From contig NZ_AAWL01000002.1 in NCBI RefSeq assembly GCF_000169155.1, positions 1 to 64,000 on the forward strand: a DNA stretch of 64,000 nt, written 5' to 3'. Positions 1-64,000 of this stretch are shown here, piece after piece. Both the position numbers and the translations under genes were made by a program. The notes below the pieces were generated by a model. That model was given only the letters and a program-made list of their open reading frames with translations, was not told the DNA's origin and searched no databases. Source of the DNA: Thermosinus carboxydivorans Nor1. Its GTDB lineage: Bacteria > Bacillota > Negativicutes > Sporomusales > Thermosinaceae. The stretch's first letter is position 1. Every line of letters begins with the position of its first letter.

Positions 1-7
1 CCCCTGA

Positions 8-32
8 CCCCCTCCCGTTGACCGGGAGGGGG
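8..32. terminator. Perfect GC-rich hairpin, probable terminator
   Basis: A 10-bp perfect inverted repeat (8-17 with 23-32) encloses a 5-base loop. No gene is seen beside it inside the window, so it probably ends a transcript that starts to the left of position 1. The T-run after it is weak. Confidence 0.5.
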
Positions 33-90
33 AATAAAATGCGACAAAACGATTACAGTTATATGCTACAGTTATGCTACAGTAGGATAC

Positions 91-123
91 AAAAAGGCCT
101 GCGGGGATAACCTCGCAGGCCTT
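91..123 (-). terminator. Rho-independent terminator of tRNA-Val
   Basis: A 13-bp stem (94-106 with 111-123, one G-U pair) has a 4-base loop. On the minus strand it is followed by a short T-run. It lies directly downstream of the tRNA-Val gene. Confidence 0.75.
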
Positions 124-131
124 GATTTTCC

Positions 132-206
132 TGGTGGGGCATACTGGTTTCGAACCAGTGGCCTCTTGAATGTGAGTCAAGCGCTCTCCCACTGAGCTAA
201 TGCCCC
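132..206 (-). tRNA. tRNA-Val (anticodon CAC)
   Basis: On the minus strand the sequence folds as a full cloverleaf: 7-bp acceptor GGGGCAT/ATGCCCC, D arm GCTC/GAGC, anticodon stem CTTGA/TCAAG with loop CTCACAT giving anticodon CAC, T arm ACTGG/CCAGT with TTCGAAA loop. The 3' CCA is encoded. It reads GTG codons. A terminator follows at once. Confidence 0.96.
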
Positions 207-314
207 ATAACGGGAAATATTATACCACAATATTTACCGTTCTACCACAAACTAAGTTAAGCAAAATTGACGTTTTTTTGCCGTTAACAGCGTTCTGTCG
301 CAATTATCTGGCTA

Positions 315-355
315 AAAAGCCGGCTTACAAACGTTTAGCATTTAAGCCGGCTTTT
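315..355. terminator. Terminator after the ECF transporter operon
   Basis: A 13-bp inverted repeat (315-327 with 343-355) has A-runs and T-runs at its outer ends, so it can work in both directions. It sits just past the stop of the minus-strand ecfT gene. Confidence 0.7.
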
Positions 356-360
356 GTTGT

Positions 361-1041
361 TCACAGTCCCAGTGCCCGCGCTGCCACAATACCTGCGGTC
401 ACCGCCAGCATACCGGCAATCACGCCATAGTCTTTTCCGGCAAGCGCAATGTTGGCGGAAAAAGTACGCGTGCGACCGCCGAAGCCACGCAGCGCCAGGC
501 TCATAGCCATGGTCTCGGAACGGTGGATCGCCCGCAGCACGAGCGGCTGGACAACGGCAATATAGTTCAATAGCCGCCGCAGCGGGTTGCCCCGGGGCGA
601 GTAGCCCCGACAGGCCTGCGCCTCCTGCACAGCCTTGCTCTCAGCGATAAAGTCGGGAATAAAGCGCAGCGCCGCCGTAAACATAAAGGCATATTCATAA
701 GGAATACGGCACTGGCTGACCAGAGCGGCGGTAAGATCCTGGATACGGGTGGTTGTGAGGAGAATAACGAAAACCAGTGTCATAGCTACCATGCGCAAAC
801 CGGTAACGGCCGCCAGAGTAGCGCCGCTGCCAAGCAAGTACTGCAGGCCGGCCAGCAGCGCGCCAAACAGGCAAATGCTCCCTACGGCCTTAAGGGCGCT
901 ACTGCTGACGCGGGCCAGACCAATAACTGCCAATTGCGCTCCGGCAAGCAGTGCCAGGGCGACCGGCGACTGGAGCAGCATGGCCCAAACCGACACGGCG
1001 ATTGTCAGAATTAGTTTAGTGAGCGGGGCCAGTTTTTGCAT
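361..1041 (-). CDS. ecfT: ECF transporter transmembrane subunit EcfT
   Basis: This is the integral membrane coupling subunit of an energy-coupling-factor importer. It links the two ATPases to the substrate-binding S component. The roughly 226-residue product has several hydrophobic segments in its first half. A cytoplasmic arginine/glycine-rich stretch near residues 150-170 (ACRGYSPRGNPLRR) and the later ALRGFGGR segment correspond to the coupling helices that contact the ATPases. A longer reading frame runs up to 1113, but the GAGGTG Shine-Dalgarno sits 6 bases before the ATG at 1041, so that start is preferred. It then overlaps the end of the upstream ATPase gene by 26 bases, the usual arrangement for coupled translation. 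It is the last gene of the T-box-controlled operon that starts near 3286. Confidence 0.85.
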   Translation of the reverse strand: MQKLAPLTKLILTIAVSVWAMLLQSPVALALLAGAQLAVIGLARVSSSALKAVGSICLFGALLAGLQYLLGSGATLAAVTGLRMVAMTLVFVILLTTTRIQDLTAALVSQCRIPYEYAFMFTAALRFIPDFIAESKAVQEAQACRGYSPRGNPLRRLLNYIAVVQPLVLRAIHRSETMAMSLALRGFGGRTRTFSANIALAGKDYGVIAGMLAVTAGIVAARALGL

Positions 1042-1858
1042 GTCCGTCACCTCGGGCATACTCAAGTAGATTGGTGCAAAGTTCATCGACGGTAACAACC
1101 GTTTTCCCGCCAAAAACTGCTATTTCCCGGGAAATAGCGGCAGCCGTCGGCTGACGCAAGCCCCATTTCCCGACAGGGTACCGGCCGGAAAAAAGCTCGG
1201 TTACGGCCCCATCGAATACTTTGCGGCCATCGGCAATTACTACCGTTCGTTCGACATAACGGGCTAAAATTTCCATGTCATGCGTAATCAGCAAAATGGC
1301 TAGCCCCTGTCGGCATAATTCCGTCAGCAGCTTAAGCAGCGCTTCGCGTTCCACCGCGTCCTGGCCGCTGGTCGGCTCATCGAGAATGAGCATGCGCGGC
1401 TTGAGGGCCAATGCCGAAGCAATGGCCACCCGCTGCTTTTGTCCTTTCGTCAGGATAGCCGGGTAAGCATTGGCCAAATCGCTAATGCCCGTCAGGGCGA
1501 GTGCCTCTGCCACACGCGCCTTAATTTCCGCCGGCGCCAGCCCCAGCTGCTCCGGCCCGAAGGCCACTTCCTGGGCGACCGTCTCCCGGAAAATTTGGCG
1601 GTCCGGATTTTGGAACACGTAACCGATATGACGGGCCATATCGGCCGGCGTCGCTTTGCGGGTATCCTGGCCATCAACCAGGATGGCGCCGCTATCCGGC
1701 GCAAGTAACGACATAATCAAGCGGGTAAGCGTTGTCTTGCCGCTACCGTTGCGGCCGGCAATGGCCACAAACTCGCCAGCGCCGACGATAAGCGACACAT
1801 CATGGAGAACCGATCGCCCACGGCGGTAAGCAAAAGAAACATTTCGGACTTCAAGCAC
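1016..1858 (-). CDS. ecfA: ECF transporter ATP-binding subunit (second EcfA)
   Basis: This ATPase powers substrate uptake by the ECF importer. The 280-residue protein has a Walker A motif GRNGSGKTT near residue 36, a Q-loop (VFQNPDRQIF) near 84, the ABC signature variant LTKGQKQR near 138, Walker B RMLILDEPT near 158, and an H-loop (LLITHD) near 193. The signature begins LTKGQ rather than LSGGQ, a common variation in one half of asymmetric ECF ATPase pairs. A C-terminal extension of about 60 residues follows the nucleotide-binding domain. It overlaps the ecfT start and follows the other ATPase gene by an 8-base overlap, so the two are translationally coupled. Confidence 0.9.
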   Translation of the reverse strand: MLEVRNVSFAYRRGRSVLHDVSLIVGAGEFVAIAGRNGSGKTTLTRLIMSLLAPDSGAILVDGQDTRKATPADMARHIGYVFQNPDRQIFRETVAQEVAFGPEQLGLAPAEIKARVAEALALTGISDLANAYPAILTKGQKQRVAIASALALKPRMLILDEPTSGQDAVEREALLKLLTELCRQGLAILLITHDMEILARYVERTVVIADGRKVFDGAVTELFSGRYPVGKWGLRQPTAAAISREIAVFGGKTVVTVDELCTNLLEYARGDGHAKTGPAH

Positions 1859-2722
1859 TTTTCGCCGCCCCCTGCCGGCAGGCGCTCAGCCATGCCTTAA
1901 TTTCTTGCGCCGCCTCCGCCTCACTGCGCCAGTTGCCAAAAGACATGCCGGTTTCCGCTTCCAGCTTCAGCTTTAGTTGCCACAGTGGCGGCACCCCTTC
2001 CTGGTAGACCTGGCGCCGCCCCATATAGTAAAGCACATCGCTTGGCGGCCCGCTCGCGATTATCTTGCCGCCAGTCATAAGCACAAAATCACTGGCATAT
2101 GGCAGCACCCGGCTCAAGTCATGTTCGACACAATAATCGTAATGCCCTGTTCGACATTAAGGCGGCCGAGAAGCCGGTATAGCTCCTCAGCCCCCTGCGG
2201 GTCGAGAGCCGACGCCGGTTCGTCAAGGACCAGAATGTCAGGCTCGGCGGCCAGTACACTGGCGATAACCAGCCGCTGTTTTTGGCCGCCCGACAGAGAA
2301 GCTACCTCTCGGTCTTCAAAGCCGCTTAAACCTACCAGCGCCAGGGCGTCAGCCACCCGGCGGGCCGTCTCCTTTTCATCAATTCCCCGGTTTTCCAAAC
2401 TAAAGGCCACTTCTTCGAAGACAGTCATCGTTACCAGTTGGCTTTCATAGTCTTCCAGCACCGTTCCTACCTGCCGCGCCAGGTTATACATCGTACTGTC
2501 CGTCGTTTTGCCGCCGTTTACCCGTACCGTACCGGCCAGGGCGCCCCCAAAATAGTGGGGAACGGCGCCGCAGACGGCCAGACACAGTGTCGTTTTGCCG
2601 GCGCCGCTTGGGCCGGTAATAACGGTGAAGGCCCCGCGCGGCACGGTCAGGTCAATATGGTCGAGCACCTTGTCCGTACCCGGGTAGGCGTAGGAAAAGG
2701 CTTCGAAGACAACGGCAGACAT
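1851..2722 (-). CDS. ecfA: ECF transporter ATP-binding subunit (first EcfA), frameshifted
   Basis: This is the partner ATPase of the ECF importer, but it is split between two reading frames. The first part (2722 to 2114) holds Walker A GPSGAGKTT, the signature LSGGQKQRLV and Walker B DILVLDEPAS. It then runs into the sequence IIVSNMT and stops, exactly where the H-loop should be. The other frame continues from 2117 with SRVLPYASDF and a normal ABC C-terminus of about 88 residues. Dropping one GT from the GTGTCGAAC stretch near 2125 restores IIVEHDLSRVL, a proper H-loop. The break is therefore a 2-base insertion (GT duplication) or a sequence error. If real, the ATPase would lack its switch histidine and the importer would be crippled. 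The partner genes are intact, which favours sequence error. Confidence 0.8.
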
Positions 2723-3286
2723 TTATTGGCCTCCTTTGGCGGCAAACAGTTTTTGCGCCGGGAAATACAGCAGCTGAGTGATGATGGTGTTAACAGCGGC
2801 AACGGCCAGCACGACCGGCACCATGGCGTACAGGTACACCGTCATGGGTAGCGACAAAACGAGTTTCAAAATCGTAATAAAGGTAAACCCGCTGCCGAGC
2901 GTGCTGATGAGGGCGCATACGGCCGGCCGGAAATTAAAACGGCCTACAGTAAAATTCACTGCACTATTGACGATAGCGGCACAGATCAAGGCGCCGACCA
3001 GTTCACTCGCTAAGTTGCCGTAAGGAAACGCGGACTTGGAAGTAGGAATGTTGACTGCACCGGCGACCAGGCCGATGCCGGCGGCCTGCCCCAACGAAGG
3101 TCGCGTAAGATTTATGGCGATACAGTACATGGCGATGGTCCAGTTGGGCGTCACCCCGCCTACGTTAGGAGTAACCAGGTGAAGAATCGCACCGATCGCC
3201 AAAAGCAGGGCCGTTACCGCCACCCAGCGAAATTGCCCCCCTTGCGCCTTTTCGAACCGAACCATTTCCTGCTGTTTGTGTTCCAT
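2723..3286 (-). CDS. ECF transporter S component, possibly for tryptophan
   Basis: This small membrane protein of about 187 residues should be the substrate-binding (S) subunit of the ECF importer encoded by the three genes that follow. About five hydrophobic helices are visible, with a conserved-looking loop TPNVGGVTPNW and a polar SKSAFPYGN segment. The length and the PNVGGVTPN loop recall the TrpP-like tryptophan S components, but I cannot confirm the substrate from sequence alone. The ATG at 3286 is chosen because an AAGGAGGAATAAGC Shine-Dalgarno precedes it; the longer frame starting at 3388 runs into the leader. A T-box leader lies directly upstream, so expression probably answers to charging of one tRNA species, which supports an amino-acid substrate. 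Confidence 0.7.
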   Translation of the reverse strand: MEHKQQEMVRFEKAQGGQFRWVAVTALLLAIGAILHLVTPNVGGVTPNWTIAMYCIAINLTRPSLGQAAGIGLVAGAVNIPTSKSAFPYGNLASELVGALICAAIVNSAVNFTVGRFNFRPAVCALISTLGSGFTFITILKLVLSLPMTVYLYAMVPVVLAVAAVNTIITQLLYFPAQKLFAAKGGQ

Positions 3287-3411
3287 GCTTATTCCTCCTT
3301 TACATTTTCTTCGTTGCTCCTGCTCATCGCCACCCGGCCAAGCCTGGCCGTCATGCACGGCCGCCGGAGACGCTGGCAGCAGCGCCAAAGGCGGACAAGC
3401 AGAGCAGAAAA

Positions 3412-3700
3412 TATAAACCCCTCATCCCGAAGTAAGGGACGAGGGGTTAACTCGCGGTGCCACCCTAATTGGCTGCCAAGCAGCCCAGCTCACTAGGTAC
3501 GGGAAACAATATCCGATACCCGCTCCCTGATAACGGCGGGAGTCTCCGGCAGCGCCTACCCCGCTTGCGCGGCTCGGACTGCATCTCCCAGGCCCATTCC
3601 ACATGCCGAGTAGTGCCAAACTCCCACTGCCATTGGCTCGCTGTAACCCTCTTTTCATGTGTACTCTTCCTGGTCATCGATCTTTATCAGCGTACCGTTT
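3412..3700 (-). promoter_or_regulatory. T-box leader controlling the ECF transporter operon
   Basis: The minus strand contains the T-box signature AGGGTGGCACCGCGAG at 3466-3451, followed by a terminator stem whose arms are 3416-3428 and 3435-3447. Upstream is a long stem-I region with the AGAGTA motif of the specifier loop (around 3665) and its opposite GAA strand (around 3597-3599). Uncharged tRNA would bind the T-box bulge and block the terminator. The specifier codon is ambiguous: TGG (Trp, 3594-3596) if it directly follows GAA, or GGG (Gly) if one base is skipped as in glyQS leaders. The S component downstream looks TrpP-like, so I favour Trp. Confidence 0.85.
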
Positions 3701-3820
3701 AAGCAGAGTATAACAACTCGGGCAGGCAGTTGTCAATCCCCTAACCGATAAAAAATTTTGCCGGATACTTCGCCCATTTTCCGGCGACAATAAAACAAAG
3801 CTTGACCAGGAGGGATTTTC

Positions 3821-4270
3821 GTGGACGGAATTGTCTGCGCCAACTGCCACACCTGGATGACGCTCGATACTCCTGCTTGTCCTAATTGCGGCGCGACCAT
3901 CAACCTCGACGGCGAACACAAAAATGTCATTGACCGCATCCAGCCCAACTGTCTTATCCACCGCTATGAAGGTTCGGACATGCTTGAACCGGCGGTGCTG
4001 CTCAAAGAAGGAAAAAGTAATGTGAAAGTGGCTACCCGGCTGCTGGAATATGCTAAGCCGGTAACCGTACCTAAGCACAAAGTATATGCCTTTGACCAAA
4101 GCATCTATAACGCCATTCAAGCGCTGCGCAACGAACGGACAGCCACCATCCGGCGCTTCGATCAGCTAATCCAGTCTCACTGGCAGCACCTTAAGCCCTA
4201 TCAGGCAGAGGCAAAAAGGCCAAGGGAAAGTAAAAGCGCCCCCGGTTATCCGGAAGGCACTTTGCCATAA
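3821..4270 (+). CDS. Zinc-ribbon protein of unknown function
   Basis: I do not recognise the family. The 149-residue product starts with a treble/zinc-ribbon pair, CxxC (CANC, residues 6-9) and CxxC (CPNC, residues 20-23), which should bind one Zn ion. The middle is basic and mixed, with a YAFDQSIYNAIQALRNERTAT helix-like stretch. The C-terminus is Pro/Lys rich and likely disordered. The start is GTG at 3821 behind an AGGAGGG ribosome site. It is a single gene, divergent from the T-box leader and convergent with the aminotransferase gene, so context gives no clue to function. Confidence 0.7.
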   Translation: MDGIVCANCHTWMTLDTPACPNCGATINLDGEHKNVIDRIQPNCLIHRYEGSDMLEPAVLLKEGKSNVKVATRLLEYAKPVTVPKHKVYAFDQSIYNAIQALRNERTATIRRFDQLIQSHWQHLKPYQAEAKRPRESKSAPGYPEGTLP

Positions 4271-4279
4271 AATTAATAG

Positions 4280-5464
4280 CTACTCGCCACAACAGCAGCA
4301 CGCACAGCCCTGCGCGGCGCGGACGCTGTCCCACTCTTGCCAAGCCGCCCCGACCGCGGCGCCGGGCGTGACCTGGACGCCAAGGGCGGTCAACGCCCGC
4401 TCAATGGCGGTAAGAGTAATCGCGATTTCATCCATGCCGATAATCCCCATATGACCGACGCGGAAGGCTTTTCCTTTCAGAGGCCCAAGGGCGCCGGCAA
4501 TAAACACGCCGTTCTCCTCCACTTTGGCGCGGAAGGCGGCATCGTCCACGTTAGGCGGGTACTTGACAACGCTGAGCGTCGGCGCAAGCGCTTCTTTCTC
4601 CGTCACCGTTTCCAGGCCAAGTGCGGCCAGGCCAGCGCGGAAACTGCGGCCGATGCGCTCATGCCGGGCATACCGGGCCTCGAGACCTTCGGCCAAAATA
4701 AGCTTGACCGCCTCATTGAGGGCCACGATATGGTTAACCGGCGGTGTGGAAATGTACAGCGATGGATTTTCCATTATCGGCATCCAGTTCTTCCAGTCGG
4801 TGTAATAGCCGGGCACGGTACCCAGTTCGTCGCGACGGGCGGCAGCTTTTTCGTTAAAGGCGATCATGGTTAAACCAGGTGGCGTACCGAAGGCTTTCTG
4901 GCAGGTGGTGACGATAACGTCAATACCGTAATCTTTCATCGGTTCGGGTACGCCCGCGCTGGCGCACACACCGTCAAGAATGTAGAGGACATCATATTTT
5001 TTCGCCAGTTCGCCTACTTCTTTGGCCTGCGCCAGCACGCCCGTGGAAGTATCCACATGGGTGAGGGTCATGGCAGCGTAGCGCTTGCTGGCCAGGGCCT
5101 TTTCAATTTCCGCAAGCGGCACGCGGCTGCCAGGCGGACAGCTCAGCACGTCGGCGTTAATGCCAAGCACTTTGGCAATGGCGGCAAACCGGTCACCAAA
5201 GGCGCCGTGGGACACGACCAAGAGGTCCTGGCCGGCCTTAACGGTGTTAATAAGCGTCATTTCCATTGCCAGGGTTCCTGAACCGCCAATGACAACCATG
5301 TGGTCAGCCTGGAAAATCGTCTTCAGGCCACTAAGGCACTCGCGGTATATTTCAACAAAACCGCTGTAGTTGTGTCCGTAAGTTTGCACGGCCATAGCCT
5401 GGCGGACCGGTTCGGCCACCGGCGTCGGACCAGGAATCATGACAAGGGGCGCTTTCTTGGTCAT
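4280..5464 (-). CDS. Class V PLP aminotransferase (alanine-glyoxylate/serine-pyruvate type)
   Basis: This cytoplasmic PLP enzyme belongs to the family that includes serine-pyruvate and alanine-glyoxylate transaminases and some serine-glyoxylate enzymes. The N-terminal MIPGPTPV motif, the LDGVCA Asp (about D164, which pairs with the PLP ring nitrogen) and TTCQKAFGTPPG with the Schiff-base lysine (K190) are all visible. Length 394 is normal. The C-terminus is unusual: the last residues read CACCCCGE, giving five cysteines within six residues, absent from the usual fold and possibly a metal-binding or redox tail. The gene stands alone, with an ATG at 5464 and a palindrome TTGTATACAA about 90 bases upstream. 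The exact substrate cannot be told from sequence. Confidence 0.88.
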   Translation of the reverse strand: MTKKAPLVMIPGPTPVAEPVRQAMAVQTYGHNYSGFVEIYRECLSGLKTIFQADHMVVIGGSGTLAMEMTLINTVKAGQDLLVVSHGAFGDRFAAIAKVLGINADVLSCPPGSRVPLAEIEKALASKRYAAMTLTHVDTSTGVLAQAKEVGELAKKYDVLYILDGVCASAGVPEPMKDYGIDVIVTTCQKAFGTPPGLTMIAFNEKAAARRDELGTVPGYYTDWKNWMPIMENPSLYISTPPVNHIVALNEAVKLILAEGLEARYARHERIGRSFRAGLAALGLETVTEKEALAPTLSVVKYPPNVDDAAFRAKVEENGVFIAGALGPLKGKAFRVGHMGIIGMDEIAITLTAIERALTALGVQVTPGAAVGAAWQEWDSVRAAQGCACCCCGE

Positions 5465-5744
5465 ATGATCACTCCTTTATTTTATAAAGTTGGCTGATAT
5501 TTACTTCTTTTAATTATTTAAATACGTTAATTGGGCAAAAATTCCTTTTATTGTATACAAAATTTTTATTTATTAGCCATTAATCCATCGCTATGGCGCC
5601 GCCGGGCGCCTCTTCCACAGTATCTCCATCTTGTAAATATTATACTTGCGCCCCGCCTGCTGCACCGCTAGGACTCATTTATTAAAGCAACGAATGATTG
5701 GGCGGTCCTGTCATATAATTAAATGATTGCAGGGGAGGGGTACT
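5465..5744. promoter_or_regulatory. Divergent intergenic region with TTGTATACAA palindrome
   Basis: This 280-base AT-rich stretch separates the divergent aminotransferase and carboxypeptidase genes. A perfect 10-base palindrome TTGTATACAA is at 5551-5560, of the size bound by GntR-type regulators. No regulator gene is next to it. A small GC-rich inverted repeat (GGCGCCGCCGGGCGCC) is at 5596-5611. No coding frame is seen. Confidence 0.35.
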
Positions 5745-6899
5745 ATGCGCTTAATTTTCAAAGTGCTTGCAGCCCTGACTGTCTTGGTCCTGCTGCTGGT
5801 GGCGGCAGCACAGGCGGCTGTCCCGAAACTTAACTGCCGGGCCGCCGTGCTCATGGACGCTAAGACCGGCCAGGTGCTGTATGATAAAGACATGCATAAA
5901 CGCAGCGCGCCGGCCAGCACGACAAAAATCCTTACCGCCATCATCGCCATTGAGAGCGGCCGTCTGGATGAGGTGGTGCGCGTCAGCCCCCGCGCCGCCG
6001 GTACCGGCGGCTCGTCTATGAACCTTTACGCCGGCCAGACGCTGACCCTACGCGAACTGGTCACCGGCCTGATGCTGCGTTCCGGCAACGATGCCGCCGT
6101 AGCCATCGCCGAGCATTTGGCCGGCTCGGTGGAAGCCTTTGCCGCGGTAATGAATAAACGGGCCCAGGAAATCGGCGCCGTGAACAGTCATTTCGTCAAC
6201 CCCCATGGCCTTACCGCGCCAGGGCATTTTTCCACCGCCTTTGACCTGGCCTGGTTGGCCCGCTACGCCCTCACCAATCCGGTTTTTGGCCAAATTGTCA
6301 GTACGAAAGAAACGACTATCGAATGGCTGGACCGCAGCGGCCGCGAACGGGACCGCAATTTGCGCAACACCAACAAGCTGCTCTGGATGCTGGAGGAGGC
6401 TGACGGCGTCAAAACCGGCACCACCAGCGAGGCCGGGCCTTGTCTGGTCGCCAGCGCTACCCGCGGCAATCAGCGGCTTATTGCCGTAGTTCTTCACGAC
6501 CACGCCCGGTGGTACAACTCCATGATGCTCCTCAAGCACGGCTTTGACAATTATGATCTCTACGATTACGCCGACGAAGGGGCCGTGCTGGCCGCCATTC
6601 CAGTGGAAAACGGCCAGCACGGCATGGTGGACGCCGTCGTTGCCACCCCGGCCGCGCTGGTGGTTGAAGCCGCCGCCTACCCGCATGTGACCGTCAAAGT
6701 TGACCTGCCGGAAAAAATTAAAGCCCCGGTATATCAGGGGCAAAAAATCGGGGAAATTATCTTTTATGTTCATGACAAAGCGGTAAAAACGGTGGACGTT
6801 ATCGCCGACAAAGATATTGCCGAGCGCACGCCGGCCACCGTCTTTTTTGACCAGCTGCTCCGCCTGTTTAGGCTGCTGGCCAATTGGGGCGTGCTATAG
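5745..6899 (+). CDS. D-alanyl-D-alanine carboxypeptidase (DacF/PBP5 family)
   Basis: This exported serine peptidase trims the terminal D-Ala of peptidoglycan pentapeptides; in sporeformers such enzymes adjust vegetative or spore-cortex cross-linking. An N-terminal hydrophobic stretch (residues 5-25) ending in AAQAA is a signal peptide. The three active-site motifs are in order: STTK (S58-K61), SGN (S113-N115) and KTGT (from K224). A PBP5-type C-terminal beta domain follows residue 270, and the last 15 residues (FFDQLLRLFRLLANWG) are amphipathic, as expected for the membrane anchor. The ATG at 5745 is used because GGGGAGGGG precedes it. The end overlaps the convergent cheR gene by 6 bases. Confidence 0.93.
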   Translation: MRLIFKVLAALTVLVLLLVAAAQAAVPKLNCRAAVLMDAKTGQVLYDKDMHKRSAPASTTKILTAIIAIESGRLDEVVRVSPRAAGTGGSSMNLYAGQTLTLRELVTGLMLRSGNDAAVAIAEHLAGSVEAFAAVMNKRAQEIGAVNSHFVNPHGLTAPGHFSTAFDLAWLARYALTNPVFGQIVSTKETTIEWLDRSGRERDRNLRNTNKLLWMLEEADGVKTGTTSEAGPCLVASATRGNQRLIAVVLHDHARWYNSMMLLKHGFDNYDLYDYADEGAVLAAIPVENGQHGMVDAVVATPAALVVEAAAYPHVTVKVDLPEKIKAPVYQGQKIGEIIFYVHDKAVKTVDVIADKDIAERTPATVFFDQLLRLFRLLANWGVL

Positions 6900-7679
6900 C
6901 GGTTTGCGGTAGAAAAACGGCAGGTAACTGGCGAAACCAATGTCACGGAAATTCAAAATTGCTTCGGTGCCGCCGACAAACAGTACGCCCCCCGGCTTAA
7001 GCGCGGCGAAGAAGCGGCGGTACAAGGCGTCCTTGGCTTCCTCGGTAAAGTAAATAACGACATTGCGGCAGACAATGAGGTCAAAACCGCTCTCAAAGCG
7101 GTCGAGCAGCAGATTATGGCGCTGAAACTCCACCCGGCTGCGGATGTTGTCACTGATCTCATAAAGACCGCCCGCTAGAGGCTTAAAGTATTTCTGCAGG
7201 CGGGCCGGCGAAACGTTCTTCAGCTCATTCGCCGCATACTGCCCTTTTTTGGCCTTGGCCAGCATCTCCACGTCCAGATCGGTGGCCAAAATGCGGTGCC
7301 GCGTGTTTGGCGTCAGGTCGGCAAGGATTATTGCCAGCGAATAAGGTTCCGCCCCGGTCGAACAGCCGGCGCTCCACACGGATAGCCGCGCCGATTTGGC
7401 CAGCAAATCAGGCAGCACCTTGGTCTCCAGTTCGACGAACTTTTCCGGCGTGCGAAAAAACTCAGTGACGTTAATGGTAAGAAAGTCGATAAATTCCTTA
7501 TACAGCCCGGGATTGCGGTCAATAAGGGCATAAAAATCCAGATAGGTATTGACGCCGTGACGGGTCATGAAATTGGTGATCCGCCGCTGCATTTGCGTGG
7601 GCTTGTAATCGTTGAGATTGATGCCGGATTTGGCAAAAAACTTTTGCTTAAACTGCTCCCAGTCACGTTCACTCGGCAC
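6894..7679 (-). CDS. cheR: CheR-type chemotaxis protein methyltransferase
   Basis: CheR uses S-adenosylmethionine to methylate glutamates on chemoreceptors. The 261-residue protein has the N-terminal helical CheR domain (QMQRRITNFMTRHG, residues 29-42), the SAM-binding site VWSAGCSTGAEPYS (about 97-110) and the motif FDLIVCRNVVIYF (about 200). The GTG at 7679 is the likely start because AGGAGG lies about 10 bases upstream. It follows motB on the same strand with a 26-base gap, so the two are probably cotranscribed, about 45 kb from the main che cluster. The last residues overlap the convergent carboxypeptidase gene. Confidence 0.93.
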   Translation of the reverse strand: MPSERDWEQFKQKFFAKSGINLNDYKPTQMQRRITNFMTRHGVNTYLDFYALIDRNPGLYKEFIDFLTINVTEFFRTPEKFVELETKVLPDLLAKSARLSVWSAGCSTGAEPYSLAIILADLTPNTRHRILATDLDVEMLAKAKKGQYAANELKNVSPARLQKYFKPLAGGLYEISDNIRSRVEFQRHNLLLDRFESGFDLIVCRNVVIYFTEEAKDALYRRFFAALKPGGVLFVGGTEAILNFRDIGFASYLPFFYRKPL

Positions 7680-7705
7680 AGATTAAACCTCCTGAAAAAC
7701 TGAAC

Positions 7706-8479
7706 TTACTGCTGGCGCGGCGCCGGCAGCGGCGCGTCGACTTCACCGCCGGCCAAGCTACTACGGAGAATGACAATATCGACCCGGCGGTTTTTCGCCC
7801 GGTTGGCCTCGGATGTATTTGGATACAGCGGCCGGTACTCGCCGTAGCCAAGAGAAGACAGCCGCCGCGGCTCAAGGCCGTGCTTGTCGATAAAATAGCG
7901 GGTAACGGCAATCGACCGCGCCGCCGAAAGCTCCCAGTTGGAAGGAAATTGGGCGGTGTTAATCGGCAAGTTATCGGCGTGTCCTTCGACCCGGATATAG
8001 TTATCGGTCTGTTTGAGCGCATCCGCCACGGCATCGAGTAGCGGCAGAGCGTCCGGCCGCAGCTCGGCCCGACCCAAATCGAAGAGAATGCTGTCAAGGA
8101 AGCGGATGGTAAGACCCCGCTCACTGACGGTAAAACCCACCCCCTGGGGATCTTTGACCCGCTGCTGTATCTGGCTGATAATTTCCCGAAACGTCTCCAG
8201 ATCTTTTTCCGTCCCCTCAGGATTGACAACCTGATTGAACGGCCGGTTGCCGGAATATTCGAAGATAAGGTTGGTGCCCGCGCCCTCGGTGCGCAGCGCC
8301 GCAGCCAGCGACGCCTTAAGCGCGTTGAATTTCTTCTGGTCGGCCGAACTCATTGCATACATAACGACAAAAAAGACCATCAGCAAAGTAATTAAGTCGG
8401 CGTAGGTCAACAGCCACCGCATCATGCCCGTGGCGTCATGGCCGCCGCCTCCGCTGCCTGCTCCCCGTTTTCTGGCCAT
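7706..8479 (-). CDS. motB: MotB-family flagellar stator / OmpA-like protein
   Basis: The protein should be the peptidoglycan-anchored half of a flagellar stator. A single N-terminal membrane helix contains the key aspartate (TYADLITLLMVFF, D28) that carries the motive ion. The C-terminal half is an OmpA-type peptidoglycan-binding domain with the VEGHADNLPINT motif, NWELSAARS, and the AKNRRVDIVI end. Length 257 is usual. The first 15 residues are Gly-rich. No motA lies next to it; upstream is only repeat DNA, so its MotA partner must come from elsewhere. A second motB is at 53.6 kb. Cotranscription with cheR seems likely. Confidence 0.9.
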   Translation of the reverse strand: MARKRGAGSGGGGHDATGMMRWLLTYADLITLLMVFFVVMYAMSSADQKKFNALKASLAAALRTEGAGTNLIFEYSGNRPFNQVVNPEGTEKDLETFREIISQIQQRVKDPQGVGFTVSERGLTIRFLDSILFDLGRAELRPDALPLLDAVADALKQTDNYIRVEGHADNLPINTAQFPSNWELSAARSIAVTRYFIDKHGLEPRRLSSLGYGEYRPLYPNTSEANRAKNRRVDIVILRSSLAGGEVDAPLPAPRQQ

Positions 8480-8698
8480 AGCTATCGCCCTCTTTGGTAA
8501 TGTAGGTGGAAATCGAAAAATGGGAAGTGGAAATCGAAAAGTAAAAAGTCGAAAGTAGAAAGTGGTAAGACCAGTAGAGAAAAAAATAAAAAATAAATTA
8601 ACTGAGTAAACAGCAACTGTATAGCTGTTTATTCGCCTTTTATGGCCCGTTTCCTGCCAAAAGCGCTACCCGCGCCCAAGAGCGCGGGTAGTTTCTTC

Positions 8699-8744
8699 GC
8701 AAAGATACTCATGCCGATTTCGGCACCACAAGTGATGAAAATAA
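8699..8744 (+). repeat. Dispersed intergenic repeat, copy 1
   Basis: The unit reads AAAGATACTCATGCCGA then a short variable centre and GGCACCACAA, then ATGAAAA. Parts of its centre are self-complementary (TGCCGA/TCGGCA), so the RNA would form a small hairpin. It matches four other copies in this window. Confidence 0.7.
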
Positions 8745-8880
8745 GCATTTAGTTTAGCCCGCCGCCACAACTGTCGCGCTTGAATTTATAAAATGGAACC
8801 ACAGAGGACACGGAGGGGATATTTTTTAACTTTAGCGCGATGAATATCGCGCTCTCTGTGTTCTCCGCGGTTGAATAACG

Positions 8881-8930
8881 GTTTTCATGTTTTGTGGTGC
8901 CGCTTCATCGGCATGATTATCTCTGTGGTT
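8881..8930 (-). repeat. Dispersed intergenic repeat, copy 2
   Basis: Inverted relative to copy 1. On the minus strand it carries ATAATCATGCCGATGA, GGCACCACAA and CATGAAAA. It directly follows the long CCACAGAGG-type inverted repeat. Confidence 0.7.
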
Positions 8931-8938
8931 AAACATTA

Positions 8939-8989
8939 GTTTTCATCGCTTGTGGTGCCAATTTATTGGCATGATTATCTTCGCGGTTT
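8939..8989 (-). repeat. Dispersed intergenic repeat, copy 3
   Basis: Tandem to copy 2 on the minus strand, with centre CATGCCAATAAATTGGCA forming a clean small stem, followed by CCACAA and GATGAAAA. Confidence 0.7.
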
Positions 8990-9019
8990 CGTCACTTTTC
9001 AAGGTAGCGCAGTAGTAGC

Positions 9020-10210
9020 CTACCTGGTGGCCGGCGCCCACGGCTCCCAGCTGACAATCTTTTGCTCCCTACTAACCTTGCCAACATAGCCGTCAACGAT
9101 GACCCATTCCGGCATGGCCGTGAGCTCGAGCGGATGGCCACGCCACACCACCAGGTCCGCATCCTTGCCGGGAGCAATACTACCGACACGGTCAGCAATC
9201 CCGAGGATTTCGGCGGCATCCAGCGTAATGGCCCGCAAGGCTTGTTCCGCACCCAAGCCAAACCGCACGGCGAGGCCGGCATAAACCGTCAAAAAGGCAC
9301 AGGGTACGACCGGGTGGTCGCTCATGAGCGCGAACGGAACGCCATGCGCCGCAAGCACCGCCGGCGCGGCAAAACTGCGTTCATTCAGCTCGTGCTTGCT
9401 ACGGGTAATCAGGTGCGGTCCCAGTACCACCCGCGCCCGGCGCTCGGCCAGCACCTCGGGAATAAGGTGCGCCTCGGTAGCATGCTCGATGATTATGTCC
9501 ACATCAAATTCCCGAGCGATGCGCAGCGCGGTGACAATGTCATCAGCACGATGGGCGTGGGCCCGGAGCGGCATCTCCCGGCGCAATACGCGCGCCACCG
9601 CTTCCATACCTAAATCAATTTGCCGCTCCTTGTTCTCGGCTTTGGCCATATACTCCCGGCCTTTGAGCAGCGTCTCCCGAATAAGAGCGGCCGTGGCCAT
9701 ACGCGTCACCGGCATCTTTTTGTGTTTGCCGTAAACGCGGCGAGGGTTTTCCCCAAAGGCAATTTTTAACCCGGCATAACGCCTGACGAGCATATCTTCC
9801 ACGGTGAGTTGTCGGCGCGTTTTAATTATGGCCGCCTGACCGCCAATGGGGTTGGCGCTGCCGGGAGCAACCATAACGGTAGTGACGCCGCCAGCACAGG
9901 CGTCCGCCAGGCCCACATCGCCGGGATTGATAGCGTCAATGACTTGCATTCCCGGCGTAACCGGCTGGCTGGTTTCGTTAACATCTTCCCCCGCCCAAGC
10001 CTGCTGCTCGGCATAAATACCCAGATGCGTATGGGCGTCAATCAAGCCGGGCGTGATGTATTTGCCCCGGCCGTCGATTATTTTCGCCCCGGCGGGAATA
10101 TCGCCCTCCCGCCCGATACCAATGATTTTGCCTTTGTCGACAAAAATAACGCCGCCGGTGTACGGCGGCTCGCAAATTGGCAAAATGGCGCCTCCAATAA
10201 TGGCAAGCAA
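9020..10210 (-). CDS. Imidazolonepropionase-like amidohydrolase
   Basis: This metal-dependent hydrolase belongs to the TIM-barrel amidohydrolase superfamily. Metal ligands are visible: HTHLG (residues 61-65) after PGLIDA, RAHAHRADD (about 217-225), IEHATEAH (about 240), and the late Asp in LMSDHPV (about 298). The C-terminal IAPGKDADLVVW motif closes the beta-sandwich. The family cleaves C-N bonds in cyclic amides and related compounds, and many close relatives act on unknown substrates. Length 396 is normal. The start is TTG at 10210 behind a good GGAGGAAACATT site. It is the last gene of the minus-strand run that includes the hyp and folate genes, downstream of the spo0E-like gene by 13 bases. 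Confidence 0.85.
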   Translation of the reverse strand: MLAIIGGAILPICEPPYTGGVIFVDKGKIIGIGREGDIPAGAKIIDGRGKYITPGLIDAHTHLGIYAEQQAWAGEDVNETSQPVTPGMQVIDAINPGDVGLADACAGGVTTVMVAPGSANPIGGQAAIIKTRRQLTVEDMLVRRYAGLKIAFGENPRRVYGKHKKMPVTRMATAALIRETLLKGREYMAKAENKERQIDLGMEAVARVLRREMPLRAHAHRADDIVTALRIAREFDVDIIIEHATEAHLIPEVLAERRARVVLGPHLITRSKHELNERSFAAPAVLAAHGVPFALMSDHPVVPCAFLTVYAGLAVRFGLGAEQALRAITLDAAEILGIADRVGSIAPGKDADLVVWRGHPLELTAMPEWVIVDGYVGKVSREQKIVSWEPWAPATR

Positions 10211-10223
10211 AATGTTTCCTCCT

Positions 10224-10403
10224 TTACTTTTGGCCGGCTGCTATCCATCTGATCCGCTGGTAATTGACTATCTGGCGGTCAAGCTCGGCGCTGAGCGTCA
10301 TTACTTCAGGGTCCTTTAAATTGCCCTGCTTACTATCTACCAAAATAGCGAGCCGCTGACGAAGCTCCTCGATTTTCTCCGCCAACCGGTCAATTTCTGA
10401 CAT
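10224..10403 (-). CDS. Spo0E-family aspartyl-phosphate phosphatase-like protein
   Basis: A 59-residue protein. It is a two-helix hairpin: a heptad-rich first helix (IDRLAEKIEELRQRLAIL), a turn with NLKDPEVM, and a second helix carrying SAELDRQIVNY. The SxELD motif is the signature of the Spo0E family, whose members dephosphorylate Spo0A and so delay sporulation. The ATG at 10403 has a weak GGAG 12 bases upstream. It lies between hypB (8-base gap) and the amidohydrolase on the same strand. I infer the function from the motif and size; the target in this organism is not shown. Confidence 0.8.
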   Translation of the reverse strand: MSEIDRLAEKIEELRQRLAILVDSKQGNLKDPEVMTLSAELDRQIVNYQRIRWIAAGQK

Positions 10404-10411
10404 GGTTTTCT

Positions 10412-11074
10412 TTAACTCCTTCGCTTTTTACTTTCAACCTGGTGCCGCAGCCAGTCGAACCAGCGGTCCAGCCCTTCACCAGTCCGACAGGAGGCCTCAA
10501 GCAGAGTAATATGGGGATTGATACTAGTAATATCGTCCACCGCCGCCTGCAGGTTAAATTCAGTGTATGGCAAAAGGTCAATCTTGTTAAGAATAGCCAC
10601 GCAGGATTGTTTGAAGATAAGCGGATATTTCAGCGGCTTGTCTTCGCCTTCGGTAATGCTGAGAACCGTTACTTTAACATCCTCGCCAATATTAAATTCG
10701 GCCGGACATACCAGATTGCCCACATTTTCAATGATAATGAGATCAAGGTCGTCAAGGGCCAGCTTATCCAGCACGTTTTTAACCATGCTAGCGTCCAGAT
10801 GGCAACCGCCGCCGGTGTTAATCTGCACTACCGGAACACCATGGCGCGCAATGCGCTCGGCATCTTTGGAGGTAAAGAGGTCGCCTTCGATTACCGCCAT
10901 CCTCAATTCGTCCTTAAGGGCGGCAATGGTGCGCTCCAGAAGGGAAGTCTTGCCTGAACCGGGCGAGCCGAGCAGGTTGAAGACGAAAATCCCCCGCTCG
11001 CTGAGCAGCTTATTCACTTCGGCCGCAATTTGCTCGTTTTTGTCCAAAATATTGGCCATTACTTTGATTTCCAT
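10412..11074 (-). CDS. hypB: Hydrogenase/urease nickel incorporation GTPase HypB
   Basis: HypB is the GTPase that works with HypA to insert nickel into [NiFe] hydrogenase. The 220-residue protein has the P-loop GSPGSGKTSLLE (about residues 36-47), metal-site residues in TGGGCHLD (about 107-114), the GTPase motif IIIENVGNLVCPA (about 133-145), and NKIDLL for guanine recognition (about 182). The N-terminus has no His-rich nickel-storage stretch. It starts at an ATG with GGAGG upstream, overlapping the end of hypA by one or two bases. It belongs to the run fhs, folD, protease, hypA, hypB. Confidence 0.96.
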   Translation of the reverse strand: MEIKVMANILDKNEQIAAEVNKLLSERGIFVFNLLGSPGSGKTSLLERTIAALKDELRMAVIEGDLFTSKDAERIARHGVPVVQINTGGGCHLDASMVKNVLDKLALDDLDLIIIENVGNLVCPAEFNIGEDVKVTVLSITEGEDKPLKYPLIFKQSCVAILNKIDLLPYTEFNLQAAVDDITSINPHITLLEASCRTGEGLDRWFDWLRHQVESKKRRS

Positions 11075-11416
11075 CTAATCTACCTCCAAATGCTCCACTT
11101 GCAGTTCCCGCCCGGAAATTATCTCCACGTCGGCAGAGCCGCAGACCGGACAAAAAAACCGGTAGCGCGCCACGGCAAACTCGCACTGACAGTCCTGGCA
11201 GCGCCCTGCCAGCGGCACTACCTCGATGTCAAGCTCGGCCGGGGCGGCCGGTGTGTCGGCCGCCAGCGCCGCAAAACAAAAGCGCAGGGCATCAGGCTCT
11301 ACTTCGGTCATTTCCCCTACCCGCAGCTTTATCCGCCGCACCACTGCCGCATCGTGCTCGGCGGCAGCGGCGAGGACAATATCCAAAATGCCTTGGGCGA
11401 TCGCCATTTCATGCAT
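11075..11416 (-). CDS. hypA: Hydrogenase maturation nickel metallochaperone HypA
   Basis: HypA delivers nickel to the large subunit of [NiFe] hydrogenase. The product is 113 residues, the usual size. The conserved MHEM start supplies the nickel-binding His2, and the structural zinc site is visible as CQDCQC (about 74-79) and CPVC (about 90-93). The upstream gene, the hydrogenase protease, overlaps by 8 bases, and hypB follows directly. The remaining hyp genes and the hydrogenase subunits are not in this window. Confidence 0.95.
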   Translation of the reverse strand: MHEMAIAQGILDIVLAAAAEHDAAVVRRIKLRVGEMTEVEPDALRFCFAALAADTPAAPAELDIEVVPLAGRCQDCQCEFAVARYRFFCPVCGSADVEIISGRELQVEHLEVD

Positions 11417-11873
11417 TTAGTTCACTCCTGAGCTCATCCAAAATCAGGTGGGCTACCCGCTCTACCGCCTGCGCCACCGGCGGCGTGAGCTCCAGGCCAA
11501 GCTCGACGCTGGCCGGCTCGATGCCGTAAATAACGATCCGCGGCAGCGGCGCTACTTTTGCCGCCAGGTGCAGCGCTTCCAGCAAGGTAAAGTCATGGAG
11601 CGAGTAAACCCGGTCCGGTGCCGCCGCCCCGAGGTCAGCCGGAGTCAAGCGGTAAATGGCGCCAGGCGCGCCGCCGGCGGCCAGCGCGTCGACAATGATA
11701 ACGGCTTGCGCCTGGCGAAGACCGGCCAACACCTCAAACGACGCCACCCCGCCGTCCAAAGCCCTCGCGCCAGGCGGCAGACCCAGGGCATTGAGCCGCT
11801 CCACCACCCTGATGCCCGCCCCGTCGTCACCCATCAGGAGATTGCCAAAACCAACAACGACCGTTTCGTTCAT
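11409..11873 (-). CDS. Hydrogenase maturation protease (HyaD/HycI family)
   Basis: This endopeptidase removes the C-terminal tail of the hydrogenase large subunit after nickel insertion. The 154-residue protein has GFGNLLMGDDGAG near the N-terminus (the D in GDDG is a nickel-sensing residue), VIIVDALAAGG with the second acidic ligand, and LHDF with the His ligand. The start at 11873 overlaps the folD stop by 4 bases (ATGA type) and its end overlaps hypA, so the three are translationally coupled. Which hydrogenase it serves cannot be told here. Confidence 0.92.
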   Translation of the reverse strand: MNETVVVGFGNLLMGDDGAGIRVVERLNALGLPPGARALDGGVASFEVLAGLRQAQAVIIVDALAAGGAPGAIYRLTPADLGAAAPDRVYSLHDFTLLEALHLAAKVAPLPRIVIYGIEPASVELGLELTPPVAQAVERVAHLILDELRSELNA

Positions 11874-12709
11874 AAGTCACCAAAACTGCGCAGGGCGGCC
11901 TCTACGACCATTACCGTCGTTACCGCGCCGACGCCACCCGGTACGGGCGTAATCGCCCCCGCGATGGGGAAGACGGCATCATAGTCAACATCACCGACAA
12001 CGGCGCCGTTTACTTCATTGATACCAACGTCGATGACGACGGCCCCGGGCCGCACCATGTCCGGCCCGATGAGCGCCGGCCGGCCTACGGCGGCGACAAT
12101 CACATCGGCCTGCCGGGTCAGAGCCGCCAAATCACGGGTCTTCGAATGACACACCGTGACGGTGGCGTTTTGGCCAAGCAGGAGGTGAGCAAGCGGTTTG
12201 CCCACCACATTGCTGCGGCCGATTACTACGGCATGCTTACCGCTGACATCAATTTGATAGTAGTCGAGAATAGCCATCACCGCCCGGGGCGTACATGGCG
12301 CCCAGCGGCTCTTGCCGGTCGCCACCAAACCGGCGTTTAAGGGATGAAGCGCATCCACATCCTTATCTGGTGCCAGTGCGGCCGCGACTCGGTCGGTGGC
12401 CAGATGCGGCGGCAGCGGCATCATTGGCAAGATGCCGTGGATGTGGTCGTCTTCATTAAGCTCGCACACCAGGGCGAGCACCTCTTCCTCGGTTGCGTCC
12501 GCCGGCAGGTGGCGCACTACGGCCTGCACGCCTAAGCCAGTGGCCAGTTTAACCAGCCGGTCGGCATAGATGCGGGATGCGGCGTCATTGCCTACCAGCA
12601 GGATGGCGAGGCCGCACGTTATGTTCTGCGCCGCCAGGGCGTCGACTTTGGCTTTTATTTTGGCTTTATATGCGGCGGCAACGGCTTTGCCGTCAAGAAT
12701 CAGGGCCAA
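11870..12709 (-). CDS. folD: Methylenetetrahydrofolate dehydrogenase/cyclohydrolase FolD
   Basis: FolD interconverts methylene-, methenyl- and formyl-THF, the middle steps of the methyl branch of the Wood-Ljungdahl pathway and of C1 supply. The product is 279 residues. Recognisable parts are the YAD..K catalytic segment (SRIYADRLVK), IHGILPMMPLP, the NAD(P) site VVIGRSNVVGKPLAHLLL, and PGGVGAVTT near the end. The frame is open up to 12772, but TTG at 12709 follows AGGAGG by 9 bases and gives the normal N-terminus LALILDGK, so I choose it. The gene sits 22 bases after fhs and is coupled to the hydrogenase protease gene. Confidence 0.95.
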   Translation of the reverse strand: MALILDGKAVAAAYKAKIKAKVDALAAQNITCGLAILLVGNDAASRIYADRLVKLATGLGVQAVVRHLPADATEEEVLALVCELNEDDHIHGILPMMPLPPHLATDRVAAALAPDKDVDALHPLNAGLVATGKSRWAPCTPRAVMAILDYYQIDVSGKHAVVIGRSNVVGKPLAHLLLGQNATVTVCHSKTRDLAALTRQADVIVAAVGRPALIGPDMVRPGAVVIDVGINEVNGAVVGDVDYDAVFPIAGAITPVPGGVGAVTTVMVVEAALRSFGDL

Positions 12710-12731
12710 TTTTCGAATACCTCCTAGTTTC

Positions 12732-14408
12732 TTAGAACAAACCGGTGATACGGCCGCTCCGGTCGATATCAATCTTCTCGGCGGCCGGTACTTTCGGAAG
12801 TCCAGGCATGGTCATAATTTCGCCGGTGAGCATGACGACGAAACCCGCGCCGGCTGACACCCGCGCCTGCCGCACGGTGATGGTGAAGCCTTCCGGACGG
12901 CCAAGCAGGGTTGGGTCGTCAGACAATGAGTACTGCGTCTTGGCCATGCAGACCGGCAGGCGGCCGTACCCCATGGCTTCCAACTCCGCAATGGTGTTGG
13001 CCGCTTCCTTGGTGAAGGCAACATCGTCCGCGCCGTAGATTTCCCGCGCAATGACGCGCACCTTGTCGGCAAGCGGCAGCTCGAGCGGGTAGAGCGGCGC
13101 AAAGTGGCTTTCGCCGCTATTAGCCGCCGCCAACACCTTCTCCGCCAGCTCGATCCCGCCCTGGCCGCCTTCGGCCCACACATTGGACAGGGCGACCGGC
13201 ACACCGATGCGGTCGCAAAGTTCGACCACGGCCGCTAGTTCGTCCGGTGTATCAGTGGGGAAGATATTAACGGCAACTACGGCCGGGACGCCGAATTTAC
13301 GCACATTCTCGATGTGTTTCTCGAGATTAGCCGCTCCGCGCCGCACCGCGTCGGCGTTCGGCGCGGTCAACGCCGCCCGCGCGACGCCCCCATGCATCTT
13401 GAGCGCCCTAACCGTAGCGACCACCACCGCCGCTTCAGGTTTTAGACCGGCATAACGGCACTTAATGTCGAAGAACTTCTCGGCCCCCAGGTCAGCACCG
13501 AAGCCCGCCTCGGTAACAACATAATCAGCCGTCTTCAGCGCCAGGCGGGTGGCCATGACGCTGTTGCAGCCATGGGCAATATTGGCAAAAGGTCCGCCGT
13601 GAATAAAGGCCGGCACATGCTCCAGCGTCTGCACCAGGTTAGGCTTAATGGCGTCTTTTAAGAGGGCGGCCATCGCCCCCTGCACCTTGAGCATACCCGC
13701 AGTAATAGGCTTATTGTCATAACTGTAACCGACGATGATGCGCGCCAAACGCTCTTTAAGATCATCCAAATCGGTGGCCAGGCACAGAATGGCCATAACT
13801 TCCGAGGCAACGGTAATGTCGTAGCCGTCTTCCCGGGGCACGCCGTGGGCTTTGCCGCCCAGACCAACGACGATGTTCCTCAGCGCCCGGTCGTTCATGT
13901 CGACCACCCGCCGCCAAGTGATGCGCCGCGGATCAATGCCGAGCGTATTGCCCTGGTGAATATGGTTGTCAATAATCGCTGCCAGCAAATTGTGAGCGCT
14001 GCCGACGGCATGCAGATCGCCGGTAAAATGCAGATTAATATCCTCCATGGGCACGACCTGAGAATAACCGCCGCCGGCGGCGCCTCCCTTAACGCCCATG
14101 CAAGGGCCGAGCGACGGTTCCCGCAGCGCCACCGCCACTTTATGGCCCAGTTTGGCAATAGCTTGCGCCAGACCAACGGTCGTAGTCGACTTGCCTTCGC
14201 CGGCCGGCGTAGGCGTAATCGCCGTTACCAGAATAAGTTTACCGTCCGGCCTCCCGGCTACCTTGTCATAGAAGTCGAGCGCAATTTTCGCCTTATACCG
14301 ACCGTAATGTTCCACATAATCGGCGTCAATACCCAGCGCACCCGCAATCTGGTCGATGGGACGCATTTTCGCGGCTTGGGCGATTTCAATGTCGCTCAGC
14401 ACAGTCAT
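12732..14408 (-). CDS. fhs: Formate-tetrahydrofolate ligase
   Basis: This enzyme joins formate to tetrahydrofolate using ATP, the entry step of the methyl branch of acetogenesis. Length 558 is typical. The nucleotide-binding motif [11 protein letters not shown] is at about 66-76, followed by the [21 protein letters not shown] stretch in family-typical position, and [14 protein letters not shown] near 270. The ATG at 14408 has GAGGTG two or three bases upstream, and three tandem CTAAAACAG units lie just before it (14418-14444), which may affect translation. It begins the minus-strand run that continues with folD and the hyp genes, a grouping that suits a CO/H2-using acetogen. Confidence 0.97.
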
Positions 14409-14417
14409 AACACCTCG

Positions 14418-14444
14418 CTGTTTTAGCTGTTTTAGCTGTTTTAA
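14418..14444 (-). repeat. Three tandem 9-base CTAAAACAG units in the fhs leader
   Basis: Read on the minus strand, CTAAAACAG occurs three times head to tail immediately before the fhs Shine-Dalgarno. Such a tract could alter copy number by slippage and change translation. This is inference; only the repeat is seen. Confidence 0.6.
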
Positions 14445-14551
14445 GGATAAAATTGCCTAGAGCATACACTTTTCGCTTTGCCGTCCAGAAAATCCTGCTA
14501 AATGACAAATAAGCATTTCCGATCCTGCCACTATTTAACATAACAATAATG

Positions 14552-14581
14552 GCATAAAAGAGGCATACGAAACCGATAATA
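14552..14581 (+). promoter_or_regulatory. Candidate forespore (sigma-G/F type) promoter of the SASP gene
   Basis: GCATA at 14552-14556 and GATAATA at 14575-14581 are separated by 18 bases, close to the sigma-G pattern. It lies about 30 bases before the SASP start, the expected place. Match judged by eye only. Confidence 0.4.
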
Positions 14582-14612
14582 TTAGTACCAAGCAATAAGG
14601 AGGTGTTGAAAA

Positions 14613-14873
14613 GTGGCAAGAAGCAAAAAGCCTGTTAACCCGGCAGCTGAAAACGCGCTCGACCGCATGAAATTCGAAGTAGCTTCCGAGCTTGGCATTG
14701 CGGAAAGAGTGCGCCAAAGTGGCTGGAGTACCATGACGTCTGCCGACTGCGGTCGCGTTGGCGGTCACATGGTTCGCCGGATGATCGAGCAGTATGAAAG
14801 CAGTCTTGCCGGTACCAGCGCCACTACTGCCTCAACTGGAACCATGACTGCCAAAAGCGACATCAATTCCTAG
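14613..14873 (+). CDS. Alpha/beta-type small acid-soluble spore protein
   Basis: SASPs coat spore DNA and protect it from UV and heat, and are degraded on germination. The 86-residue protein has the family core: a first helix with NPAAENALDRMKFEVASELG (residues 9-28; the E-L/F-E-hA segment is the GPR protease region) and a second helix ending in GGHMVRRMIEQYE. The tail after residue 66 is Thr/Ser rich. The GTG at 14613 follows AAGGAGGTG. A terminator hairpin follows. This is direct evidence for endospore formation. Confidence 0.93.
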   Translation: MARSKKPVNPAAENALDRMKFEVASELGIAERVRQSGWSTMTSADCGRVGGHMVRRMIEQYESSLAGTSATTASTGTMTAKSDINS

Positions 14874-14890
14874 TTTCCTAGGTATCATGA

Positions 14891-14916
14891 AGGACGGCGC
14901 AGCAGCCGTCCTTTTC
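14891..14916 (+). terminator. Terminator of the SASP gene
   Basis: The hairpin GGACGGC/GCCGTCC with a 6-base loop is followed by TTTT. It lies 20 bases past the SASP stop and also faces the convergent polX end. Confidence 0.75.
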
Positions 14917-14918
14917 TG

Positions 14919-16649
14919 CTATTGTCGGCGGCCGGCCCGCTTGCGGCTAAGCAGCGAGAGCAGGTCGGGGAGCGAACGGCTGGTCAGGATGTCGGCGGCC
15001 GTAAGACCGGCCTTACGCGCCATCGCCAGCCCGTAGTCCAGATAATCCAGTTCATCCAAGGCGTGGGCATCAGGATTGACTGATAAAAGGACGCCCTTTT
15101 CTTTCGCGCGCCGGCACCACCGCCAGTCAAGGTCGAGGCGGTAGGGACTGGCATTAATTTCGATAACCGTGCCGGTACCGGCCGCGGCGCTTATGACTTC
15201 TTCCATATCAAGGGCATACCCATCGCGGGCAAGCAAAATACGGCCGGTGGGATGTCCCAGCATGGTCACATAAGGGTTTTCCATAGCCCGTACAATCCGG
15301 CGCGTCATTTCCGCTTCACTCAGGCGGAAGGCCGAATGAACCGAAGCAATGACAAAATCAAACTCGGCCAGCACCTCGTCCGGATAGTCGAGCGAACCGT
15401 CAGGCAGAATATCGCTCTCAATTCCGGCGAGAATGGTAAAATCGCTGCTCGCGACATTGAGCCGCTCAATTTCCCGCCGCTGCTCGCGCACCGTTTCCAC
15501 CCGCAGGCCATGGGCATAGACGGCCGATTGGCTGTGGTCAGTAATGCCGATATACTGCCAACCCCGCGCCTGGGCGCCTCGCGCCATTTCGGCAATGGTC
15601 GCCGTACCGTCGGAATAAACGGTATGGACATGAAAGACGCCGCGAATATCCTGGGCGGTTACCAATGCCGGCAGGGAGCGCGCTGCCAACCGGACTTCGT
15701 CCAGACCCTCACGCAGTTCGGGCGGAATATAGGCTAGTCCGAGCCGTTGATAAAGATCTTCTTCACTGGCCACACCCTGCCGCCGGCCAGTGGCGTCAAT
15801 TAAACCCTCGGCATCAAGGCGCCACCCTTGTTCGCCGGCCACTGCGCCCAGCAAGTCGAGGTGGTCTTTACTGCCGGTATAGCGATGCAGAGCCGCGGCA
15901 AACGCGGTAGGTTTCACGACGTGCACCGCCAGCTCCATGCCGGTCGTCAGTCGCACCCTGATATCGTTTCCTTCCCGGCTTAATACCTGCTGCACCCCCG
16001 GCATGGCGATAGCGATGTCAGCTACCGCTTCGGCATCAGCGGCGACAACAATATCAATATTTTTCACCGTTTCCGCCCGGCGGCGGATGCTACCCGCCAC
16101 TTCCGCCTGCAGGACGGCTTCATGCTGGCGCAGGTATTCGGCGATTTTTTCCGCCACTGGCCAGGCATCGCCGAGTAAAAACCGGCCCTGATACTTCTTA
16201 AGAAAGTCGATCCCTGCGAGTATCTTATCCTGCGACTTATCCCCAAAGCCGCTCAGGGTTTTCAGGCGGTTTTCCCGGCAGGCGTATTCCAGTTCGCCAA
16301 CCGAATTAATGCCCAGTTGCTCGTGAAGAAGCAACGCCTTTTTCGGTCCGAGGCCGGGGATCTTCACTAGTTCAAAGAGAACAGGCGGCACTTGTTCCCG
16401 CAGTTCTTCATAATAGGTTACCCGACCGGTTTCGATATATTCTTTGATATGCTGGGTCATGGTTTTGCCAATGCCTTTGATGCCCTGCAGCCGCCCTTGG
16501 GCCACCAGCTCGGCTAAGTCGGCGTCCAGTTGGCCGAGGGCACGGGCCGCGTTCTCATAGGCCCGGATTTTAAAGCTATTTTCCCCTCTGAGTTCCAATA
16601 GCACTGCTATTTCGGCGAGCATTTTGGCTAAAGTGCGGGCATCAGCCAT
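14919..16649 (-). CDS. polX: PolX-family protein with PHP domain; polymerase site degenerate
   Basis: Bacterial PolX couples a DNA polymerase X core to a C-terminal PHP exonuclease and serves base-excision and break repair. Helix-hairpin-helix motifs LQGIKGIGKTM (about 57) and IPGLGPKKALLL (about 97) bind DNA. The PHP metal site is complete: HVHTVYSDG (about 337), GITDHSQ (about 366), ESDILPDG, HSAF, GHPTGR and NPDAHALDE. The polymerase site is not: the usual VKDxD reads VKNID (first catalytic Asp to Asn), and the third Asp in the SVDFR-type strand is replaced in LAVHVV. Polymerase activity is therefore doubtful, while the nuclease should work. The ATG at 16649 follows GAGGTGG. It is 12 bases after the PBP gene and likely cotranscribed. 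Confidence 0.9.
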   Translation of the reverse strand: MADARTLAKMLAEIAVLLELRGENSFKIRAYENAARALGQLDADLAELVAQGRLQGIKGIGKTMTQHIKEYIETGRVTYYEELREQVPPVLFELVKIPGLGPKKALLLHEQLGINSVGELEYACRENRLKTLSGFGDKSQDKILAGIDFLKKYQGRFLLGDAWPVAEKIAEYLRQHEAVLQAEVAGSIRRRAETVKNIDIVVAADAEAVADIAIAMPGVQQVLSREGNDIRVRLTTGMELAVHVVKPTAFAAALHRYTGSKDHLDLLGAVAGEQGWRLDAEGLIDATGRRQGVASEEDLYQRLGLAYIPPELREGLDEVRLAARSLPALVTAQDIRGVFHVHTVYSDGTATIAEMARGAQARGWQYIGITDHSQSAVYAHGLRVETVREQRREIERLNVASSDFTILAGIESDILPDGSLDYPDEVLAEFDFVIASVHSAFRLSEAEMTRRIVRAMENPYVTMLGHPTGRILLARDGYALDMEEVISAAAGTGTVIEINASPYRLDLDWRWCRRAKEKGVLLSVNPDAHALDELDYLDYGLAMARKAGLTAADILTSRSLPDLLSLLSRKRAGRRQ

Positions 16650-16661
16650 CCCAACCACCTC

Positions 16662-18647
16662 TTATCGCGGTTCAAAATAAACGGTAATCTCCGTACCGGG
16701 GTCAACAACAGTATTGGCCGGCGTACCCTGCCCGACGGCCACGCCTGTGCCGACCGGCGTCAAGGCCAGACCGATCTGGCTAAGTTCGCGGGCCACTTCC
16801 CGCATCGACTTACCTCGCAGGTCAGGCACTACCACCTTGCCCGGCGGCGCCGGGCGCTTTTCGCCTTTGTCCGCCCCCCCGCCCGGGACAATTGCCGGAT
16901 TGGCTGGCTTAGGCTGCGGCATAGCAAGGTCGTTTGTGGGACGAATATTTAGGTGACGCATAACCTGGGTCATGATCTCACTAAAGACTGGTGCGGCAAT
17001 CTCCCCGCCATAGTATGCGCCTTGAGGGTCGTCAATAACAACCAACGCGACAACTTGCGGATCCTCGACCGGACCAAAGCCGGCAAACGAGGCGATGTAG
17101 TGACCGGCCTCATAGCCGCCGCCTCCTTCTTTCAGGCGTTCGGCCGTTCCCGTTTTGCCGGCAAAACGGTAGCCGGGAACGGTTGCTTTTTTCCCGCCGC
17201 CCTCAGCGACTACTTTTTCCAGCATGGCGGTAAGCGTCCGGGCCGTGTCCGGACCTATTACCTGCCGCACCGGCATGGTGGGGCTAGCACTGACCACCAT
17301 GCCGCTTTCATCGCGAATTTCCTTGACAATGTGCGGTTTTAACAGTACGCCATCGTTGGCAATCGCCGCCATGGCGGTAAGTAATTGCAGTGGCGTAACG
17401 GCGATGCTCTGGCCGATGGCCATGGTGGCCAGATCGGTTTCGCGCATTTCCCGCGGGTTAAAGAGAATGCCTTCTTCCTCACCCGGCAGTTCAATCCCGG
17501 TCGCCTGGCCAAACCCGAAGTGGCGGGCATACTCAGTAAGCCGCACGGCGCCCAGGCGCATGCCAACCTGGACAAAGCCGGTATTGATTGAATTTTTGAT
17601 GATGTCGGTAAACGTGACCGAGCCATAGCTGTCGCCGCTCCAGTTTTTGATGCGGCGGCCGGCCACCTCAATATAACCTTGATCCACAAAGCGTTCGTCC
17701 GGACGCACCAATCCCTCCTGCAGGGCGGCGGCGGCCACAACCGCCTTAAAAGTGGAACCGGGCTCATAAACGATGGATATGGCGCGGTTCTTGCGCTCAT
17801 TCGCGCTATATCGCCAAAACTGGTTGGGGTTATAGGTCGGTCGGCTGGCCATGGCTAAAATCTCGCCGGTGCGGGGATTCATCACAATTACCGTGGCCCC
17901 TTTGGCTTTGGTCTTCGCCATGGCCTTGTCGAGGCTCTGCTCGACAATAAACTGAATGGTGCTGTCAATGGTAAGATAGACACTCTTGCCCGGCTGACGG
18001 GGCTTGAGCGCAAAGATGGACTTAAAAATCGGCGTGCCATAGCTGTCTGTTTCGATGATTTGCCGCTGGCTCTCGCCTCTGATGAGCTTGTCCAGCGCAT
18101 GCTCAATCCCCTCGAGGCCGCGGTCGTCGGTACCGACAAACCCCAAGACATGGGCGGCTAAGCTGTCATTGGGGTAATAGCGCCTATTTTCCTCCACAAA
18201 ATCGAACCCCTTGAGGCCATGCTCCTTGATCAGGGCCGCCACGGCGTTAGCCGCTTCCGGCTCCAGCGTCCGCTTAAGCCAAATGAAGCTACCGTTCACC
18301 GTCAGACGCTCCTTGATTTCCGCAGCCGGCAGGCCAAGATGCGGCGCCAATAGCGCGGCCACGGCCTCAGCGTCCTGCCCGGCCTGTTTAAACTGGTCAG
18401 GATTAACATACAGCGACTTCGCCATGCTGCTGATCGCAAGCGGCCGGCCGCTGCGGTCGAAAATCGCGCCCCGCGGCGATTGCAGCACTAGGCTGTCCTG
18501 CAGCTGATAGCGCACTTTTTCCGCCAGCTGGTCGCCCTGCACAAACTGGATCCAGGCGATGCGCCCGCCGAGCGCCACCAAGGCGACAATGACGCCAAAA
18601 ATAAACCAAAAGATGCGTTTGCGTGGCGTGTCCGCCAGTTTTGCCAT
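16662..18647 (-). CDS. SpoVD/FtsI-like class B penicillin-binding protein with PASTA domain
   Basis: This membrane-anchored transpeptidase cross-links peptidoglycan at division or in the spore cortex. It has a short basic N-terminus, one membrane helix (about residues 14-34), the dimerisation domain with GAIFDRSGRPLA (about 60), and the transpeptidase motifs EPGSTFK (about 300), KNSIN (about 350) and AGKTGTAE (about 500). A Pro-rich linker leads to one C-terminal PASTA domain (VVVPDLRGKSMREV onward). A PASTA-bearing FtsI-type protein in a sporeformer suggests SpoVD, but FtsI cannot be excluded. The ATG at 18647 is taken because GGACGGAG precedes it. polX follows on the same strand. Confidence 0.93.
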   Translation of the reverse strand: MAKLADTPRKRIFWFIFGVIVALVALGGRIAWIQFVQGDQLAEKVRYQLQDSLVLQSPRGAIFDRSGRPLAISSMAKSLYVNPDQFKQAGQDAEAVAALLAPHLGLPAAEIKERLTVNGSFIWLKRTLEPEAANAVAALIKEHGLKGFDFVEENRRYYPNDSLAAHVLGFVGTDDRGLEGIEHALDKLIRGESQRQIIETDSYGTPIFKSIFALKPRQPGKSVYLTIDSTIQFIVEQSLDKAMAKTKAKGATVIVMNPRTGEILAMASRPTYNPNQFWRYSANERKNRAISIVYEPGSTFKAVVAAAALQEGLVRPDERFVDQGYIEVAGRRIKNWSGDSYGSVTFTDIIKNSINTGFVQVGMRLGAVRLTEYARHFGFGQATGIELPGEEEGILFNPREMRETDLATMAIGQSIAVTPLQLLTAMAAIANDGVLLKPHIVKEIRDESGMVVSASPTMPVRQVIGPDTARTLTAMLEKVVAEGGGKKATVPGYRFAGKTGTAERLKEGGGGYEAGHYIASFAGFGPVEDPQVVALVVIDDPQGAYYGGEIAAPVFSEIMTQVMRHLNIRPTNDLAMPQPKPANPAIVPGGGADKGEKRPAPPGKVVVPDLRGKSMREVARELSQIGLALTPVGTGVAVGQGTPANTVVDPGTEITVYFEPR

Positions 18648-18719
18648 AATTCTCCGTCCTTTACCAAGCAACAACTTATTCCGGTATATTCGCCGGCGCG
18701 GCAAAATTCCCTTTGCCGT

Positions 18720-19238
18720 CTAGCCGACAAAGGCAAAGCTATCAAACACGCGCTGAAACAGCGGTTCGTATACCTCGCGCAGTGAAGCCGGACAGGTGCC
18801 GGTCAGCACATAGACGTCGGGATACCGGCAGATAATCATTTGCAGCACGAAATACTGCTGTTCCCACGACAGGCGCCAGGTAAAAGCCAACCGGTAATAA
18901 GGCGCGTAGGCGTTGTCGAGCAGCTGCTTGTCCAGCAGCCGGTACTGCCAGAGCATTTTCTCCTGACTGGCCACCGTGCTTACTACATAATCGGTAAGCG
19001 TATGAGTGGCCGGCAGAATTTGATGTACTAACGTGAGGGTATTAATCTCATAGCGCATTTCCGGCGCCGTAAATATGGCTAAAAACTGGTGGGGCGACTG
19101 ACTGGTGCACAGCCACTCGTCCGGCACCTCAAACTGCAACCGGTGGTCGTACTGGCGGAACACCTTGGCCTCGGCTGCCGGACAAGTAGCGGCAGTCAAC
19201 ATCGCCAGCATCGCTAGTACCACAACTACCCTTCCCAT
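18720..19238 (-). CDS. Predicted secreted protein, PsbP-like size, unknown function
   Basis: I do not recognise the family with certainty. The product is 172 residues with a signal peptide (VVVVLAMLAMLTAATCPAAEA), then a beta-rich mature domain starting FRQYDHRLQFEVPDEW, a pattern seen in small surface proteins that fold like PsbP/DUF1795. Cysteines are few. The ATG at 19238 follows GGGGGAG; the frame extends to 19304 without support. It is upstream of the PBP gene on the same strand, 72 bases away, so it may be exported with cell-wall work, but this is only context. Confidence 0.65.
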   Translation of the reverse strand: MGRVVVVLAMLAMLTAATCPAAEAKVFRQYDHRLQFEVPDEWLCTSQSPHQFLAIFTAPEMRYEINTLTLVHQILPATHTLTDYVVSTVASQEKMLWQYRLLDKQLLDNAYAPYYRLAFTWRLSWEQQYFVLQMIICRYPDVYVLTGTCPASLREVYEPLFQRVFDSFAFVG

Positions 19239-19701
19239 GCTCTCCCCCCTTGCTAGCATTTCTATACGCCAGCGCGATTTTCCCTGCCGTTGGCGCAAAA
19301 ACATTGAATCCGTCCCGCCGCTGGTTCAGCAAAGATATTCATGACATAAATGTCACCACAAAACATGAAAAATTTGAAGTTTAACCACGGAAGACACAGA
19401 GCACGTGATATCCATCACGCGAAGAATATAATATAATTTAAATTCCTCCGTGTTCTCTGTGGTTCCCTATATTTTCCATCTTGAAGCCACCTATTTTTCA
19501 GGGTAGACCCCCCATGTCGTTAGCACGACACCAACAAAGAATGAAAACAGGTGTAGAGTTTTCGGAGTAGTTAGATAAAGTAAAATAAAGTACGTTATTC
19601 ACATAACTTTTTTAAGTTATTTAATTAACTTGACTCAAACGGGCTGCAAAATGTCACAATATTGCGTATAATATTATTAAAAGCAGGGTGGAGGGAAAGT
19701 T
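19239..19701. repeat. Intergenic region with dispersed repeats
   Basis: This 460-base gap has no convincing gene. It includes one copy of the 46-base repeat (19328-19371), a CCACGG..CTCTGTGGTT inverted element (19381-19464) akin to the one at 8.8 kb, and an AT-rich stretch with a good -10 match TATAAT at 19668 ahead of the small ORF at 19702. Confidence 0.6.
19328..19371 (+). repeat. Dispersed intergenic repeat, copy 4
   Basis: The unit reads GCAAAGATATTCATGACA, a short centre, then TGTCACCACAAAACATGAAAA. The centre differs from copies 1-3 (GACA/TGTC instead of GCC/GGC), yet it stays self-complementary. Such compensating change suggests the hairpin is kept. Confidence 0.65.
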
Positions 19702-19839
19702 ATGTACGATTGTTCAACCTACTGCCTCGGTCCCGGATGTGATCTTTGGACGTGTTGCCACCAAGAAAGCATTGCCCTGGCCGCCGCGATTGCTGCCAAA
19801 GAGCCGCCGGCCAATCCGGAATGCTATACAGTGCAATAA
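19702..19839 (+). CDS. Cys-rich mini-protein, unknown function
   Basis: A 45-residue ORF starts with ATG behind GGTGGAGGG and ends in two stops. Its first 20 residues hold six cysteines (DCSTYCLGPGCDL then WTCCH), and a seventh lies near the end (ECYTV); between them is an Ala-rich helix. There is no signal peptide. The pattern could be a metal-binding peptide or a small redox or modified-peptide precursor, but no maturation enzyme is next to it. I cannot name a family. A strong bidirectional terminator follows at once, which supports a real monocistronic gene. Confidence 0.6.
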   Translation: MYDCSTYCLGPGCDLWTCCHQESIALAAAIAAKEPPANPECYTVQ

Positions 19840-19848
19840 TAATGACGC

Positions 19849-19897
19849 AAAAAAACGGGATACATGCATCCTACAGCATGCATCCCGTTTTTTGTTA
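19849..19897. terminator. Bidirectional terminator
   Basis: Arms ACGGGAT and ATCCCGT, flanked by A6 and T6, form a long imperfect stem whose centre is CATGCATCC..GCATGC. It serves the small ORF on the plus strand and the terC gene ending on the minus strand. Confidence 0.85.
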
Positions 19898-20572
19898 CAT
19901 AACAGCCGTCTGGCGCGAAGCAGTTTTGGCGCGCTGGCGCTTGACATACACGCCCACTCCCAGTACCCCGGCGGTAATAAGGGCCGGCAACAGCCATTCC
20001 GGCATGAGCTGGGTAATAAACACGCCCAGACGGTGGTCATCTACCATCATCTCCCCGGCTGTCCAGGCAATAAGGCCCGCGCCGGCATAGACAATGATCG
20101 GAAACTTTTCCATAAGCATCATAATAAGGCGACTGCCGCAAATAATGAGGGGAATACTCAGCGCCAACCCGATGGCCAGCAGAAGATAGTTGCCGTTAGC
20201 CACAGCGGCAATCGCCAGTGTATTATCCAGGCTCATCACCAAGTCAGCGATAATAATGGTCTTGATGGCACCCCAGAAGGACTTGGAGGCTTCAATGGTT
20301 TCGTCATGCTGTTCTTCCAGCAAAAGTTTGGCGGCAATCCACACCAGCAGAACGCCGCCGGCAAACTGTAAATACGGTATTTTTAGCAGTGCAACCGCCA
20401 CGACGGTTAAAATCACCCGCAGCCCTATTGCCCCAGCACTACCCCACAGGATGGCCATCTTTTGCTGCTTAGCGGGGAGCGACCGGCTCGCCATAGCGAT
20501 AACCACCGCGTTGTCGCCGCTAAGCACGATGTTCACCATCATGATGCTAAATAGTGCGACTAAGAACTCCAT
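19895..20572 (-). CDS. TerC-family integral membrane protein
   Basis: TerC proteins include manganese exporters and tellurite-resistance proteins. The 225-residue product has seven to eight hydrophobic helices. Characteristic acidic motifs in the membrane are visible: VNIVLSGDNAVVIA near residue 12 and DLVMSLDNTLAIAA near residue 107, the paired SGDNA/SLDN sites that define the family. A start at ATG 20572 follows GAGAGGTG. No manganese riboswitch is evident in the leader, so regulation is not clear. It is a single gene, ending at the bidirectional terminator. Confidence 0.9.
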   Translation of the reverse strand: MEFLVALFSIMMVNIVLSGDNAVVIAMASRSLPAKQQKMAILWGSAGAIGLRVILTVVAVALLKIPYLQFAGGVLLVWIAAKLLLEEQHDETIEASKSFWGAIKTIIIADLVMSLDNTLAIAAVANGNYLLLAIGLALSIPLIICGSRLIMMLMEKFPIIVYAGAGLIAWTAGEMMVDDHRLGVFITQLMPEWLLPALITAGVLGVGVYVKRQRAKTASRQTAVM

Positions 20573-20840
20573 TTTCTGCACCTCTCAATTGTTTGACTTT
20601 AGGAGCAAATTATGCTAATCAATCACTAATTAAAAAATTAAAGCCTCACTCCCTCCGGTAAATCGCCATACAATTTAGTACCTCATCCTAAAGATATTTT
20701 AGCACTGTCACTCCCACCATGCAAGCATTAGATAACAATATATACTGTATACTTGTCCGGCAAATATAGCATAAATTTCCAGGTTGGAGCAGGGCCACGA
20801 TTTTTGATATAATATTCTTTAAACCGATAATAAAGAAGGT

Positions 20841-22066
20841 ATGCAGATGATCAAACTGCCTGAATGGAAGAAAAACCTCGCCGTTATGTGGTTCGCCCAG
20901 CTGGCCGGTATGGGCGCCATCACCGGCGTTATGTCTTTTTTGCCGCTTTATGTGCCCGAGCTCGGCATCACCCAACTGGAAGAAGTTGAGTTCTGGTCCG
21001 GTATCCTGATGGGTGTATCATCACTGTTTGCGGCGCTGGCCGGCCCTCACTGGGGAGCCCTCGCCGACCGGAAAGGCCGCAAACCCATGGTGGAACGGGT
21101 CATGCTCGCCTTCGCTATTATTATGGGCCTTATGGCGCTGGTGACGAGCGTCTACCAACTGCTGGTGCTTCGCATCATTCAGGGCATTTTCGGTGGTTTT
21201 ACGGCGGCAGCGCTGGCCCTGGTCACCAGTATCACCCCCGCGGAAGAGCTGGGTTTTACCATGGGCGTCTTCCAGACGGCGATGATTGCCGGCAGCGCCT
21301 TTGGCCCCATGTTCGGCGGCTTGGTCGCCGACCACTTCGGCTACCGCAGCGCCTTTGTCGCCTTTAGCCTGCTTTGCCTGGTCTCGCTGGTCACGGTCCA
21401 CCTGTTTGTCAGTGAGCGCTTCGTGCCGGTAGAGCTTGAAGCCAAACCCTCGGTTCGCGGCCAAGTCCTGCAGGTCTTAGCCATCCCCGGTTTGAAAGGC
21501 ATGCTATTTGTCCAGTTTCTGGTCCAGTTTGCCGTCCAGGTCATTGCGCCAGTATTGCCACTTTATGTCCAAACCCTGGCCCCTAACATCACCTATGTAG
21601 CCAGCATTTGCGGCGCCATTATCTCCGCCGCCGGCCTTACCAGCGCCTTGGCGTCGGCGGTCGTCGGCAGCCTGGTCCAGCCGCATCGCCCATCACATCA
21701 TTCCTGTTTATTGGCGCCAGCCTGGCCGCCTTGTCCTTCGCCGGTCAGGCGCTCGCGGGCAGCGTCCTCACGCTGGGCGTGCTTCGCGGCGTGAGTGGTC
21801 TGTTCATCGGCGCGATGCTTCCCAGCGTCAACGCCCTTATCTCGCTATTAATCCCGTCAGCCAAACGCGGTGTCGCCTTCGGTGTCACCACCGCCGCCTC
21901 CCAAATGGGCAATGTGCTCGGCCCCGTCATTGGCGGCGCCATCGCCCTTTCCCTGTCCATCCCCGCCGTGTTTTGGCTTACGGCCAGCCTGTTCGCCATC
22001 GTGGCTGTCTGGGTGGCGTGGCGCGTCCGCGACCCGCGCCTGCAAGAATGTGAAAATCTTAATTAG
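20841..22066 (+). CDS. MFS multidrug-type transporter, frameshifted
   Basis: A 12-helix major facilitator carrier, probably a drug or metabolite exporter. The first frame (20841-21794) carries helices 1-8 and the loop-2 motif GALADRKGRKPM. After VVGSLVQ near 21685 this frame turns to nonsense. The reading then resumes in the next frame as FLFIGASLAALSFA and continues to a normal C-terminus at 22066. The missing piece is the second-half equivalent of the loop 8-9 motif, around 21680-21705. A small indel there, or a sequence error, explains it. The start at 20841 follows AAGAAGGT; an alternative ATG is two codons later. A terminator follows. Confidence 0.8.
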
Positions 22067-22079
22067 CGGACAAAAACCG

Positions 22080-22109
22080 GCAAACCCTCGCGGCCAGCGA
22101 GGGTTTAGC
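22080..22109. terminator. Terminator after the MFS gene
   Basis: A 10-bp stem AAACCCTCGC/GCGAGGGTTT with a 5-base loop lies 15 bases past the MFS stop, and is followed by a weak T-rich run. It also faces the minus-strand secreted-protein gene. Confidence 0.75.
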
Positions 22110-22121
22110 ATTTTACAATAC

Positions 22122-22352
22122 CTAATATGCCAAAGCGTAGCGCTTCATTGTTGCCAACACAATTTGCCAATCAGACCGCTCACCTTGCGCGAAGGCGATA
22201 AGATCACGGCGGGAGGATAGCTTAAAAGCAACAACGGCTTGACCGCCCTCATCTGCTATCAGCGCCGGGCCGCTGCCGCCGTGATTGGCAAAAACCAGCG
22301 GCTGGGCGGCAATCACCATCAGGACGATCAGCGTCATGATGCAAATTTTCAT
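22122..22352 (-). CDS. Small secreted protein, unknown function
   Basis: The 76-residue product begins with a clear signal peptide (about residues 1-23, ending VFANH). The remaining 53 residues are soluble, with a RSDWQIVLATMKRYALAY end. I do not recognise a family. The start follows GGAGGCGAT. It lies about 45 bases downstream of the cca gene on the same strand, so it may share its transcript. Confidence 0.6.
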   Translation of the reverse strand: MKICIMTLIVLMVIAAQPLVFANHGGSGPALIADEGGQAVVAFKLSSRRDLIAFAQGERSDWQIVLATMKRYALAY

Positions 22353-22398
22353 TGTAATCGCCTCCTTACAGGCTTAATATTTGCATTTTCAGCGGCAA

Positions 22399-23863
22399 TT
22401 ATCCTGTTTCACCGCCACCCGAATTTTGCCGCCGCTGTCGCCACTTGCTCGCCGCGGCGCACAGGGCCGCCGGTTCGTTCGCAAGCTGGCCGTCCTGTAC
22501 GCGCCGCAGCGCGATGCGCAGAAATTCGCCCATCGCGCGGCCATCGCCCAGCACCGCTTTGAGCTTTCCGGCGTCGTAAGCCAGATCACGGGTATGGACC
22601 GGCATCGCCGCCGCCAGCTGCGCGAGATAGCCCCCGAACTGCTTGGCCGCGACGACCGGCCGGCTCCCCTGACCGGTCGCCGCGGCGTCAGCCGCACCGA
22701 GCGCGGCCAACTGGGCAAAGGCGGCCGCTAGTTCGGCCGAACTGGCAAAACGACCGGAGCGCGCCTCGCGCCGCACCCAACGCACGACCGCCGCTGGTGA
22801 CTGGGCCGCATAAAAGTGAAACCGCATATGGTTGGCCACCAGCCAGACGAGCAGTTCCCGCCGCTTGGCCGGAAAGCGCAGCCGGGAAGCGATGGCCGCC
22901 GCTAGTTTCGCCCCCGCCTGGTCATGGCCATGGTCGGTGGGCTGTCCGTCCGGGCTAAAAGCGCGCACTCCCGGCAAGCCTTTGCCAATGTCGTGAAAAA
23001 AAAGCGCCGCCCAACGCAGCGTCAAATCGGGCGGTGTCTGGCGCACCGTCTCCAAAGTGTTGCCACCACCCGTCCCAGGCATGGTAAGCAGGATTTTGCG
23101 GCAGGCCGACGAGGTGATTGAGCTCGGGCAAAATGGCTACCGCCTGGTACTCCCCCTTTTCTTTGACCCGGCAGGAAGCGCCGGCCAGCCCGGTAGCCAC
23201 CAGCGCAGCCAGCCCAAGATGCGGATAATCACCAAGCAGCAGCTTATCCAGTTCAAGCCGTACCCGCTCCAAAGACAATCCGGCCATTCGCCCCAGATTG
23301 GCGGGAATGGCCGCCAGCGTTACATCATCAATGGCAAAACCAAGCTGGGCGGCAAACCGGCAGGCGCGCAACATCCTAAGCGCGTCCTCGCCAAACCGCC
23401 GGTTAGGATCGCCGACCGTTCGGATTAGGCGGGCCGCCAAGTCGCGGCGACCGCCAAACGGATCAATGATGTTGCCGGCGACGTCCATCGCCATCGCGTT
23501 GACCGTAAAATCCCGCCGGCTAAGATCGTCGGTGATGGTATCGGCATACCAAACCTCGGCGGGGCGATGGCTGTCTTCACCATAACGCTCGCCGCGAAAG
23601 GTAGCCACCTCCACTCCCGTACCGTCAACCACCACCATGACGACGCCGTAGTTTGTCCCCAGCTTGTCTACTACTTGCCAGCCCTGGCGGGCGGCAATCT
23701 CCCTCACCGCCTCCGGGCGGGCGCTGGTGGCAATGTCATAGTCGTTGACCGGCCGGCCGGCCACAAGGTCGCGCACCGCGCCGCCGGCAATATAAGCGGC
23801 ATAGCCGTTTGCTCCCAGGGCGGTTAAAATTAACTGCACCGCCTGCGGAACTCGTTCAATCAT
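22399..23863 (-). CDS. cca: CCA-adding tRNA nucleotidyltransferase/poly(A) polymerase family, frameshifted
   Basis: The enzyme repairs or adds the 3' CCA of tRNAs. The first frame (from ATG 23863 behind AGGTGG) holds the nucleotidyltransferase core: GGAVRD (residues 27-32), the metal pair DYD (41-43), RRDFTVNAMA (about 140) and the RFGEDALRMLRACRF helix. At NPAYHAWD (near 23070) the frame breaks. The downstream frame continues with TLETVRQTPPDLTLRWAALFFHDIGKG, a degenerate HD domain, to a stop at 22399. The break lies in GGGTGGTGGC, a run prone to error. tRNAs in this window encode CCA, so the gene would act in repair. It follows recJ by 16 bases. Confidence 0.85.
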
Positions 23864-23879
23864 GCCAACCGTCCCACCT

Positions 23880-25592
23880 TTACCCCGCGCTTTGCCGTTT
23901 AATATCACTAGCCCGGAGTTGGATAGACAGGCGGCCTTGCCATTCATTGACTTCCGGGAAGAAGGTCATGGCAACCAAGCTGTTGACAGGGATTTTGTCC
24001 GCCAGATCCCCCCGGTTCCACATCACCACCTCGCCCGGACAACCTTCATGACACACCCGGAGCTTGAGATGACTGCCATCGGCGCCAATGCGACGCGCTT
24101 CGAGCACCTGAATGTTCTTACAGGCCAGGACGGGGGCTGGGTTGCCAAAGCCATAGGGGGCAAGACGGTTAAGTTCTGCCAGCAGCGGCAGGGTTATGTC
24201 CCGCAGCATGACCGGTACGTCGATTTGAATTACCGGCCGGAAATCGTCAGGCGTCAGCACTTCAGCCGCTAAGGCATTAAGCCGCCGGCGCAATTCGTCA
24301 ACATTTTCCGGCAGAATGCTAAACCCCGCCGCGGCGCTGTGACCGCCAAACCTGAGTAGCAAGTCGGAAGAGCGGCAGAGAGCTTCGAAGATGTTAAAAC
24401 CGCGGATACTGCGGGCAGACCCGCGGCCAACGCCGTTTTCGATACTGATAATCAGGGTTGGGCGGTAAAATTTCTCGACAATGCGCGAAGCCACAATGCC
24501 GATAACGCCATGGTGCCAATCCTCGGCAGCCACGACCAGCACTTTGTTTGCTTCCAGATCGGTTCCGGCCAGCATCTCTTCCACTTGGACGCGGATGGCG
24601 TCCTCGATGCGGCGGCGCTCGGCATTGGCGGCGTCCAGTTCTTTGGCCACTTCCCCCGCAAACAGCGCATCGTCCGTAATCAGCATTTCCACTGCTGACA
24701 AGGCGTGGCTTACCCGGCCGGCGGCGTTAAGGCGCGGCGCCAGTCCGAAGGCAATGCGGCCGGTGTCCATCCGTCCGTCGGTAAACCCGCATACGGCAAC
24801 TAGCGCCCGCAGGCCGGCGTTCTCAGTCGCCGGCAGCCGGTTTAAGCCCTCGCGAACAATAATTCGGTTTTCGCCTACGAGCGGCACAAGGTCAGCCACT
24901 GTCCCCACTGCCACCAGGTCAAGATATTTATAAAGTTCGTCCACCGGCCGGCCCGCGTCCTGCCACAAAGCCTGGCAGAGCTTAAAAGCCACACCAACCC
25001 CGGCCAGCGCCTTTTCCGGATACGGGCAATCAGGCTGTTTCGGGTTGATCACCGCCAGAGCCGCCGGCACCGCCGCCCCCGGCTCATGATGATCGGTGAT
25101 GATAATATCGGCTTCCCCCCGAATCGCCGCCACCTCGTTCACCGCCGTAATGCCGCAGTCCACGGTAATAATGAGGTCAGCCCCCGCCCGGCAAAGGTTT
25201 TGCAGGGCCGTTATGTTCAGCCCATAACCTTCGCTGAACCGGTCAGGCACATAATAGGCGACTGCCGCCCCCAGCTGGCTGAGTACACGATATAAAAGTG
25301 CGGACGCGGTGATGCCGTCCACATCGTAATCGCCGTAAATAACGATTTTTTCCTTGGAATGTAATGCCTGACGGATTCGTTCGATCGCCGCCGCCATGCC
25401 TTTAAGGGCAAAGGGGTCATGCAGACGCTCAACCCCGGCGTTTAAAAATGCGTCGGCCGCTTCTACCGAGTTAATTCCCCGGTTAATGAGGATCTGCGCC
25501 ACCAGCGGTGTAATTCCCAGCTGCCCGGCAATCTCGGCCTGCAGCGCCCGGTCAGCAGCGGCAACCCGCCAGATTGAACTAACATGAGCCAC
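23880..25592 (-). CDS. recJ: Single-stranded-DNA exonuclease RecJ
   Basis: RecJ degrades single-stranded DNA 5' to 3' in recombination and repair. The DHH-family motifs are all present: IYGDYDVDGITAS (about 87), ITVDCGI (about 140), ITDHHEPG (about 165) and, in the DHHA1 part, FGGHSAAAGFS (about 410). The last 110 residues match an OB-type nucleic-acid binding end (VLACKNIQVLEARRIG). At about 570 residues it is the short bacterial form, without the extra C-terminal domain common in Bacillus. I pick GTG at 25592, 9 bases after AGGAG; a TTG at 25601 is possible. cca follows closely. Confidence 0.93.
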   Translation of the reverse strand: MAHVSSIWRVAAADRALQAEIAGQLGITPLVAQILINRGINSVEAADAFLNAGVERLHDPFALKGMAAAIERIRQALHSKEKIVIYGDYDVDGITASALLYRVLSQLGAAVAYYVPDRFSEGYGLNITALQNLCRAGADLIITVDCGITAVNEVAAIRGEADIIITDHHEPGAAVPAALAVINPKQPDCPYPEKALAGVGVAFKLCQALWQDAGRPVDELYKYLDLVAVGTVADLVPLVGENRIIVREGLNRLPATENAGLRALVAVCGFTDGRMDTGRIAFGLAPRLNAAGRVSHALSAVEMLITDDALFAGEVAKELDAANAERRRIEDAIRVQVEEMLAGTDLEANKVLVVAAEDWHHGVIGIVASRIVEKFYRPTLIISIENGVGRGSARSIRGFNIFEALCRSSDLLLRFGGHSAAAGFSILPENVDELRRRLNALAAEVLTPDDFRPVIQIDVPVMLRDITLPLLAELNRLAPYGFGNPAPVLACKNIQVLEARRIGADGSHLKLRVCHEGCPGEVVMWNRGDLADKIPVNSLVAMTFFPEVNEWQGRLSIQLRASDIKRQSAG

Positions 25593-25610
25593 AACCAACA
25601 ACTCCTAAAC

Positions 25611-25658
25611 CGCAAAGTTAATCATGCCGATAAATTGGCACCACAAAGCATGAAAACC
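25611..25658 (+). repeat. Dispersed intergenic repeat, copy 5
   Basis: The unit reads GCAAAGTTAATCATGCC, then GATAAATT, then GGCACCACAAAGCATGAAAA. The match to copies 1 to 3 is close. It lies just upstream of recJ on the opposite side of its start. Confidence 0.7.
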
Positions 25659-25682
25659 GATATTTAACCACTTTCCGTTTAC

Positions 25683-25717
25683 CTCATACCTCATACCTCA
25701 TACTTCATACCTCATAC
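25683..25717 (+). repeat. Five tandem 7-base CTCATAC units
   Basis: The heptamer CTCATAC repeats five times, with one unit reading TTCATAC. It is a short tandem tract in the noncoding gap between recJ and sbcD and could vary in copy number. No gene is seen in the rest of this gap (25659-25886). Confidence 0.8.
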
Positions 25718-25886
25718 TTTAAATTAAATTAATTCGCCGCCGCAAGCCGCTAGTCCTACCCCTCGCCGCCTACCGCAACAAAAAGTTGTCCCAGTTATTG
25801 TCAGACCAATAAATTGCCCAGGACTATCCAGCGCCTGCGCCAAGCTGTATAATATTTACAGAAGCATAATATTATGAGGTGATCGG

Positions 25887-26978
25887 ATGCCGCGAATACT
25901 GCATTTCGCCGACCTGCACCTGGGCGCGCCCTTTCGCCAGTTCGGGCCGCGCGGCAAGCTGCTGCGCGAAGGACTGAAAAAAACACTCGAAAACATTATC
26001 GCCGCCGCGCAAAAAGAGCGGGCCGACTTGGTGCTGTGTGCCGGCGATTTAGTAGACGCTAACCAGGTGTCGCCGGCGACGGTAGACTTTATCGCCGCCC
26101 ACGTTTGGCAAATTGGACGTACCGGTCGTTATTCAACCAGGCACCCATGACTGTTATGACCGCCAGGCCGTCTATAACGCCAGGTCTTTGCCCGGCTTCC
26201 AAACGTGCAAATCGCCACGGCCGAAGAAGGCCAAACCTTTGAATTTCCAAGCCTCTCGCTGGCTGTACATATCAAGGCCAATACCGCTAACCGCAGCCCG
26301 GTCAGCCCGCTGGCCGGCCTTACCCCTCACGCCGATTTTCGCTGGAATGTGGCCGTCGCCCATGGCTCACTGCAAATTCCCGGTAAAGCGGCTGCCGACG
26401 ATTACCCTATTACGTTCGACCAGCTAGCCGCCTCCGGCATGGACTATGTGGCCCTCGGCCACTGGCATAACTTTTACGAAGTAACCAGCACCTCCCCCCT
26501 GGCCTGCTATGCCGGCGCTGCCGGTACCCTGAGCTGGACGGAAGCGGACAGCGGCACGGTCTGCCTGGTGGATTTGGACGACAGTGGCGTGCGTGTTACC
26601 CGCCTGTCGGTGGCTTATCACCGCTGGCACGATGCGGAGTGCGCCTTTGACGAAGTCGAAGCCCGCCTGACCGAACTAAAGGGCGATACCAGCCTGCTGC
26701 GGCTTACGGTGCGGGGCGACCTGCCGGAAGGCGGTGCGGCCAAACTGGCCGAACTGACCAAGCGCTGGCAAAACGCCTTTTTCTACCTTGAAATTAGGAG
26801 CCCGGCCAGCCCGTCCGTCGCGGTAAACCTTGATCAAGTAAACGAAAACACTTTTGCCGGCCAGTTCCTGCTGCTGGCGAAAGAGCGGCTGGCCCAGGCC
26901 GCGCCGGAAGACAAGAACCTCTTGGCCAAGGTGCTGGCGCGCGGCTGCCAAATCCTGACGGCCGGGGAGGTGGACTAA
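25887..26978 (+). CDS. SbcD/Mre11-like DNA exonuclease subunit, with two frameshifts
   Basis: This metallophosphoesterase forms a complex with the ATPase encoded next to it to process DNA ends. The N-terminus holds HFADLHLGAPF (metal ligands D and H) and LCAGDLVD. At 26110 the frame shifts: one extra A in CAAATTGG changes LDVPVVIQPGTHD into a frame that stops at 26150. About 80 bases later, near 26190, a second indel restores the original frame (VQIATAEEG), and the rest, with ALGHWHNF, runs to 26978. The two shifts compensate. They look like sequence errors, but if real they would kill the nuclease. Start ATG 25887 follows GAGGTGATC; the stop is one base before the next gene. Confidence 0.8.
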
Positions 26979-26979
26979 G

Positions 26980-29439
26980 ATGCTGATCGAACAGATCGCT
27001 GTCAAAAACTTCCGCAATTTAGCCGACGTAAACCTCACCTTACAGCCTGGCATCACCCTCATCAAAGCCAAAAATGAGGGTGGCAAAACGTCGCTACGCA
27101 AGGCCGTGGAAATAGCCCTGTTCGGCGACCCCCGTTCGGCCGCCGCCAAAGTCTATCAACACCAGACCTGGGGCCAGAATAGCCTGTACGAAATCCGCCT
27201 GGACTTTTCCGCCGACGGGAAGCGCTACCGCCTGGTGCGCGATTTTGAAGCCCGCACGTCAGTGCTGGAAAACTTAGCTGACGGCAAAAAACTGACCGAT
27301 AAGAAACGGATTGAAGAAAAACTGGCCGAAATTCTCGGCCTGCCGACCGCCACACTGTTTTTGAATACCGTTTATTTCTCGGCGGAAGAAATGATCCAGC
27401 TCAAGAATGCCGAAGAGCTGCGCAAACGGCTGGAAGAAAAACTGAGCGGTCTAGATGGCGTCGTGGTGTCCAAGTTGCTCAAAGACATTGACGACCACCT
27501 GAGCGAACTCACCAAAGGCCTAAAAGGCACAGCCAAAAATCCCGGCCCCATCCGGCGGCTCACCGACAAACTAGATGCGCTACAGGCCGAACTGCGAGAA
27601 ATGGAAGAAACCGTCCGCCAGGCCGCCGCCAAATACGCCGAGTATTACGAAACGTCGCAGGCAATCGCCACCCTGAAAGAACAACTGGCGATCAAAGAAA
27701 CGGAAAACGAAAAATACGTCCAGTATAAAAAAGCCAAAGAAATGTGGGATAATGCCACCGCCCGCTTAAACACGCTCACCGACCAGCTGGCGCAACGCGC
27801 CAACTACGAAACGGTGGCAAAACAGCTCGCCGACGAGTTAACGCAAATCGAAACCCAAGGCCAGCAAATCGCGGCCGTCGTTGCCGCCATTGACCAGGCG
27901 CTGCAGACCGCCGCCGAGCTGGCGCGCTCCCGCACCGACGCCCAAATCCTGGCGACCGTACTGGCCAAAATCGCGGCGGCCCAGGCCGACCTCGAGGCGG
28001 CGCAAACGGTTTTGGCCGGCTGTGTGGCGGTAAAACCGGCTGATGTAAAAACCGCCCAGAAACTAGCCAGCGAAATTCACGGCCTGGCCCAAGCCGGGAA
28101 AAACGAGGGGTTTGTCGTCGACATCACGCCGCTGACCGCTGCACTGCCAACCGTCATTGTCGACGGCGAACCACTGACCAATCCGGCCCAAACGGTCGAG
28201 GCCCGCGCCAGCGTGGAAATTGAGCTGCCCGGCGTTGCCCGCATCCGCATTGGCAATAAAAATGCCGACGCCGCCAAGCGCCTGGCGGCCGAACGCCAGG
28301 CTCGCGCCAACCTGGCTGCCCTCCTAGCTGGCTATGGCGCGAGCGACCCCGATGAACTGGCCCGGCTGAAAGAGGCCTATGACCAGGCCAGCGCCCAGGT
28401 GCAGGCCAAGCAGGCAGCATTAACCGCCCTGCTGGGCGGCCACCCGCTCGAACATTACCACCAGCAACAAGCCGCCTGGGCCCGCACGATCGAAGGCCAA
28501 GAACAGGCACTCCAGACGCAGATACAAGCAGCGCTGGCAGCCGCAAGTTCAACTGGCACCACCGCTCCGGCGGCAAGCGACCTGCCGGCCGCCCTTGCCT
28601 GGCTGCAAACGCTTCACGCCGCCCTCACCGATCAGCGTGATAAATTGCGCATCCAGTGGCGCGACAAAAATAACGAGCTGCAGCAAGTACAGGGCAGACT
28701 CAAACAGCTTCCCCCAGCAGACAAGTTAGAAGCAGACCAAAAAGCGGCTGCCCGCGATGTATTTGTCGCCAAAGTCGCCTTTGACGACTTAAATCTCCCC
28801 GCCATCAGCCCCGAGCAGCTCATCCGACTGGAGAAAGAAGTTGCCGACCTAAAGCACGAACTGCGGGACAAAGAAATCGCCCAGGCCAAGCTAGAAGCCT
28901 ACCTGGCCACCGTGCGCTATGGCATCGAAGATATTGAAACGAAACGCGAGGAAATCGAAACCTGCCAGGAGCAGCTACGCGCCCTGCAGGAAGAAGTGCA
29001 AGTGCTCTCCATTCTCAAAGAGTGGTTTAGCGAAGCCCGCAATAACACGGTGGCGAAAATCACCAGCGACATCGGCGACGCTTTGCTGCGTTACTTTAAT
29101 ACCCTGACCGAGGGCCGCTACAACCAGGTCGGCCTCAGTCCCGACCTCAGCCCGATGGTGTTTTCGGCAGACAAAGGCGACCATGTGGATATTGGCAGTG
29201 AACTGTCCACCGGTACCCGCGACCAGCTCTACTTCGCCACCCGCTTGGCCCTCATCCCGGCAATCAGCCAGGGGAAAAAGCCGCCGCTACTGCTCGACGA
29301 CCCCTTTGTCCACTTTGATCCCGACCGGCGGGCCAAAGCCTTTGCCCTTCTCAAGGAACTGGCGAAAGACCACCAAATTTTGTTGTTTACCTGCGGCGAC
29401 GGCTGCGACGCCTATGCCGATACCGTCATAAATCTGTAA
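26980..29439 (+). CDS. SbcC/Rad50-like SMC ATPase (YhaN type)
   Basis: This coiled-coil ATPase is the partner of the SbcD-like nuclease in DNA end processing. The 819-residue protein has Walker A KNEGGKTS (residues 31-38), a DxxF-type start (MLIEQIAVKNFRNL), long Ala/Gln/Glu-rich coiled coils from about 170 to 690, and a C-terminal signature LSTGTRDQLYFATRLA with Walker B LLLDDPFVHFD. It lacks a clear zinc-hook CxxC at the coil apex, which separates it from classical SbcC. One base separates it from the upstream gene, so the pair is coupled. A terminator follows. Confidence 0.88.
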   Translation: MLIEQIAVKNFRNLADVNLTLQPGITLIKAKNEGGKTSLRKAVEIALFGDPRSAAAKVYQHQTWGQNSLYEIRLDFSADGKRYRLVRDFEARTSVLENLADGKKLTDKKRIEEKLAEILGLPTATLFLNTVYFSAEEMIQLKNAEELRKRLEEKLSGLDGVVVSKLLKDIDDHLSELTKGLKGTAKNPGPIRRLTDKLDALQAELREMEETVRQAAAKYAEYYETSQAIATLKEQLAIKETENEKYVQYKKAKEMWDNATARLNTLTDQLAQRANYETVAKQLADELTQIETQGQQIAAVVAAIDQALQTAAELARSRTDAQILATVLAKIAAAQADLEAAQTVLAGCVAVKPADVKTAQKLASEIHGLAQAGKNEGFVVDITPLTAALPTVIVDGEPLTNPAQTVEARASVEIELPGVARIRIGNKNADAAKRLAAERQARANLAALLAGYGASDPDELARLKEAYDQASAQVQAKQAALTALLGGHPLEHYHQQQAAWARTIEGQEQALQTQIQAALAAASSTGTTAPAASDLPAALAWLQTLHAALTDQRDKLRIQWRDKNNELQQVQGRLKQLPPADKLEADQKAAARDVFVAKVAFDDLNLPAISPEQLIRLEKEVADLKHELRDKEIAQAKLEAYLATVRYGIEDIETKREEIETCQEQLRALQEEVQVLSILKEWFSEARNNTVAKITSDIGDALLRYFNTLTEGRYNQVGLSPDLSPMVFSADKGDHVDIGSELSTGTRDQLYFATRLALIPAISQGKKPPLLLDDPFVHFDPDRRAKAFALLKELAKDHQILLFTCGDGCDAYADTVINL

Positions 29440-29466
29440 TTATCGCTCTGAACTAGACAAAACACG

Positions 29467-29498
29467 AAAAGCTGCCCCTAGGGGCAGCTTTTCGTATA
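29467..29498 (+). terminator. Terminator of the sbcD-sbcC-like operon
   Basis: The stem CGAAAAGCTGCCCC with its complement GGGGCAGCTTTTCG leaves a 4-base loop (TAGG region). It lies about 30 bases past the stop codon and also faces the minus-strand carrier gene. Confidence 0.85.
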
Positions 29499-29529
29499 CC
29501 ACAATAAGGAGATGGCTTCGCTTAAAGCC

Positions 29530-30933
29530 TTACTGCACGATGCCAATCCATTTCCAATAGGTCACAACCATGGCGCTCATGAACGCCGCGCCCAGGATGC
29601 TCATAACCAGGCCGGTCCTAAACAGCTCGCCGGCGGTAATATGGCCGGTGCCCATGGCGACAGCATTAGGCATATTACTGACCGGCAAGAGGTACTGGTG
29701 CTGCATGTTCATACCCAAAATCAGGGCAAATACCAGCGGATCGGCGCCGATGGCCACGGCATGGGCGATGACGACCGGGGTAAGGGCCGTCGTTTTTGGC
29801 CCGCCGCCGGTAAAGAAAACCTGCAGCGCGGTGACGATCCAGATAAGAACAATGATCTGCATGGCGTGGGGCATGTTCGCGATCGGGGACAGCATCGTAC
29901 CGGCCAACCACTTGGCCGCGCCGGAGCTAACCAGCGCCGTTCCCATCGACAGGCCGGCGCCGTACACGATAAAAACATTCCATGGCACCTTTTGCTGGGC
30001 CTCTTTCCAATTCATGACGCCGCGGCCCGGCCAGAGGAGCAGCAGCACGGCCAGCAGGCCAACAATGACAACGTTGACTTTATGGAGCGAGTCGGTGGCC
30101 CACAAGACGAGCGTTACCAGGAAAACGACCAGCGTATACAGCTCTTGTTTGCTAAGCGGCCCCAGGGCGGCCAGCTCCCGACGGACATAGTCCTGGCCCT
30201 GGCCCAGGCTTTCGATTTCCGGCTTCCACATCAGGCGAAGGACATAGACCGAAATGAAGGCCAGCGTAAAAGCCGGCGGTCCGCCGACACGGAACCATTC
30301 CGACCAGGAAATGGCTTTTTTGGTCGCACTTTCGATTAGGCCGGCCGTAATCGGGTTGCCCACATGGGCCGTCAAAATACCGATGCTCATCATGGTACCG
30401 CTCATCGCAACGATGAACAGCAGGGCTTTCACGATATTGCTCTGCCCCTGCTTGGCATCAAAGGCCTGACCGATCCCAAGGATGATGGGCAGCATAAGCA
30501 GCGTGCGAGCCGTAATCGACGGGACAAGAAAGCTCATGACCGCCATGACGGCCGCCACCGCCCAGTATACTTTGCCGGCCGAACCACCAGCGGCGTTGAC
30601 CAAAATTAAGGCAATCCGCTTGGAAAGCCCCGATTTTTCCATACAGGCGGCCATAATAAACCCGATAACGATGAGCCAAAGGGCAGTATTGGCATAACCG
30701 CTGAAAGCGCCGCCCAAGCTCGTTGCGTTGAGGGAAGCAAGCAGAAAAACAATCATAAGACCGCTAAGGGCATCATCTACGGCCTGCGTCGCCCAGATGA
30801 CGATGGCAAACACCGCCACCCCCAGCGCCGCTTTGCCAGACGCCTTCAGTCCCGCAACCGCGGGCGTGAACCAGACGATAGCGGCCAGAGCGGCAAACGC
30901 GATGGCGAGGGCAAGCCACTTTTGTCGGGACAT
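29530..30933 (-). CDS. SLC13/DASS-family anion transporter
   Basis: This carrier family moves di- and tricarboxylates, sulfate or similar anions with sodium or by exchange. The 467-residue product has 11 to 12 hydrophobic helices. Family hallmarks are visible: the SGTMMSIGILTAHVGNPITAG substrate/ion segment (about 187-207) and its mirrored counterpart FFTGGGPKTTALTPVVIA (about 375). The start at 30933 follows GAGGAGG. It is a lone gene with a 118-base gap to the next. The exact anion cannot be predicted. Confidence 0.88.
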   Translation of the reverse strand: MSRQKWLALAIAFAALAAIVWFTPAVAGLKASGKAALGVAVFAIVIWATQAVDDALSGLMIVFLLASLNATSLGGAFSGYANTALWLIVIGFIMAACMEKSGLSKRIALILVNAAGGSAGKVYWAVAAVMAVMSFLVPSITARTLLMLPIILGIGQAFDAKQGQSNIVKALLFIVAMSGTMMSIGILTAHVGNPITAGLIESATKKAISWSEWFRVGGPPAFTLAFISVYVLRLMWKPEIESLGQGQDYVRRELAALGPLSKQELYTLVVFLVTLVLWATDSLHKVNVVIVGLLAVLLLLWPGRGVMNWKEAQQKVPWNVFIVYGAGLSMGTALVSSGAAKWLAGTMLSPIANMPHAMQIIVLIWIVTALQVFFTGGGPKTTALTPVVIAHAVAIGADPLVFALILGMNMQHQYLLPVSNMPNAVAMGTGHITAGELFRTGLVMSILGAAFMSAMVVTYWKWIGIVQ

Positions 30934-31051
30934 GGATAACTCCTCCTCATTTCACGATTTGTCTTAACATTGTTATTGTAGTCAACATTCCGTTAATTGG
31001 GTATTTTTTCTCGACAAAAGGATCAAAACCAGCGACAAAGCGGTCAAAAAC

Positions 31052-31486
31052 TCACCCAAGCCGCCATGGTGGTGCCGACACATTCCTTATATATTCCCGC
31101 CAGTCGCCGCCCGGCACTAGCTCGCCGAGCACGGCAAGGCTTTCCCGGTCATGCCACGCATAGATGTATGCATCGACTATGCGGCCATCGGCAGCGATAA
31201 CCGGTCGAACAATCCGGTCATAGAGATTGTTGGCACAGCCGGGGCCAAAGTAATCTTCCAGCTGGTCAAGGCTAACTAACGCCTGGTCAATGTCCTTTAG
31301 CTCCACCAGCTCACCGGTGACCTCGCCGTTACCGTCATCGTCGCAGTAGGCCGGATAGCCATAAGGGAGATGATATATTCGCCCTGCCGTTTTCGCTGGC
31401 TCAATCGCTTTAATATACGGCTTAAGCACATGGTGGTTGGCCAGACCGGACATCAGCGTGCCGTACACAAAAACATGCTTAATCAT
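31052..31486 (-). CDS. Gamma-glutamylcyclotransferase (AIG2-like) family protein
   Basis: This small enzyme fold releases 5-oxoproline from gamma-glutamyl compounds. The 144-residue product opens with HVFVYGTLMSG (YGTL loop), has a GELVELKDIDQAL segment, and SLDQLEDYFGP near residue 84, where the catalytic Glu should lie in the LDxxEGY-like context; here the equivalent position is LED, so activity is likely but not sure. The ATG at 31486 begins 7 bases after the DUF499 gene stop, so it probably shares its transcript. It may be a passenger in the cassette. Confidence 0.78.
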   Translation of the reverse strand: MIKHVFVYGTLMSGLANHHVLKPYIKAIEPAKTAGRIYHLPYGYPAYCDDDGNGEVTGELVELKDIDQALVSLDQLEDYFGPGCANNLYDRIVRPVIAADGRIVDAYIYAWHDRESLAVLGELVPGGDWREYIRNVSAPPWRLG

Positions 31487-31493
31487 TGGCGAG

Positions 31494-34400
31494 CTACTCC
31501 TCAAACTCATGGTGCTTAAACCGTAACGTCCGGCAGTTCTCGGTAACGGTGCGCACCACATTATCAGGCACGCCTTCGGAAAAGTCGGCCTGAATATCCA
31601 GGCTGACCCTGACCCGGGCCCCGTTTAATAGCGCCAGGTGCTGAATAACTTCTTCGGCAATCTTGCCGGCGTCCCGGCCGATGCGCGCCGTATCTAAATC
31701 CACGGTGGCGAAGAACCGGCGCACTTTTTTCGCTGGCGACGGCGGCGGGGTAACGGGCGGCACGTCGCGGCCATCGCGCACGCCCGCCGTCCCGGCTGCC
31801 CCGTCTTGCTGCGGCGGATAATCAACAGGCGGCGCCATGCGGCTGGCTTCTGCTTCATCCTGGGCAAATTGCCGCTTGGCTGCCGCCGGTTTGACCAAAA
31901 AGCCGCTTATCTCAGGGAAACCGGCGCTGCCCTGTGGACCTAAAGACAGCCCGAGAAACCGGCCGGCCTCCGTAACCGCCGCGGCATAGCCAAAGTATTC
32001 GTCCGACCGCAGGCCTTCCGCGATCGCGTGGATGAGTACATTCACGTCCTTTAGCCGGGGCAAATAGCAGTAGCTGGCCAAATACTCCCATACTTTCTTG
32101 ATCTGAATATACTCCTGGTCCCGCCAGAGCCAGCGCTCCAGCTCCATAAACAGAAGGGCCGGCGACCAGCGGGTAATGAGATATTCGCTTGTCCGCATCT
32201 GCTGCGATGCTTTCACTACTGGGCTGTCGGCGCTGCCGCCGATGCGCACCGTTTCCCACATAACCGGCCCGGCGCCTTCCTGATACGGCGTGAGCAGCCA
32301 CGAGTACGCCTCTTTCAGCCTGATGTCGACCGTTTCGTCGGCCCGCTTTTTGCTTTCCGCCGCTTCCCGCCGCTGGTGGGCGTCCAGATTTAATGCTTCC
32401 GCTTCGTCCAGCACCGATTGCCAGGCCAGGTACCGCCTCACTTCCATGTCAAGACTGGCAATAAGCTCCCGGTCAGGCGCGACAAAGGCCAGCATGTTGC
32501 GGTATAGTCGCGGGCCAGCGCCGCGGCTGGCCAGGATATCGCCCGCCGCCGCCAGCGCCGGGCTGTCCGCGCTCCCCAGGCGGTGATGCTGCTGGGGGGA
32601 TAGCACCACCAGCCGCACGGCCTGCTCGTCCGGCACATCGGCGGAAGAGGCAGGGCAGACATGGACGCCGGCAAACTCGCCGCGGTCGCGCATTGCTTTC
32701 AGGCGCTTTTCCAGCTCGAGCTCCACATCGTCGCTTTTATATTGCTGGGCCCGGTCTTCGACGGTGCGCCGAAGGTTCGGGGGCAGGTCGTACCAAAAGC
32801 GCTGACCACTGACATAGAGGTGGGTCGAGCGACTCAGCAGGTGACCGGCCGCGTCATTAAACACCGCCACCGCTTCCCCGGGCTGGACCACCCCTAAGCG
32901 CACGCGCACGTCTTCAATGCCCCGGTTGCGCTGCTCCCGCACCGACGGGGCGCTACCCAGGAAAATGGACCGGGCTACGCGCCGCGCCGCCATGCACTGG
33001 CCGAAGCGGGGGTTTTCTTTTTCCAACTTTTGCGGCAGTGACCGCGGACCGTCCACATCGGTCTCCACCACATTGTTCCAGCCGTTATCCAGGTAGCGGG
33101 TCAGTTCTTCCCGGACAATGGCGCTATTTAGCGGGATCGACCCGGGCATAATCATTAGACCGGCATCCTGGTTGAGCCACAGTTCATGAATGACCGCCGC
33201 CATCAGCCTGAGCACGCCCCGGGTGCGCTGAAACCGGTCGAGCGCCGCCCAGTCATTGTACAGCCGGTCAAAAACTTCGGGGTGAATGGGATAGCACGCC
33301 TTTAAGCGGGCCAAATAGGCCAGCTCCTTCGTCTCCAGCGGAAAGTCGCGGCCGCCGCCTGAGTACATTTCGCTAAAAGCGCGGCAGACCTCGTCCCGGG
33401 CCACCTCGTCTTCCACGTCCAGGAACAGGCGGCGGCGGACAATTTCAAACCCCTCGTCCGCGCCGACCGGCTTCCAGATATATTCCATCCGGCCAAAGGT
33501 ATGCTCGATTTGCTCCTGGGTTATCTTCCCTGCTTCCCCACCGATTTCGATCTCCGATTCGGGAATAGAGGCTACGACGAGGCTGTTTTGGCTGGCCCGG
33601 GCCGCTTCGGTCAGTTCCTGGACAAAGGTCAGGACGGCTTCAAAACTGCCGGCCGGCAGGCCGTCGACCTTGTAAATTTTCCGGGCATAGGCCACTAATT
33701 CGTCAATCAGGATCAGGCAGGGGCCGCAGGTGTCGAGGAGCTCGACCAGCGCCGCCGACCCGGGCGGCACCGCTTTTTTATCGGCGTCGCGGACAATGTC
33801 GTAAATCTTATTGGCGGTGGCAGCATCGCCCTCGGCCACCTGCTCGGCCAGCTGGGCCGCCATTTCCCCCCACAGGGTATTAATGGTAATACCCGGTAAA
33901 TTGGCCGGGCGCCGCGCTTTGGACGGATTGAGGGCCGTGCCGACCAGCACGGCGATGCGCGCCCGCGGCACTTCCGCCGCGCCGGCCGCTGCCAGCACCG
34001 GCTGAAGATTAGGCAGCCGCGCCACGGTCGTCGCCGAGCGCAGCAGATGATACAAGGCCAGCATACTGTGGGTCTTGCCGCCGCCAAAGGCCGTCTTAAG
34101 CTGGATGACCGGCTCGCCACCGGCGCCGCCGGTGCGGCGGATGGCCTGCACCAAGAGGTCCTTCATCCCTTCAGTGATATAGGTGCGGGCGAAAAATTCC
34201 ACCGGGTCCTGGTACTCGATTTGCGCCGTCCCCCGCACAACCTGGGAAAGGTCGGCAGCAAACTCCGCCTGCCGGTACCGCCCTTCGGCCACATCGGGGT
34301 GGGGCCGGATGACGTTACGCCAGGGCTTTAGTCCGCCGCGGGGCACTGTCCGCAGCACTTCAAGGCTATGACGGGACGCTGCCGGTGGAGACGCCAGCCC

Positions 34401-34874
34401 GGCAGCCGCTGTCGACGCGCCCGTCGTCCCGTACCGCACCTGGCGCACCAGGGCCCGCAGCGCTTCCGTCGTCTCGGCATCCAGCTGTTCGGTGAGGCGG
34501 GCCATGGTGTCCAGCGCCCGCCAGGCATCGTCGGCGGAAAAATCGCCGCTCCCCTTGTGCGCCCATTTATTGCGGGTGGTAATAAGCTCTTTCACCCAGT
34601 GGCGGTGTTCCTTGCTGAGTTTTAGTTTGAATATCTGGTTCCAGTGGATATCGATGAGAACAAGACATCGGGCGGCATCGAGCGAATCGACCAGCATGCC
34701 CCAGTCGCCATCATCGGGCAGGTCGCGTTTTTGCTCATCGTAGAGCACGGCAAGCACCCCGTCCTGCCACCAATTATTGCCGAAAAAGGCCCGCAGCTGC
34801 TGGGCCACATACGGCGCCAGGATTTCGGTAAGCAGGTGAAACCCTTTGGTGATTAACGTATAATTATCGGCCAT
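31494..34874 (-). CDS. DUF499 AAA+ ATPase with N-terminal HEPN-like (Swt1-type) domain
   Basis: This large protein (1126 residues) is the ATPase of a defence-type cassette. Residues 1-130 resemble the Swt1-type HEPN fold and carry RNKWAH (101-106), the Rx4H pattern of HEPN RNases. The DUF499 AAA+ core follows, with FGGGKTHS (Walker A, 263-270) and CLILIDELVAYAR (Walker B, 386-398). The last 100 residues contain a Pro-rich linker, then a VSLDIQADF domain. It follows the methyltransferase stop by 15 bases behind GGAGGGAAGG, so the pair is one operon. ATPases of this family occur with DUF1156 methylases (COG1743/COG1483 pairs) in defence islands; the mechanism is not settled. Confidence 0.85.
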   Translation of the reverse strand: MADNYTLITKGFHLLTEILAPYVAQQLRAFFGNNWWQDGVLAVLYDEQKRDLPDDGDWGMLVDSLDAARCLVLIDIHWNQIFKLKLSKEHRHWVKELITTRNKWAHKGSGDFSADDAWRALDTMARLTEQLDAETTEALRALVRQVRYGTTGASTAAAGLASPPAASRHSLEVLRTVPRGGLKPWRNVIRPHPDVAEGRYRQAEFAADLSQVVRGTAQIEYQDPVEFFARTYITEGMKDLLVQAIRRTGGAGGEPVIQLKTAFGGGKTHSMLALYHLLRSATTVARLPNLQPVLAAAGAAEVPRARIAVLVGTALNPSKARRPANLPGITINTLWGEMAAQLAEQVAEGDAATANKIYDIVRDADKKAVPPGSAALVELLDTCGPCLILIDELVAYARKIYKVDGLPAGSFEAVLTFVQELTEAARASQNSLVVASIPESEIEIGGEAGKITQEQIEHTFGRMEYIWKPVGADEGFEIVRRRLFLDVEDEVARDEVCRAFSEMYSGGGRDFPLETKELAYLARLKACYPIHPEVFDRLYNDWAALDRFQRTRGVLRLMAAVIHELWLNQDAGLMIMPGSIPLNSAIVREELTRYLDNGWNNVVETDVDGPRSLPQKLEKENPRFGQCMAARRVARSIFLGSAPSVREQRNRGIEDVRVRLGVVQPGEAVAVFNDAAGHLLSRSTHLYVSGQRFWYDLPPNLRRTVEDRAQQYKSDDVELELEKRLKAMRDRGEFAGVHVCPASSADVPDEQAVRLVVLSPQQHHRLGSADSPALAAAGDILASRGAGPRLYRNMLAFVAPDRELIASLDMEVRRYLAWQSVLDEAEALNLDAHQRREAAESKKRADETVDIRLKEAYSWLLTPYQEGAGPVMWETVRIGGSADSPVVKASQQMRTSEYLITRWSPALLFMELERWLWRDQEYIQIKKVWEYLASYCYLPRLKDVNVLIHAIAEGLRSDEYFGYAAAVTEAGRFLGLSLGPQGSAGFPEISGFLVKPAAAKRQFAQDEAEASRMAPPVDYPPQQDGAAGTAGVRDGRDVPPVTPPPSPAKKVRRFFATVDLDTARIGRDAGKIAEEVIQHLALLNGARVRVSLDIQADFSEGVPDNVVRTVTENCRTLRFKHHEFEE

Positions 34875-34889
34875 TTTTCCTTCCCTCCG

Positions 34890-37688
34890 CTATAAAGACA
34901 GTTCAACCTGAACGGCCGGCCGGGCGGCAAATTCCACCATCTTCTGCTGGATAGCCGGCCAGGAAACGACCAGCGTGTTGTAGGCCAAAGCCTCATCGGT
35001 CCAGCCTCGCCGCTCGCAAATGGTATACAGGCGGTAGGCCAAGGCTTTCGCCTGTTCGGCCCGTTCGCCGCCCAGGCGCAAAGCGAGCCGGGCGGCGGCG
35101 TCTTCACCGCCTTCTAGCAGCGCCTTGACCAGCTGCTGGGCAGAGCGCCAGACCGTTAGGCGGCTGTCGTGTTCGGGGCTAAAGTCAGCGAGCTCGTCCC
35201 GCTTGATCAGGCGCACCTTGCCCTTGGCCGCCGCCAAGATACCGTCACTCACCAACCTGTCCACCGCCGTGTTCTTGGCCCGGGCCAAAACGTCGGCCTC
35301 ACCAAACGGCGCCTCGCCCAGGCCGAACTGTTCAAACCAGGCGGCGCAGAACCGGGTGTCTTCGTCCATGGCTCCTTCCTGGGCAGCAAGATAAGCGTCC
35401 AGCTCCTGGTTTATCAATGCTAGCGCCGTCCGTACCGGCATGGGCTGGCCGTCCGCCTCCAGTACTCGCTTGTAGCGGGAGAAAATGGCCATGCCGGGGC
35501 CGATCGCGCACTGGGCCATGTCGACTGGAGCAATGCTCCCTTGCTGCAGTTCGTGGAGCGCCTGGGGCAGTTCCCGCCGCAGGGCGCTCAAAAACTCCCG
35601 CCGGGTGGCCAGCGGCGCATCATTCGGCCGCGGGCGGCAGACCAGAACGATGGACGAAGCGAGGGCGTTGGTGCCGTTCGCAACTGGCCGGTTTGATAAT
35701 TCGCTCCGCATCGGCCAGGTACCGGTAATGACAAACCCGGCCTTTAGCAATCCCTCCAGCATTGTCTCCCAGCCCGTCGACGCCGTGCTGCCGTGGGTTT
35801 CGGCGCCTTCATCGCCAGCTTCGGTATCAGCCTGCTTAAAGGCATAATAGACCGTCAGCGGGTAGTCCGGGTGGGCCATTTGCCGCATCGTGGCAAAGGC
35901 CGCACCTAGCCCATGCTCAAAAAACGCCTTGGCCTTGTCCTTATCGCCGCCAAACCGGTAAGGAGTAGCCACCAGTTCCGGCGCTTTGGGAACCAGCACG
36001 GTGCTGAAAATATCAGGATATATGCCGTGCAGCGCCCGCCGCAGCCAAACATAGAAAAAATCGGACAAATCGGCATAACCGATATTGTCGTAGTAGGGCG
36101 GGTCGGTGGAAATGATGGCCGAAAAACCAAAATTAGGTTCCGTTGCGTCAAGTTGGTATACTTTTCCTAGAATTCTACTTCCTAATTGATGTATAACCTT
36201 CCATACCCAATCAACACAAGCAGTCCAATTGCCTGTTGAGGTACTAAATGGACAACATTCCGCGTAATCCCAAACCATTGGAATTGCCTGTCTACCAAAA
36301 GTATTCCTCATTTTTTCGCCGGAAGTATGCCAACTACACATGCTAGACCAGTAATCCGCTCCCTTATCCACCGCCAGCGCCAGATATGTCGCCACGGCGT
36401 CGGCATAAGCCGCCGCACCGGCGCCGCCGTCGTTAAGGCGTGTACCGTCATCAGCCATCCCTGCCGCTACCGCGTCCTGATAAACCTGCTCCCGTGCCGC
36501 CGCCACCAGGTCGCTGAAGGTGGTTAGCGCGACCAGCTGGCGGGGAGTGAAGAGGTCTTTATGTTTCGTCATTCCGTACTGCTGAACTCTAAAACCTAAT
36601 GCTTTTTCCGGCAAGTCAGTGTCAGGAACGTTTTGCGGCCGCGCCGCCAGGGCCGTCTGTACATGCTCCTCGTCCGGCCCGACATATACCCGCCCGTTAC
36701 GGCCTTCCGCCACGATCGCCATCAGGCGAACGCCCATCCGTCCGGCCTGGCCTTCGCCGCGGATATAGTCAAAGGCCACCGGCGTGCCGCAGCATATACA
36801 TTTAGCCCCGCGACGACTCACCGTCCCTTCCGGCGGCTTGCCTTTCCCCGTCTTTACGACAAACCGCACCTGTTTTACCGCGCCGTCCACCACCGGCTCG
36901 ACCCACGCCTCTTTGCCTTTTTTTGTTGATAACCAAAACTTGCTTGCCAGCGGCATTTCCCAGCCGCAGGCCGGGTTGGGGCACCGCACGGTGCGCGCCC
37001 ATAGCCAGGCGATGACGGTGGCCTCCCCGCCGCCATGCTCGGGCGGCAGTTTCACCTTGGGGTATAAATGGCCGATGCGCTTGGCGGCCTCACGGCGCAT
37101 CCATTCGCCATAGTAGCGCACGTCGGCGGCCAGACCGGCCGCCCCTTGCCACCCCTGGCCGGCGCCGATTTGCCGCCGCGCCTCGGGGTTGACGGGCGCT
37201 CGCCCCGCGAACCGGGGCGGGATTTCAATAAGCGCTTTGGTGATCAGCACCGCCACCGGATTTAAGTCGCTGGCGTACGCCGCCAGGCCCAACCGCTGGG
37301 CCTCGAGGGGGATGGAACCGCCGCCGCAGAAGGGGTCGTACACCGGCGGCGGATTGTTGTTGGTAGCCTTCATGATCTCTTTACGGGCTTTCGCCAGCAC
37401 TTCTTCGTTATTCGTGTTCTCCCACTTGACCAGTTCTTCGATTATGCCAAATAACCGTTTCCGCTCCTTTTCCTGGTCGGCTTCGGTGGGGAACCTGTCC
37501 GGATGGCTGGACGGGTCGTCCACTAGCGTGGCAAACAGCACTGCCCGGCAGGTTGCCAAGGGCTTGCGTGACCACCACAGGTGCAGGGTGGATGGGTGGC
37601 CGTGGCGGATAGACTTTTCCCGGGCCGACGCCTGGTTAATAGCATCCAGCGGCAGGGCCACTTCGATGAGCTTCTTTTTGTAGGACAT
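34890..37688 (-). CDS. DUF1156 adenine-type DNA methyltransferase with zinc ribbon
   Basis: A 932-residue DNA methyltransferase, probably N6-adenine. The DUF1156 N-terminus is evident (REKSIRHGHPSTLHLWWSRKP, residues 23-43). SAM-binding motif I is VYDPFCGGGS (116-125), followed by ASDLNPVAV. A zinc ribbon is formed by CPNPAC and CICC (about 240-290). The catalytic motif is STDPPYYDNIGY (about 526). It precedes the DUF499 gene and should mark self DNA in the defence cassette. Oddly, about 36120-36350 of the coding DNA is clearly AT-rich compared with both sides, suggesting an internal recombined block. Start ATG at 37688; an ISLre2 element is 24 bases upstream and separates it from the rest of the cassette. 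Confidence 0.88.
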   Translation of the reverse strand: MSYKKKLIEVALPLDAINQASAREKSIRHGHPSTLHLWWSRKPLATCRAVLFATLVDDPSSHPDRFPTEADQEKERKRLFGIIEELVKWENTNNEEVLAKARKEIMKATNNNPPPVYDPFCGGGSIPLEAQRLGLAAYASDLNPVAVLITKALIEIPPRFAGRAPVNPEARRQIGAGQGWQGAAGLAADVRYYGEWMRREAAKRIGHLYPKVKLPPEHGGGEATVIAWLWARTVRCPNPACGWEMPLASKFWLSTKKGKEAWVEPVVDGAVKQVRFVVKTGKGKPPEGTVSRRGAKCICCGTPVAFDYIRGEGQAGRMGVRLMAIVAEGRNGRVYVGPDEEHVQTALAARPQNVPDTDLPEKALGFRVQQYGMTKHKDLFTPRQLVALTTFSDLVAAAREQVYQDAVAAGMADDGTRLNDGGAGAAAYADAVATYLALAVDKGADYWSSMCSWHTSGEKMRNTFGRQAIPMVWDYAECCPFSTSTGNWTACVDWVWKVIHQLGSRILGKVYQLDATEPNFGFSAIISTDPPYYDNIGYADLSDFFYVWLRRALHGIYPDIFSTVLVPKAPELVATPYRFGGDKDKAKAFFEHGLGAAFATMRQMAHPDYPLTVYYAFKQADTEAGDEGAETHGSTASTGWETMLEGLLKAGFVITGTWPMRSELSNRPVANGTNALASSIVLVCRPRPNDAPLATRREFLSALRRELPQALHELQQGSIAPVDMAQCAIGPGMAIFSRYKRVLEADGQPMPVRTALALINQELDAYLAAQEGAMDEDTRFCAAWFEQFGLGEAPFGEADVLARAKNTAVDRLVSDGILAAAKGKVRLIKRDELADFSPEHDSRLTVWRSAQQLVKALLEGGEDAAARLALRLGGERAEQAKALAYRLYTICERRGWTDEALAYNTLVVSWPAIQQKMVEFAARPAVQVELSL

Positions 37689-37754
37689 ATGATACGCTCC
37701 TGTTTTTAAGTGTTAGTGTAAAATTACTGTAGGATTTTTGAGGAAGAAAAAAGA

Positions 37755-37819
37755 AGAAGACATCACCATCCTTCGACGGGATGAGTAATCCAAAAAGATT
37801 ACCCAGGGGTGATGTCTTC
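37755..37819 (+). promoter_or_regulatory. Fold-back hairpin that masks the transposase ribosome site
   Basis: Arms GAAGACATCACC (37755 onward) and GGTGATGTCTTC (to 37819) pair, as do inner GATGAGTAATC-like and GATTACCC segments. The right arm includes AGGGGTG, the ribosome site for the ATG at 37820. Transcripts entering from outside would fold and stay untranslated, the same idea as in IS10. A near-copy without a transposase lies at 50.1 kb. Confidence 0.65.
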
Positions 37820-39220
37820 ATGTCAGTAATTATTCGATATATCAAAGAAATTATCCTTTCGAAGTTGGAAGAAGACGAGAAAGAATTTGAGCGTTTATTG
37901 TATGAGATGGATTTTCAGAATTTTGAGCGGCTGTTACAAAATAAACTACATGACGTAGGGCGCACAATCATCAAGGCGGTTTTAGAAAAAATGGACCAAC
38001 TGATCAAACAAGATAAGACGCTTCGTCCTGGCTGGGTAGTTTGCCGAAAAGATGACGTTAAAGAAGTAGTAACCTGTTTTGGGACTGTAAGCTATGCCAG
38101 AACCTACTACCGACATAAGGAAACAGGGCAATACGCATATTTAGTTGATGAACAAGCAGGTTACGCGCCGCATATGCGATTAGACCCAACGGTCAAGGCA
38201 AAACTGATCGAGCATGCAGCCGAAATGTCTTACCGCAAAAGCGCCGAAAAAGTAGGAGCGGCATGTGGCGGGGTAGCATTAAGCGGGCAGACAGTCTTGC
38301 GGGCAGTTCGCGAATTCAAAGAGCCCGAGATGCCGGTACAAGAGCGTAAAGCAGTGCCAAGACTCTACATAGAAGCAGATGAAGACCATGTAGCCTGCCA
38401 GCATGGGCGGGCGTTGGAATCCCGGCTGGTTTATATACATGAGGGCTGGGAAGAAAAAGACGGAAGACGGTCACTAAAAAATCCGGTATATCTAAGCGGT
38501 ATGGATAAAGAAGCAGATGAATTTTGGGAAAAAGTATGGGACGAAGTAAACAAGCGCTATGACCTTGATCGTATCGAAAAGATCTATGTAATAGGTGATG
38601 GTGCAGCATGGATTAAGTGTGCTCAGCTTGTTTTTCCGAAGGCAGAATTTATTTCAGATAAGTTCCACTTAATGAAGTACATTCGGCGAGCGTTAGGCGG
38701 TAACAAAGAACTCAACAAGACACTAATGGGAGCATTGCGGTTTGGCAACTTTGAAAAAGCACAAGAAGTCATTGAAAAGCTACTAAAAAGGGCGCCAACG
38801 GCAAGTCGGAAACAGGCAATTATACAATCCTGGAGCTACATTCGAAGCAACTGGGAAGGGATAACCAGAACATATAGTCACAAAGAGATAAAATGCAGTG
38901 CAGAAGGGCATATCAGTCATGTATTATCGGCGCGCATGAGCAGCCGGCCGATGGGGTGGAGCCGAGAAGGCGCCAAGCATATGGCATACATACGCGTATG
39001 TCAGGCAAATGGTCAGTCAGTAGCCGAGGAATATCTAAGACAACAACAAGTAAATTACAAAATTGAGATAATGACAACAAGCCCGGCAGAAACTGTAGAA
39101 GTTGAACGGCAAAAGAAAACAAAAGCAACCTGTGAAACACATGACAATATTCCTGTATTAAAGGGGCCGAAAAACTTCTTATATAAGGCCTTGCGGGAGC
39201 TTTCGCTTGCCTATGCTTAA
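37820..39220 (+). CDS. ISLre2-family transposase (UPF0236)
   Basis: The 466-residue transposase matches the ISLre2 pattern. An N-terminal helical part leads to a CFGTVSYARTYYRHK beta-motif (about 85) and to the RNase-H-like core. The first acidic residue is in LYIEADEDHVACQ (about 185), and the second in YVIGDGAAWIKCA (about 255). SDKFHLMKYIRRAL follows as expected. The C-terminus has SARMSSRPMGWSREGAKHM. The frame opens at 37781 inside the hairpin; the ATG at 37820 behind AGGGGTG is the better start. It looks intact and is on the opposite strand to the defence genes. Confidence 0.9.
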   Translation: MSVIIRYIKEIILSKLEEDEKEFERLLYEMDFQNFERLLQNKLHDVGRTIIKAVLEKMDQLIKQDKTLRPGWVVCRKDDVKEVVTCFGTVSYARTYYRHKETGQYAYLVDEQAGYAPHMRLDPTVKAKLIEHAAEMSYRKSAEKVGAACGGVALSGQTVLRAVREFKEPEMPVQERKAVPRLYIEADEDHVACQHGRALESRLVYIHEGWEEKDGRRSLKNPVYLSGMDKEADEFWEKVWDEVNKRYDLDRIEKIYVIGDGAAWIKCAQLVFPKAEFISDKFHLMKYIRRALGGNKELNKTLMGALRFGNFEKAQEVIEKLLKRAPTASRKQAIIQSWSYIRSNWEGITRTYSHKEIKCSAEGHISHVLSARMSSRPMGWSREGAKHMAYIRVCQANGQSVAEEYLRQQQVNYKIEIMTTSPAETVEVERQKKTKATCETHDNIPVLKGPKNFLYKALRELSLAYA

Positions 39221-39300
39221 TATTATGTTAACTCATCCGCGATGGTATGTCTTCTAAAAAATCCTACAATGTCTTGACACTATCTTTTAAGTTATTTCTT

Positions 39301-39330
39301 TTGACAAATTGCCGAAAAATATTTTATAAT
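39301..39330 (+). promoter_or_regulatory. Strong sigma-A promoter of a small RNA gene
   Basis: A perfect -35 TTGACA (39301-39306) and a perfect -10 TATAAT (39325-39330) are 18 bases apart. Nothing downstream on this strand is coding; a structured stretch of about 70 bases and a terminator follow. Confidence 0.85.
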
Positions 39331-39334
39331 AGAA

Positions 39335-39408
39335 GTGCGGAGCTGAACCGCCGCACTGGCGGTGTAGGTTCTGCCAAACGCCCGCTCGTAGCGGGTTTTA
39401 TTTTTTTA
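39335..39408 (+). ncRNA. Small structured RNA with pseudoknot next to DUF3800
   Basis: Transcription from the promoter above would make an RNA of about 75 bases. Hairpin 1 pairs GTGCGG (39335-39340) with CCGCAC (39351-39356). Its loop contains GAACC (39345-39349), which is the exact complement of GGTTC (39367-39371) inside the next hairpin, whose stem is GGC (39358-39360)/GCC (39373-39375). This gives a pseudoknot. CCCGCT/AGCGGG with a T-run (39381-39408) ends it. It faces the 3' end of the DUF3800 gene, 4 bases from it. Structured RNAs linked to DUF3800 genes have been reported as DUF3800 RNA motifs; whether this belongs to one needs a covariance search. Function is unknown. Confidence 0.75.
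39381..39408 (+). terminator. Terminator of the small RNA
   Basis: The 6-bp stem CCCGCT/AGCGGG with a short loop is followed by TTTTATTTTTTT. It ends the promoter-RNA unit just before the convergent DUF3800 stop. Confidence 0.85.
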
Positions 39409-40049
39409 TACTCATATTCGTTTTATGCCCATCTGCAGCGGATCGTCAGCCGCTGCTTCTTTTATGGTCATAGGCTTAATATGAAGGAATAATCTATCAG
39501 CATTAAACTTTTTATAAGACCCTTTCGGGTTCTCCTGCCGATAAAGAGCATGAACAATCATATCCGCAGCCTGGATAAGAAAACTGTGATGCGACTGCCG
39601 TTCAAAGGGGTCTTCAATTATCCGGTCTAACCGGTTATTGTACCATTCGCCAAATTTGCTGCTAGTAGGATTATATTGCCGTAACCGTCTTTGAATTTTT
39701 CGCAAGTGAATTTCGTTACCCTCATCAGTAATTACCATGCCGTAAGCATTGGCATCTTGCTTTAGCATATACGTCTGAAATCTTTCCAGTAAACAGCGCC
39801 ACGCTGTATCATACCACTTTTCCTGTTTCAGAGTTGTATTGACTTTGTCTAAGAATACCGGATTAACCCCTTAATTTTGGAGTCCTGTCTTAAAATGCTC
39901 ATAAAATCACAGGATTGCTTTTTCTTACGCTTTCGCATATGCGAGTGTAGCCCATGCTTGTCATATGTCAAGGCACGCTTCGCTCTGCTAATGGCAGGCC
40001 TTGACATTATGACTGCGCACATGCTTTTACGGTCATCAGCGAAAGCTTA

Positions 40050-41003
40050 TTAGACCTTAACTGTAAACAGGCTTTCTCCAGTTGCTGCAACCAAGCCGTT
40101 AAACCTAGCTGGTGACATATATCGCAAACTGCTATGGAGACGCCGATTGGTGTAAAAGTCAATGTATTCTGCTACTACTTTAACAGCTTCCTGATAGCTT
40201 TCAAACTCATGCCGCGACAGGCATTCATCTTCAAGTAAACGGTGGAAAGCCTCAATATGGGCATTCATATTGGGTGTCTTGGGTGGTATGCGCTCATGTT
40301 CGATACTTAGAGCGGCACACGCTTCTTCAAATGCGTGGCACGTAAATTGCGGTCCATTATCAGTCCGAACAACTGGACGCACATCCGTTTGCAGCAATTT
40401 GCGCCTGAATAGTGCTCGTTTGAGCAAGCTTGCAGCGTGTACACCTTCACATGTCAGACCAATATAGTAGTCTATGATCATTCGATCATAGATGTCGATT
40501 ACGCACATTACGAAGAAAAAGCGGTCTTCGCCAGCAATATAGCCATATTTTATATCAATTTCCCATAGTTCGTTGATTTTGCTAACTGTCCGGTTACGAG
40601 CCAGACGGCGGATATGACGAATATGTCTATTACGCTGTGGTCTTAAAATATCAAGTTCTTTACAGAGCCGGTATACCTTTTTCTTGTTGATGATTAACTT
40701 GTATTCTTGCGTCAGGCACTTGGCAAGTTTACGATAACCATAAACACTTTCTTCGCCCGAGATTAGTTCGAGCAGCCACTCCTTAATTTGTTCATCGCAT
40801 ATCCGTTCTCCCAATTCATTATACGAATAACCAGGGACTGGCCGGCCGCCGCGTGTTACTTTTGGTGCCGTTTGTGTTTTTGTTTCTGTATGTTCTAATG
40901 ATTGCTGATGTTTTCGCCGCTCGTAATAAGTTGATGCGTTAATGCCGATAATGCGCAGCACTTGGGCCACAGGATATCCCCGGCTTATCCACTTATCGGC
41001 CAC
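40050..41003 (-). CDS. IS3-family transposase OrfB (DDE integrase domain)
   Basis: The 317-residue reading frame carries an HTH_21-like N-terminal segment (NELGERICDEQIKEWLLEL) and the rve integrase core. The DDE triad is visible: D in LWEIDIKYGY, D in RTDNGPQF, and E in NAHIEAFHRLLEDE. It lies in the -1 frame relative to OrfA. By itself it could start at the GTG at 41003, but the likely product is an OrfAB fusion made by ribosomal slippage at A AAA AAG. No stop disrupts it, so it appears functional. Confidence 0.93.
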   Translation of the reverse strand: MADKWISRGYPVAQVLRIIGINASTYYERRKHQQSLEHTETKTQTAPKVTRGGRPVPGYSYNELGERICDEQIKEWLLELISGEESVYGYRKLAKCLTQEYKLIINKKKVYRLCKELDILRPQRNRHIRHIRRLARNRTVSKINELWEIDIKYGYIAGEDRFFFVMCVIDIYDRMIIDYYIGLTCEGVHAASLLKRALFRRKLLQTDVRPVVRTDNGPQFTCHAFEEACAALSIEHERIPPKTPNMNAHIEAFHRLLEDECLSRHEFESYQEAVKVVAEYIDFYTNRRLHSSLRYMSPARFNGLVAATGESLFTVKV

Positions 41004-41005
41004 GG

Positions 41006-41332
41006 CTATTTTGTCCGATAGCCGGGGTTGGTCTTTTTTAAAAGATCACGTAATATTGCAATTTCGAGATCTTTATCGCCCAAAATGCGTTTAAGCCGTT
41101 CGTTTTCAGTCTCAAGTTGCCTAAATTCTTGAGGAGTCGGAACATACGAGCTGGTTTTCTTGGCGCTAGGATCCGTGTTTTCCCAGTCTTTGTGTTTGGC
41201 CCGATTTAACCAGTTATAAACAGTTTTAGGGCTAATTTCATGTTTTCTGGCAACTTGGGCTACATCAGCACCTTGTTTGATTTCTTCAATTACCATTTCT
41301 TTGAATTCTTTAGTATACCGAGTCGATCTCAT
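41006..41332 (-). CDS. IS3-family transposase OrfA (HTH domain)
   Basis: The 108-residue product has an N-terminal helix-turn-helix (KEFKEMVIEEI.. DVAQVARKHEISPKTVYNWL, residues 8-42) that binds the IS ends, and a leucine-zipper-like coiled coil (LETENERLKRILGDKDLEIAILRDLLK) near the end. Near its end is the slippery heptamer A AAA AAG, followed by a stem GGCTAT/ATAGCC that contains the OrfA stop, a standard -1 frameshift signal. Shifted reading continues LKKDQPRLSDKIAV into OrfB. Confidence 0.92.
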   Translation of the reverse strand: MRSTRYTKEFKEMVIEEIKQGADVAQVARKHEISPKTVYNWLNRAKHKDWENTDPSAKKTSSYVPTPQEFRQLETENERLKRILGDKDLEIAILRDLLKKTNPGYRTK

Positions 41333-41769
41333 GTCTCGTCTCTCCCCTCATGTTTTCATTTTATCCTATTTTGAGACGAGACTCCAATTGGATTAGGGGG
41401 CTAAATAGATACCGTCAATACTTTGGCATCAGGCAAAGCAGCAGACAGACGTTCAAGAAAGTAGTGATAAATTTTCATTCTTTCCGACCTATGTTGCAGT
41501 TTAGGATTGGGATAATTACGCTTTCCCCGCGGATTAAATAGTTCTGCACCATGCAACTCTTCGGATTGGGGGAAGCCAAAAATCTGTTTTAATTCTCGGC
41601 GAAGTTTTACCATACCAATCAAGTTTTCCTGCCATTTATCCATAGGCAAAATTATGCCTGCTAAGGCATAATAACTACAGCCGGTCTGGCCAGCAGCCTT
41701 ATTATACGCACCTATATCCCCAGACTCATCGACATACAAAAGATAATACCTCATGATACCACTGCCTTT

Positions 41770-44700
41770 CTATGAAGATTGGCCCTTAAATAAATCCGCA
41801 ATACTATAATTCACGCTGGTTGCGGCAAAGTCTGGCTCACTCCGGAACGGGCACTTGATATACTGCGGCTGGCCGACGCTTTCCCCTACTTCGACAATAG
41901 CCAGAAAATAATCGTCCGGCTTATTGAGCGCCGTGAGGATCTCGTTTTTGGTCACGGTCACCGTCGTTGCCCCCGGTGCCCGCCCTTTGACCTCGATAAA
42001 CCGCAGTTTCCCCGTGCCGGGAATGCGGGACTCGATATCATAGCCGCACCGCTCACTGCTCACGTCCCGCGGCTCGTAGCCGAGGCTGCGTTCATAGGCC
42101 ATCACGGCGTCCATCGCCTTGCGCTCGCTGCCCTGAGTATCATGAGCAAACAGCGGCGGCCTGCTGCCTGTCAACCGGTCGATTAGACCTTGCGGCACGA
42201 CCAGCGCGCCGCCGATGACCATCGGCGGCAGCGGCGAAAGGTTGCGCTCCTCATTCAGCTCGTCCAGCCGCCGCTTTAAGCGGGCCTCCAATTCGTCGGC
42301 CCGCTGGCGCGCCTTGGCCGAGTTGATTTTAGCGTTGACTTTGCCCGCCTGCTCGGCCAGCTTGAGTTCTTCCGCCCGCAGGTCCCAGTAGTTAATTTCC
42401 TTGGTTAGGCGGTCCTTGACCGCCGCCATGGTCTTGGCAATCAGTTCTTCCTTGCGGCGCTTCACGGCAGCAAAGTGCCCCGGCACCATGGTGGTAATCG
42501 CGTAAGTCATGGCCTGCGCTTCCAAATCGGCCTGCAGCCAGTTTTTGTTAATATATTGAAGGATTAGTTCTTTCTCGCTACCTTCTGCCGGGCGGTAGTC
42601 AAGGTACGGAGCGTACCCGGCCGCGCGGGCGCTGCCGTCGACGCTTATTTCTACAAATTGGACCTGGCGGGAAACAATCCGGCGGCTGCCGTCTTTGGTC
42701 GTCCGCCCGTCCTGGACGGCGTGCTCGAGGTAGACCAGGGCCCGCACCGTGTCACTGCCATCGTTCGGGTCGATTAAAATGGCGCCACGCTTTAATAAAT
42801 CCCGGTTGCGCTCAAGGATCAGGTCGATCGTGGCATCAAGCAAAGGGTGCCCAGGGCAGATAAAAGCAGCCTGTGGTTTACCCTGGACATAGATAAGGTC
42901 TTTTTCAAAACATACCCGTTCATAGCGGGTCATTACCGGCTCTCTTGTCCCGATCTGCCGGTCGCGGGCGCGAATGACGGCCGGGACATGGGTGATTTCA
43001 TACCGGCCCGGTTCGCGTTCGCGCAAAACGCCGCCAAACAGTTTAAAGGCTTCCTTGAAAAACGCGGCAATAAAATGGGGCTGGAGGCGGCGAGCTTCGA
43101 GCCGCTCCATTTCTTCGCGGATCTTCATGACTTTGTGGACGTCCATCACGTCGTGCGACAAGGCCCGCTCTTCCAGCAGATTGACCAACGCGTCCCTGTC
43201 CAGCGCCTGATCGACGGCCTGATAAAGTCTCATCTTTACTTCCGGCCGGTCGCCGTAGCGAATGGCCTCGATCAACAGATCGCGCAGCGGCCGGTTGTCA
43301 AAAGTGATTTTCCCCAGCACGTCAAAGACCTTGCCGCCGAGGGCCTCCCGCTCCTCTTCCAGCTTTTTGAGCAAGCGAAAATAAACTTCCCCCTCGCGGG
43401 TGTCGACGGCTACCATATTCCACAGGTGGCAGACCTCGGTCTGGCCGATACGGTGAATGCGGCCAAACCGCTGTTCCAGCCGGTTGGGGTTCCACGGCAA
43501 ATCATAGTTGATCATAAGGTTGGCGCGCTGCAGGTTGATGCCCTCACCGGCGGCATCGGTGGCGATCAGGATATGGACGTGTTTATCATGGGTAAATAGT
43601 TCCTGCACTCTTTTCCGTTCTTCCCGTCCCATGCCGCCCTGGATGGTTGCTACGGCATCGTCACGGCCAAGGAGCGACCGGATTTTTTCAGCCAAGTAAT
43701 TAAGTGTATCGCGGTGTTCGGTGAATATTACCAACTTACGGCGCATGCCGCCGGCGTCAAACATGGCGGTCTCATTCTGGAGCAGTTTGGATAGCTCATC
43801 CCATTTGCGGTCGGCGCCGCTGGCTCTGAGTTCTTTGGCCCGCTTCTCCAGGTAGCGGAGCTTGTCTATTTCGGCTTCCAGCTCGGCGATGGTCTGCGCG
43901 GCCGTAGCCTGGTCGACCACCATTTCTTCAATTTCTTCCACTTCGGCGCCCGGCGCGTCTTCCAAATCCGCCAGATCTTCCGCCGATAGGCTAATTAGCC
44001 GCTCTCGCTCCTGGCGCAGCTGGTGGCCACGCCTCAGAATTTTTTCTTCCCGCAGCCGCTTTTCCAGGCGTTCGCGTCGCCGACGCAGCGATTGGTAAAT
44101 GGCTTCCGGCGACGAGGCCAACCGTCGTTGGAGGATGGTCAGGGCAAAGCCCACGGTCCCCTTACGGCTGTCGCTTGCCAGCGCTTCCGCCCGGTTGAAC
44201 TCGTCCCGGACATAGCCGGTAACTTCGCTATACAGGTCGGCTTCGGCATCAGATAAGGTGTAATTGACGGTGTAGGCCATCCGTTCGGGAAATAGCGGCG
44301 TACCGTCGAATTTTAACAGCTCTTCTTTGACCATGCGGCGCATGAGGTCGGATACATCCACCGTATGTACGCCGTCCCGGAACCGGCCTTCAAACCGGTC
44401 GGCGTCTAACAGGGCCATAAATAGCTGAAAATCTTCTTCTTTGCCATTGTGGGGCGTCGCCGTCAAGAGCAGAAAATGTCGCGCTATCCGGCCGAGCAAT
44501 TGCCCAAGACGGTATCGTTTGGTAAACTTCACTTCGCCGCCAAAGAAGCTGGCCGACATTTTGTGCGCTTCGTCCACCACAATGAGATCCCATTCAGTCT
44601 CGCCCAGCTTGACCTGTAAATTTTCATCGCGCGCCAGCTTGTCAAGCCTGGCGATGCACATCGGTATTTCGTTAAAAATGTTGCCTGTCCGCGACGCCTC

Positions 44701-45261
44701 AATCCGGTCGTTGGTGAGAATCTCGAACGGGAGTTGAAACCGGGAATACATTTCATCCTGCCACTGGTCGGCGAGATTGCCCGGCGACACAATCAGGCAG
44801 CGGGACAAATCGCCTCGGACCATCAGTTCCTTGATAAATAAGCCGGTCATGATGGTTTTGCCGGCGCCCGGGTCGTCAGCAAGGAGAAAACGGAGCGGCT
44901 GCCGCGTCAATAGTTCACCGTACACGGCCGTGATTTGGTGAGGCAACGGCTCAACAAGCGACGTATGTACCGCCATCTGCGGGTCAAAAAGATAGGCCAG
45001 CCGAATGCGGTACGCCTCGGAAACAAGCTTGAGCAGACCGCCGTCGCCGTCGAAACTCCAGGGCAGGCCGTTTTCGGCGATTTCCAGGCTGCTTTCCCGG
45101 TCGCGGTAAATAAGTTCACTGTGCGGTCGGCCCGCCGGGTCTTTATAAGTCAGTTCCACCACGGCCGTACCATACCATTTTACATCCACCACCGTGGCTA
45201 AGCCGTCAGGCAAAAGGCCTTTCACCTTCGCCCCGCGCGTCAGTTCCTCCAGACGTGCCAA
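41770..45261 (-). CDS. SNF2-type helicase with C-terminal DUF3883 domain
   Basis: This 1163-residue superfamily 2 helicase heads the defence-type cassette. Motifs in order: HQITAV (Q-like), DDPGAGKTIM (Walker A, about 127), VVDEAH (DEAH box, about 227), LLLTATPHNG (about 268), then DAAGEGINLQ (motif V), and QRFGRIHRIGQ (motif VI). A charged coiled insert sits between the lobes. The C-terminus has YDIESRIPGTGKLRFIEVKGR (DUF3883), a PD-(D/E)XK-like patch that may bind or cut nucleic acid. Helicases of this type occur as DrmD in DISARM, but DrmA/B/C are absent here. The start is TTG at 45261 behind GGAGG. DUF3800 follows by 15 bases. Confidence 0.88.
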   Translation of the reverse strand: MARLEELTRGAKVKGLLPDGLATVVDVKWYGTAVVELTYKDPAGRPHSELIYRDRESSLEIAENGLPWSFDGDGGLLKLVSEAYRIRLAYLFDPQMAVHTSLVEPLPHQITAVYGELLTRQPLRFLLADDPGAGKTIMTGLFIKELMVRGDLSRCLIVSPGNLADQWQDEMYSRFQLPFEILTNDRIEASRTGNIFNEIPMCIARLDKLARDENLQVKLGETEWDLIVVDEAHKMSASFFGGEVKFTKRYRLGQLLGRIARHFLLLTATPHNGKEEDFQLFMALLDADRFEGRFRDGVHTVDVSDLMRRMVKEELLKFDGTPLFPERMAYTVNYTLSDAEADLYSEVTGYVRDEFNRAEALASDSRKGTVGFALTILQRRLASSPEAIYQSLRRRRERLEKRLREEKILRRGHQLRQERERLISLSAEDLADLEDAPGAEVEEIEEMVVDQATAAQTIAELEAEIDKLRYLEKRAKELRASGADRKWDELSKLLQNETAMFDAGGMRRKLVIFTEHRDTLNYLAEKIRSLLGRDDAVATIQGGMGREERKRVQELFTHDKHVHILIATDAAGEGINLQRANLMINYDLPWNPNRLEQRFGRIHRIGQTEVCHLWNMVAVDTREGEVYFRLLKKLEEEREALGGKVFDVLGKITFDNRPLRDLLIEAIRYGDRPEVKMRLYQAVDQALDRDALVNLLEERALSHDVMDVHKVMKIREEMERLEARRLQPHFIAAFFKEAFKLFGGVLREREPGRYEITHVPAVIRARDRQIGTREPVMTRYERVCFEKDLIYVQGKPQAAFICPGHPLLDATIDLILERNRDLLKRGAILIDPNDGSDTVRALVYLEHAVQDGRTTKDGSRRIVSRQVQFVEISVDGSARAAGYAPYLDYRPAEGSEKELILQYINKNWLQADLEAQAMTYAITTMVPGHFAAVKRRKEELIAKTMAAVKDRLTKEINYWDLRAEELKLAEQAGKVNAKINSAKARQRADELEARLKRRLDELNEERNLSPLPPMVIGGALVVPQGLIDRLTGSRPPLFAHDTQGSERKAMDAVMAYERSLGYEPRDVSSERCGYDIESRIPGTGKLRFIEVKGRAPGATTVTVTKNEILTALNKPDDYFLAIVEVGESVGQPQYIKCPFRSEPDFAATSVNYSIADLFKGQSS

Positions 45262-45377
45262 GTTATCGCCTCCCCTGGACAGTTATTGCTACTATAATCA
45301 GCAAATAGTATTTATTATTGTAGAAATTCTCGCGACCAATATTATCTCCTGCAAATTGGCCGCAATAACCAGATAAC

Positions 45378-45408
45378 TAAAACCCCCGCTACTAGCGGGG
45401 GTTGGGAT
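45378..45408. terminator. Strong hairpin terminator upstream of the helicase
   Basis: Nine perfect pairs, AACCCCCGC with GCGGGGGTT, enclose TACTA. It lies in the gap before the helicase gene and may end a transcript from the right, or insulate the cassette. Confidence 0.7.
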
Positions 45409-45526
45409 TAATTCGGATGGTTTATTGTAAAATAAAATGCAACAGTAGAAGATGAGAAAAATGCTCCCATGTAGAATTCCGGTATGATAAGGGTGCTCAA
45501 TCAAAACCATACAGAAAGTTTCGGCC

Positions 45527-45676
45527 ATGGGCGTCTATAAACGGCATAGCACATCTGCACGGTCTTTTAAACACCTAAATAAGTATGAGTGTGGGATGAT
45601 CAAAGCCTTTTTGGATGAAACGGTCGAAGACAATCAACGAACGCCTAAAGCTTTATCTTTAGCCGGGCGACCGTAA
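45527..45676 (+). pseudogene. Possible IS30-type transposase N-terminal remnant
   Basis: A 49-residue frame includes SFKHLNKYECGMIKAFLDE, which resembles the conserved start of IS30 transposases (HLT.YERG.I.ALL.E). After that, similarity ends and the frame runs antisense into the RND gene end. No ends of an element are seen. It is at best a relic. Confidence 0.35.
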
Positions 45677-48600
45677 AGTTCATAGTACAACAGCGGCACG
45701 GCAAACAGCGTAAGGACCGTGGCGGCTACCGCCCCGAACATCATGGCGATGGCCAGGCCCTGGAATATCGGATCAAACAGCATTACAAACGAGCCGACGA
45801 CCACGGCCAAAGCCGTCAGGACAATCGGACGGACACGGACAGCGCCAGCCGCAATAACCGCCTGCCGGACATCGCCCTGCTCTTGCCGGGCGGACTCAAC
45901 AAAGTCTACCAGTAATATCGAGTTACGGACAATAATGCCTGCCAGCGCGATAAATCCGATCATCGAGGTGGCGGTGAAGAAAGCGCCAAACAGCCAGTGG
46001 CCAGGCAAAATCCCGACCAGGGTAAGCGGTATCGGGGCCATGATGATGACCGGGGTGACAAAGCTTTTAAACCAGGCGACAACCAGAATATAGATGAGCA
46101 CCAGCACGACGGCGAAAGCCAGGCCCATGTCCCGGAAAACCTCCTGGGTGATGTGCCATTCGCCGTCCCACTTGATGGCATACCTGTCTTCCAGCCAGGG
46201 CTGCACTGCTGAATATTGCTTTAGCTCATCGCCGCCGGAAAGCCCAATCCGGCTGATGCGGTCGCGCATCTTGAGGATGGCGTAGACCGGACTTTCCTCC
46301 TGGCCAGCGACATCGGCCACCACATAGGTCACCTGGCGCAGATTTTTATGATAGATGGTCTTGTCCTCCACCGTTTCTCGTTTTTGCACCAGGCCGGCCA
46401 GGGGCACCTGGCGGCCGTCGGCGGTCGGCACGGTCAGCCGGGCCAGAAGCTGGCCGTCCCCCCGCTCGTCCGGCGGCAGGCGGAGGACCACCTCTACCGG
46501 TTCTTTGTCTTTATCCACATGGGCCAGGCCGGCGGTAAAGCCACCAAGCGCCGCCTGCACCGTCTGGGCGGCGGTTTGGACATCCACGCCACTTAAAGCG
46601 GCTTTTCCCCGGTCCACCTCATACACCAGCTTGGGACGGTCGTTTTCGACATACCAGTCCACATCAACCACCCCAGGCGTGCTGGCGAATATCTCTTTTA
46701 CGCGGCGGGCTACGGCCAGCTGCCCCGCCCGGTCCGGGCCGTAAACTTCGGCGACCAGGGTGCTGAGGACCGGCGGTCCGGGCGGGACTTCCGCCACTTT
46801 CAGGCGAGCGCCGTACCGGTCGGCTATTGCCGTGAGGACCGGCCGCAGTCTTTTAGCAATGTCATGGCTCTGGGCCGACCGTTTGTCTTTGGCTACCAGG
46901 TTGACCTGGATATCCGCGGTGCTGGCGCCCTGACGCATATAATAATGGCGTACCAGACCGTTAAAGTTATAAGGAGCGGCAGTGCCGATATAGGCCTGGT
47001 AGTCGGTTACTTCCGGCACAGTCTTCAAGTACTCGCCTAGCTCGCGTGCCAGGGCCGCCGTCCGCTCCAGCGGGGCGTCCTCCGGCAGGTCGACGATGAG
47101 TTCGATCTCGCTCTTGTTGTCAAATGGCAGCATCTTGACCATAACGGCCTTTAGCGGTATCAATGCTACAGCGGCGGCCAGCAAGACAACCATCCCACCC
47201 AAGACCAGGCGCCGCCGCCGCGCATCATCCACCAGGGCGGCCAGCATCCCGGTGTACCAGGCGTGCAGGCGGCCGGCCGCTTCGGTCTCGGTTTTGTGAT
47301 GCCGGGTATTTTTCAACACCTTATAACTCAGCCAGGGACTGACGATAAACGCCACCAGCAAGGAAAACAGCATGGCCGCCGATGCCCCCACCGGGATGGG
47401 GCGCATATACGGTCCCATCAGTCCGGAGACAAAGGCCATGGGTAGTAGCGCGGCAATAACCGTAAAAGTAGCCAGGATGGTAGGATTGCCCACCTCGTCC
47501 ACCGCCGCTACCGCCGCCCTGACGCTTACGCCGTTTAGCCGAAAATGGCGGTGAATATTCTCTACCACCACTATAGCGTCATCGACCAGTATGCCGATAG
47601 AGAAAATCAAGGCAAACAGCGTCACCCGGTTGAGGGTATAACCGTACAGGTAGTTTACCAATAGCGTCAATGCCAGCGTCACCGGCACAGCCACCGCCAC
47701 CACCGCCGCTTCCCGCCAGCCCAGCGCCAGGGCCATCAGGATAACGACAGAAAAAGTAGCGATCAGCATATGCTCCAAAAGCTCGTCGGACTTTTCCTTG
47801 GCCGTTTCACCGTAATTACGGGTAACTGTTATATTTATGTCACCCGGTATGAGCACGCCCCGGAGGGCTTCCGCCTTGGCCAGGGCCCGGTCGGCAATAA
47901 GGCTGGCGTTGGCGCCTTTCTTCTTGGCGACCGCTACCGTCACCGCCTCCCGGTCGGCCTCGGGCCGGGCAGCGGCCGGTATGCCGGCCTTATAGGCGGC
48001 AGCCGGTCCCAGGCCCATGAAGACGTACTGGTCGGGCTCGCCGGGCCGGTCGTCGACTGTGGCTACGTCTTTTAAGTATACCGGCCGGCCGTCCCGCACG
48101 GCGACCACCACGTCGGCCAGGTCGGCGGCGCTGTATAAGAGGGCACCGGTCTTAACGCTGTACTCCCGGTTGTCTTTACTGGTGCTGGCGGCAAGGGCGA
48201 CATTTGCCTTTTGCAAGGCCGCCACCAGTTCCGGAACGCTGGTATTATAGGCGGCCAGCCGGCCGGCATCCAGCGTTACTTTGAACTGGCGCCGCTGACC
48301 GCCGATAACCGTGCACTCGGACACATTGTCGTCCTTTTTCAATTCAGCAGCCAGCTCCACCGCTACCCGCCGAAGCTCATAACCGCTGTAGTGGCCAGCA
48401 TCGCTCCATAGCGTAAGAGCCAGCACCGGCACGTCGTCGATCGACCGCGCCTTGACCAGGGGCTGCGATACACCGGGCGGGATGCGGTCGTAGTTGGCCA
48501 TCAACTTGGTGTACAGTTTGACCAGGCTGGCCTCGGTGTTTTCGCCAACGTAAAACCGGACAATGGTCAGATTCTGGCCGGGCTGGACGATAGAGTAGAC

Positions 48601-48852
48601 GTATTCCACCCCAGTTATTTCCCACAATAGCTGCTCCAGCGGCCGCGTAACCCGCTCACGCACTTCTTCCGCCGATGCACCAGGATAGCTGACCAACACG
48701 TCGACCATCGGAACGACTATCTGTGGCTCTTCCTCACGTGGGGTGATAACCGTGACAAAAACCCCGACCAAAAGGGAAACAATTACAATAATCGGCGTCA
48801 GCTTAGAAGTTATGAACGCCTTGGCAATTCTGCCGGCCAGACCGCTGTTCAT
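45634..48852 (-). CDS. RND efflux transporter (AcrB/HAE1-like)
   Basis: This inner-membrane pump exports drugs or other compounds through a periplasmic channel. The 1072-residue product shows the first helix (about 16-34), the large periplasmic loop with VLVSYPGASAEEVRERVT and LWEITGVEYVYS, and the membrane helix with SIGILVDDAIVVVENIHRHF, where two aspartates form the proton relay. The second half repeats the plan. Length is normal. It overlaps the adaptor gene stop by 4 bases (ATGA). No outer-membrane channel gene is next to it. An RND pump with its adaptor fits a diderm cell. Confidence 0.93.
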   Translation of the reverse strand: MNSGLAGRIAKAFITSKLTPIIVIVSLLVGVFVTVITPREEEPQIVVPMVDVLVSYPGASAEEVRERVTRPLEQLLWEITGVEYVYSIVQPGQNLTIVRFYVGENTEASLVKLYTKLMANYDRIPPGVSQPLVKARSIDDVPVLALTLWSDAGHYSGYELRRVAVELAAELKKDDNVSECTVIGGQRRQFKVTLDAGRLAAYNTSVPELVAALQKANVALAASTSKDNREYSVKTGALLYSAADLADVVVAVRDGRPVYLKDVATVDDRPGEPDQYVFMGLGPAAAYKAGIPAAARPEADREAVTVAVAKKKGANASLIADRALAKAEALRGVLIPGDINITVTRNYGETAKEKSDELLEHMLIATFSVVILMALALGWREAAVVAVAVPVTLALTLLVNYLYGYTLNRVTLFALIFSIGILVDDAIVVVENIHRHFRLNGVSVRAAVAAVDEVGNPTILATFTVIAALLPMAFVSGLMGPYMRPIPVGASAAMLFSLLVAFIVSPWLSYKVLKNTRHHKTETEAAGRLHAWYTGMLAALVDDARRRRLVLGGMVVLLAAAVALIPLKAVMVKMLPFDNKSEIELIVDLPEDAPLERTAALARELGEYLKTVPEVTDYQAYIGTAAPYNFNGLVRHYYMRQGASTADIQVNLVAKDKRSAQSHDIAKRLRPVLTAIADRYGARLKVAEVPPGPPVLSTLVAEVYGPDRAGQLAVARRVKEIFASTPGVVDVDWYVENDRPKLVYEVDRGKAALSGVDVQTAAQTVQAALGGFTAGLAHVDKDKEPVEVVLRLPPDERGDGQLLARLTVPTADGRQVPLAGLVQKRETVEDKTIYHKNLRQVTYVVADVAGQEESPVYAILKMRDRISRIGLSGGDELKQYSAVQPWLEDRYAIKWDGEWHITQEVFRDMGLAFAVVLVLIYILVVAWFKSFVTPVIIMAPIPLTLVGILPGHWLFGAFFTATSMIGFIALAGIIVRNSILLVDFVESARQEQGDVRQAVIAAGAVRVRPIVLTALAVVVGSFVMLFDPIFQGLAIAMMFGAVAATVLTLFAVPLLYYELYGRPAKDKALGVR

Positions 48853-49979
48853 CGCACTACCACCTCTTTAGCCACCGCGCCGTCCAGGGCCCGGTCAACG
48901 TCGCTTACCACCACCTGGTCACCTGCCGCCAACCCGGTCAATATCTCCACCTGCTGTCCATAGTCTTTGCCGGTTTTGACCAGCCGATAGCGAATGACAT
49001 TGTCATTACCGACAACATACACTCCGGTCAGCTGACCTTTTTCCACCACCGCCGTCCGCGGCACCAAGTACGTCTTCCGATCACCGACCGCCAAGCGCAC
49101 TTTGGCGTACAGCCCGCTCTTTAACCCCTCACCCGGCACGCTGACCCTGACCAAAAAGTTACGGGACTTGACGTCGACCGCCGGCACTACTTCTTTTACC
49201 GTGCCGTCAAGCTGACGGCCGGCAGCCGGTACGGTGACAAAGACCTTCATCCCCGGGTGAACAAAAGAGGCATAGCGCTCATCAACACCGGCGTCCACCT
49301 CAAATTCTGCCGCGTCTTCGATCACCGCCAGCTGCGTGCCGGGAACAACGGTGCTGCCTTCCTCCACTTTTTTCTCCCGAGCAATACCGTCAAACGGTGC
49401 CGTAACCCGGGTAAATCCCTGGTAAACCTTAGCCTCTTCCAGCGCGGCGGCCGCCCGGACGGCAGCAGCCTGAGCCCGTTCGTAGTCGAAATCAGCGACT
49501 TTTTTCTGAGCGGCTACCCTGTCAAAGTCCTGCCGGGAAATGGCCCCGTCCTGGACCAGCTGGGCATAGCGGCGATAAGTAATGTCGGCCAGCCGGCGGT
49601 TCTCCGCGGATGCGGCCTGGGCCTTGACGGCCTCCTGGTAAGCCGCTTCAGCCGCCGCCACTTTCTTGGCCATTTCGTCCGCCGCAATGGTTACTAGCAG
49701 CTGGCCGGCACGGACCGGCTCTCCCTGCCGGAAGTGCACGGTCACCACCGTACCGGTTACTTTGCTGGCGATGCTGCCTGTCGCCCGGGCCCGCACCGTG
49801 CCGGCGGTCTCGTAGAAGTCCTCCACCGCCTCTTCCCGTACCGGGCTGACCACCACCTGCGCCACTTCCGGGCGCCGGACCTCTGCTGTGCCCGGCTTTA
49901 TCTTGCCGCAGCCGGCCCCAAATAGACCAACCAGCACCAGTACTATCAGTCCGGTTACCATCAGATATTTTCTGTCCAT
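48849..49979 (-). CDS. RND efflux periplasmic adaptor (membrane fusion lipoprotein)
   Basis: The adaptor links the RND pump to an outer-membrane channel. The 376-residue protein has a lipoprotein signal (LIVLVLVGLFGAGC, with C24 as the lipid site), a lipoyl-type domain (VTGTVVTVHFRQGEPVRAGQLLV), a coiled-coil hairpin (about 105-175) and a beta-barrel domain with VSVPGEGLKSGLYAKVRL. The start follows GGGGGAGG. It is first in the two-gene operon. No regulator is next to it; the leader (49980-50110) holds a TTTACCC..GGGGTAAA inverted repeat (about 50076-50100) that might be an operator. Confidence 0.92.
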   Translation of the reverse strand: MDRKYLMVTGLIVLVLVGLFGAGCGKIKPGTAEVRRPEVAQVVVSPVREEAVEDFYETAGTVRARATGSIASKVTGTVVTVHFRQGEPVRAGQLLVTIAADEMAKKVAAAEAAYQEAVKAQAASAENRRLADITYRRYAQLVQDGAISRQDFDRVAAQKKVADFDYERAQAAAVRAAAALEEAKVYQGFTRVTAPFDGIAREKKVEEGSTVVPGTQLAVIEDAAEFEVDAGVDERYASFVHPGMKVFVTVPAAGRQLDGTVKEVVPAVDVKSRNFLVRVSVPGEGLKSGLYAKVRLAVGDRKTYLVPRTAVVEKGQLTGVYVVGNDNVIRYRLVKTGKDYGQQVEILTGLAAGDQVVVSDVDRALDGAVAKEVVVR

Positions 49980-50127
49980 GCTTGCTTACCTCCCCCATCT
50001 ACACATTTATAAAATGTTCTGCATATTTTGTGGCAAACCTCTTTTACCCGGCCTGTAAAGGTAACCGTCTGTTTACCCGTCCCGAAGGGGTGGGGTAAAG
50101 TGTATATGATATTATATACGGTACGAA

Positions 50128-50190
50128 AAAGACATCACCTCCTGACCGGGATGAGTAACCAAAAAATGATTACTCAGAGGTGATGTCTTC
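50128..50190 (+). repeat. Solo copy of the ISLre2 fold-back hairpin
   Basis: AAGACATCACC, GGGATGAGTAAC, and GATTACTCAGAGGTGATGTCTTC match the leader hairpin of the ISLre2 element at 37.75 kb in order and spacing, but no transposase follows. It may be a remnant of a related IS, or a small element in its own right. The rest of this 340-base gap (49980-50323) has only the inverted repeat near 50076-50100. Confidence 0.65.
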
Positions 50191-50323
50191 CAGAATATTA
50201 TTCGCTTGTTTAAGAACTTGGCTGGCAGCATCAAGGCAAAACCCGTATTATATGGTTTTATACACATGGTGAAAGAAGATTGTTTCGTCGAAATATCGCG
50301 CACTTTTAACAAATTCGGCACAA

Positions 50324-50848
50324 TCAGGAATGAAATTTCTTTTTGTTGGGTTCAAAGCCCCTAATTTTATCTGATTTTATTTGAAAATCTTTCAATTGGG
50401 AAATTAAGGATGAACTTAGAGTGATATTTTGCTTACTTGCCTCACGTAAGAATTCAATTTGACTATACCTTTTGTCTTGATTTATTATTTGGTAATTGGA
50501 GACTTGACTATTTTCTTTCTGAGCAGGTACTAGATTTTGATTTTCCTTTGGAATTTTTTCGTGATATTCTTGTTGTTTCTTGATATATGTTTCAGATTTA
50601 ACTATGTTGGACTGAATGATCCAATAACTAACTGCGGACGCTGCCAACATAACAATCAAGATTTGTGTATATGGTAAAAAACTCCACATCGCCCCTATAG
50701 TAGACGCAATAAAAAACAATAGCAGCATATTTTTATATGTCCAATCAGATGATCCTAATCGTCGTAACCATGTATTAATTAGAATATACGTAAAGGCTGA
50801 GGCTAAAGCAATTAATATTATCTGTATACTAACATTGTTTGTCAGCAC
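50324..50848 (-). CDS. Membrane protein of unknown function
   Basis: I do not recognise the family. The 174-residue product has two or three hydrophobic stretches in its first half (about residues 6-22, 38-56 and 58-75) and a soluble, charged, probably coiled C-terminal half rich in Gln, Asn and Lys. The GTG at 50848 follows AAGGAGG by 7 bases, so I prefer it to the frame start at 50914. The gene is AT-rich compared with the window mean, and sits next to an ISLre2 relic and another AT-rich gene, which suggests acquired DNA. Confidence 0.6.
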   Translation of the reverse strand: MLTNNVSIQIILIALASAFTYILINTWLRRLGSSDWTYKNMLLLFFIASTIGAMWSFLPYTQILIVMLAASAVSYWIIQSNIVKSETYIKKQQEYHEKIPKENQNLVPAQKENSQVSNYQIINQDKRYSQIEFLREASKQNITLSSSLISQLKDFQIKSDKIRGFEPNKKKFHS

Positions 50849-50935
50849 ATATATCCCTCCTTGCTTAAATTTTATATTTCTTTTTATTTCTAGTATATGT
50901 ATAGAGGGGCACAAAGGCCCCTCCCGGAAATCACG

Positions 50936-51622
50936 TTAGCTACTGGGGAAAATGTCAGGGCATTGTGGCGGAAAAGTAGGTTTATTACATGCCAAACTTA
51001 AGCTGCCAGTTCCACAGTCAAGGGTATTATCTCTCGGTTCGCAGAACTTACCTTGCACTTCCAGTTTAACCTCAGTTTCCACATACACGTCCTGACAAAT
51101 ACTAATTTCAAAAATAAAGTTGCCATCAATCGGCACATCACTAAGCGCAACGGCATTTGCGCTAAGAACGTTTGTTGTAATATTGTTAGAGGTAAATGGT
51201 TGCGGAAAACACAAACCTACTCTTTCCAACATCTGGAAAGTAACAGGGAAAGTTACTACCGGGATAGTTGAACCAGTAGTGTTATTGTAAACTTCTACTG
51301 TTAGATTAGCCGTTATCAGGATTTGGGCACAACCTATTTCAATTTCCTTTTCGTTAATAATTACAGTTTTCCTGACAATACTTACGATTTTGGTAGTTAC
51401 ATCGGCAGGGGTGAGCTTACCAACAACCCGCAATACATTTCCGGCATCAATAAGTGGCTGTAACACGGTAAGACTAGCTGCAGGAATCGCAATGTTTTTA
51501 ATTTCATCAGTATTTAGTAAAACCCAGTCATACACTTTGTTAACTCGTATACATTCATTTGTAAATTCTGTACCTTGGCGTGACAAAGAATTTTTCTCCG
51601 AAACAACTTGATAATCAAACAT
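50936..51622 (-). CDS. Firmicute protein with IRVNKVYDWV signature, perhaps spore-surface
   Basis: The 228-residue product has no signal peptide or membrane helix. It begins with an NECIRVNKVYDWVLL segment, which I associate with uncharacterised proteins of sporeformers. The rest is beta-rich, with many Val/Thr/Ile/Asn residues and scattered cysteines, ending in a Cys- and Pro-rich tail (CGTGSLSLACNKPTFPPQCPD). A spore-coat or exosporium role is a guess from composition and host. The gene is AT-rich; the next gene is 87 bases away. Confidence 0.55.
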   Translation of the reverse strand: MFDYQVVSEKNSLSRQGTEFTNECIRVNKVYDWVLLNTDEIKNIAIPAASLTVLQPLIDAGNVLRVVGKLTPADVTTKIVSIVRKTVIINEKEIEIGCAQILITANLTVEVYNNTTGSTIPVVTFPVTFQMLERVGLCFPQPFTSNNITTNVLSANAVALSDVPIDGNFIFEISICQDVYVETEVKLEVQGKFCEPRDNTLDCGTGSLSLACNKPTFPPQCPDIFPSS

Positions 51623-51756
51623 ACATACATCACCTCAGTAATATTATTCATAGAAACGTTCTACAATTATAGTAGGAACGCTCTACGGTATATTATATTA
51701 ATGGTAAAGTTGTTATGTGATATAATATCTTTCATATCTGACAAAGCCGCATATAA

Positions 51757-51790
51757 CAAAAACCCCTTGCCGCACTAGCAAGGGGTTAGC
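51757..51790 (-). terminator. Terminator after tRNA-Lys
   Basis: The stem AACCCCTTGC (51761-51770) with GCAAGGGGTT (51778-51787) is bordered by A- and T-runs. On the minus strand it follows the tRNA-Lys gene. Confidence 0.85.
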
Positions 51791-51800
51791 TTTTTTTGAC

Positions 51801-51876
51801 TGGTGACCCGCCTGGGACTCGAACCCAGAACCTACTGATTAAGAGTCAGTTGCTCTACCAATTGAGCTAGCGAGTC
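51801..51876 (-). tRNA. tRNA-Lys (anticodon CTT)
   Basis: A full cloverleaf is present on the minus strand: acceptor GACTCGC with GCGGGTC, D arm GCTC/GAGC, anticodon stem ACTGA/TCAGT with loop CTCTTAA giving CTT, and T arm CTGGG/CCCAG. CCA is encoded. It follows the tRNA-Gln gene by two bases. Confidence 0.95.
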
Positions 51877-51878
51877 AG

Positions 51879-51955
51879 TGGCTGGGGAGGAAGGATTTGA
51901 ACCCTCGAATGTCGGAGTCAGAGTCCGATGCCTTAACCAACTTGGCGACTCCCCA
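51879..51955 (-). tRNA. tRNA-Gln (anticodon CTG)
   Basis: The minus-strand cloverleaf has acceptor TGGGGAG/CTCCCCA, anticodon stem TCGGA/TCCGA with loop CTCTGAC giving CTG, and T arm with GAGGGTTCAAATCCTTC. CCA is encoded. It is first of a two-tRNA transcript. Confidence 0.94.
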
Positions 51956-52607
51956 TAGACTATTTAAATGTTAGTAATAAGTTTTCTCTTTCGCTTATTT
52001 ATTGTACAAGCACTTAATACCCTTGTCAAATCGTTTTTTTTACGAAAAAACGAGCATGAATTAATTACATGGCCAACTTGCAGATTAAGGTCTGTTAGTC
52101 GCTGATCACATAACATCACGCCTGCTGAATGCTATAATGACCAAAACACTGCCTGACGATATCAATCGTGTATATCAGTGTTTTCAGTTTGGGACGGGCT
52201 GAACGTCACCAAGCCGGCTGCCCGCACTCCCACAATGCGAACGAGTTTATGCCAGGAATAATTGACAACGAAAAGAACCAAGGTTTTTCGAGCAATGTGG
52301 TCGGGCCGGTAAGCCCTCCTTGCCGTTCCAAGAAGTACAGTTCGCTATCCCGGGCACTGCTGACGTCCATGGTACCCTTTTTATGCAAAAAAACTGTACT
52401 GAAAAAATGGCGAGCCCCTAACACGAAGTAACGTAGCTGTTGTTCAGAAACTCAGCCTTAAATTTATTACCCGTCAGAGCGTTTGTAGAGCTGCTTAATT
52501 GCGAAATAGCCAGCCCGCCCCGCTGATAATTCCCAAATTATTTGTGCGAAAAAGGGAAATTGTCTAAACACGTCGAAAAAGTAGCCAACTAAAAAGGAGG
52601 GGTTACG
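51956..52607. other. Long intergenic region without a convincing gene
   Basis: No reading frame here looks like a protein. Visible structure includes a T-rich/A-rich hairpin TCGTTTT..AAAACGA (about 52031-52052), a -10-like TATAAT at 52133-52138, and an inverted repeat AAAACACTG (52143-52151)/CAGTGTTTT (52176-52184) with inner CGAT/ATCG pairing, followed by a T-rich stretch. These could form a small transcript, but the -35 match is poor. Confidence 0.4.
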
Positions 52608-53456
52608 ATGAGCCAATTGACAGGCGAAGAGCTGCTTGACTTGTTTTGCAAGGTAGCTCCTTATCTAAACGATGTGTTTGCTGGTGATGTCGGTGTGACT
52701 ATCGCCCGGGACGGAAAGTATATTTTGTATATTCCTGCCAGTGACCTAAACTTGGGCACCAGGGTCGGTGAACCGGTGCGATCAGGCGCTACCAAGGAGG
52801 CCTTGGAAACCGGCAAACAGGTTGTTAAATACATTCCGCGTGACAAATCGGCCTACGGCGTTCCTTATATCGCTAATGCCATGCCCATTAAAGACGGCGG
52901 CCGGGTAATCGGCTGTGTAACAACCACCCAGAGCGTAAAGTCCTTCGAAACTATTAACCATGTTACCGGCGAACTGGCGGCCTCTTCCGAAGAACTGACG
53001 GCCGGCATGCAGGAGCTTGCCAGCCGGGCAACCGAAGTGGCCACAGTCGGCGGTGAACTTAGGGAACTGAGCAAGAATCTGCTCAATGCGGCGCGGAAAA
53101 CAGATGAAATCATTGCCTTTATCAGGACGGTGGCCAACCAGACCAATCTCCTCGGCCTGAATGCCGCGATCGAAGCGGCCCGCGTCGGCGAAATGGGTCG
53201 AGGCTTCGGAGTCGTAGCCGAAGAAGTGCGAAAACTGGCGGCGGCCAGCGCCGAATCGGTGAAAAATATTTCCGAATCCTTGACCAACATGTACCGGGCC
53301 ATTGAAGCGCTAACGCAAAAAATTGAAAACATTGAACATAACGTCGTGTCCCAGGAAGCGGCCATCCAAGAAATGGCCAAGGCCAGTCAGGAGCTGGCGG
53401 TTATGGCCAGCCGCCTGTCCGAGTCCGCCAAAACCTTGTACGAATTCACGGAATAA
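52608..53456 (+). CDS. Soluble methyl-accepting chemotaxis-type protein
   Basis: This cytoplasmic receptor has no membrane helix. Residues 1-115 form a PAS/GAF-like sensory fold ([19 protein letters not shown], then a [22 protein letters not shown] end). The MCP signalling hairpin follows, with the conserved tip [38 protein letters not shown] (about 177-214). The signal domain is short, so only the region around the CheA/CheW contact is kept. A strong AAAGGAGGGG site precedes the ATG. It lies in the chemotaxis-rich end of the window and ends at a shared terminator. Confidence 0.9.
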
Positions 53457-53512
53457 AGAAGGGGCACTACCCGGGCAGAAGTTGCACAACCCAGGAAATG
53501 TAAGGCAATTGA

Positions 53513-53557
53513 AAAAAGCGCAAATGACCTTGTCGAGTAAGGTCATTTGCGCTTTTA
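53513..53557. terminator. Bidirectional terminator between soluble MCP and motB
   Basis: AAAAGCGCAAATGACCTT and its exact complement enclose a 7-base loop, giving an 18-bp stem. It serves both convergent genes; the motB stop lies inside the right arm. Confidence 0.9.
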
Positions 53558-54343
53558 CCGTTTAATACCATCCGGCAGATAACTGCGCATGATCAACACC
53601 TCGACCCGCCGGTTCTTCGCCCGCCCTTCTTCCGTGTCATTGCTTGCGACCGGGCGGTATTCACCATAGCCGCTGACGCTTATCCGCTCCGGCTTGATTT
53701 CGGCCTGCGACAGCATATATTTCATAAAATTAAGAGCCCGCACGGTGCTCAAATCCCAATTGCTCGGAAACTCCGGCGTATTTATCGGCATGTTGTCGGT
53801 ATGTCCGGCTACTATTACCCTTTGCGGAAGCGGCGCTATCATTCGGGCGATCTCCGTCCCCAGCCGCAGCGACTCGGGCTTGAGTTCGGCCCGGCCGGAG
53901 GCAAACAACGCCGTGTCTTTTATCCTTATCATCAAACCGTCATCGGTAAGCGCGGTCTGGATATCGCCGGCCAAATTATTTTCCGCAATATACCGGTCCA
54001 GCTGTTTCTTCAGTTCAACAAGCTGGACAGTTTCTATCATATATGCCTGCTCGTTGGCCCCGGCCATACCGGATACCACTGCCGGTGTCTTAGGCAAAAC
54101 AGGCATCTGGGATGGACCATCGACCGCGTACGGCACCGTGCGGACGCTTTCGAAAATGGACGTATTGCCCCGGAAAGCATAGCTGAACGATTGCGCCAGC
54201 TGCTCAAATTTTTTCTGGTCAATTTGGGAAGACGCATAAAGTACAATAAACAGAGCAAGAAGAAGAGTCAACATATCGGAATAAGGAATCAGCCAAGTCT
54301 CGTCAATATGTTCCTCATGATGCGAATACTGCTTTCTAGCCAT
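53555..54343 (-). CDS. motB: Flagellar stator protein MotB
   Basis: The peptidoglycan-binding stator subunit. The single membrane helix contains the ion-carrying Asp (IPYSDMLTLLLALFIVLY, D23). The OmpA-like C-terminal domain has VAGHTDNMPINT, FPSNWDLSTVRA and GRAKNRRVEVLIM. Length 262 is usual. The ATG at 54343 follows GGGGGC and overlaps the stop of a MotA C-terminal fragment just as in a normal motAB operon, but motA itself is gone: only about 30 residues remain upstream. The protein would need a MotA from elsewhere. Confidence 0.93.
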   Translation of the reverse strand: MARKQYSHHEEHIDETWLIPYSDMLTLLLALFIVLYASSQIDQKKFEQLAQSFSYAFRGNTSIFESVRTVPYAVDGPSQMPVLPKTPAVVSGMAGANEQAYMIETVQLVELKKQLDRYIAENNLAGDIQTALTDDGLMIRIKDTALFASGRAELKPESLRLGTEIARMIAPLPQRVIVAGHTDNMPINTPEFPSNWDLSTVRALNFMKYMLSQAEIKPERISVSGYGEYRPVASNDTEEGRAKNRRVEVLIMRSYLPDGIKR

Positions 54344-54428
54344 TAGTTTGCCCCCTGTCTTTGTTAAGGCCAGCCCGCTCACTCTGCGGTATAAATACCA
54401 GCAGTTTAGCCTCAAGGGCGTTAATTGA
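54336..54428 (-). pseudogene. motA: C-terminal fragment of motA
   Basis: The frame reads INALEAKLLVFIPQSERAG.. and its TAG stop overlaps the motB ATG. This matches the end of MotA (a LExKLxxFxP segment) and its usual junction with motB. All earlier parts of MotA are missing; the next bases belong to a CheW-like start in another frame. Confidence 0.55.
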
Positions 54429-54480
54429 ATGCATATTCTTCGCCCGCCAGCGTAAAGGTCACCAGCCGTTCCTCATCCAT
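54421..54480 (-). pseudogene. cheW: N-terminal fragment of a cheW gene
   Basis: ATG at 54480 begins MDEERLVTFTLAGEEYAFN and then meets a stop. This is the conserved opening of CheW proteins (VTF.LAGEEYA). It is joined directly to the MotA fragment, which points to a deletion that removed the rest of cheW and most of motA. Confidence 0.6.
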
Positions 54481-54941
54481 TTTTTGTTTTCAACCACCAT
54501 ACTGACTTTCGCATCGTCAATTGCCGTAGCGGTGCTTCATCTATCGCATAGGCGACATTACCCTGCAAATCCATATTCAGGTCAATAACCACATTAACAT
54601 CCTTGGTAACGACAAGCTTTTCCTTCAGTACTAGTTTCCCGCGGCGAACCTGGGTAAAACCAAATGGTATCTACGACAAATTCATCGTCACCCTTATCTT
54701 GGCCATTAATAACAGCACTCAGCTTGCGTGCCGTCTCCTTAGACATATCCAGAATAATCCGTCCTGAAGCTTTTCCAGTAAATCTAGTAATTACCGCCAG
54801 CCCAGCCGAGCTAAATGTATCATTCTGGGGCAGACAAGCGGTAACCGTTATTTCTGAACCAGTGATATCGCCCAACAACTGCTTGACCTTTGGCAAACAA
54901 GCTGTCCATATATCTTTTTTCGACTGAGCCAAATAGCTCAC
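54481..54941 (-). pseudogene. cheX: Truncated and rearranged cheX-like gene
   Basis: From GTG 54941 the frame makes a CheX-type N-terminus (DIWTACLPKVKQLL.., SGRIILDMSKETARKLSAVING, DEFVVDT) and then leaves the family at residue 92, ending at 54594. CheX proteins dephosphorylate CheY. The next 110 bases in another frame read KLVVTKDVNVVIDLNMDLQGNVAYAIDEA, which resembles the same strand region of CheX a second time. So the block looks like two cheX pieces joined. It is 10 bases after the CheY gene. Confidence 0.65.
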
Positions 54942-54951
54942 TTCCTTCTAG

Positions 54952-55326
54952 CTATCGGTTATACACGAGTGCACTGATAATTTTTTTCAATTCACCTTCT
55001 TTGACTGGTTTGAGAATAAACTCTTTAATCCCCATTTGTCTAGCTTTTTTAACCAGTTCATCATCCTGCATCCCACTTTGAATGATAATTCTGGCCTGGC
55101 TATCTTTACTCAAAATTTCTTGAGCAGCGGCCAGCCCATCCATAATTGGCATGACTATGTCCATAATGACAACATCTGGCTTAAGTTCAAAATACATTGC
55201 ACTACCTTCTTTGCCATTATAGGCTGACCCGACAATCTCAAATTTTTCATCATTTTCAAAAAACCTAGCGACAGCTTTATGAATAAACGGCGAATCATCA
55301 ACCACCAAAATACGAACCTTGGCCAT
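54952..55326 (-). CDS. cheY: CheY-type response regulator
   Basis: A stand-alone receiver domain of 124 residues that would carry the chemotaxis signal to the flagellar switch or elsewhere. Conserved residues are all seen: acidic pair D10-D11, phosphoacceptor D56 in VVIMDIVMP, Ser in IIQSGMQ (about 85), and Lys in FILKPV (about 107). It starts with ATG at 55326 behind GAGGGTT. The broken cheX-cheW-motA block and motB follow on the same strand. Confidence 0.93.
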   Translation of the reverse strand: MAKVRILVVDDSPFIHKAVARFFENDEKFEIVGSAYNGKEGSAMYFELKPDVVIMDIVMPIMDGLAAAQEILSKDSQARIIIQSGMQDDELVKKARQMGIKEFILKPVKEGELKKIISALVYNR

Positions 55327-55404
55327 CTGCTACTTAACCCTCCTCTAATGGCCTTTCAAAATAGGCACATAATATATGCCTATACTAAATTATGCATAAC
55401 AAAA

Positions 55405-55426
55405 CCCCCAGCCGTAAGCCGGAGGC
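55405..55426 (-). terminator. Terminator of the membrane MCP gene
   Basis: On the minus strand CCTCCGGC pairs with GCTGGGGG-type bases (two wobble pairs) around TTACG, followed by TTTTGTT. It is about 80 bases past the MCP stop. Confidence 0.55.
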
Positions 55427-55505
55427 CCTGATGATAGATCCCCAATTTGTTTGGCCAGACCTTAGCTGAACACAAATTCGTCAATAATGCATCGCGGCGC
55501 TGTCG

Positions 55506-56765
55506 CTATTTTATCCGGAACTGTTTTACCAGAGACTGTAGCTCGTCAACAATCCCCAAAGTGACTCCAGCCGCATTACTTATCTGCTGCGTAGTGGCAG
55601 TCTGCTCTTCAACGGCCGCGCCGCCTTCCTCCGCGCCGGCCGCAATCTGCTGAGCGGTTGCTGACAAAGCATTGGTCTTATCGCTAACGGTCTTTAGGTC
55701 TGACGACAAATTCTCGACCGTCGCCAAGATCTCCTCGGTAGCGGCAGCAATTTCACCTGACGCAGAATTTATTGTCCCTAGCGCTTCTCTGGCATTATTT
55801 ACCATGTCAACACTTTCATTAATTTCCTGCAAACTTTTCGGAATGAGTTCAATAACTTCCTGGGTAACCTTGGTACTCTCACTGACTATTTTCGCGATCT
55901 CGCCGGCCGCCTGCCGACTGTCTTCGGCCAGCTTTCTGACCTCCTCCGCCACTACCGCAAACCCGCGGCCGTGCTCGCCCGCCCGGGCAGCCTCGATGGC
56001 GGCGTTAAGCGCAAGGAGGTTAGTCTGGCCGGCAATGCTGCTCACCATGCCGGCAATCCGCCCGATCTCCTCTGATCTTTCCCGCATCTCGAGCACCTGG
56101 CTGTTGACCTGTTTAAGAGTCTCCCGGGTCGCCAGTACTTTAGTATTAATATTTTCAACCGCCGCCACGCCGTTTTGGGCCTTTTCCATTGCCGCCTGGG
56201 CATTGTTGGCTGAAGCATGGCAGGCCGTGGCGATCTCATTGGCATTGGCCATTATCTTATTGCTGATTTCGGCCAGGTCCTGGACATTCTGAGCTTGTTC
56301 CTGCACTGCCGTCGATGTCTGCTGCACCATTGCCGCAATCTGATTAGCGGCCTGAGCCAGCTGTTGGCTGTTGGTTTGCGCCATTGCACTGGCGTCATAA
56401 ACTTTTTGAGACGCTTCCTGGATCTTAGTGACCAAGTCCCGCAAAAACTTGGTCATAACATTTATACTGTCAGCCAGCACCTGTATTTCGCCAGTTGCCT
56501 GTACGGCGATCTCCTGGGTCAAATCTCCCTTGGTAATCTGTTCGGCCCGGCCGACCAGCTCATTTACCGGTCTAAGGACTAGTCGGCCGATCAGCCACAG
56601 CGAAACTACCGTCCCGGCTGCCGCACAACCAAGCGTCACTATCACTAGCCCCGTCGTGATAATACTCTGGTGACCGGTCGCCAGCAATATGCCAACCGGC
56701 AGCAGCGCAGCCAGCAAATAACTTAGCGCAAAATAGCCCGCAAAAACCTTAGATAATTGAGACAT
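55506..56765 (-). CDS. Membrane methyl-accepting chemotaxis protein without a periplasmic sensor
   Basis: The 419-residue receptor has two back-to-back membrane helices (about residues 11-31 and 36-58) with only a tight turn between them, so it lacks an outside ligand domain and likely senses the membrane state or an internal cue. A HAMP domain follows ([26 protein letters not shown]). The signalling tip is [46 protein letters not shown]. The start is the ATG at 56765. It precedes cheY on the same strand. Confidence 0.92.
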
Positions 56766-56825
56766 TTCCCAGTATTACTCCTTTTACCCTGCTTGTTAAT
56801 AGTCTTTTTACAACGACTAAATTCA

Positions 56826-58361
56826 TTACCTGCTATGGCGACAGAGCAAAGCAACAACATCGCGAGCAGGCACAGGCGGACTTAACAAATAGCCCTGGTA
56901 TTTATCGCACCCGGCTGCTTGCAAAAGCGTGAGCTGTTCTACCGTTTCCACCCCCTCGGCTACAGTGCTCAATCCCAAGTCAGCCGCCAGTCTTATAACT
57001 GTCTGGACTATAGCGTAACTGCTGACATCGTGGGTTACATCAGCGACAAATAACCTGTCAATTTTGACCGTGTCCAGAGGAAACAGTTTTATATATTTAA
57101 ATGATGAATAGCCGATGCCAAAATCATCGAATGCAATCGTTATCCCGCTGCGGCGCAACTCCGCCAGCATGTCCCGCACCACGGCTGTGCTGACAATCTC
57201 AATATTTTCGGTAATTTCCAATTCCAAAAATTGTGGCTCAAGCCCGGTAGCAGCAAGTACCCTTCTTACCGCCTTATTTAACCATCCTCCTGCAAAACAG
57301 TTCGCCGAAATATTTACGGCTATCCGGCCAAATTTCACCCCGGCATCCAGCCATTTTTTCCCCTGCCGACAAGCATGTTCAAGCACCCATTCGGTTAGCC
57401 GGTTGGCAAGGCCGGACCGTTCCGCCAGCAGAACAAAGCAAGCCGGCGGTATCTCCCCATACACCGGGTGCTTCCAGCGTAACAGCGCTTCAACCCCGGT
57501 CACTTGGCCGGTAGCAATTTGCACCTGCGGCTGGTAATACAACTCAAGCTTATCAGTTAAAATTGCTTCGCGAAGATCAGCTACCAGGGCCATCTCTTGT
57601 GTCAAATCCAGTTTCATTGTCTGGTCATAGGTCGTCCACGTATTGTGTCCGCTGCTTTGCGCCTTAAGAATAGCCTGTCCGCCTTTTTTGATTAGTTCTT
57701 CAAGATCGGTGCCGTCGTCAGGGTACCGGACCAGCCCGGCATTAATCGTCATGCTCAGATTGTAGTCGCCAACTTTCAGGGGCTGACCGGTATTTTCAAT
57801 AAGTCGCGCGAATAATTGCCCAACCTCCGCCTGGTTAGCAGCTTGTCCGGTTATTATAAACAAAAACTCGGTATCACGTAATTTAAACAGGCGATGCGCC
57901 TCGTCGACTAGGCTGCCCACCTGTTTGCTTACATGCTTCATGGCCTTTTTTTTGGCCTCCGGCCCAAAGATACGAGCAACCTGGTGCAGGCAGCCTATAT
58001 CCCATAACAGCATTGCCAGTGGGGCCTGCCGGGTCAGCATCTCCCACTCTTTTTTCAATTCCCGCTTACCCGGAATACGTACGCCGGTCGTTTTCCCCCG
58101 GCTTGGCGCCGCCCTCGGCAGCTGGATATACATCAACCGCTGCGTAAGTTCCGCCGGCTCCTTGCCCGTCAGCTGCGGCACGCCATAAACTTTTATACCA
58201 GTCCCCACCTTGGTCGAAAAGGACGCGAGCAATTCATTCCAAGGCCGCCCTACTAATTCTCCGGCTTGACAACCCAGAACCTTAAGCCCCGGTCCTTCGG
58301 CATAACAGACATTGCCGGTGCGGGTATCGATTTTTAGCATAATATAGGGACTAGCTGACAA
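56826..58361 (-). CDS. EAL-domain c-di-GMP phosphodiesterase with degenerate GGDEF
   Basis: The protein should hydrolyse cyclic di-GMP to pGpG. Order: N-terminal PAS-like part (1-95), a GGDEF-like domain in which the GGDEF motif reads RDTEF (162-166), and a complete EAL domain. EAL motifs: VEALLRWKHP (E291), NISANCF, LEITENIE, FDDFGIGYSS, and VAEGVETVEQ. All metal and catalytic residues appear present. The GGDEF half is probably regulatory (it may bind GTP). The start is TTG at 58361 behind GGGAGGGA. It lies next to chemotaxis genes and 1.6 kb from a c-di-GMP riboswitch. Confidence 0.9.
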   Translation of the reverse strand: MSASPYIMLKIDTRTGNVCYAEGPGLKVLGCQAGELVGRPWNELLASFSTKVGTGIKVYGVPQLTGKEPAELTQRLMYIQLPRAAPSRGKTTGVRIPGKRELKKEWEMLTRQAPLAMLLWDIGCLHQVARIFGPEAKKKAMKHVSKQVGSLVDEAHRLFKLRDTEFLFIITGQAANQAEVGQLFARLIENTGQPLKVGDYNLSMTINAGLVRYPDDGTDLEELIKKGGQAILKAQSSGHNTWTTYDQTMKLDLTQEMALVADLREAILTDKLELYYQPQVQIATGQVTGVEALLRWKHPVYGEIPPACFVLLAERSGLANRLTEWVLEHACRQGKKWLDAGVKFGRIAVNISANCFAGGWLNKAVRRVLAATGLEPQFLELEITENIEIVSTAVVRDMLAELRRSGITIAFDDFGIGYSSFKYIKLFPLDTVKIDRLFVADVTHDVSSYAIVQTVIRLAADLGLSTVAEGVETVEQLTLLQAAGCDKYQGYLLSPPVPARDVVALLCRHSR

Positions 58362-58644
58362 AAAAAGTTCCCTCCCGCCACTCTCGCCACCAAGCCAGCT
58401 TGCAACCTAACCTGACAAGAGGCGTTGGTTGCTAATGGTTGACAGGATAAAGCTAAAAAAATTTGAGATATTTTAGACGAAAAAATTATATTAAAGTTAC
58501 CGCTGATATTTCTTTCATTTTTTTTACTTGTTTTTAAGTTTTGGTTACTATTTCCACGTAGAATCTTTACTATTTCGACAAAATTTTGCTAACTTGAAAA
58601 GCAAACCAGTACTTGATCCTCTTTACTCTGCCAAAAATTTGTTA

Positions 58645-58674
58645 TTGATTTTCTAAGTAAAGAGTAAATAAAAT
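58645..58674 (+). promoter_or_regulatory. Sigma-A-like promoter ahead of the CIRCE element
   Basis: TTGATT (58645-58650) and TAAAAT (58669-58674) are 18 bases apart. The CIRCE repeat begins 18 bases after the -10, just where HrcA sites sit in heat-shock operons. Confidence 0.5.
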
Positions 58675-58692
58675 ATTTTAAATAAAAATTTG

Positions 58693-58719
58693 TTAGCACT
58701 CACTAATTCTGAGTGCTAA
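58693..58719 (+). promoter_or_regulatory. CIRCE operator (HrcA binding site)
   Basis: TTAGCACTC, nine bases, GAGTGCTAA is an exact match to the CIRCE consensus. HrcA represses groESL and dnaK operons at such sites. No chaperone gene lies downstream in the window; the next genes are a 53-codon frame and an AraC-type regulator. It is therefore an orphan CIRCE. Confidence 0.93.
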
Positions 58720-58729
58720 CAACGTCATT

Positions 58730-58891
58730 ATGGTCTGGGCATTTATTCACCAGCCGGGCATAGATGCACGTGTACTATCCGCCCCCAGATTTTGCCCTCA
58801 GCTGTATTCTGGCGACCACCGGCAGGCGACCATAAAAGAAATTACCCAGTTGGTTGGCAACCAGACATTTCTGCTCCCGGAGTTTAGCTGA
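58730..58891 (+). CDS. Short ORF after the CIRCE element, unknown
   Basis: A 53-residue frame starts at ATG 58730 and ends in TGA. It has no ribosome site that I can see and matches no family I know (FIHQPGIDARVL near its start, IKEITQLVGNQTF near its end). It could be a relic or noncoding. It is the first frame after the CIRCE operator, so I list it. Confidence 0.25.
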   Translation: MVWAFIHQPGIDARVLSAPRFCPQLYSGDHRQATIKEITQLVGNQTFLLPEFS

Positions 58892-58959
58892 GCAGCCTGC
58901 ATCAGTCTGCTGGTTATTTGTGCTCGCTGACAGCAATCATGTTACAAGGCGGTGATAAC

Positions 58960-59715
58960 ATGAATGTACTGTTGGTGAACGATGACCCGCTGGAGCTTGA
59001 ACAGCAGAAACTTCTTATCCAGTCTGTCTGCCCCCACTGGCGCCTATTTACTGCCGGTAACGGTTCGGCAGCCATAAACCTGACGACAACCAATTATTTT
59101 GAGCTAGCGTTTCTGAACATCAATCTTCCGGCCCAGTCCGACCTGATCGTAGCCGGAAAGCTTCGCCAGTCGGGTCGAGTAAAGGATATCGTCATCGTTA
59201 CCGCCCACCAGGACTTTGCCATCGCCCACGCGGCGATCAAAATCGGCGCTGCCGATCTTCTCATCAAACCCATCTCCGCAGATGAACTAAATACCATTCT
59301 CAGCAGATATTTGCCCCCAAAAAACACCAAGCCTGTTTATTCCCCGCTCATAACTAAAGTATTGACAATTTTGGAGAACCGTTACGCTGAACGTCTTTCC
59401 CTAACCAATATAGCGGCCACGGTACATGTCAATCCTTCATACCTCAGCCGCCGCTTCAAAGCCGAGGTCGGCTATTCCTTTTCCCAATACCTTATAAACC
59501 TTCGCCTAAAAATCGCCAAAGACCTATTGATCAGCCGTCCTGACCTCAGCATCGCCCAGATAGCCGAGCAGACCGGGTTTGCCAGCCAACAGTATCTGAG
59601 CGCTTTATTCCATCGCAATACCGGCCTTACCCCGCGCGAATATCGCAAAAATAACCCCGCTTGCCGCAATCAGCACCAGCCCTACGGTTGTTCCGACCAA
59701 CCCGTCAGTAGCTAA
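58960..59715 (+). CDS. AraC-type response regulator with altered receiver domain
   Basis: A 251-residue regulator: a receiver domain (1-115) and a C-terminal pair of AraC helix-turn-helix motifs (LTNIAATVHVNPSYLSRRFKAEVG and IAQIAEQTGFASQQYLSALFHRNTGLTPREYR). In the receiver, the acidic pair NDD (7-9) and the Lys in LLIKPI are kept, but the phosphoacceptor site reads FLNINLP, Asn in place of Asp (N53). It is unlikely to be phosphorylated in the usual way and may act by level or by ligand. The ATG at 58960 follows AAGGCGGTG. The orphan CIRCE lies about 240 bases upstream and may control it. Confidence 0.88.
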   Translation: MNVLLVNDDPLELEQQKLLIQSVCPHWRLFTAGNGSAAINLTTTNYFELAFLNINLPAQSDLIVAGKLRQSGRVKDIVIVTAHQDFAIAHAAIKIGAADLLIKPISADELNTILSRYLPPKNTKPVYSPLITKVLTILENRYAERLSLTNIAATVHVNPSYLSRRFKAEVGYSFSQYLINLRLKIAKDLLISRPDLSIAQIAEQTGFASQQYLSALFHRNTGLTPREYRKNNPACRNQHQPYGCSDQPVSS

Positions 59716-59937
59716 CTGTAAAGCGTCCGCTCTTTCTGGCAGTCGCCTGTCGGTCGGTCGCCCACCACGGCGATGAGTTGCCTGTTCCAGCGCCTAGCCC
59801 TATTAGCCCTCTGTGCAGACAGGCTATAGCAAAAAATCAAAACAAAAATTGACAAATTGTGTTATAATATAAATTAATTAACAATTATTTTATTATTATA
59901 GCTAAATTTACAATTTAACAGTTAATCGCAATAGCAA

Positions 59938-60035
59938 TTATCCAAGGGCAAACCTGTCGAAAGGCAGGGACGCAAAGCCAAGGGCCTAAGGAATAGAAAT
60001 TATTCTATGGCAGCCGGTTGCATGATTGCACCGGA
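59938..60035 (+). ncRNA. Cyclic di-GMP-I (GEMM-I) riboswitch
   Basis: The aptamer core is recognisable: GGGCAAACCTG, a GNRA-type loop (TCGAAAGG), GGCAGGGACGCAAAGCC, AGGGCCTAAGG, a variable hairpin (AATAGAAATTATTCT), and GGCAGCCGG. The GACGCAAAGCCA and GGCAGCCGG blocks are the conserved joining elements of the family. A terminator follows directly, so c-di-GMP should change read-through into the chemoreceptor gene. Whether it turns the gene on or off cannot be read from sequence alone. Confidence 0.93.
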
Positions 60036-60070
60036 TCCTTCTATGCCCTTAGACATAGAAGGACTTTTTA
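60036..60070 (+). terminator. Expression-platform terminator of the c-di-GMP riboswitch
   Basis: TCCTTCTATG (60036-60045) pairs with CATAGAAGGA (60054-60063), followed by CTTTTTA. It partly touches the 3' side of the aptamer, as needed for switching. Confidence 0.85.
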
Positions 60071-60095
60071 TTTTGAAAAAGGAGGGGATAAAGGT

Positions 60096-60841
60096 ATGAG
60101 GTATATGGAAAGAGGTGGAATATGGCGTCAATTTTTTGAGGGGAAGGAGATGTTTATGAAATACCTGCGAATAAACATACAAAGCCTGCTAACAAGGATG
60201 ACCGTATTTTTCGGGCTGGTCGTGCTGGCAGGGTGTGTGGCCCTGCGGAGAAACTTGCTAGCCTGGACAAATCAGTCGGCCAGATTGGGGAAATTATGGG
60301 CGTAATTACCGGCATCGCCGACCAGACCAACCTTTTGGCCCTCAATGCCGCCATTGAAGCGGCGCGGGCGGGCGAAGCCGGCCGCGGCTTTGCCGTGGTG
60401 GCCGAGGAAGTGCGCAAACTCGCCGAACAGTCGCGCGCTTCAGCCGACCAAATCAAACAATTGCTGGACACCATCGGCGCCGAAACTGGCGAGGTGGTGG
60501 CAACGGCCAAGGTAACCCAGGACCAAGTGACCAACCAAATTGAAAATGTCAAAAATACTGTGCGGTCGTTCGACGACATCTTAGCTTCGGTTGCAGCAAT
60601 TGCCCCCATGATTGCCGCCGCCTACCAGGAAATGGACAAAACGGTCAAAGCTAAAGACGCGGTATTGGACCGCGTCTTTAGCGTTAGCGCCGTATCAGAA
60701 GAGACCTCGGCCGCTTCCGAAGAGATTGCCGCATCGGCCGAAGAGCTTACTGCTTCGACCCAGGAGATTGCCGCCGGCGCTCAGCAGGTGCTCGAGGTGG
60801 CCAAACGGCTGGACGAGCAAGTCGAGCGGTTCAAAGTTTAA
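60096..60841 (+). pseudogene. Methyl-accepting chemotaxis gene missing its sensor region
   Basis: From ATG 60096 (AAAGGAGGGG before it), the frame gives a start and one membrane helix ([18 protein letters not shown]), then shifts near 60235. The other frame picks up at [48 protein letters not shown] (the signalling tip) and runs to a normal MCP end at 60841. What is absent is the periplasmic domain, second membrane helix, HAMP and first methylation helix, roughly 1 kb of coding DNA. The joint is out of frame. A deletion explains this; an assembly join of two receptors is possible. The riboswitch upstream is intact. Confidence 0.8.
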
Positions 60842-60861
60842 CGCCTAGATATATAAATATT

Positions 60862-60892
60862 AAGGCCCTAGCATAAGACCAGGGCCTTTTTG
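60862..60892 (+). terminator. Terminator between MCP and cheA
   Basis: AAGGCCCT (60862-60869) and AGGGCCTT (60881-60888) pair, with T5 after them. Confidence 0.8.
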
Positions 60893-60924
60893 AAAAAATG
60901 AATTGTTTTCAGGAGGCAAATTAA

Positions 60925-62943
60925 ATGAATACCAGCCAATACTTAGAAATGTTTTTGGCTGAGTCACGCGAACACCTGCAAACTTTAAATCACTGTTTAT
61001 TAAACCTGGAAAACAATCCCAGTAACTTATCCATCCTTGATGAAATATTCCGGAGTGCCCATACTATCAAAGGCATGTCCGCTACGATGGGCTTTGCGGT
61101 TATTGCCGAACTGACCCATGAAATGGAAAATATTCTTGATTTATTGCGCAAGGCTGATTTAAAAGTTACCAACGAAATCATTGATAACTTGTTTAAATGC
61201 ATTGATACGCTGGAACAGCTAATCGAACATGCCGCTACCGGTAGCGATAGCAAAATAGATATTGCTGGCTTAGTGGGTCAATTGCGCCAGCTGGCCAAAG
61301 GCGAAAGCTCCTTTGAAAGCATTGGCAAAAATTCGAAAGATGATACGGCCTTCGGACTGAATTTTAATGATGCGGAAATCATGGCGATTAAAATGGCCAA
61401 AGCACAAGGACGGCAGGTGTATGAAGTCCAAATCCAGCTGCGGGAAGACTGCTTGCTAAAATCAGCCCGTGCTTATCTAGTAATAAAAGCTTTAGATGAA
61501 CTAGGTGACATACTTAAAAGTGTTCCCACGGTCGAGGAACTAGAACAAGAAAACTTTGACCTAAGCTTTCACGTAGCACTTATCAGCGATGACGAACCGG
61601 AAAAAATCAAACAAGTGATTTTGAACATCGCGGAAATTGCCAGTGTGACGGTGCGCCCTTGCCCGCTGCCCGAAGCGGCCGATTGTAACCAAAGCAAAAA
61701 AAACAGTGACCACAGCCTCAAACCAGAAAACGATAAAAAAGATAAACAAGTCCCGCCGCAAACACCCAACACTGCCAACACTAAAATCAAAGGCACGCAG
61801 ACAGTCAGAGTAGATATTGAAAAATTTGATACCCTCCTTAATCTTGTGGGTGAACTGGTCATTAATAAAACCAGGCTGGAGCAAATCGGCCAGACGCATC
61901 GGTTGGCCGATTTAATCGAAACAATTGAACAAATGGATCGCGTCACTACCGACCTCCAGGCAGTAGTCATGAAGGTACGCATGGTTCCTGTCGGGCAGGT
62001 GTTTAATCGTTTCCCGCGAATGGTGCGCGACTTGTCGCGAGAATTAAACAAAGAAATCAACCTGATTATCCAAGGTGAAGAAACCGAACTTGACCGTACA
62101 GTCATAGACGAAATAGGCGATCCGTTGGTTCATCTCTTACGCAATGCGATTGATCATGGCATAGAAAGTTCAGCAGAACGGCAAGAAAAAGGAAAAAATC
62201 TTGTTGGCGAAATCCGCCTGATCGCTCGCCATGAGGGCAATAATGTAATCATTATTGTGGAAGACGATGGAAGAGGTATTAACCCTGAAATTGTTAAGCA
62301 AAAAGCGGTCCAAAAGGGACTTATCACCCAAAACGAAGCAGACAAAATGGATAATAGCGAGGCAATCCGCTTAATTTTCCAGCCAGGGTTTTCGACTGCT
62401 GAAAACGTCACTGACATATCCGGCCGGGGGGTCGGCATGGATGCCGTGAAAACAAAGATTGAGTCGTTGGGGGGAATAGTAGATGTAGAAACCAAAATCA
62501 ATGAGGGAAGCAAGTTTAAAATCCGGCTGCCGCTTACCCTGGCGATTATTCAGGCACTATTAGTACAAGTTCACGATGAAATTTATGCCATCCCCCTGGG
62601 CTCAATTGACAGCACCATCAGTATTAAGCCGGAAGAAATTAAAACTGTCCAAAACCGTGAGGCCATTTTGTATAGAGGCCAGGTTATTCCTATTGTACGT
62701 CTGGCTAAAGTTCTAGACGTACCGGTGACCTATCAACAAAAACAGGACGACCTGTTTGTAGTAATCGTCCGCACAAACAACCATTTAGCAGGAATTGTTG
62801 TTGATAACCTTATTGGTCAACAGGAAATTGTTATCAAGTCTTTAGGTAAATTACTGTCTGGCGTTAAAGTAGCCGCCGGCGCAACAATCTTAGGCAACGG
62901 TCAGGTTGCGCTTATCCTGAATGTAGATACATTAACAAAATAA
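60925..62943 (+). CDS. cheA: Chemotaxis histidine kinase CheA
   Basis: CheA autophosphorylates in response to receptors and passes phosphate to CheY and CheB. Domains of the 672-residue protein: P1 with phospho-His H46 (FRSAHTIKG), P2 (about 145-240) for CheY docking, a Lys-rich linker, dimerisation P3 (VRVDIEKFDTLLNLVGELVINKTRLEQI), kinase P4 with HLLRNAIDHGIES (N box), VEDDGRGI (G1) and GRGVGMDAVK (G2), and a C-terminal CheW-like P5. The start follows CAGGAGG. cheW follows by 15 bases, then cheX and cheY, an operon. Confidence 0.96.
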   Translation: MNTSQYLEMFLAESREHLQTLNHCLLNLENNPSNLSILDEIFRSAHTIKGMSATMGFAVIAELTHEMENILDLLRKADLKVTNEIIDNLFKCIDTLEQLIEHAATGSDSKIDIAGLVGQLRQLAKGESSFESIGKNSKDDTAFGLNFNDAEIMAIKMAKAQGRQVYEVQIQLREDCLLKSARAYLVIKALDELGDILKSVPTVEELEQENFDLSFHVALISDDEPEKIKQVILNIAEIASVTVRPCPLPEAADCNQSKKNSDHSLKPENDKKDKQVPPQTPNTANTKIKGTQTVRVDIEKFDTLLNLVGELVINKTRLEQIGQTHRLADLIETIEQMDRVTTDLQAVVMKVRMVPVGQVFNRFPRMVRDLSRELNKEINLIIQGEETELDRTVIDEIGDPLVHLLRNAIDHGIESSAERQEKGKNLVGEIRLIARHEGNNVIIIVEDDGRGINPEIVKQKAVQKGLITQNEADKMDNSEAIRLIFQPGFSTAENVTDISGRGVGMDAVKTKIESLGGIVDVETKINEGSKFKIRLPLTLAIIQALLVQVHDEIYAIPLGSIDSTISIKPEEIKTVQNREAILYRGQVIPIVRLAKVLDVPVTYQQKQDDLFVVIVRTNNHLAGIVVDNLIGQQEIVIKSLGKLLSGVKVAAGATILGNGQVALILNVDTLTK

Positions 62944-62958
62944 GGAGACCGATTTGTT

Positions 62959-63408
62959 ATGGCTGAAAATTTTGGTTCTGACAACCAGGTTCAGGTTGTA
63001 GTGTTTAAATTAGGACAAGAAGAATATGGCATAAATATTTTGCAGGTACAGGAAATAAAACAGATGACCGAAATTACCCGTATTCCCCAAGTGCCTGACT
63101 ACATCACCGGCGTTATCAATTTGCGCGGGAGCGTTTTGCCGGTAATGGACTTAAAAAGACGCCTTGGCCTAGCACCCCAGCCTATTACTGACGACACGCG
63201 GATTGTTATTGTCAAAATTGACGATACAGCTATTGGTATGATTGTCGATGCTGTTACCGAAGTGTTAACAATAAACCGGGAAAATATCGAACCGCCTCAG
63301 GCTGGCATTTGCGCAACATCGCCCAACTACCTGAGCGGCGTAGGTAAGCTCAATGACCGTCTGCTTATCCTGCTGAACGTTACCAATATTATTAGCATTG
63401 GTCAATAA
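62959..63408 (+). CDS. cheW: Chemotaxis coupling protein CheW
   Basis: CheW links receptors to CheA in the signalling array. The 149-residue protein has VVVFKLGQEEYGINILQVQEI at the start and VPDYITGVINLRGSVLPVMDLKRRLG, both typical of the family. The start follows AAGGAGACC. It is the second gene of the cheA operon. Its N-terminus differs from the CheW fragment at 54.4 kb, so the genome had at least two. Confidence 0.95.
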   Translation: MAENFGSDNQVQVVVFKLGQEEYGINILQVQEIKQMTEITRIPQVPDYITGVINLRGSVLPVMDLKRRLGLAPQPITDDTRIVIVKIDDTAIGMIVDAVTEVLTINRENIEPPQAGICATSPNYLSGVGKLNDRLLILLNVTNIISIGQ

Positions 63409-63445
63409 GAAGTTTAGTAAAAATATAATGAGCTGTGGTGAAAAG

Positions 63446-63910
63446 ATGAAAGCTGAGTATTTGAATGTTATTCTGACCTCTACCATAAACGTTATAAAAC
63501 AATGGATGGGAAAAGATTTTGTTTTGGCCCAAAAAAGTTTAAAACATACGCCTATTACAACAAAACCACTGACGGTTGTCGTTGGTGTCAATGGCGATTT
63601 AAGCGGCAACGTATTTATTTCTTTTGAAGCTGGAACGGCTAAAAAACTGGCATCGTCAATGGCAGGCGGTTTTGTTTTTGAAGAAATAGACGAATTATGC
63701 AAAAGCGCTATCGGCGAAATTGGCAATGTCATTATGGGAAATATTTGCACCGCTTTTGCCGAAAAAGGGAAAAAAATCGACATTACACCTCCCGTCCTTG
63801 TCGAAGGCGAAAACATAAAATTAGGCACCAAGTATTCTCCGCTAGTGTCCTTAGATTTGAAATCCGTAAATAATGAAGAAATAACCTTAGACATATCGCT
63901 TAGCGATTGA
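63446..63910 (+). CDS. cheX: CheX-family CheY-P phosphatase
   Basis: The 154-residue product matches CheX, which removes phosphate from CheY. The active-site helix with ExxxN is visible in CKSAIGEIGNVIMGNICTAF. It also has the sheet region LTVVVGVNGDLSGNVFISF. The ATG at 63446 has only a weak GTGGTG site; an ATG six codons earlier (63428) is possible. It is third in the cheA operon. Confidence 0.88.
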   Translation: MKAEYLNVILTSTINVIKQWMGKDFVLAQKSLKHTPITTKPLTVVVGVNGDLSGNVFISFEAGTAKKLASSMAGGFVFEEIDELCKSAIGEIGNVIMGNICTAFAEKGKKIDITPPVLVEGENIKLGTKYSPLVSLDLKSVNNEEITLDISLSD

Positions 63911-63957
63911 GCTTTTCGGCTGATTTGATTAAACACCAGGAGGTTTTGCTATCTATA

Positions 63958-64000
63958 TGGGTGCAAAAGTTCTAATCGTTGATGACGCAGCATTCATGCG
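63958..64000 (+). CDS. cheY: CheY-type response regulator, cut by window end
   Basis: Only the first 14 residues are in the window: MGAKVLIVDDAAFMR, with the acidic DD pair of receiver domains. CAGGAGG precedes the ATG by about 13 bases. It follows cheX by 47 bases in the cheA operon. Confidence 0.85.

Follow-up and report, generated by a model that had tools for sequence, protein, structure and literature searches.

The DUF3800 proteins form a widespread, uncharacterised family, and what the RNAs adjoining their genes do is at issue. These proteins have been linked earlier with putative ncRNAs and with an RNase H fold (PMC10910872; also PMC12669027). Three Rfam families, DUF3800-VII (RF02967), DUF3800-I (RF02969) and DUF3800-IX (RF02968), are small structured RNAs located beside DUF3800 genes, as is the RNA described here. 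Type III toxin-antitoxin systems (e.g. ToxIN) also combine a small structured RNA with a nuclease gene, and they occur on mobile elements and in phages.

Within the window, by which we mean the whole 64-kb stretch of DNA that was analysed, we recovered a small-RNA gene that we consider, judging from its sequence, to be real; it is about 70 bases long and has a promoter, a structured RNA and a terminator. The putative sigma-70 promoter on the forward strand (TTGACA-N18-TATAAT, 39301-39330) has perfect -35 and -10 boxes, as stated in the first-pass annotation, and is the sole perfect site of this kind in the 64 kb, 0.01 being expected by chance. The transcript, of about 70 nt, would extend over 39335-39408 (forward strand), with its start (about 39335-39338) placed from the promoter and its end from the terminator; the homologue in L143 lies at 1417-1496. 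About 45 strongly folding bases separate promoter and terminator, and the RNA fold of the window is far more stable than that of shuffled sequences (z -4.1). The terminator claimed at first reading was located on the same strand at 39380-39408, where GCCCGCT-CGT-AGCGGGT is followed by a T tract. Equivalent terminators are found in the homologues, most of which also have promoter-like boxes upstream, the match being weak in L145, L161, L164 and L170. The last base of the U tract is 39408, and a DUF3800 gene on the opposite strand has its stop codon starting at 39412, so that the RNA indeed abuts this stop as had been noticed. A scan of the whole window against Rfam 15 gave no family for this RNA, and a local scan extended to E 10 returned poor chance matches only. 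The covariance models of the Rfam DUF3800 families, a comparison that had been proposed for this RNA, matched neither the window RNA, even at E 10, nor its homologues. Because the DUF3800-VII RNA in L121 sits convergent to a DUF3800 gene in the same way, the window RNA is of a known kind, the DUF3800-associated RNAs, and its family is unrecognised by Rfam 15. The DUF3800 motifs reportedly come from a structured-RNA discovery paper of 2017, and the window RNA may be equal to a motif published at that time and absent from Rfam.

The RNA is a single long hairpin (39337-39374, forward strand) followed by the terminator and made of an outer stem (GCGGAGCU/GGUUCUGC), a conserved CUGA/GUAGG internal loop and an inner stem. 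In the window, the internal loop is GA/GUA, the inner stem ACCGCC/GGCGGU and the variable apical loop GCACU, with a CM match of 40.3 bits to model R2. Among members the apical loop varies and the internal loop is fixed, with GA on the 5' side and GUA on the 3' side (often GAA/AGUA), an arrangement which we take to fit a bulged-G or sarcin-ricin-like module. Alignment rows were picked and trimmed on the CUGA/GUAGG core and not on pairing. With 20 sequences, the covariation of the outer stem was 0.662, against 0.218 +/- 0.040 for shuffled alignments (none of 500 shuffles reached the observed value), and it was 0.10-0.23 when the partners were slid; 85% of cells were paired, against 62% after shuffling, and six of the eight pairs exhibited double changes. 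Both stems could be followed together in the ten sequences with inner stems in register, from which the apical loops had been cut away, and we then obtained a covariation of 0.644 versus 0.212 and double changes in 11 of 14 pairs. The inner stem of L143, ACCAGC/GCUGGU, differs from that of the window by two compensated pairs. The hairpin apparently also serves as terminator in L146-L149, L166 and L179-L181, whereas the remaining members have a separate terminator after it.

We found 21 relatives of this RNA, in Bacillota genomes, on a Rhodococcus plasmid, in actinobacterial phages and in IMG/VR viral contigs; all 22 members, including that of the window, are convergent with DUF3800 and the end of their core lies 0-44 bases from the stop codon, a linkage that is partly by construction as most relatives were reached via DUF3800. 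In the genome G552, the C-terminal half of DUF3800 is 61% identical to that of the window, and a homologous RNA with the same fold is convergent at its stop (L143). The CUGA...GUAGG core was recovered at the same position in further members of the same phylum (L145-L149, L166), in the Rhodococcus plasmid and the Rhodococcus and Gordonia phages (L161, L163, L164), and in the IMG/VR viral contigs L169-L175, L177 and L179-L181. The DUF3800 relatives in viral contigs were retrieved with profile A4; single-protein scans of these contigs with P0001 and L149 gave no match, nor did an exact DNA pattern, and a plain DNA search with the RNA in 120 relatives produced short chance matches only. When 398 genomes were scanned with R2 in a protein-blind manner, three matches had E below 1e-6, all of them abutting DUF3800; they are also training sequences of the model and show the absence of strong matches elsewhere, and are not independent new members. 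The other 17 matches (E 1e-4 to 0.05) were without DUF3800, and their number is close to the chance expectation. Among matches to R1 or R2, we rejected L159 and L160, which lie inside coding sequence with no DUF3800 nearby, and L193-L209, also with no DUF3800 nearby, three of which are T-box leaders.

One genome (G642) has two DUF3800 genes, each with its own distinct RNA (L145, L149). The distances between RNAs and those between proteins were correlated (Mantel r 0.83, 0/5000 permutations), showing that RNA and protein travel together; plain co-inheritance suffices to explain this co-divergence. The proposal of a small RNA dedicated to DUF3800 is thus borne out by the convergence at the stop in 22 of 22 members, by the covariation of both stems and by the correlated distances, and the first two of these, position beside DUF3800 and a covarying secondary structure, are what characterises DUF3800-associated RNAs. 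The pairing of RNA and DUF3800, as read from these genomes, is well supported, and suggests an RNA-protein partnership that travels with phages, on plasmids and in defence loci.

Some of the neighbourhoods have features of their own. In the Gordonia phage WinkNick (L164, 857-3612), DUF3800 and its RNA adjoin the immunity repressor, near a tyrosine integrase, and such a site is typical for lysogen-expressed genes. In G552, smpB and the tmRNA gene precede the pair (L143/L150), which lies downstream of them by a few hundred bases; this region is a common integration site. Just 3' of a DUF3800 relative in L144 (1483-2205, reverse strand), there is a convergent RNA-like hairpin, GCAGGGTCGATCCGG...CCGGGAAATCGGTCTTGC, with a differing internal loop, which is maybe a divergent member. 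By eye, we also noticed a promoter-like site and hairpins facing the 3' end of DUF3800 in L109, L113, L116, L120, L124, L125, L130 and L133; these hairpins have other sequences and no Rfam match, and could be further RNA types.

The DUF3800 gene of the window is split by an IS3-like element, a feature absent from the first-pass annotation. Its C-terminal part lies at 39412-39876 on the reverse strand (PF12686, 9.8e-11; 61% identical to the L143 DUF3800), and its N-terminal part, with the DESG motif, at 41401-41754 on the same strand (PF12686, 1.3e-4; 46% identical to the N-terminal half of L143). The IS3-family-like element between them (39877-41387, reverse strand; rve, HTH_21) encodes an rve transposase (40050-41003) and orfA (41006-41332), and has terminal inverted repeats at 39877-39896 and 41368-41387. 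Conservation in DUF3800 covers the acidic residues of the DESG motif and aspartates further on, and these are retained in both halves of the window gene. The window gene being split, a structure was predicted for the homologue L171 (pLDDT 87); the best match of the model was RNase HII (Foldseek probability 1.0; VIA-align Z 9.4, rmsd 3.1, 156 aligned), with Argonaute PIWI domains further down the list (Z around 6-7). The homologous DUF3800 protein is thus predicted to have an RNase HII-like fold, and the DE-S/A-G start motif of DUF3800 resembles the DEAG motif of RNase HII. Solved structures searched by sequence gave no convincing match for DUF3800. We found no second DUF3800 gene able to use the window RNA in the same genome, and G001, from the same genus, has a weak DUF3800 fragment only, without DNA similarity to the window locus. 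With its nuclease gene split by the insertion sequence, the RNA probably has no intact DUF3800 partner in this genome and is an orphan. That the nuclease gene was lost and the RNA was not is compatible with an inhibitor role, and equally with recent decay.

Taken together, the free-standing small-RNA gene and the convergent DUF3800 gene could form a mobile two-gene cassette in which the RNA binds the nuclease, perhaps as an antitoxin-like inhibitor; this is the reading we favour, and we give it about an even chance. The conserved internal loop would be the site where the DUF3800 nuclease binds its cognate RNA, as suggested by the fit of this loop to a GUA/GA bulged-G module. Less certainly, the RNA might keep the nuclease inactive as an RNA antitoxin does; we were led to this inhibitor role by the arrangement of the two genes, by their occurrence in phages and on a plasmid, and by the two distinct pairs of G642. 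The cassette might also, with similar reservation, be active in phage-phage or phage-host conflict. RNA and DUF3800 appear to be transcribed separately and towards each other, which sets them apart from the known RNA-antitoxin operons, and the sequence favours none of the three roles of inhibitor, activator or substrate.

The main rival to inhibition is an activating or targeting role, which we regard as possible and rather unlikely. The RNA would then be a cofactor, a scaffold or a guide aiming the RNase HII-like DUF3800 at a target, the apical loop being the possible recognition part. RNase H-like folds are used by RNA-guided enzymes, and it would agree with such a role that PIWI domains figure in the fold list and that a constant internal loop goes with a variable apical one. 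DUF3800 proteins are moreover accessory to some type V/VI CRISPR loci (PMC10910872, PMC12669027). However, at 4-10 nt the apical loops are short, and they are near-constant within each group (GAAT, CTAGA, GCAT), which is not guide-like.

We consider it improbable that the RNA is mainly a substrate of DUF3800 or a regulator of its expression, acting at the gene's 3' end either as an antisense or interfering transcript or as a terminator element. The RNA does converge on DUF3800, with a terminator that extends up to or into the 3' end of the gene, but a terminator has no need of a separate promoter, or of covarying stems around a conserved CUGA/GUAGG loop, and most of the transcripts are expected to end before the gene end or just within it.

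The surrounding methylase/ATPase/helicase locus is an Hma defence system, PADLOC having recovered together the helicase hmaA (41770-45261, reverse strand, 1727 bits), the adenine methylase hmaB (34890-37688, reverse strand, 1250 bits) and the ATPase hmaC (31494-34874, reverse strand, 1082 bits; N-terminal Swt1-like HEPN domain, PF18731). An ISLre2-like insertion sequence (37712-39284, forward strand; UPF0236 transposase, PF06782), likewise missing from the first-pass annotation, lies between hmaB and the RNA and ends 16 bp before the -35 box. It has inverted repeats, a target duplication TTTTAAGT at 37704-37711 and 39285-39292, and a second genomic copy that is 99% identical with the same end points. 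We rejected the RNA as a part of this element, which ends at 39284 where the other copy stops too. Were the ISLre2 copy removed, some 31 bp would separate the -35 box from the start codon of hmaB, so that the ancestral order was hmaA, DUF3800, RNA (on the opposite strand), hmaB, hmaC. This proximity and the position between hmaA and hmaB are what could be said for an RNA belonging to Hma defence and not to DUF3800, which we think very improbable: a profile search of 80 other Hma loci, retrieved through HmaA, found no DUF3800, hmaA and hmaB are only 20-50 bp apart in several close relatives, too tight for DUF3800 or the RNA, and homologues of the RNA are present where hma genes are not (L143/L150, phages, plasmid). 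On the 80 loci retrieved, we thus abandoned the notion that Hma loci in general carry DUF3800, or that DUF3800 and its RNA are a regular Hma component; the link between the cassette and the methylase/ATPase/helicase locus looks incidental from these gene orders.

The gap between hmaA and hmaB (37689-41769 in the window; L029-L108 elsewhere) exceeds 400 bp in 55 of the 68 loci measured, reaching 8 kb, and resembles an accessory slot; many Hma loci have other cargo there. The Swt1-like HEPN domain of HmaC is a possible RNase, the PADLOC HmaC match covering the protein from residue 182 onward only. A long SMC/RecN-like ATPase gene (26205-29439; PADLOC LmuB, 1.4e-22), with another gene just upstream, possibly corresponds to a defence or repair operon.

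The model of the first-pass annotation, two hairpins joined by a GAACC/GGTTC pseudoknot, retains hardly any credibility and is rejected as the fold of the RNA family: the complementary words are present in the window and in L143 (a 5-base loop complement is expected by chance in about 4% of cases), but their covariation is 0.027 without any double change, the pairing is broken in most other members and in L145, where GGTTC is GGATG, the first hairpin (GTGCGG/CCGCAC) is missing from L143, the closest homologue, and the two hairpins, at -13.3 kcal/mol plus about -4.7 for the loop-loop helix, are less stable than the nested fold at -24.1. Compensatory changes in relatives, which had been called for as a check, were present in the outer and inner stems and lacking for GAACC/GGTTC (0 double changes).

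Returning to the cassette with an RNA that binds its nuclease, one can ask how far it extends. DUF3800 could be a broad class of RNase HII-like nucleases, each controlled or aimed by its own convergent small RNA and making up with it a ribonucleoprotein module for defence or conflict, disseminated by phages and plasmids; we put this forward tentatively, as somewhat short of an even chance. The window RNA defines a non-Rfam family, and other DUF3800 genes may adjoin further unlisted RNA types. Our analysis provides a compact RNA family with covariation, a likely recognition element and a predicted nuclease fold. Binding, inhibition and specificity can be put to direct test with natural cognate pairs, among them the two of a single genome and several from cultured phages of Gordonia and Rhodococcus.

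Among known systems, the closest are the RNAs of the Rfam DUF3800 families, which differ from the window RNA in length and sequence. The DUF3800-VII RNA of L121 (2232-2322, reverse strand), from a genome that has an Hma locus, is like the window RNA convergent with DUF3800 and abuts its stop. T-box leaders, the main recognisable false positive of the RNA model (three genome-wide), have in their stem III the CUGAA/AGUAGG internal-loop sequence in common with our family; T-box leaders are long, belong to mRNAs and contain other domains, and nothing else in them resembles the window RNA. As in type III toxin-antitoxin systems, the partner of a small structured RNA is here a predicted nuclease gene, and the pair occurs in phages and on mobile elements. 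However, the type III RNA consists of tandem repeats upstream of the toxin in the same operon, whereas the window RNA is a single unit, without such repeats, located downstream and convergent under its own promoter, and the type III protein is ToxN-like whereas DUF3800 has a predicted RNase HII-like fold. Finally, RNase HII and RNase H2 have a fold similar to that of the modelled DUF3800 at about 10% identity, from which DUF3800 differs by the dedicated RNA gene alongside it.
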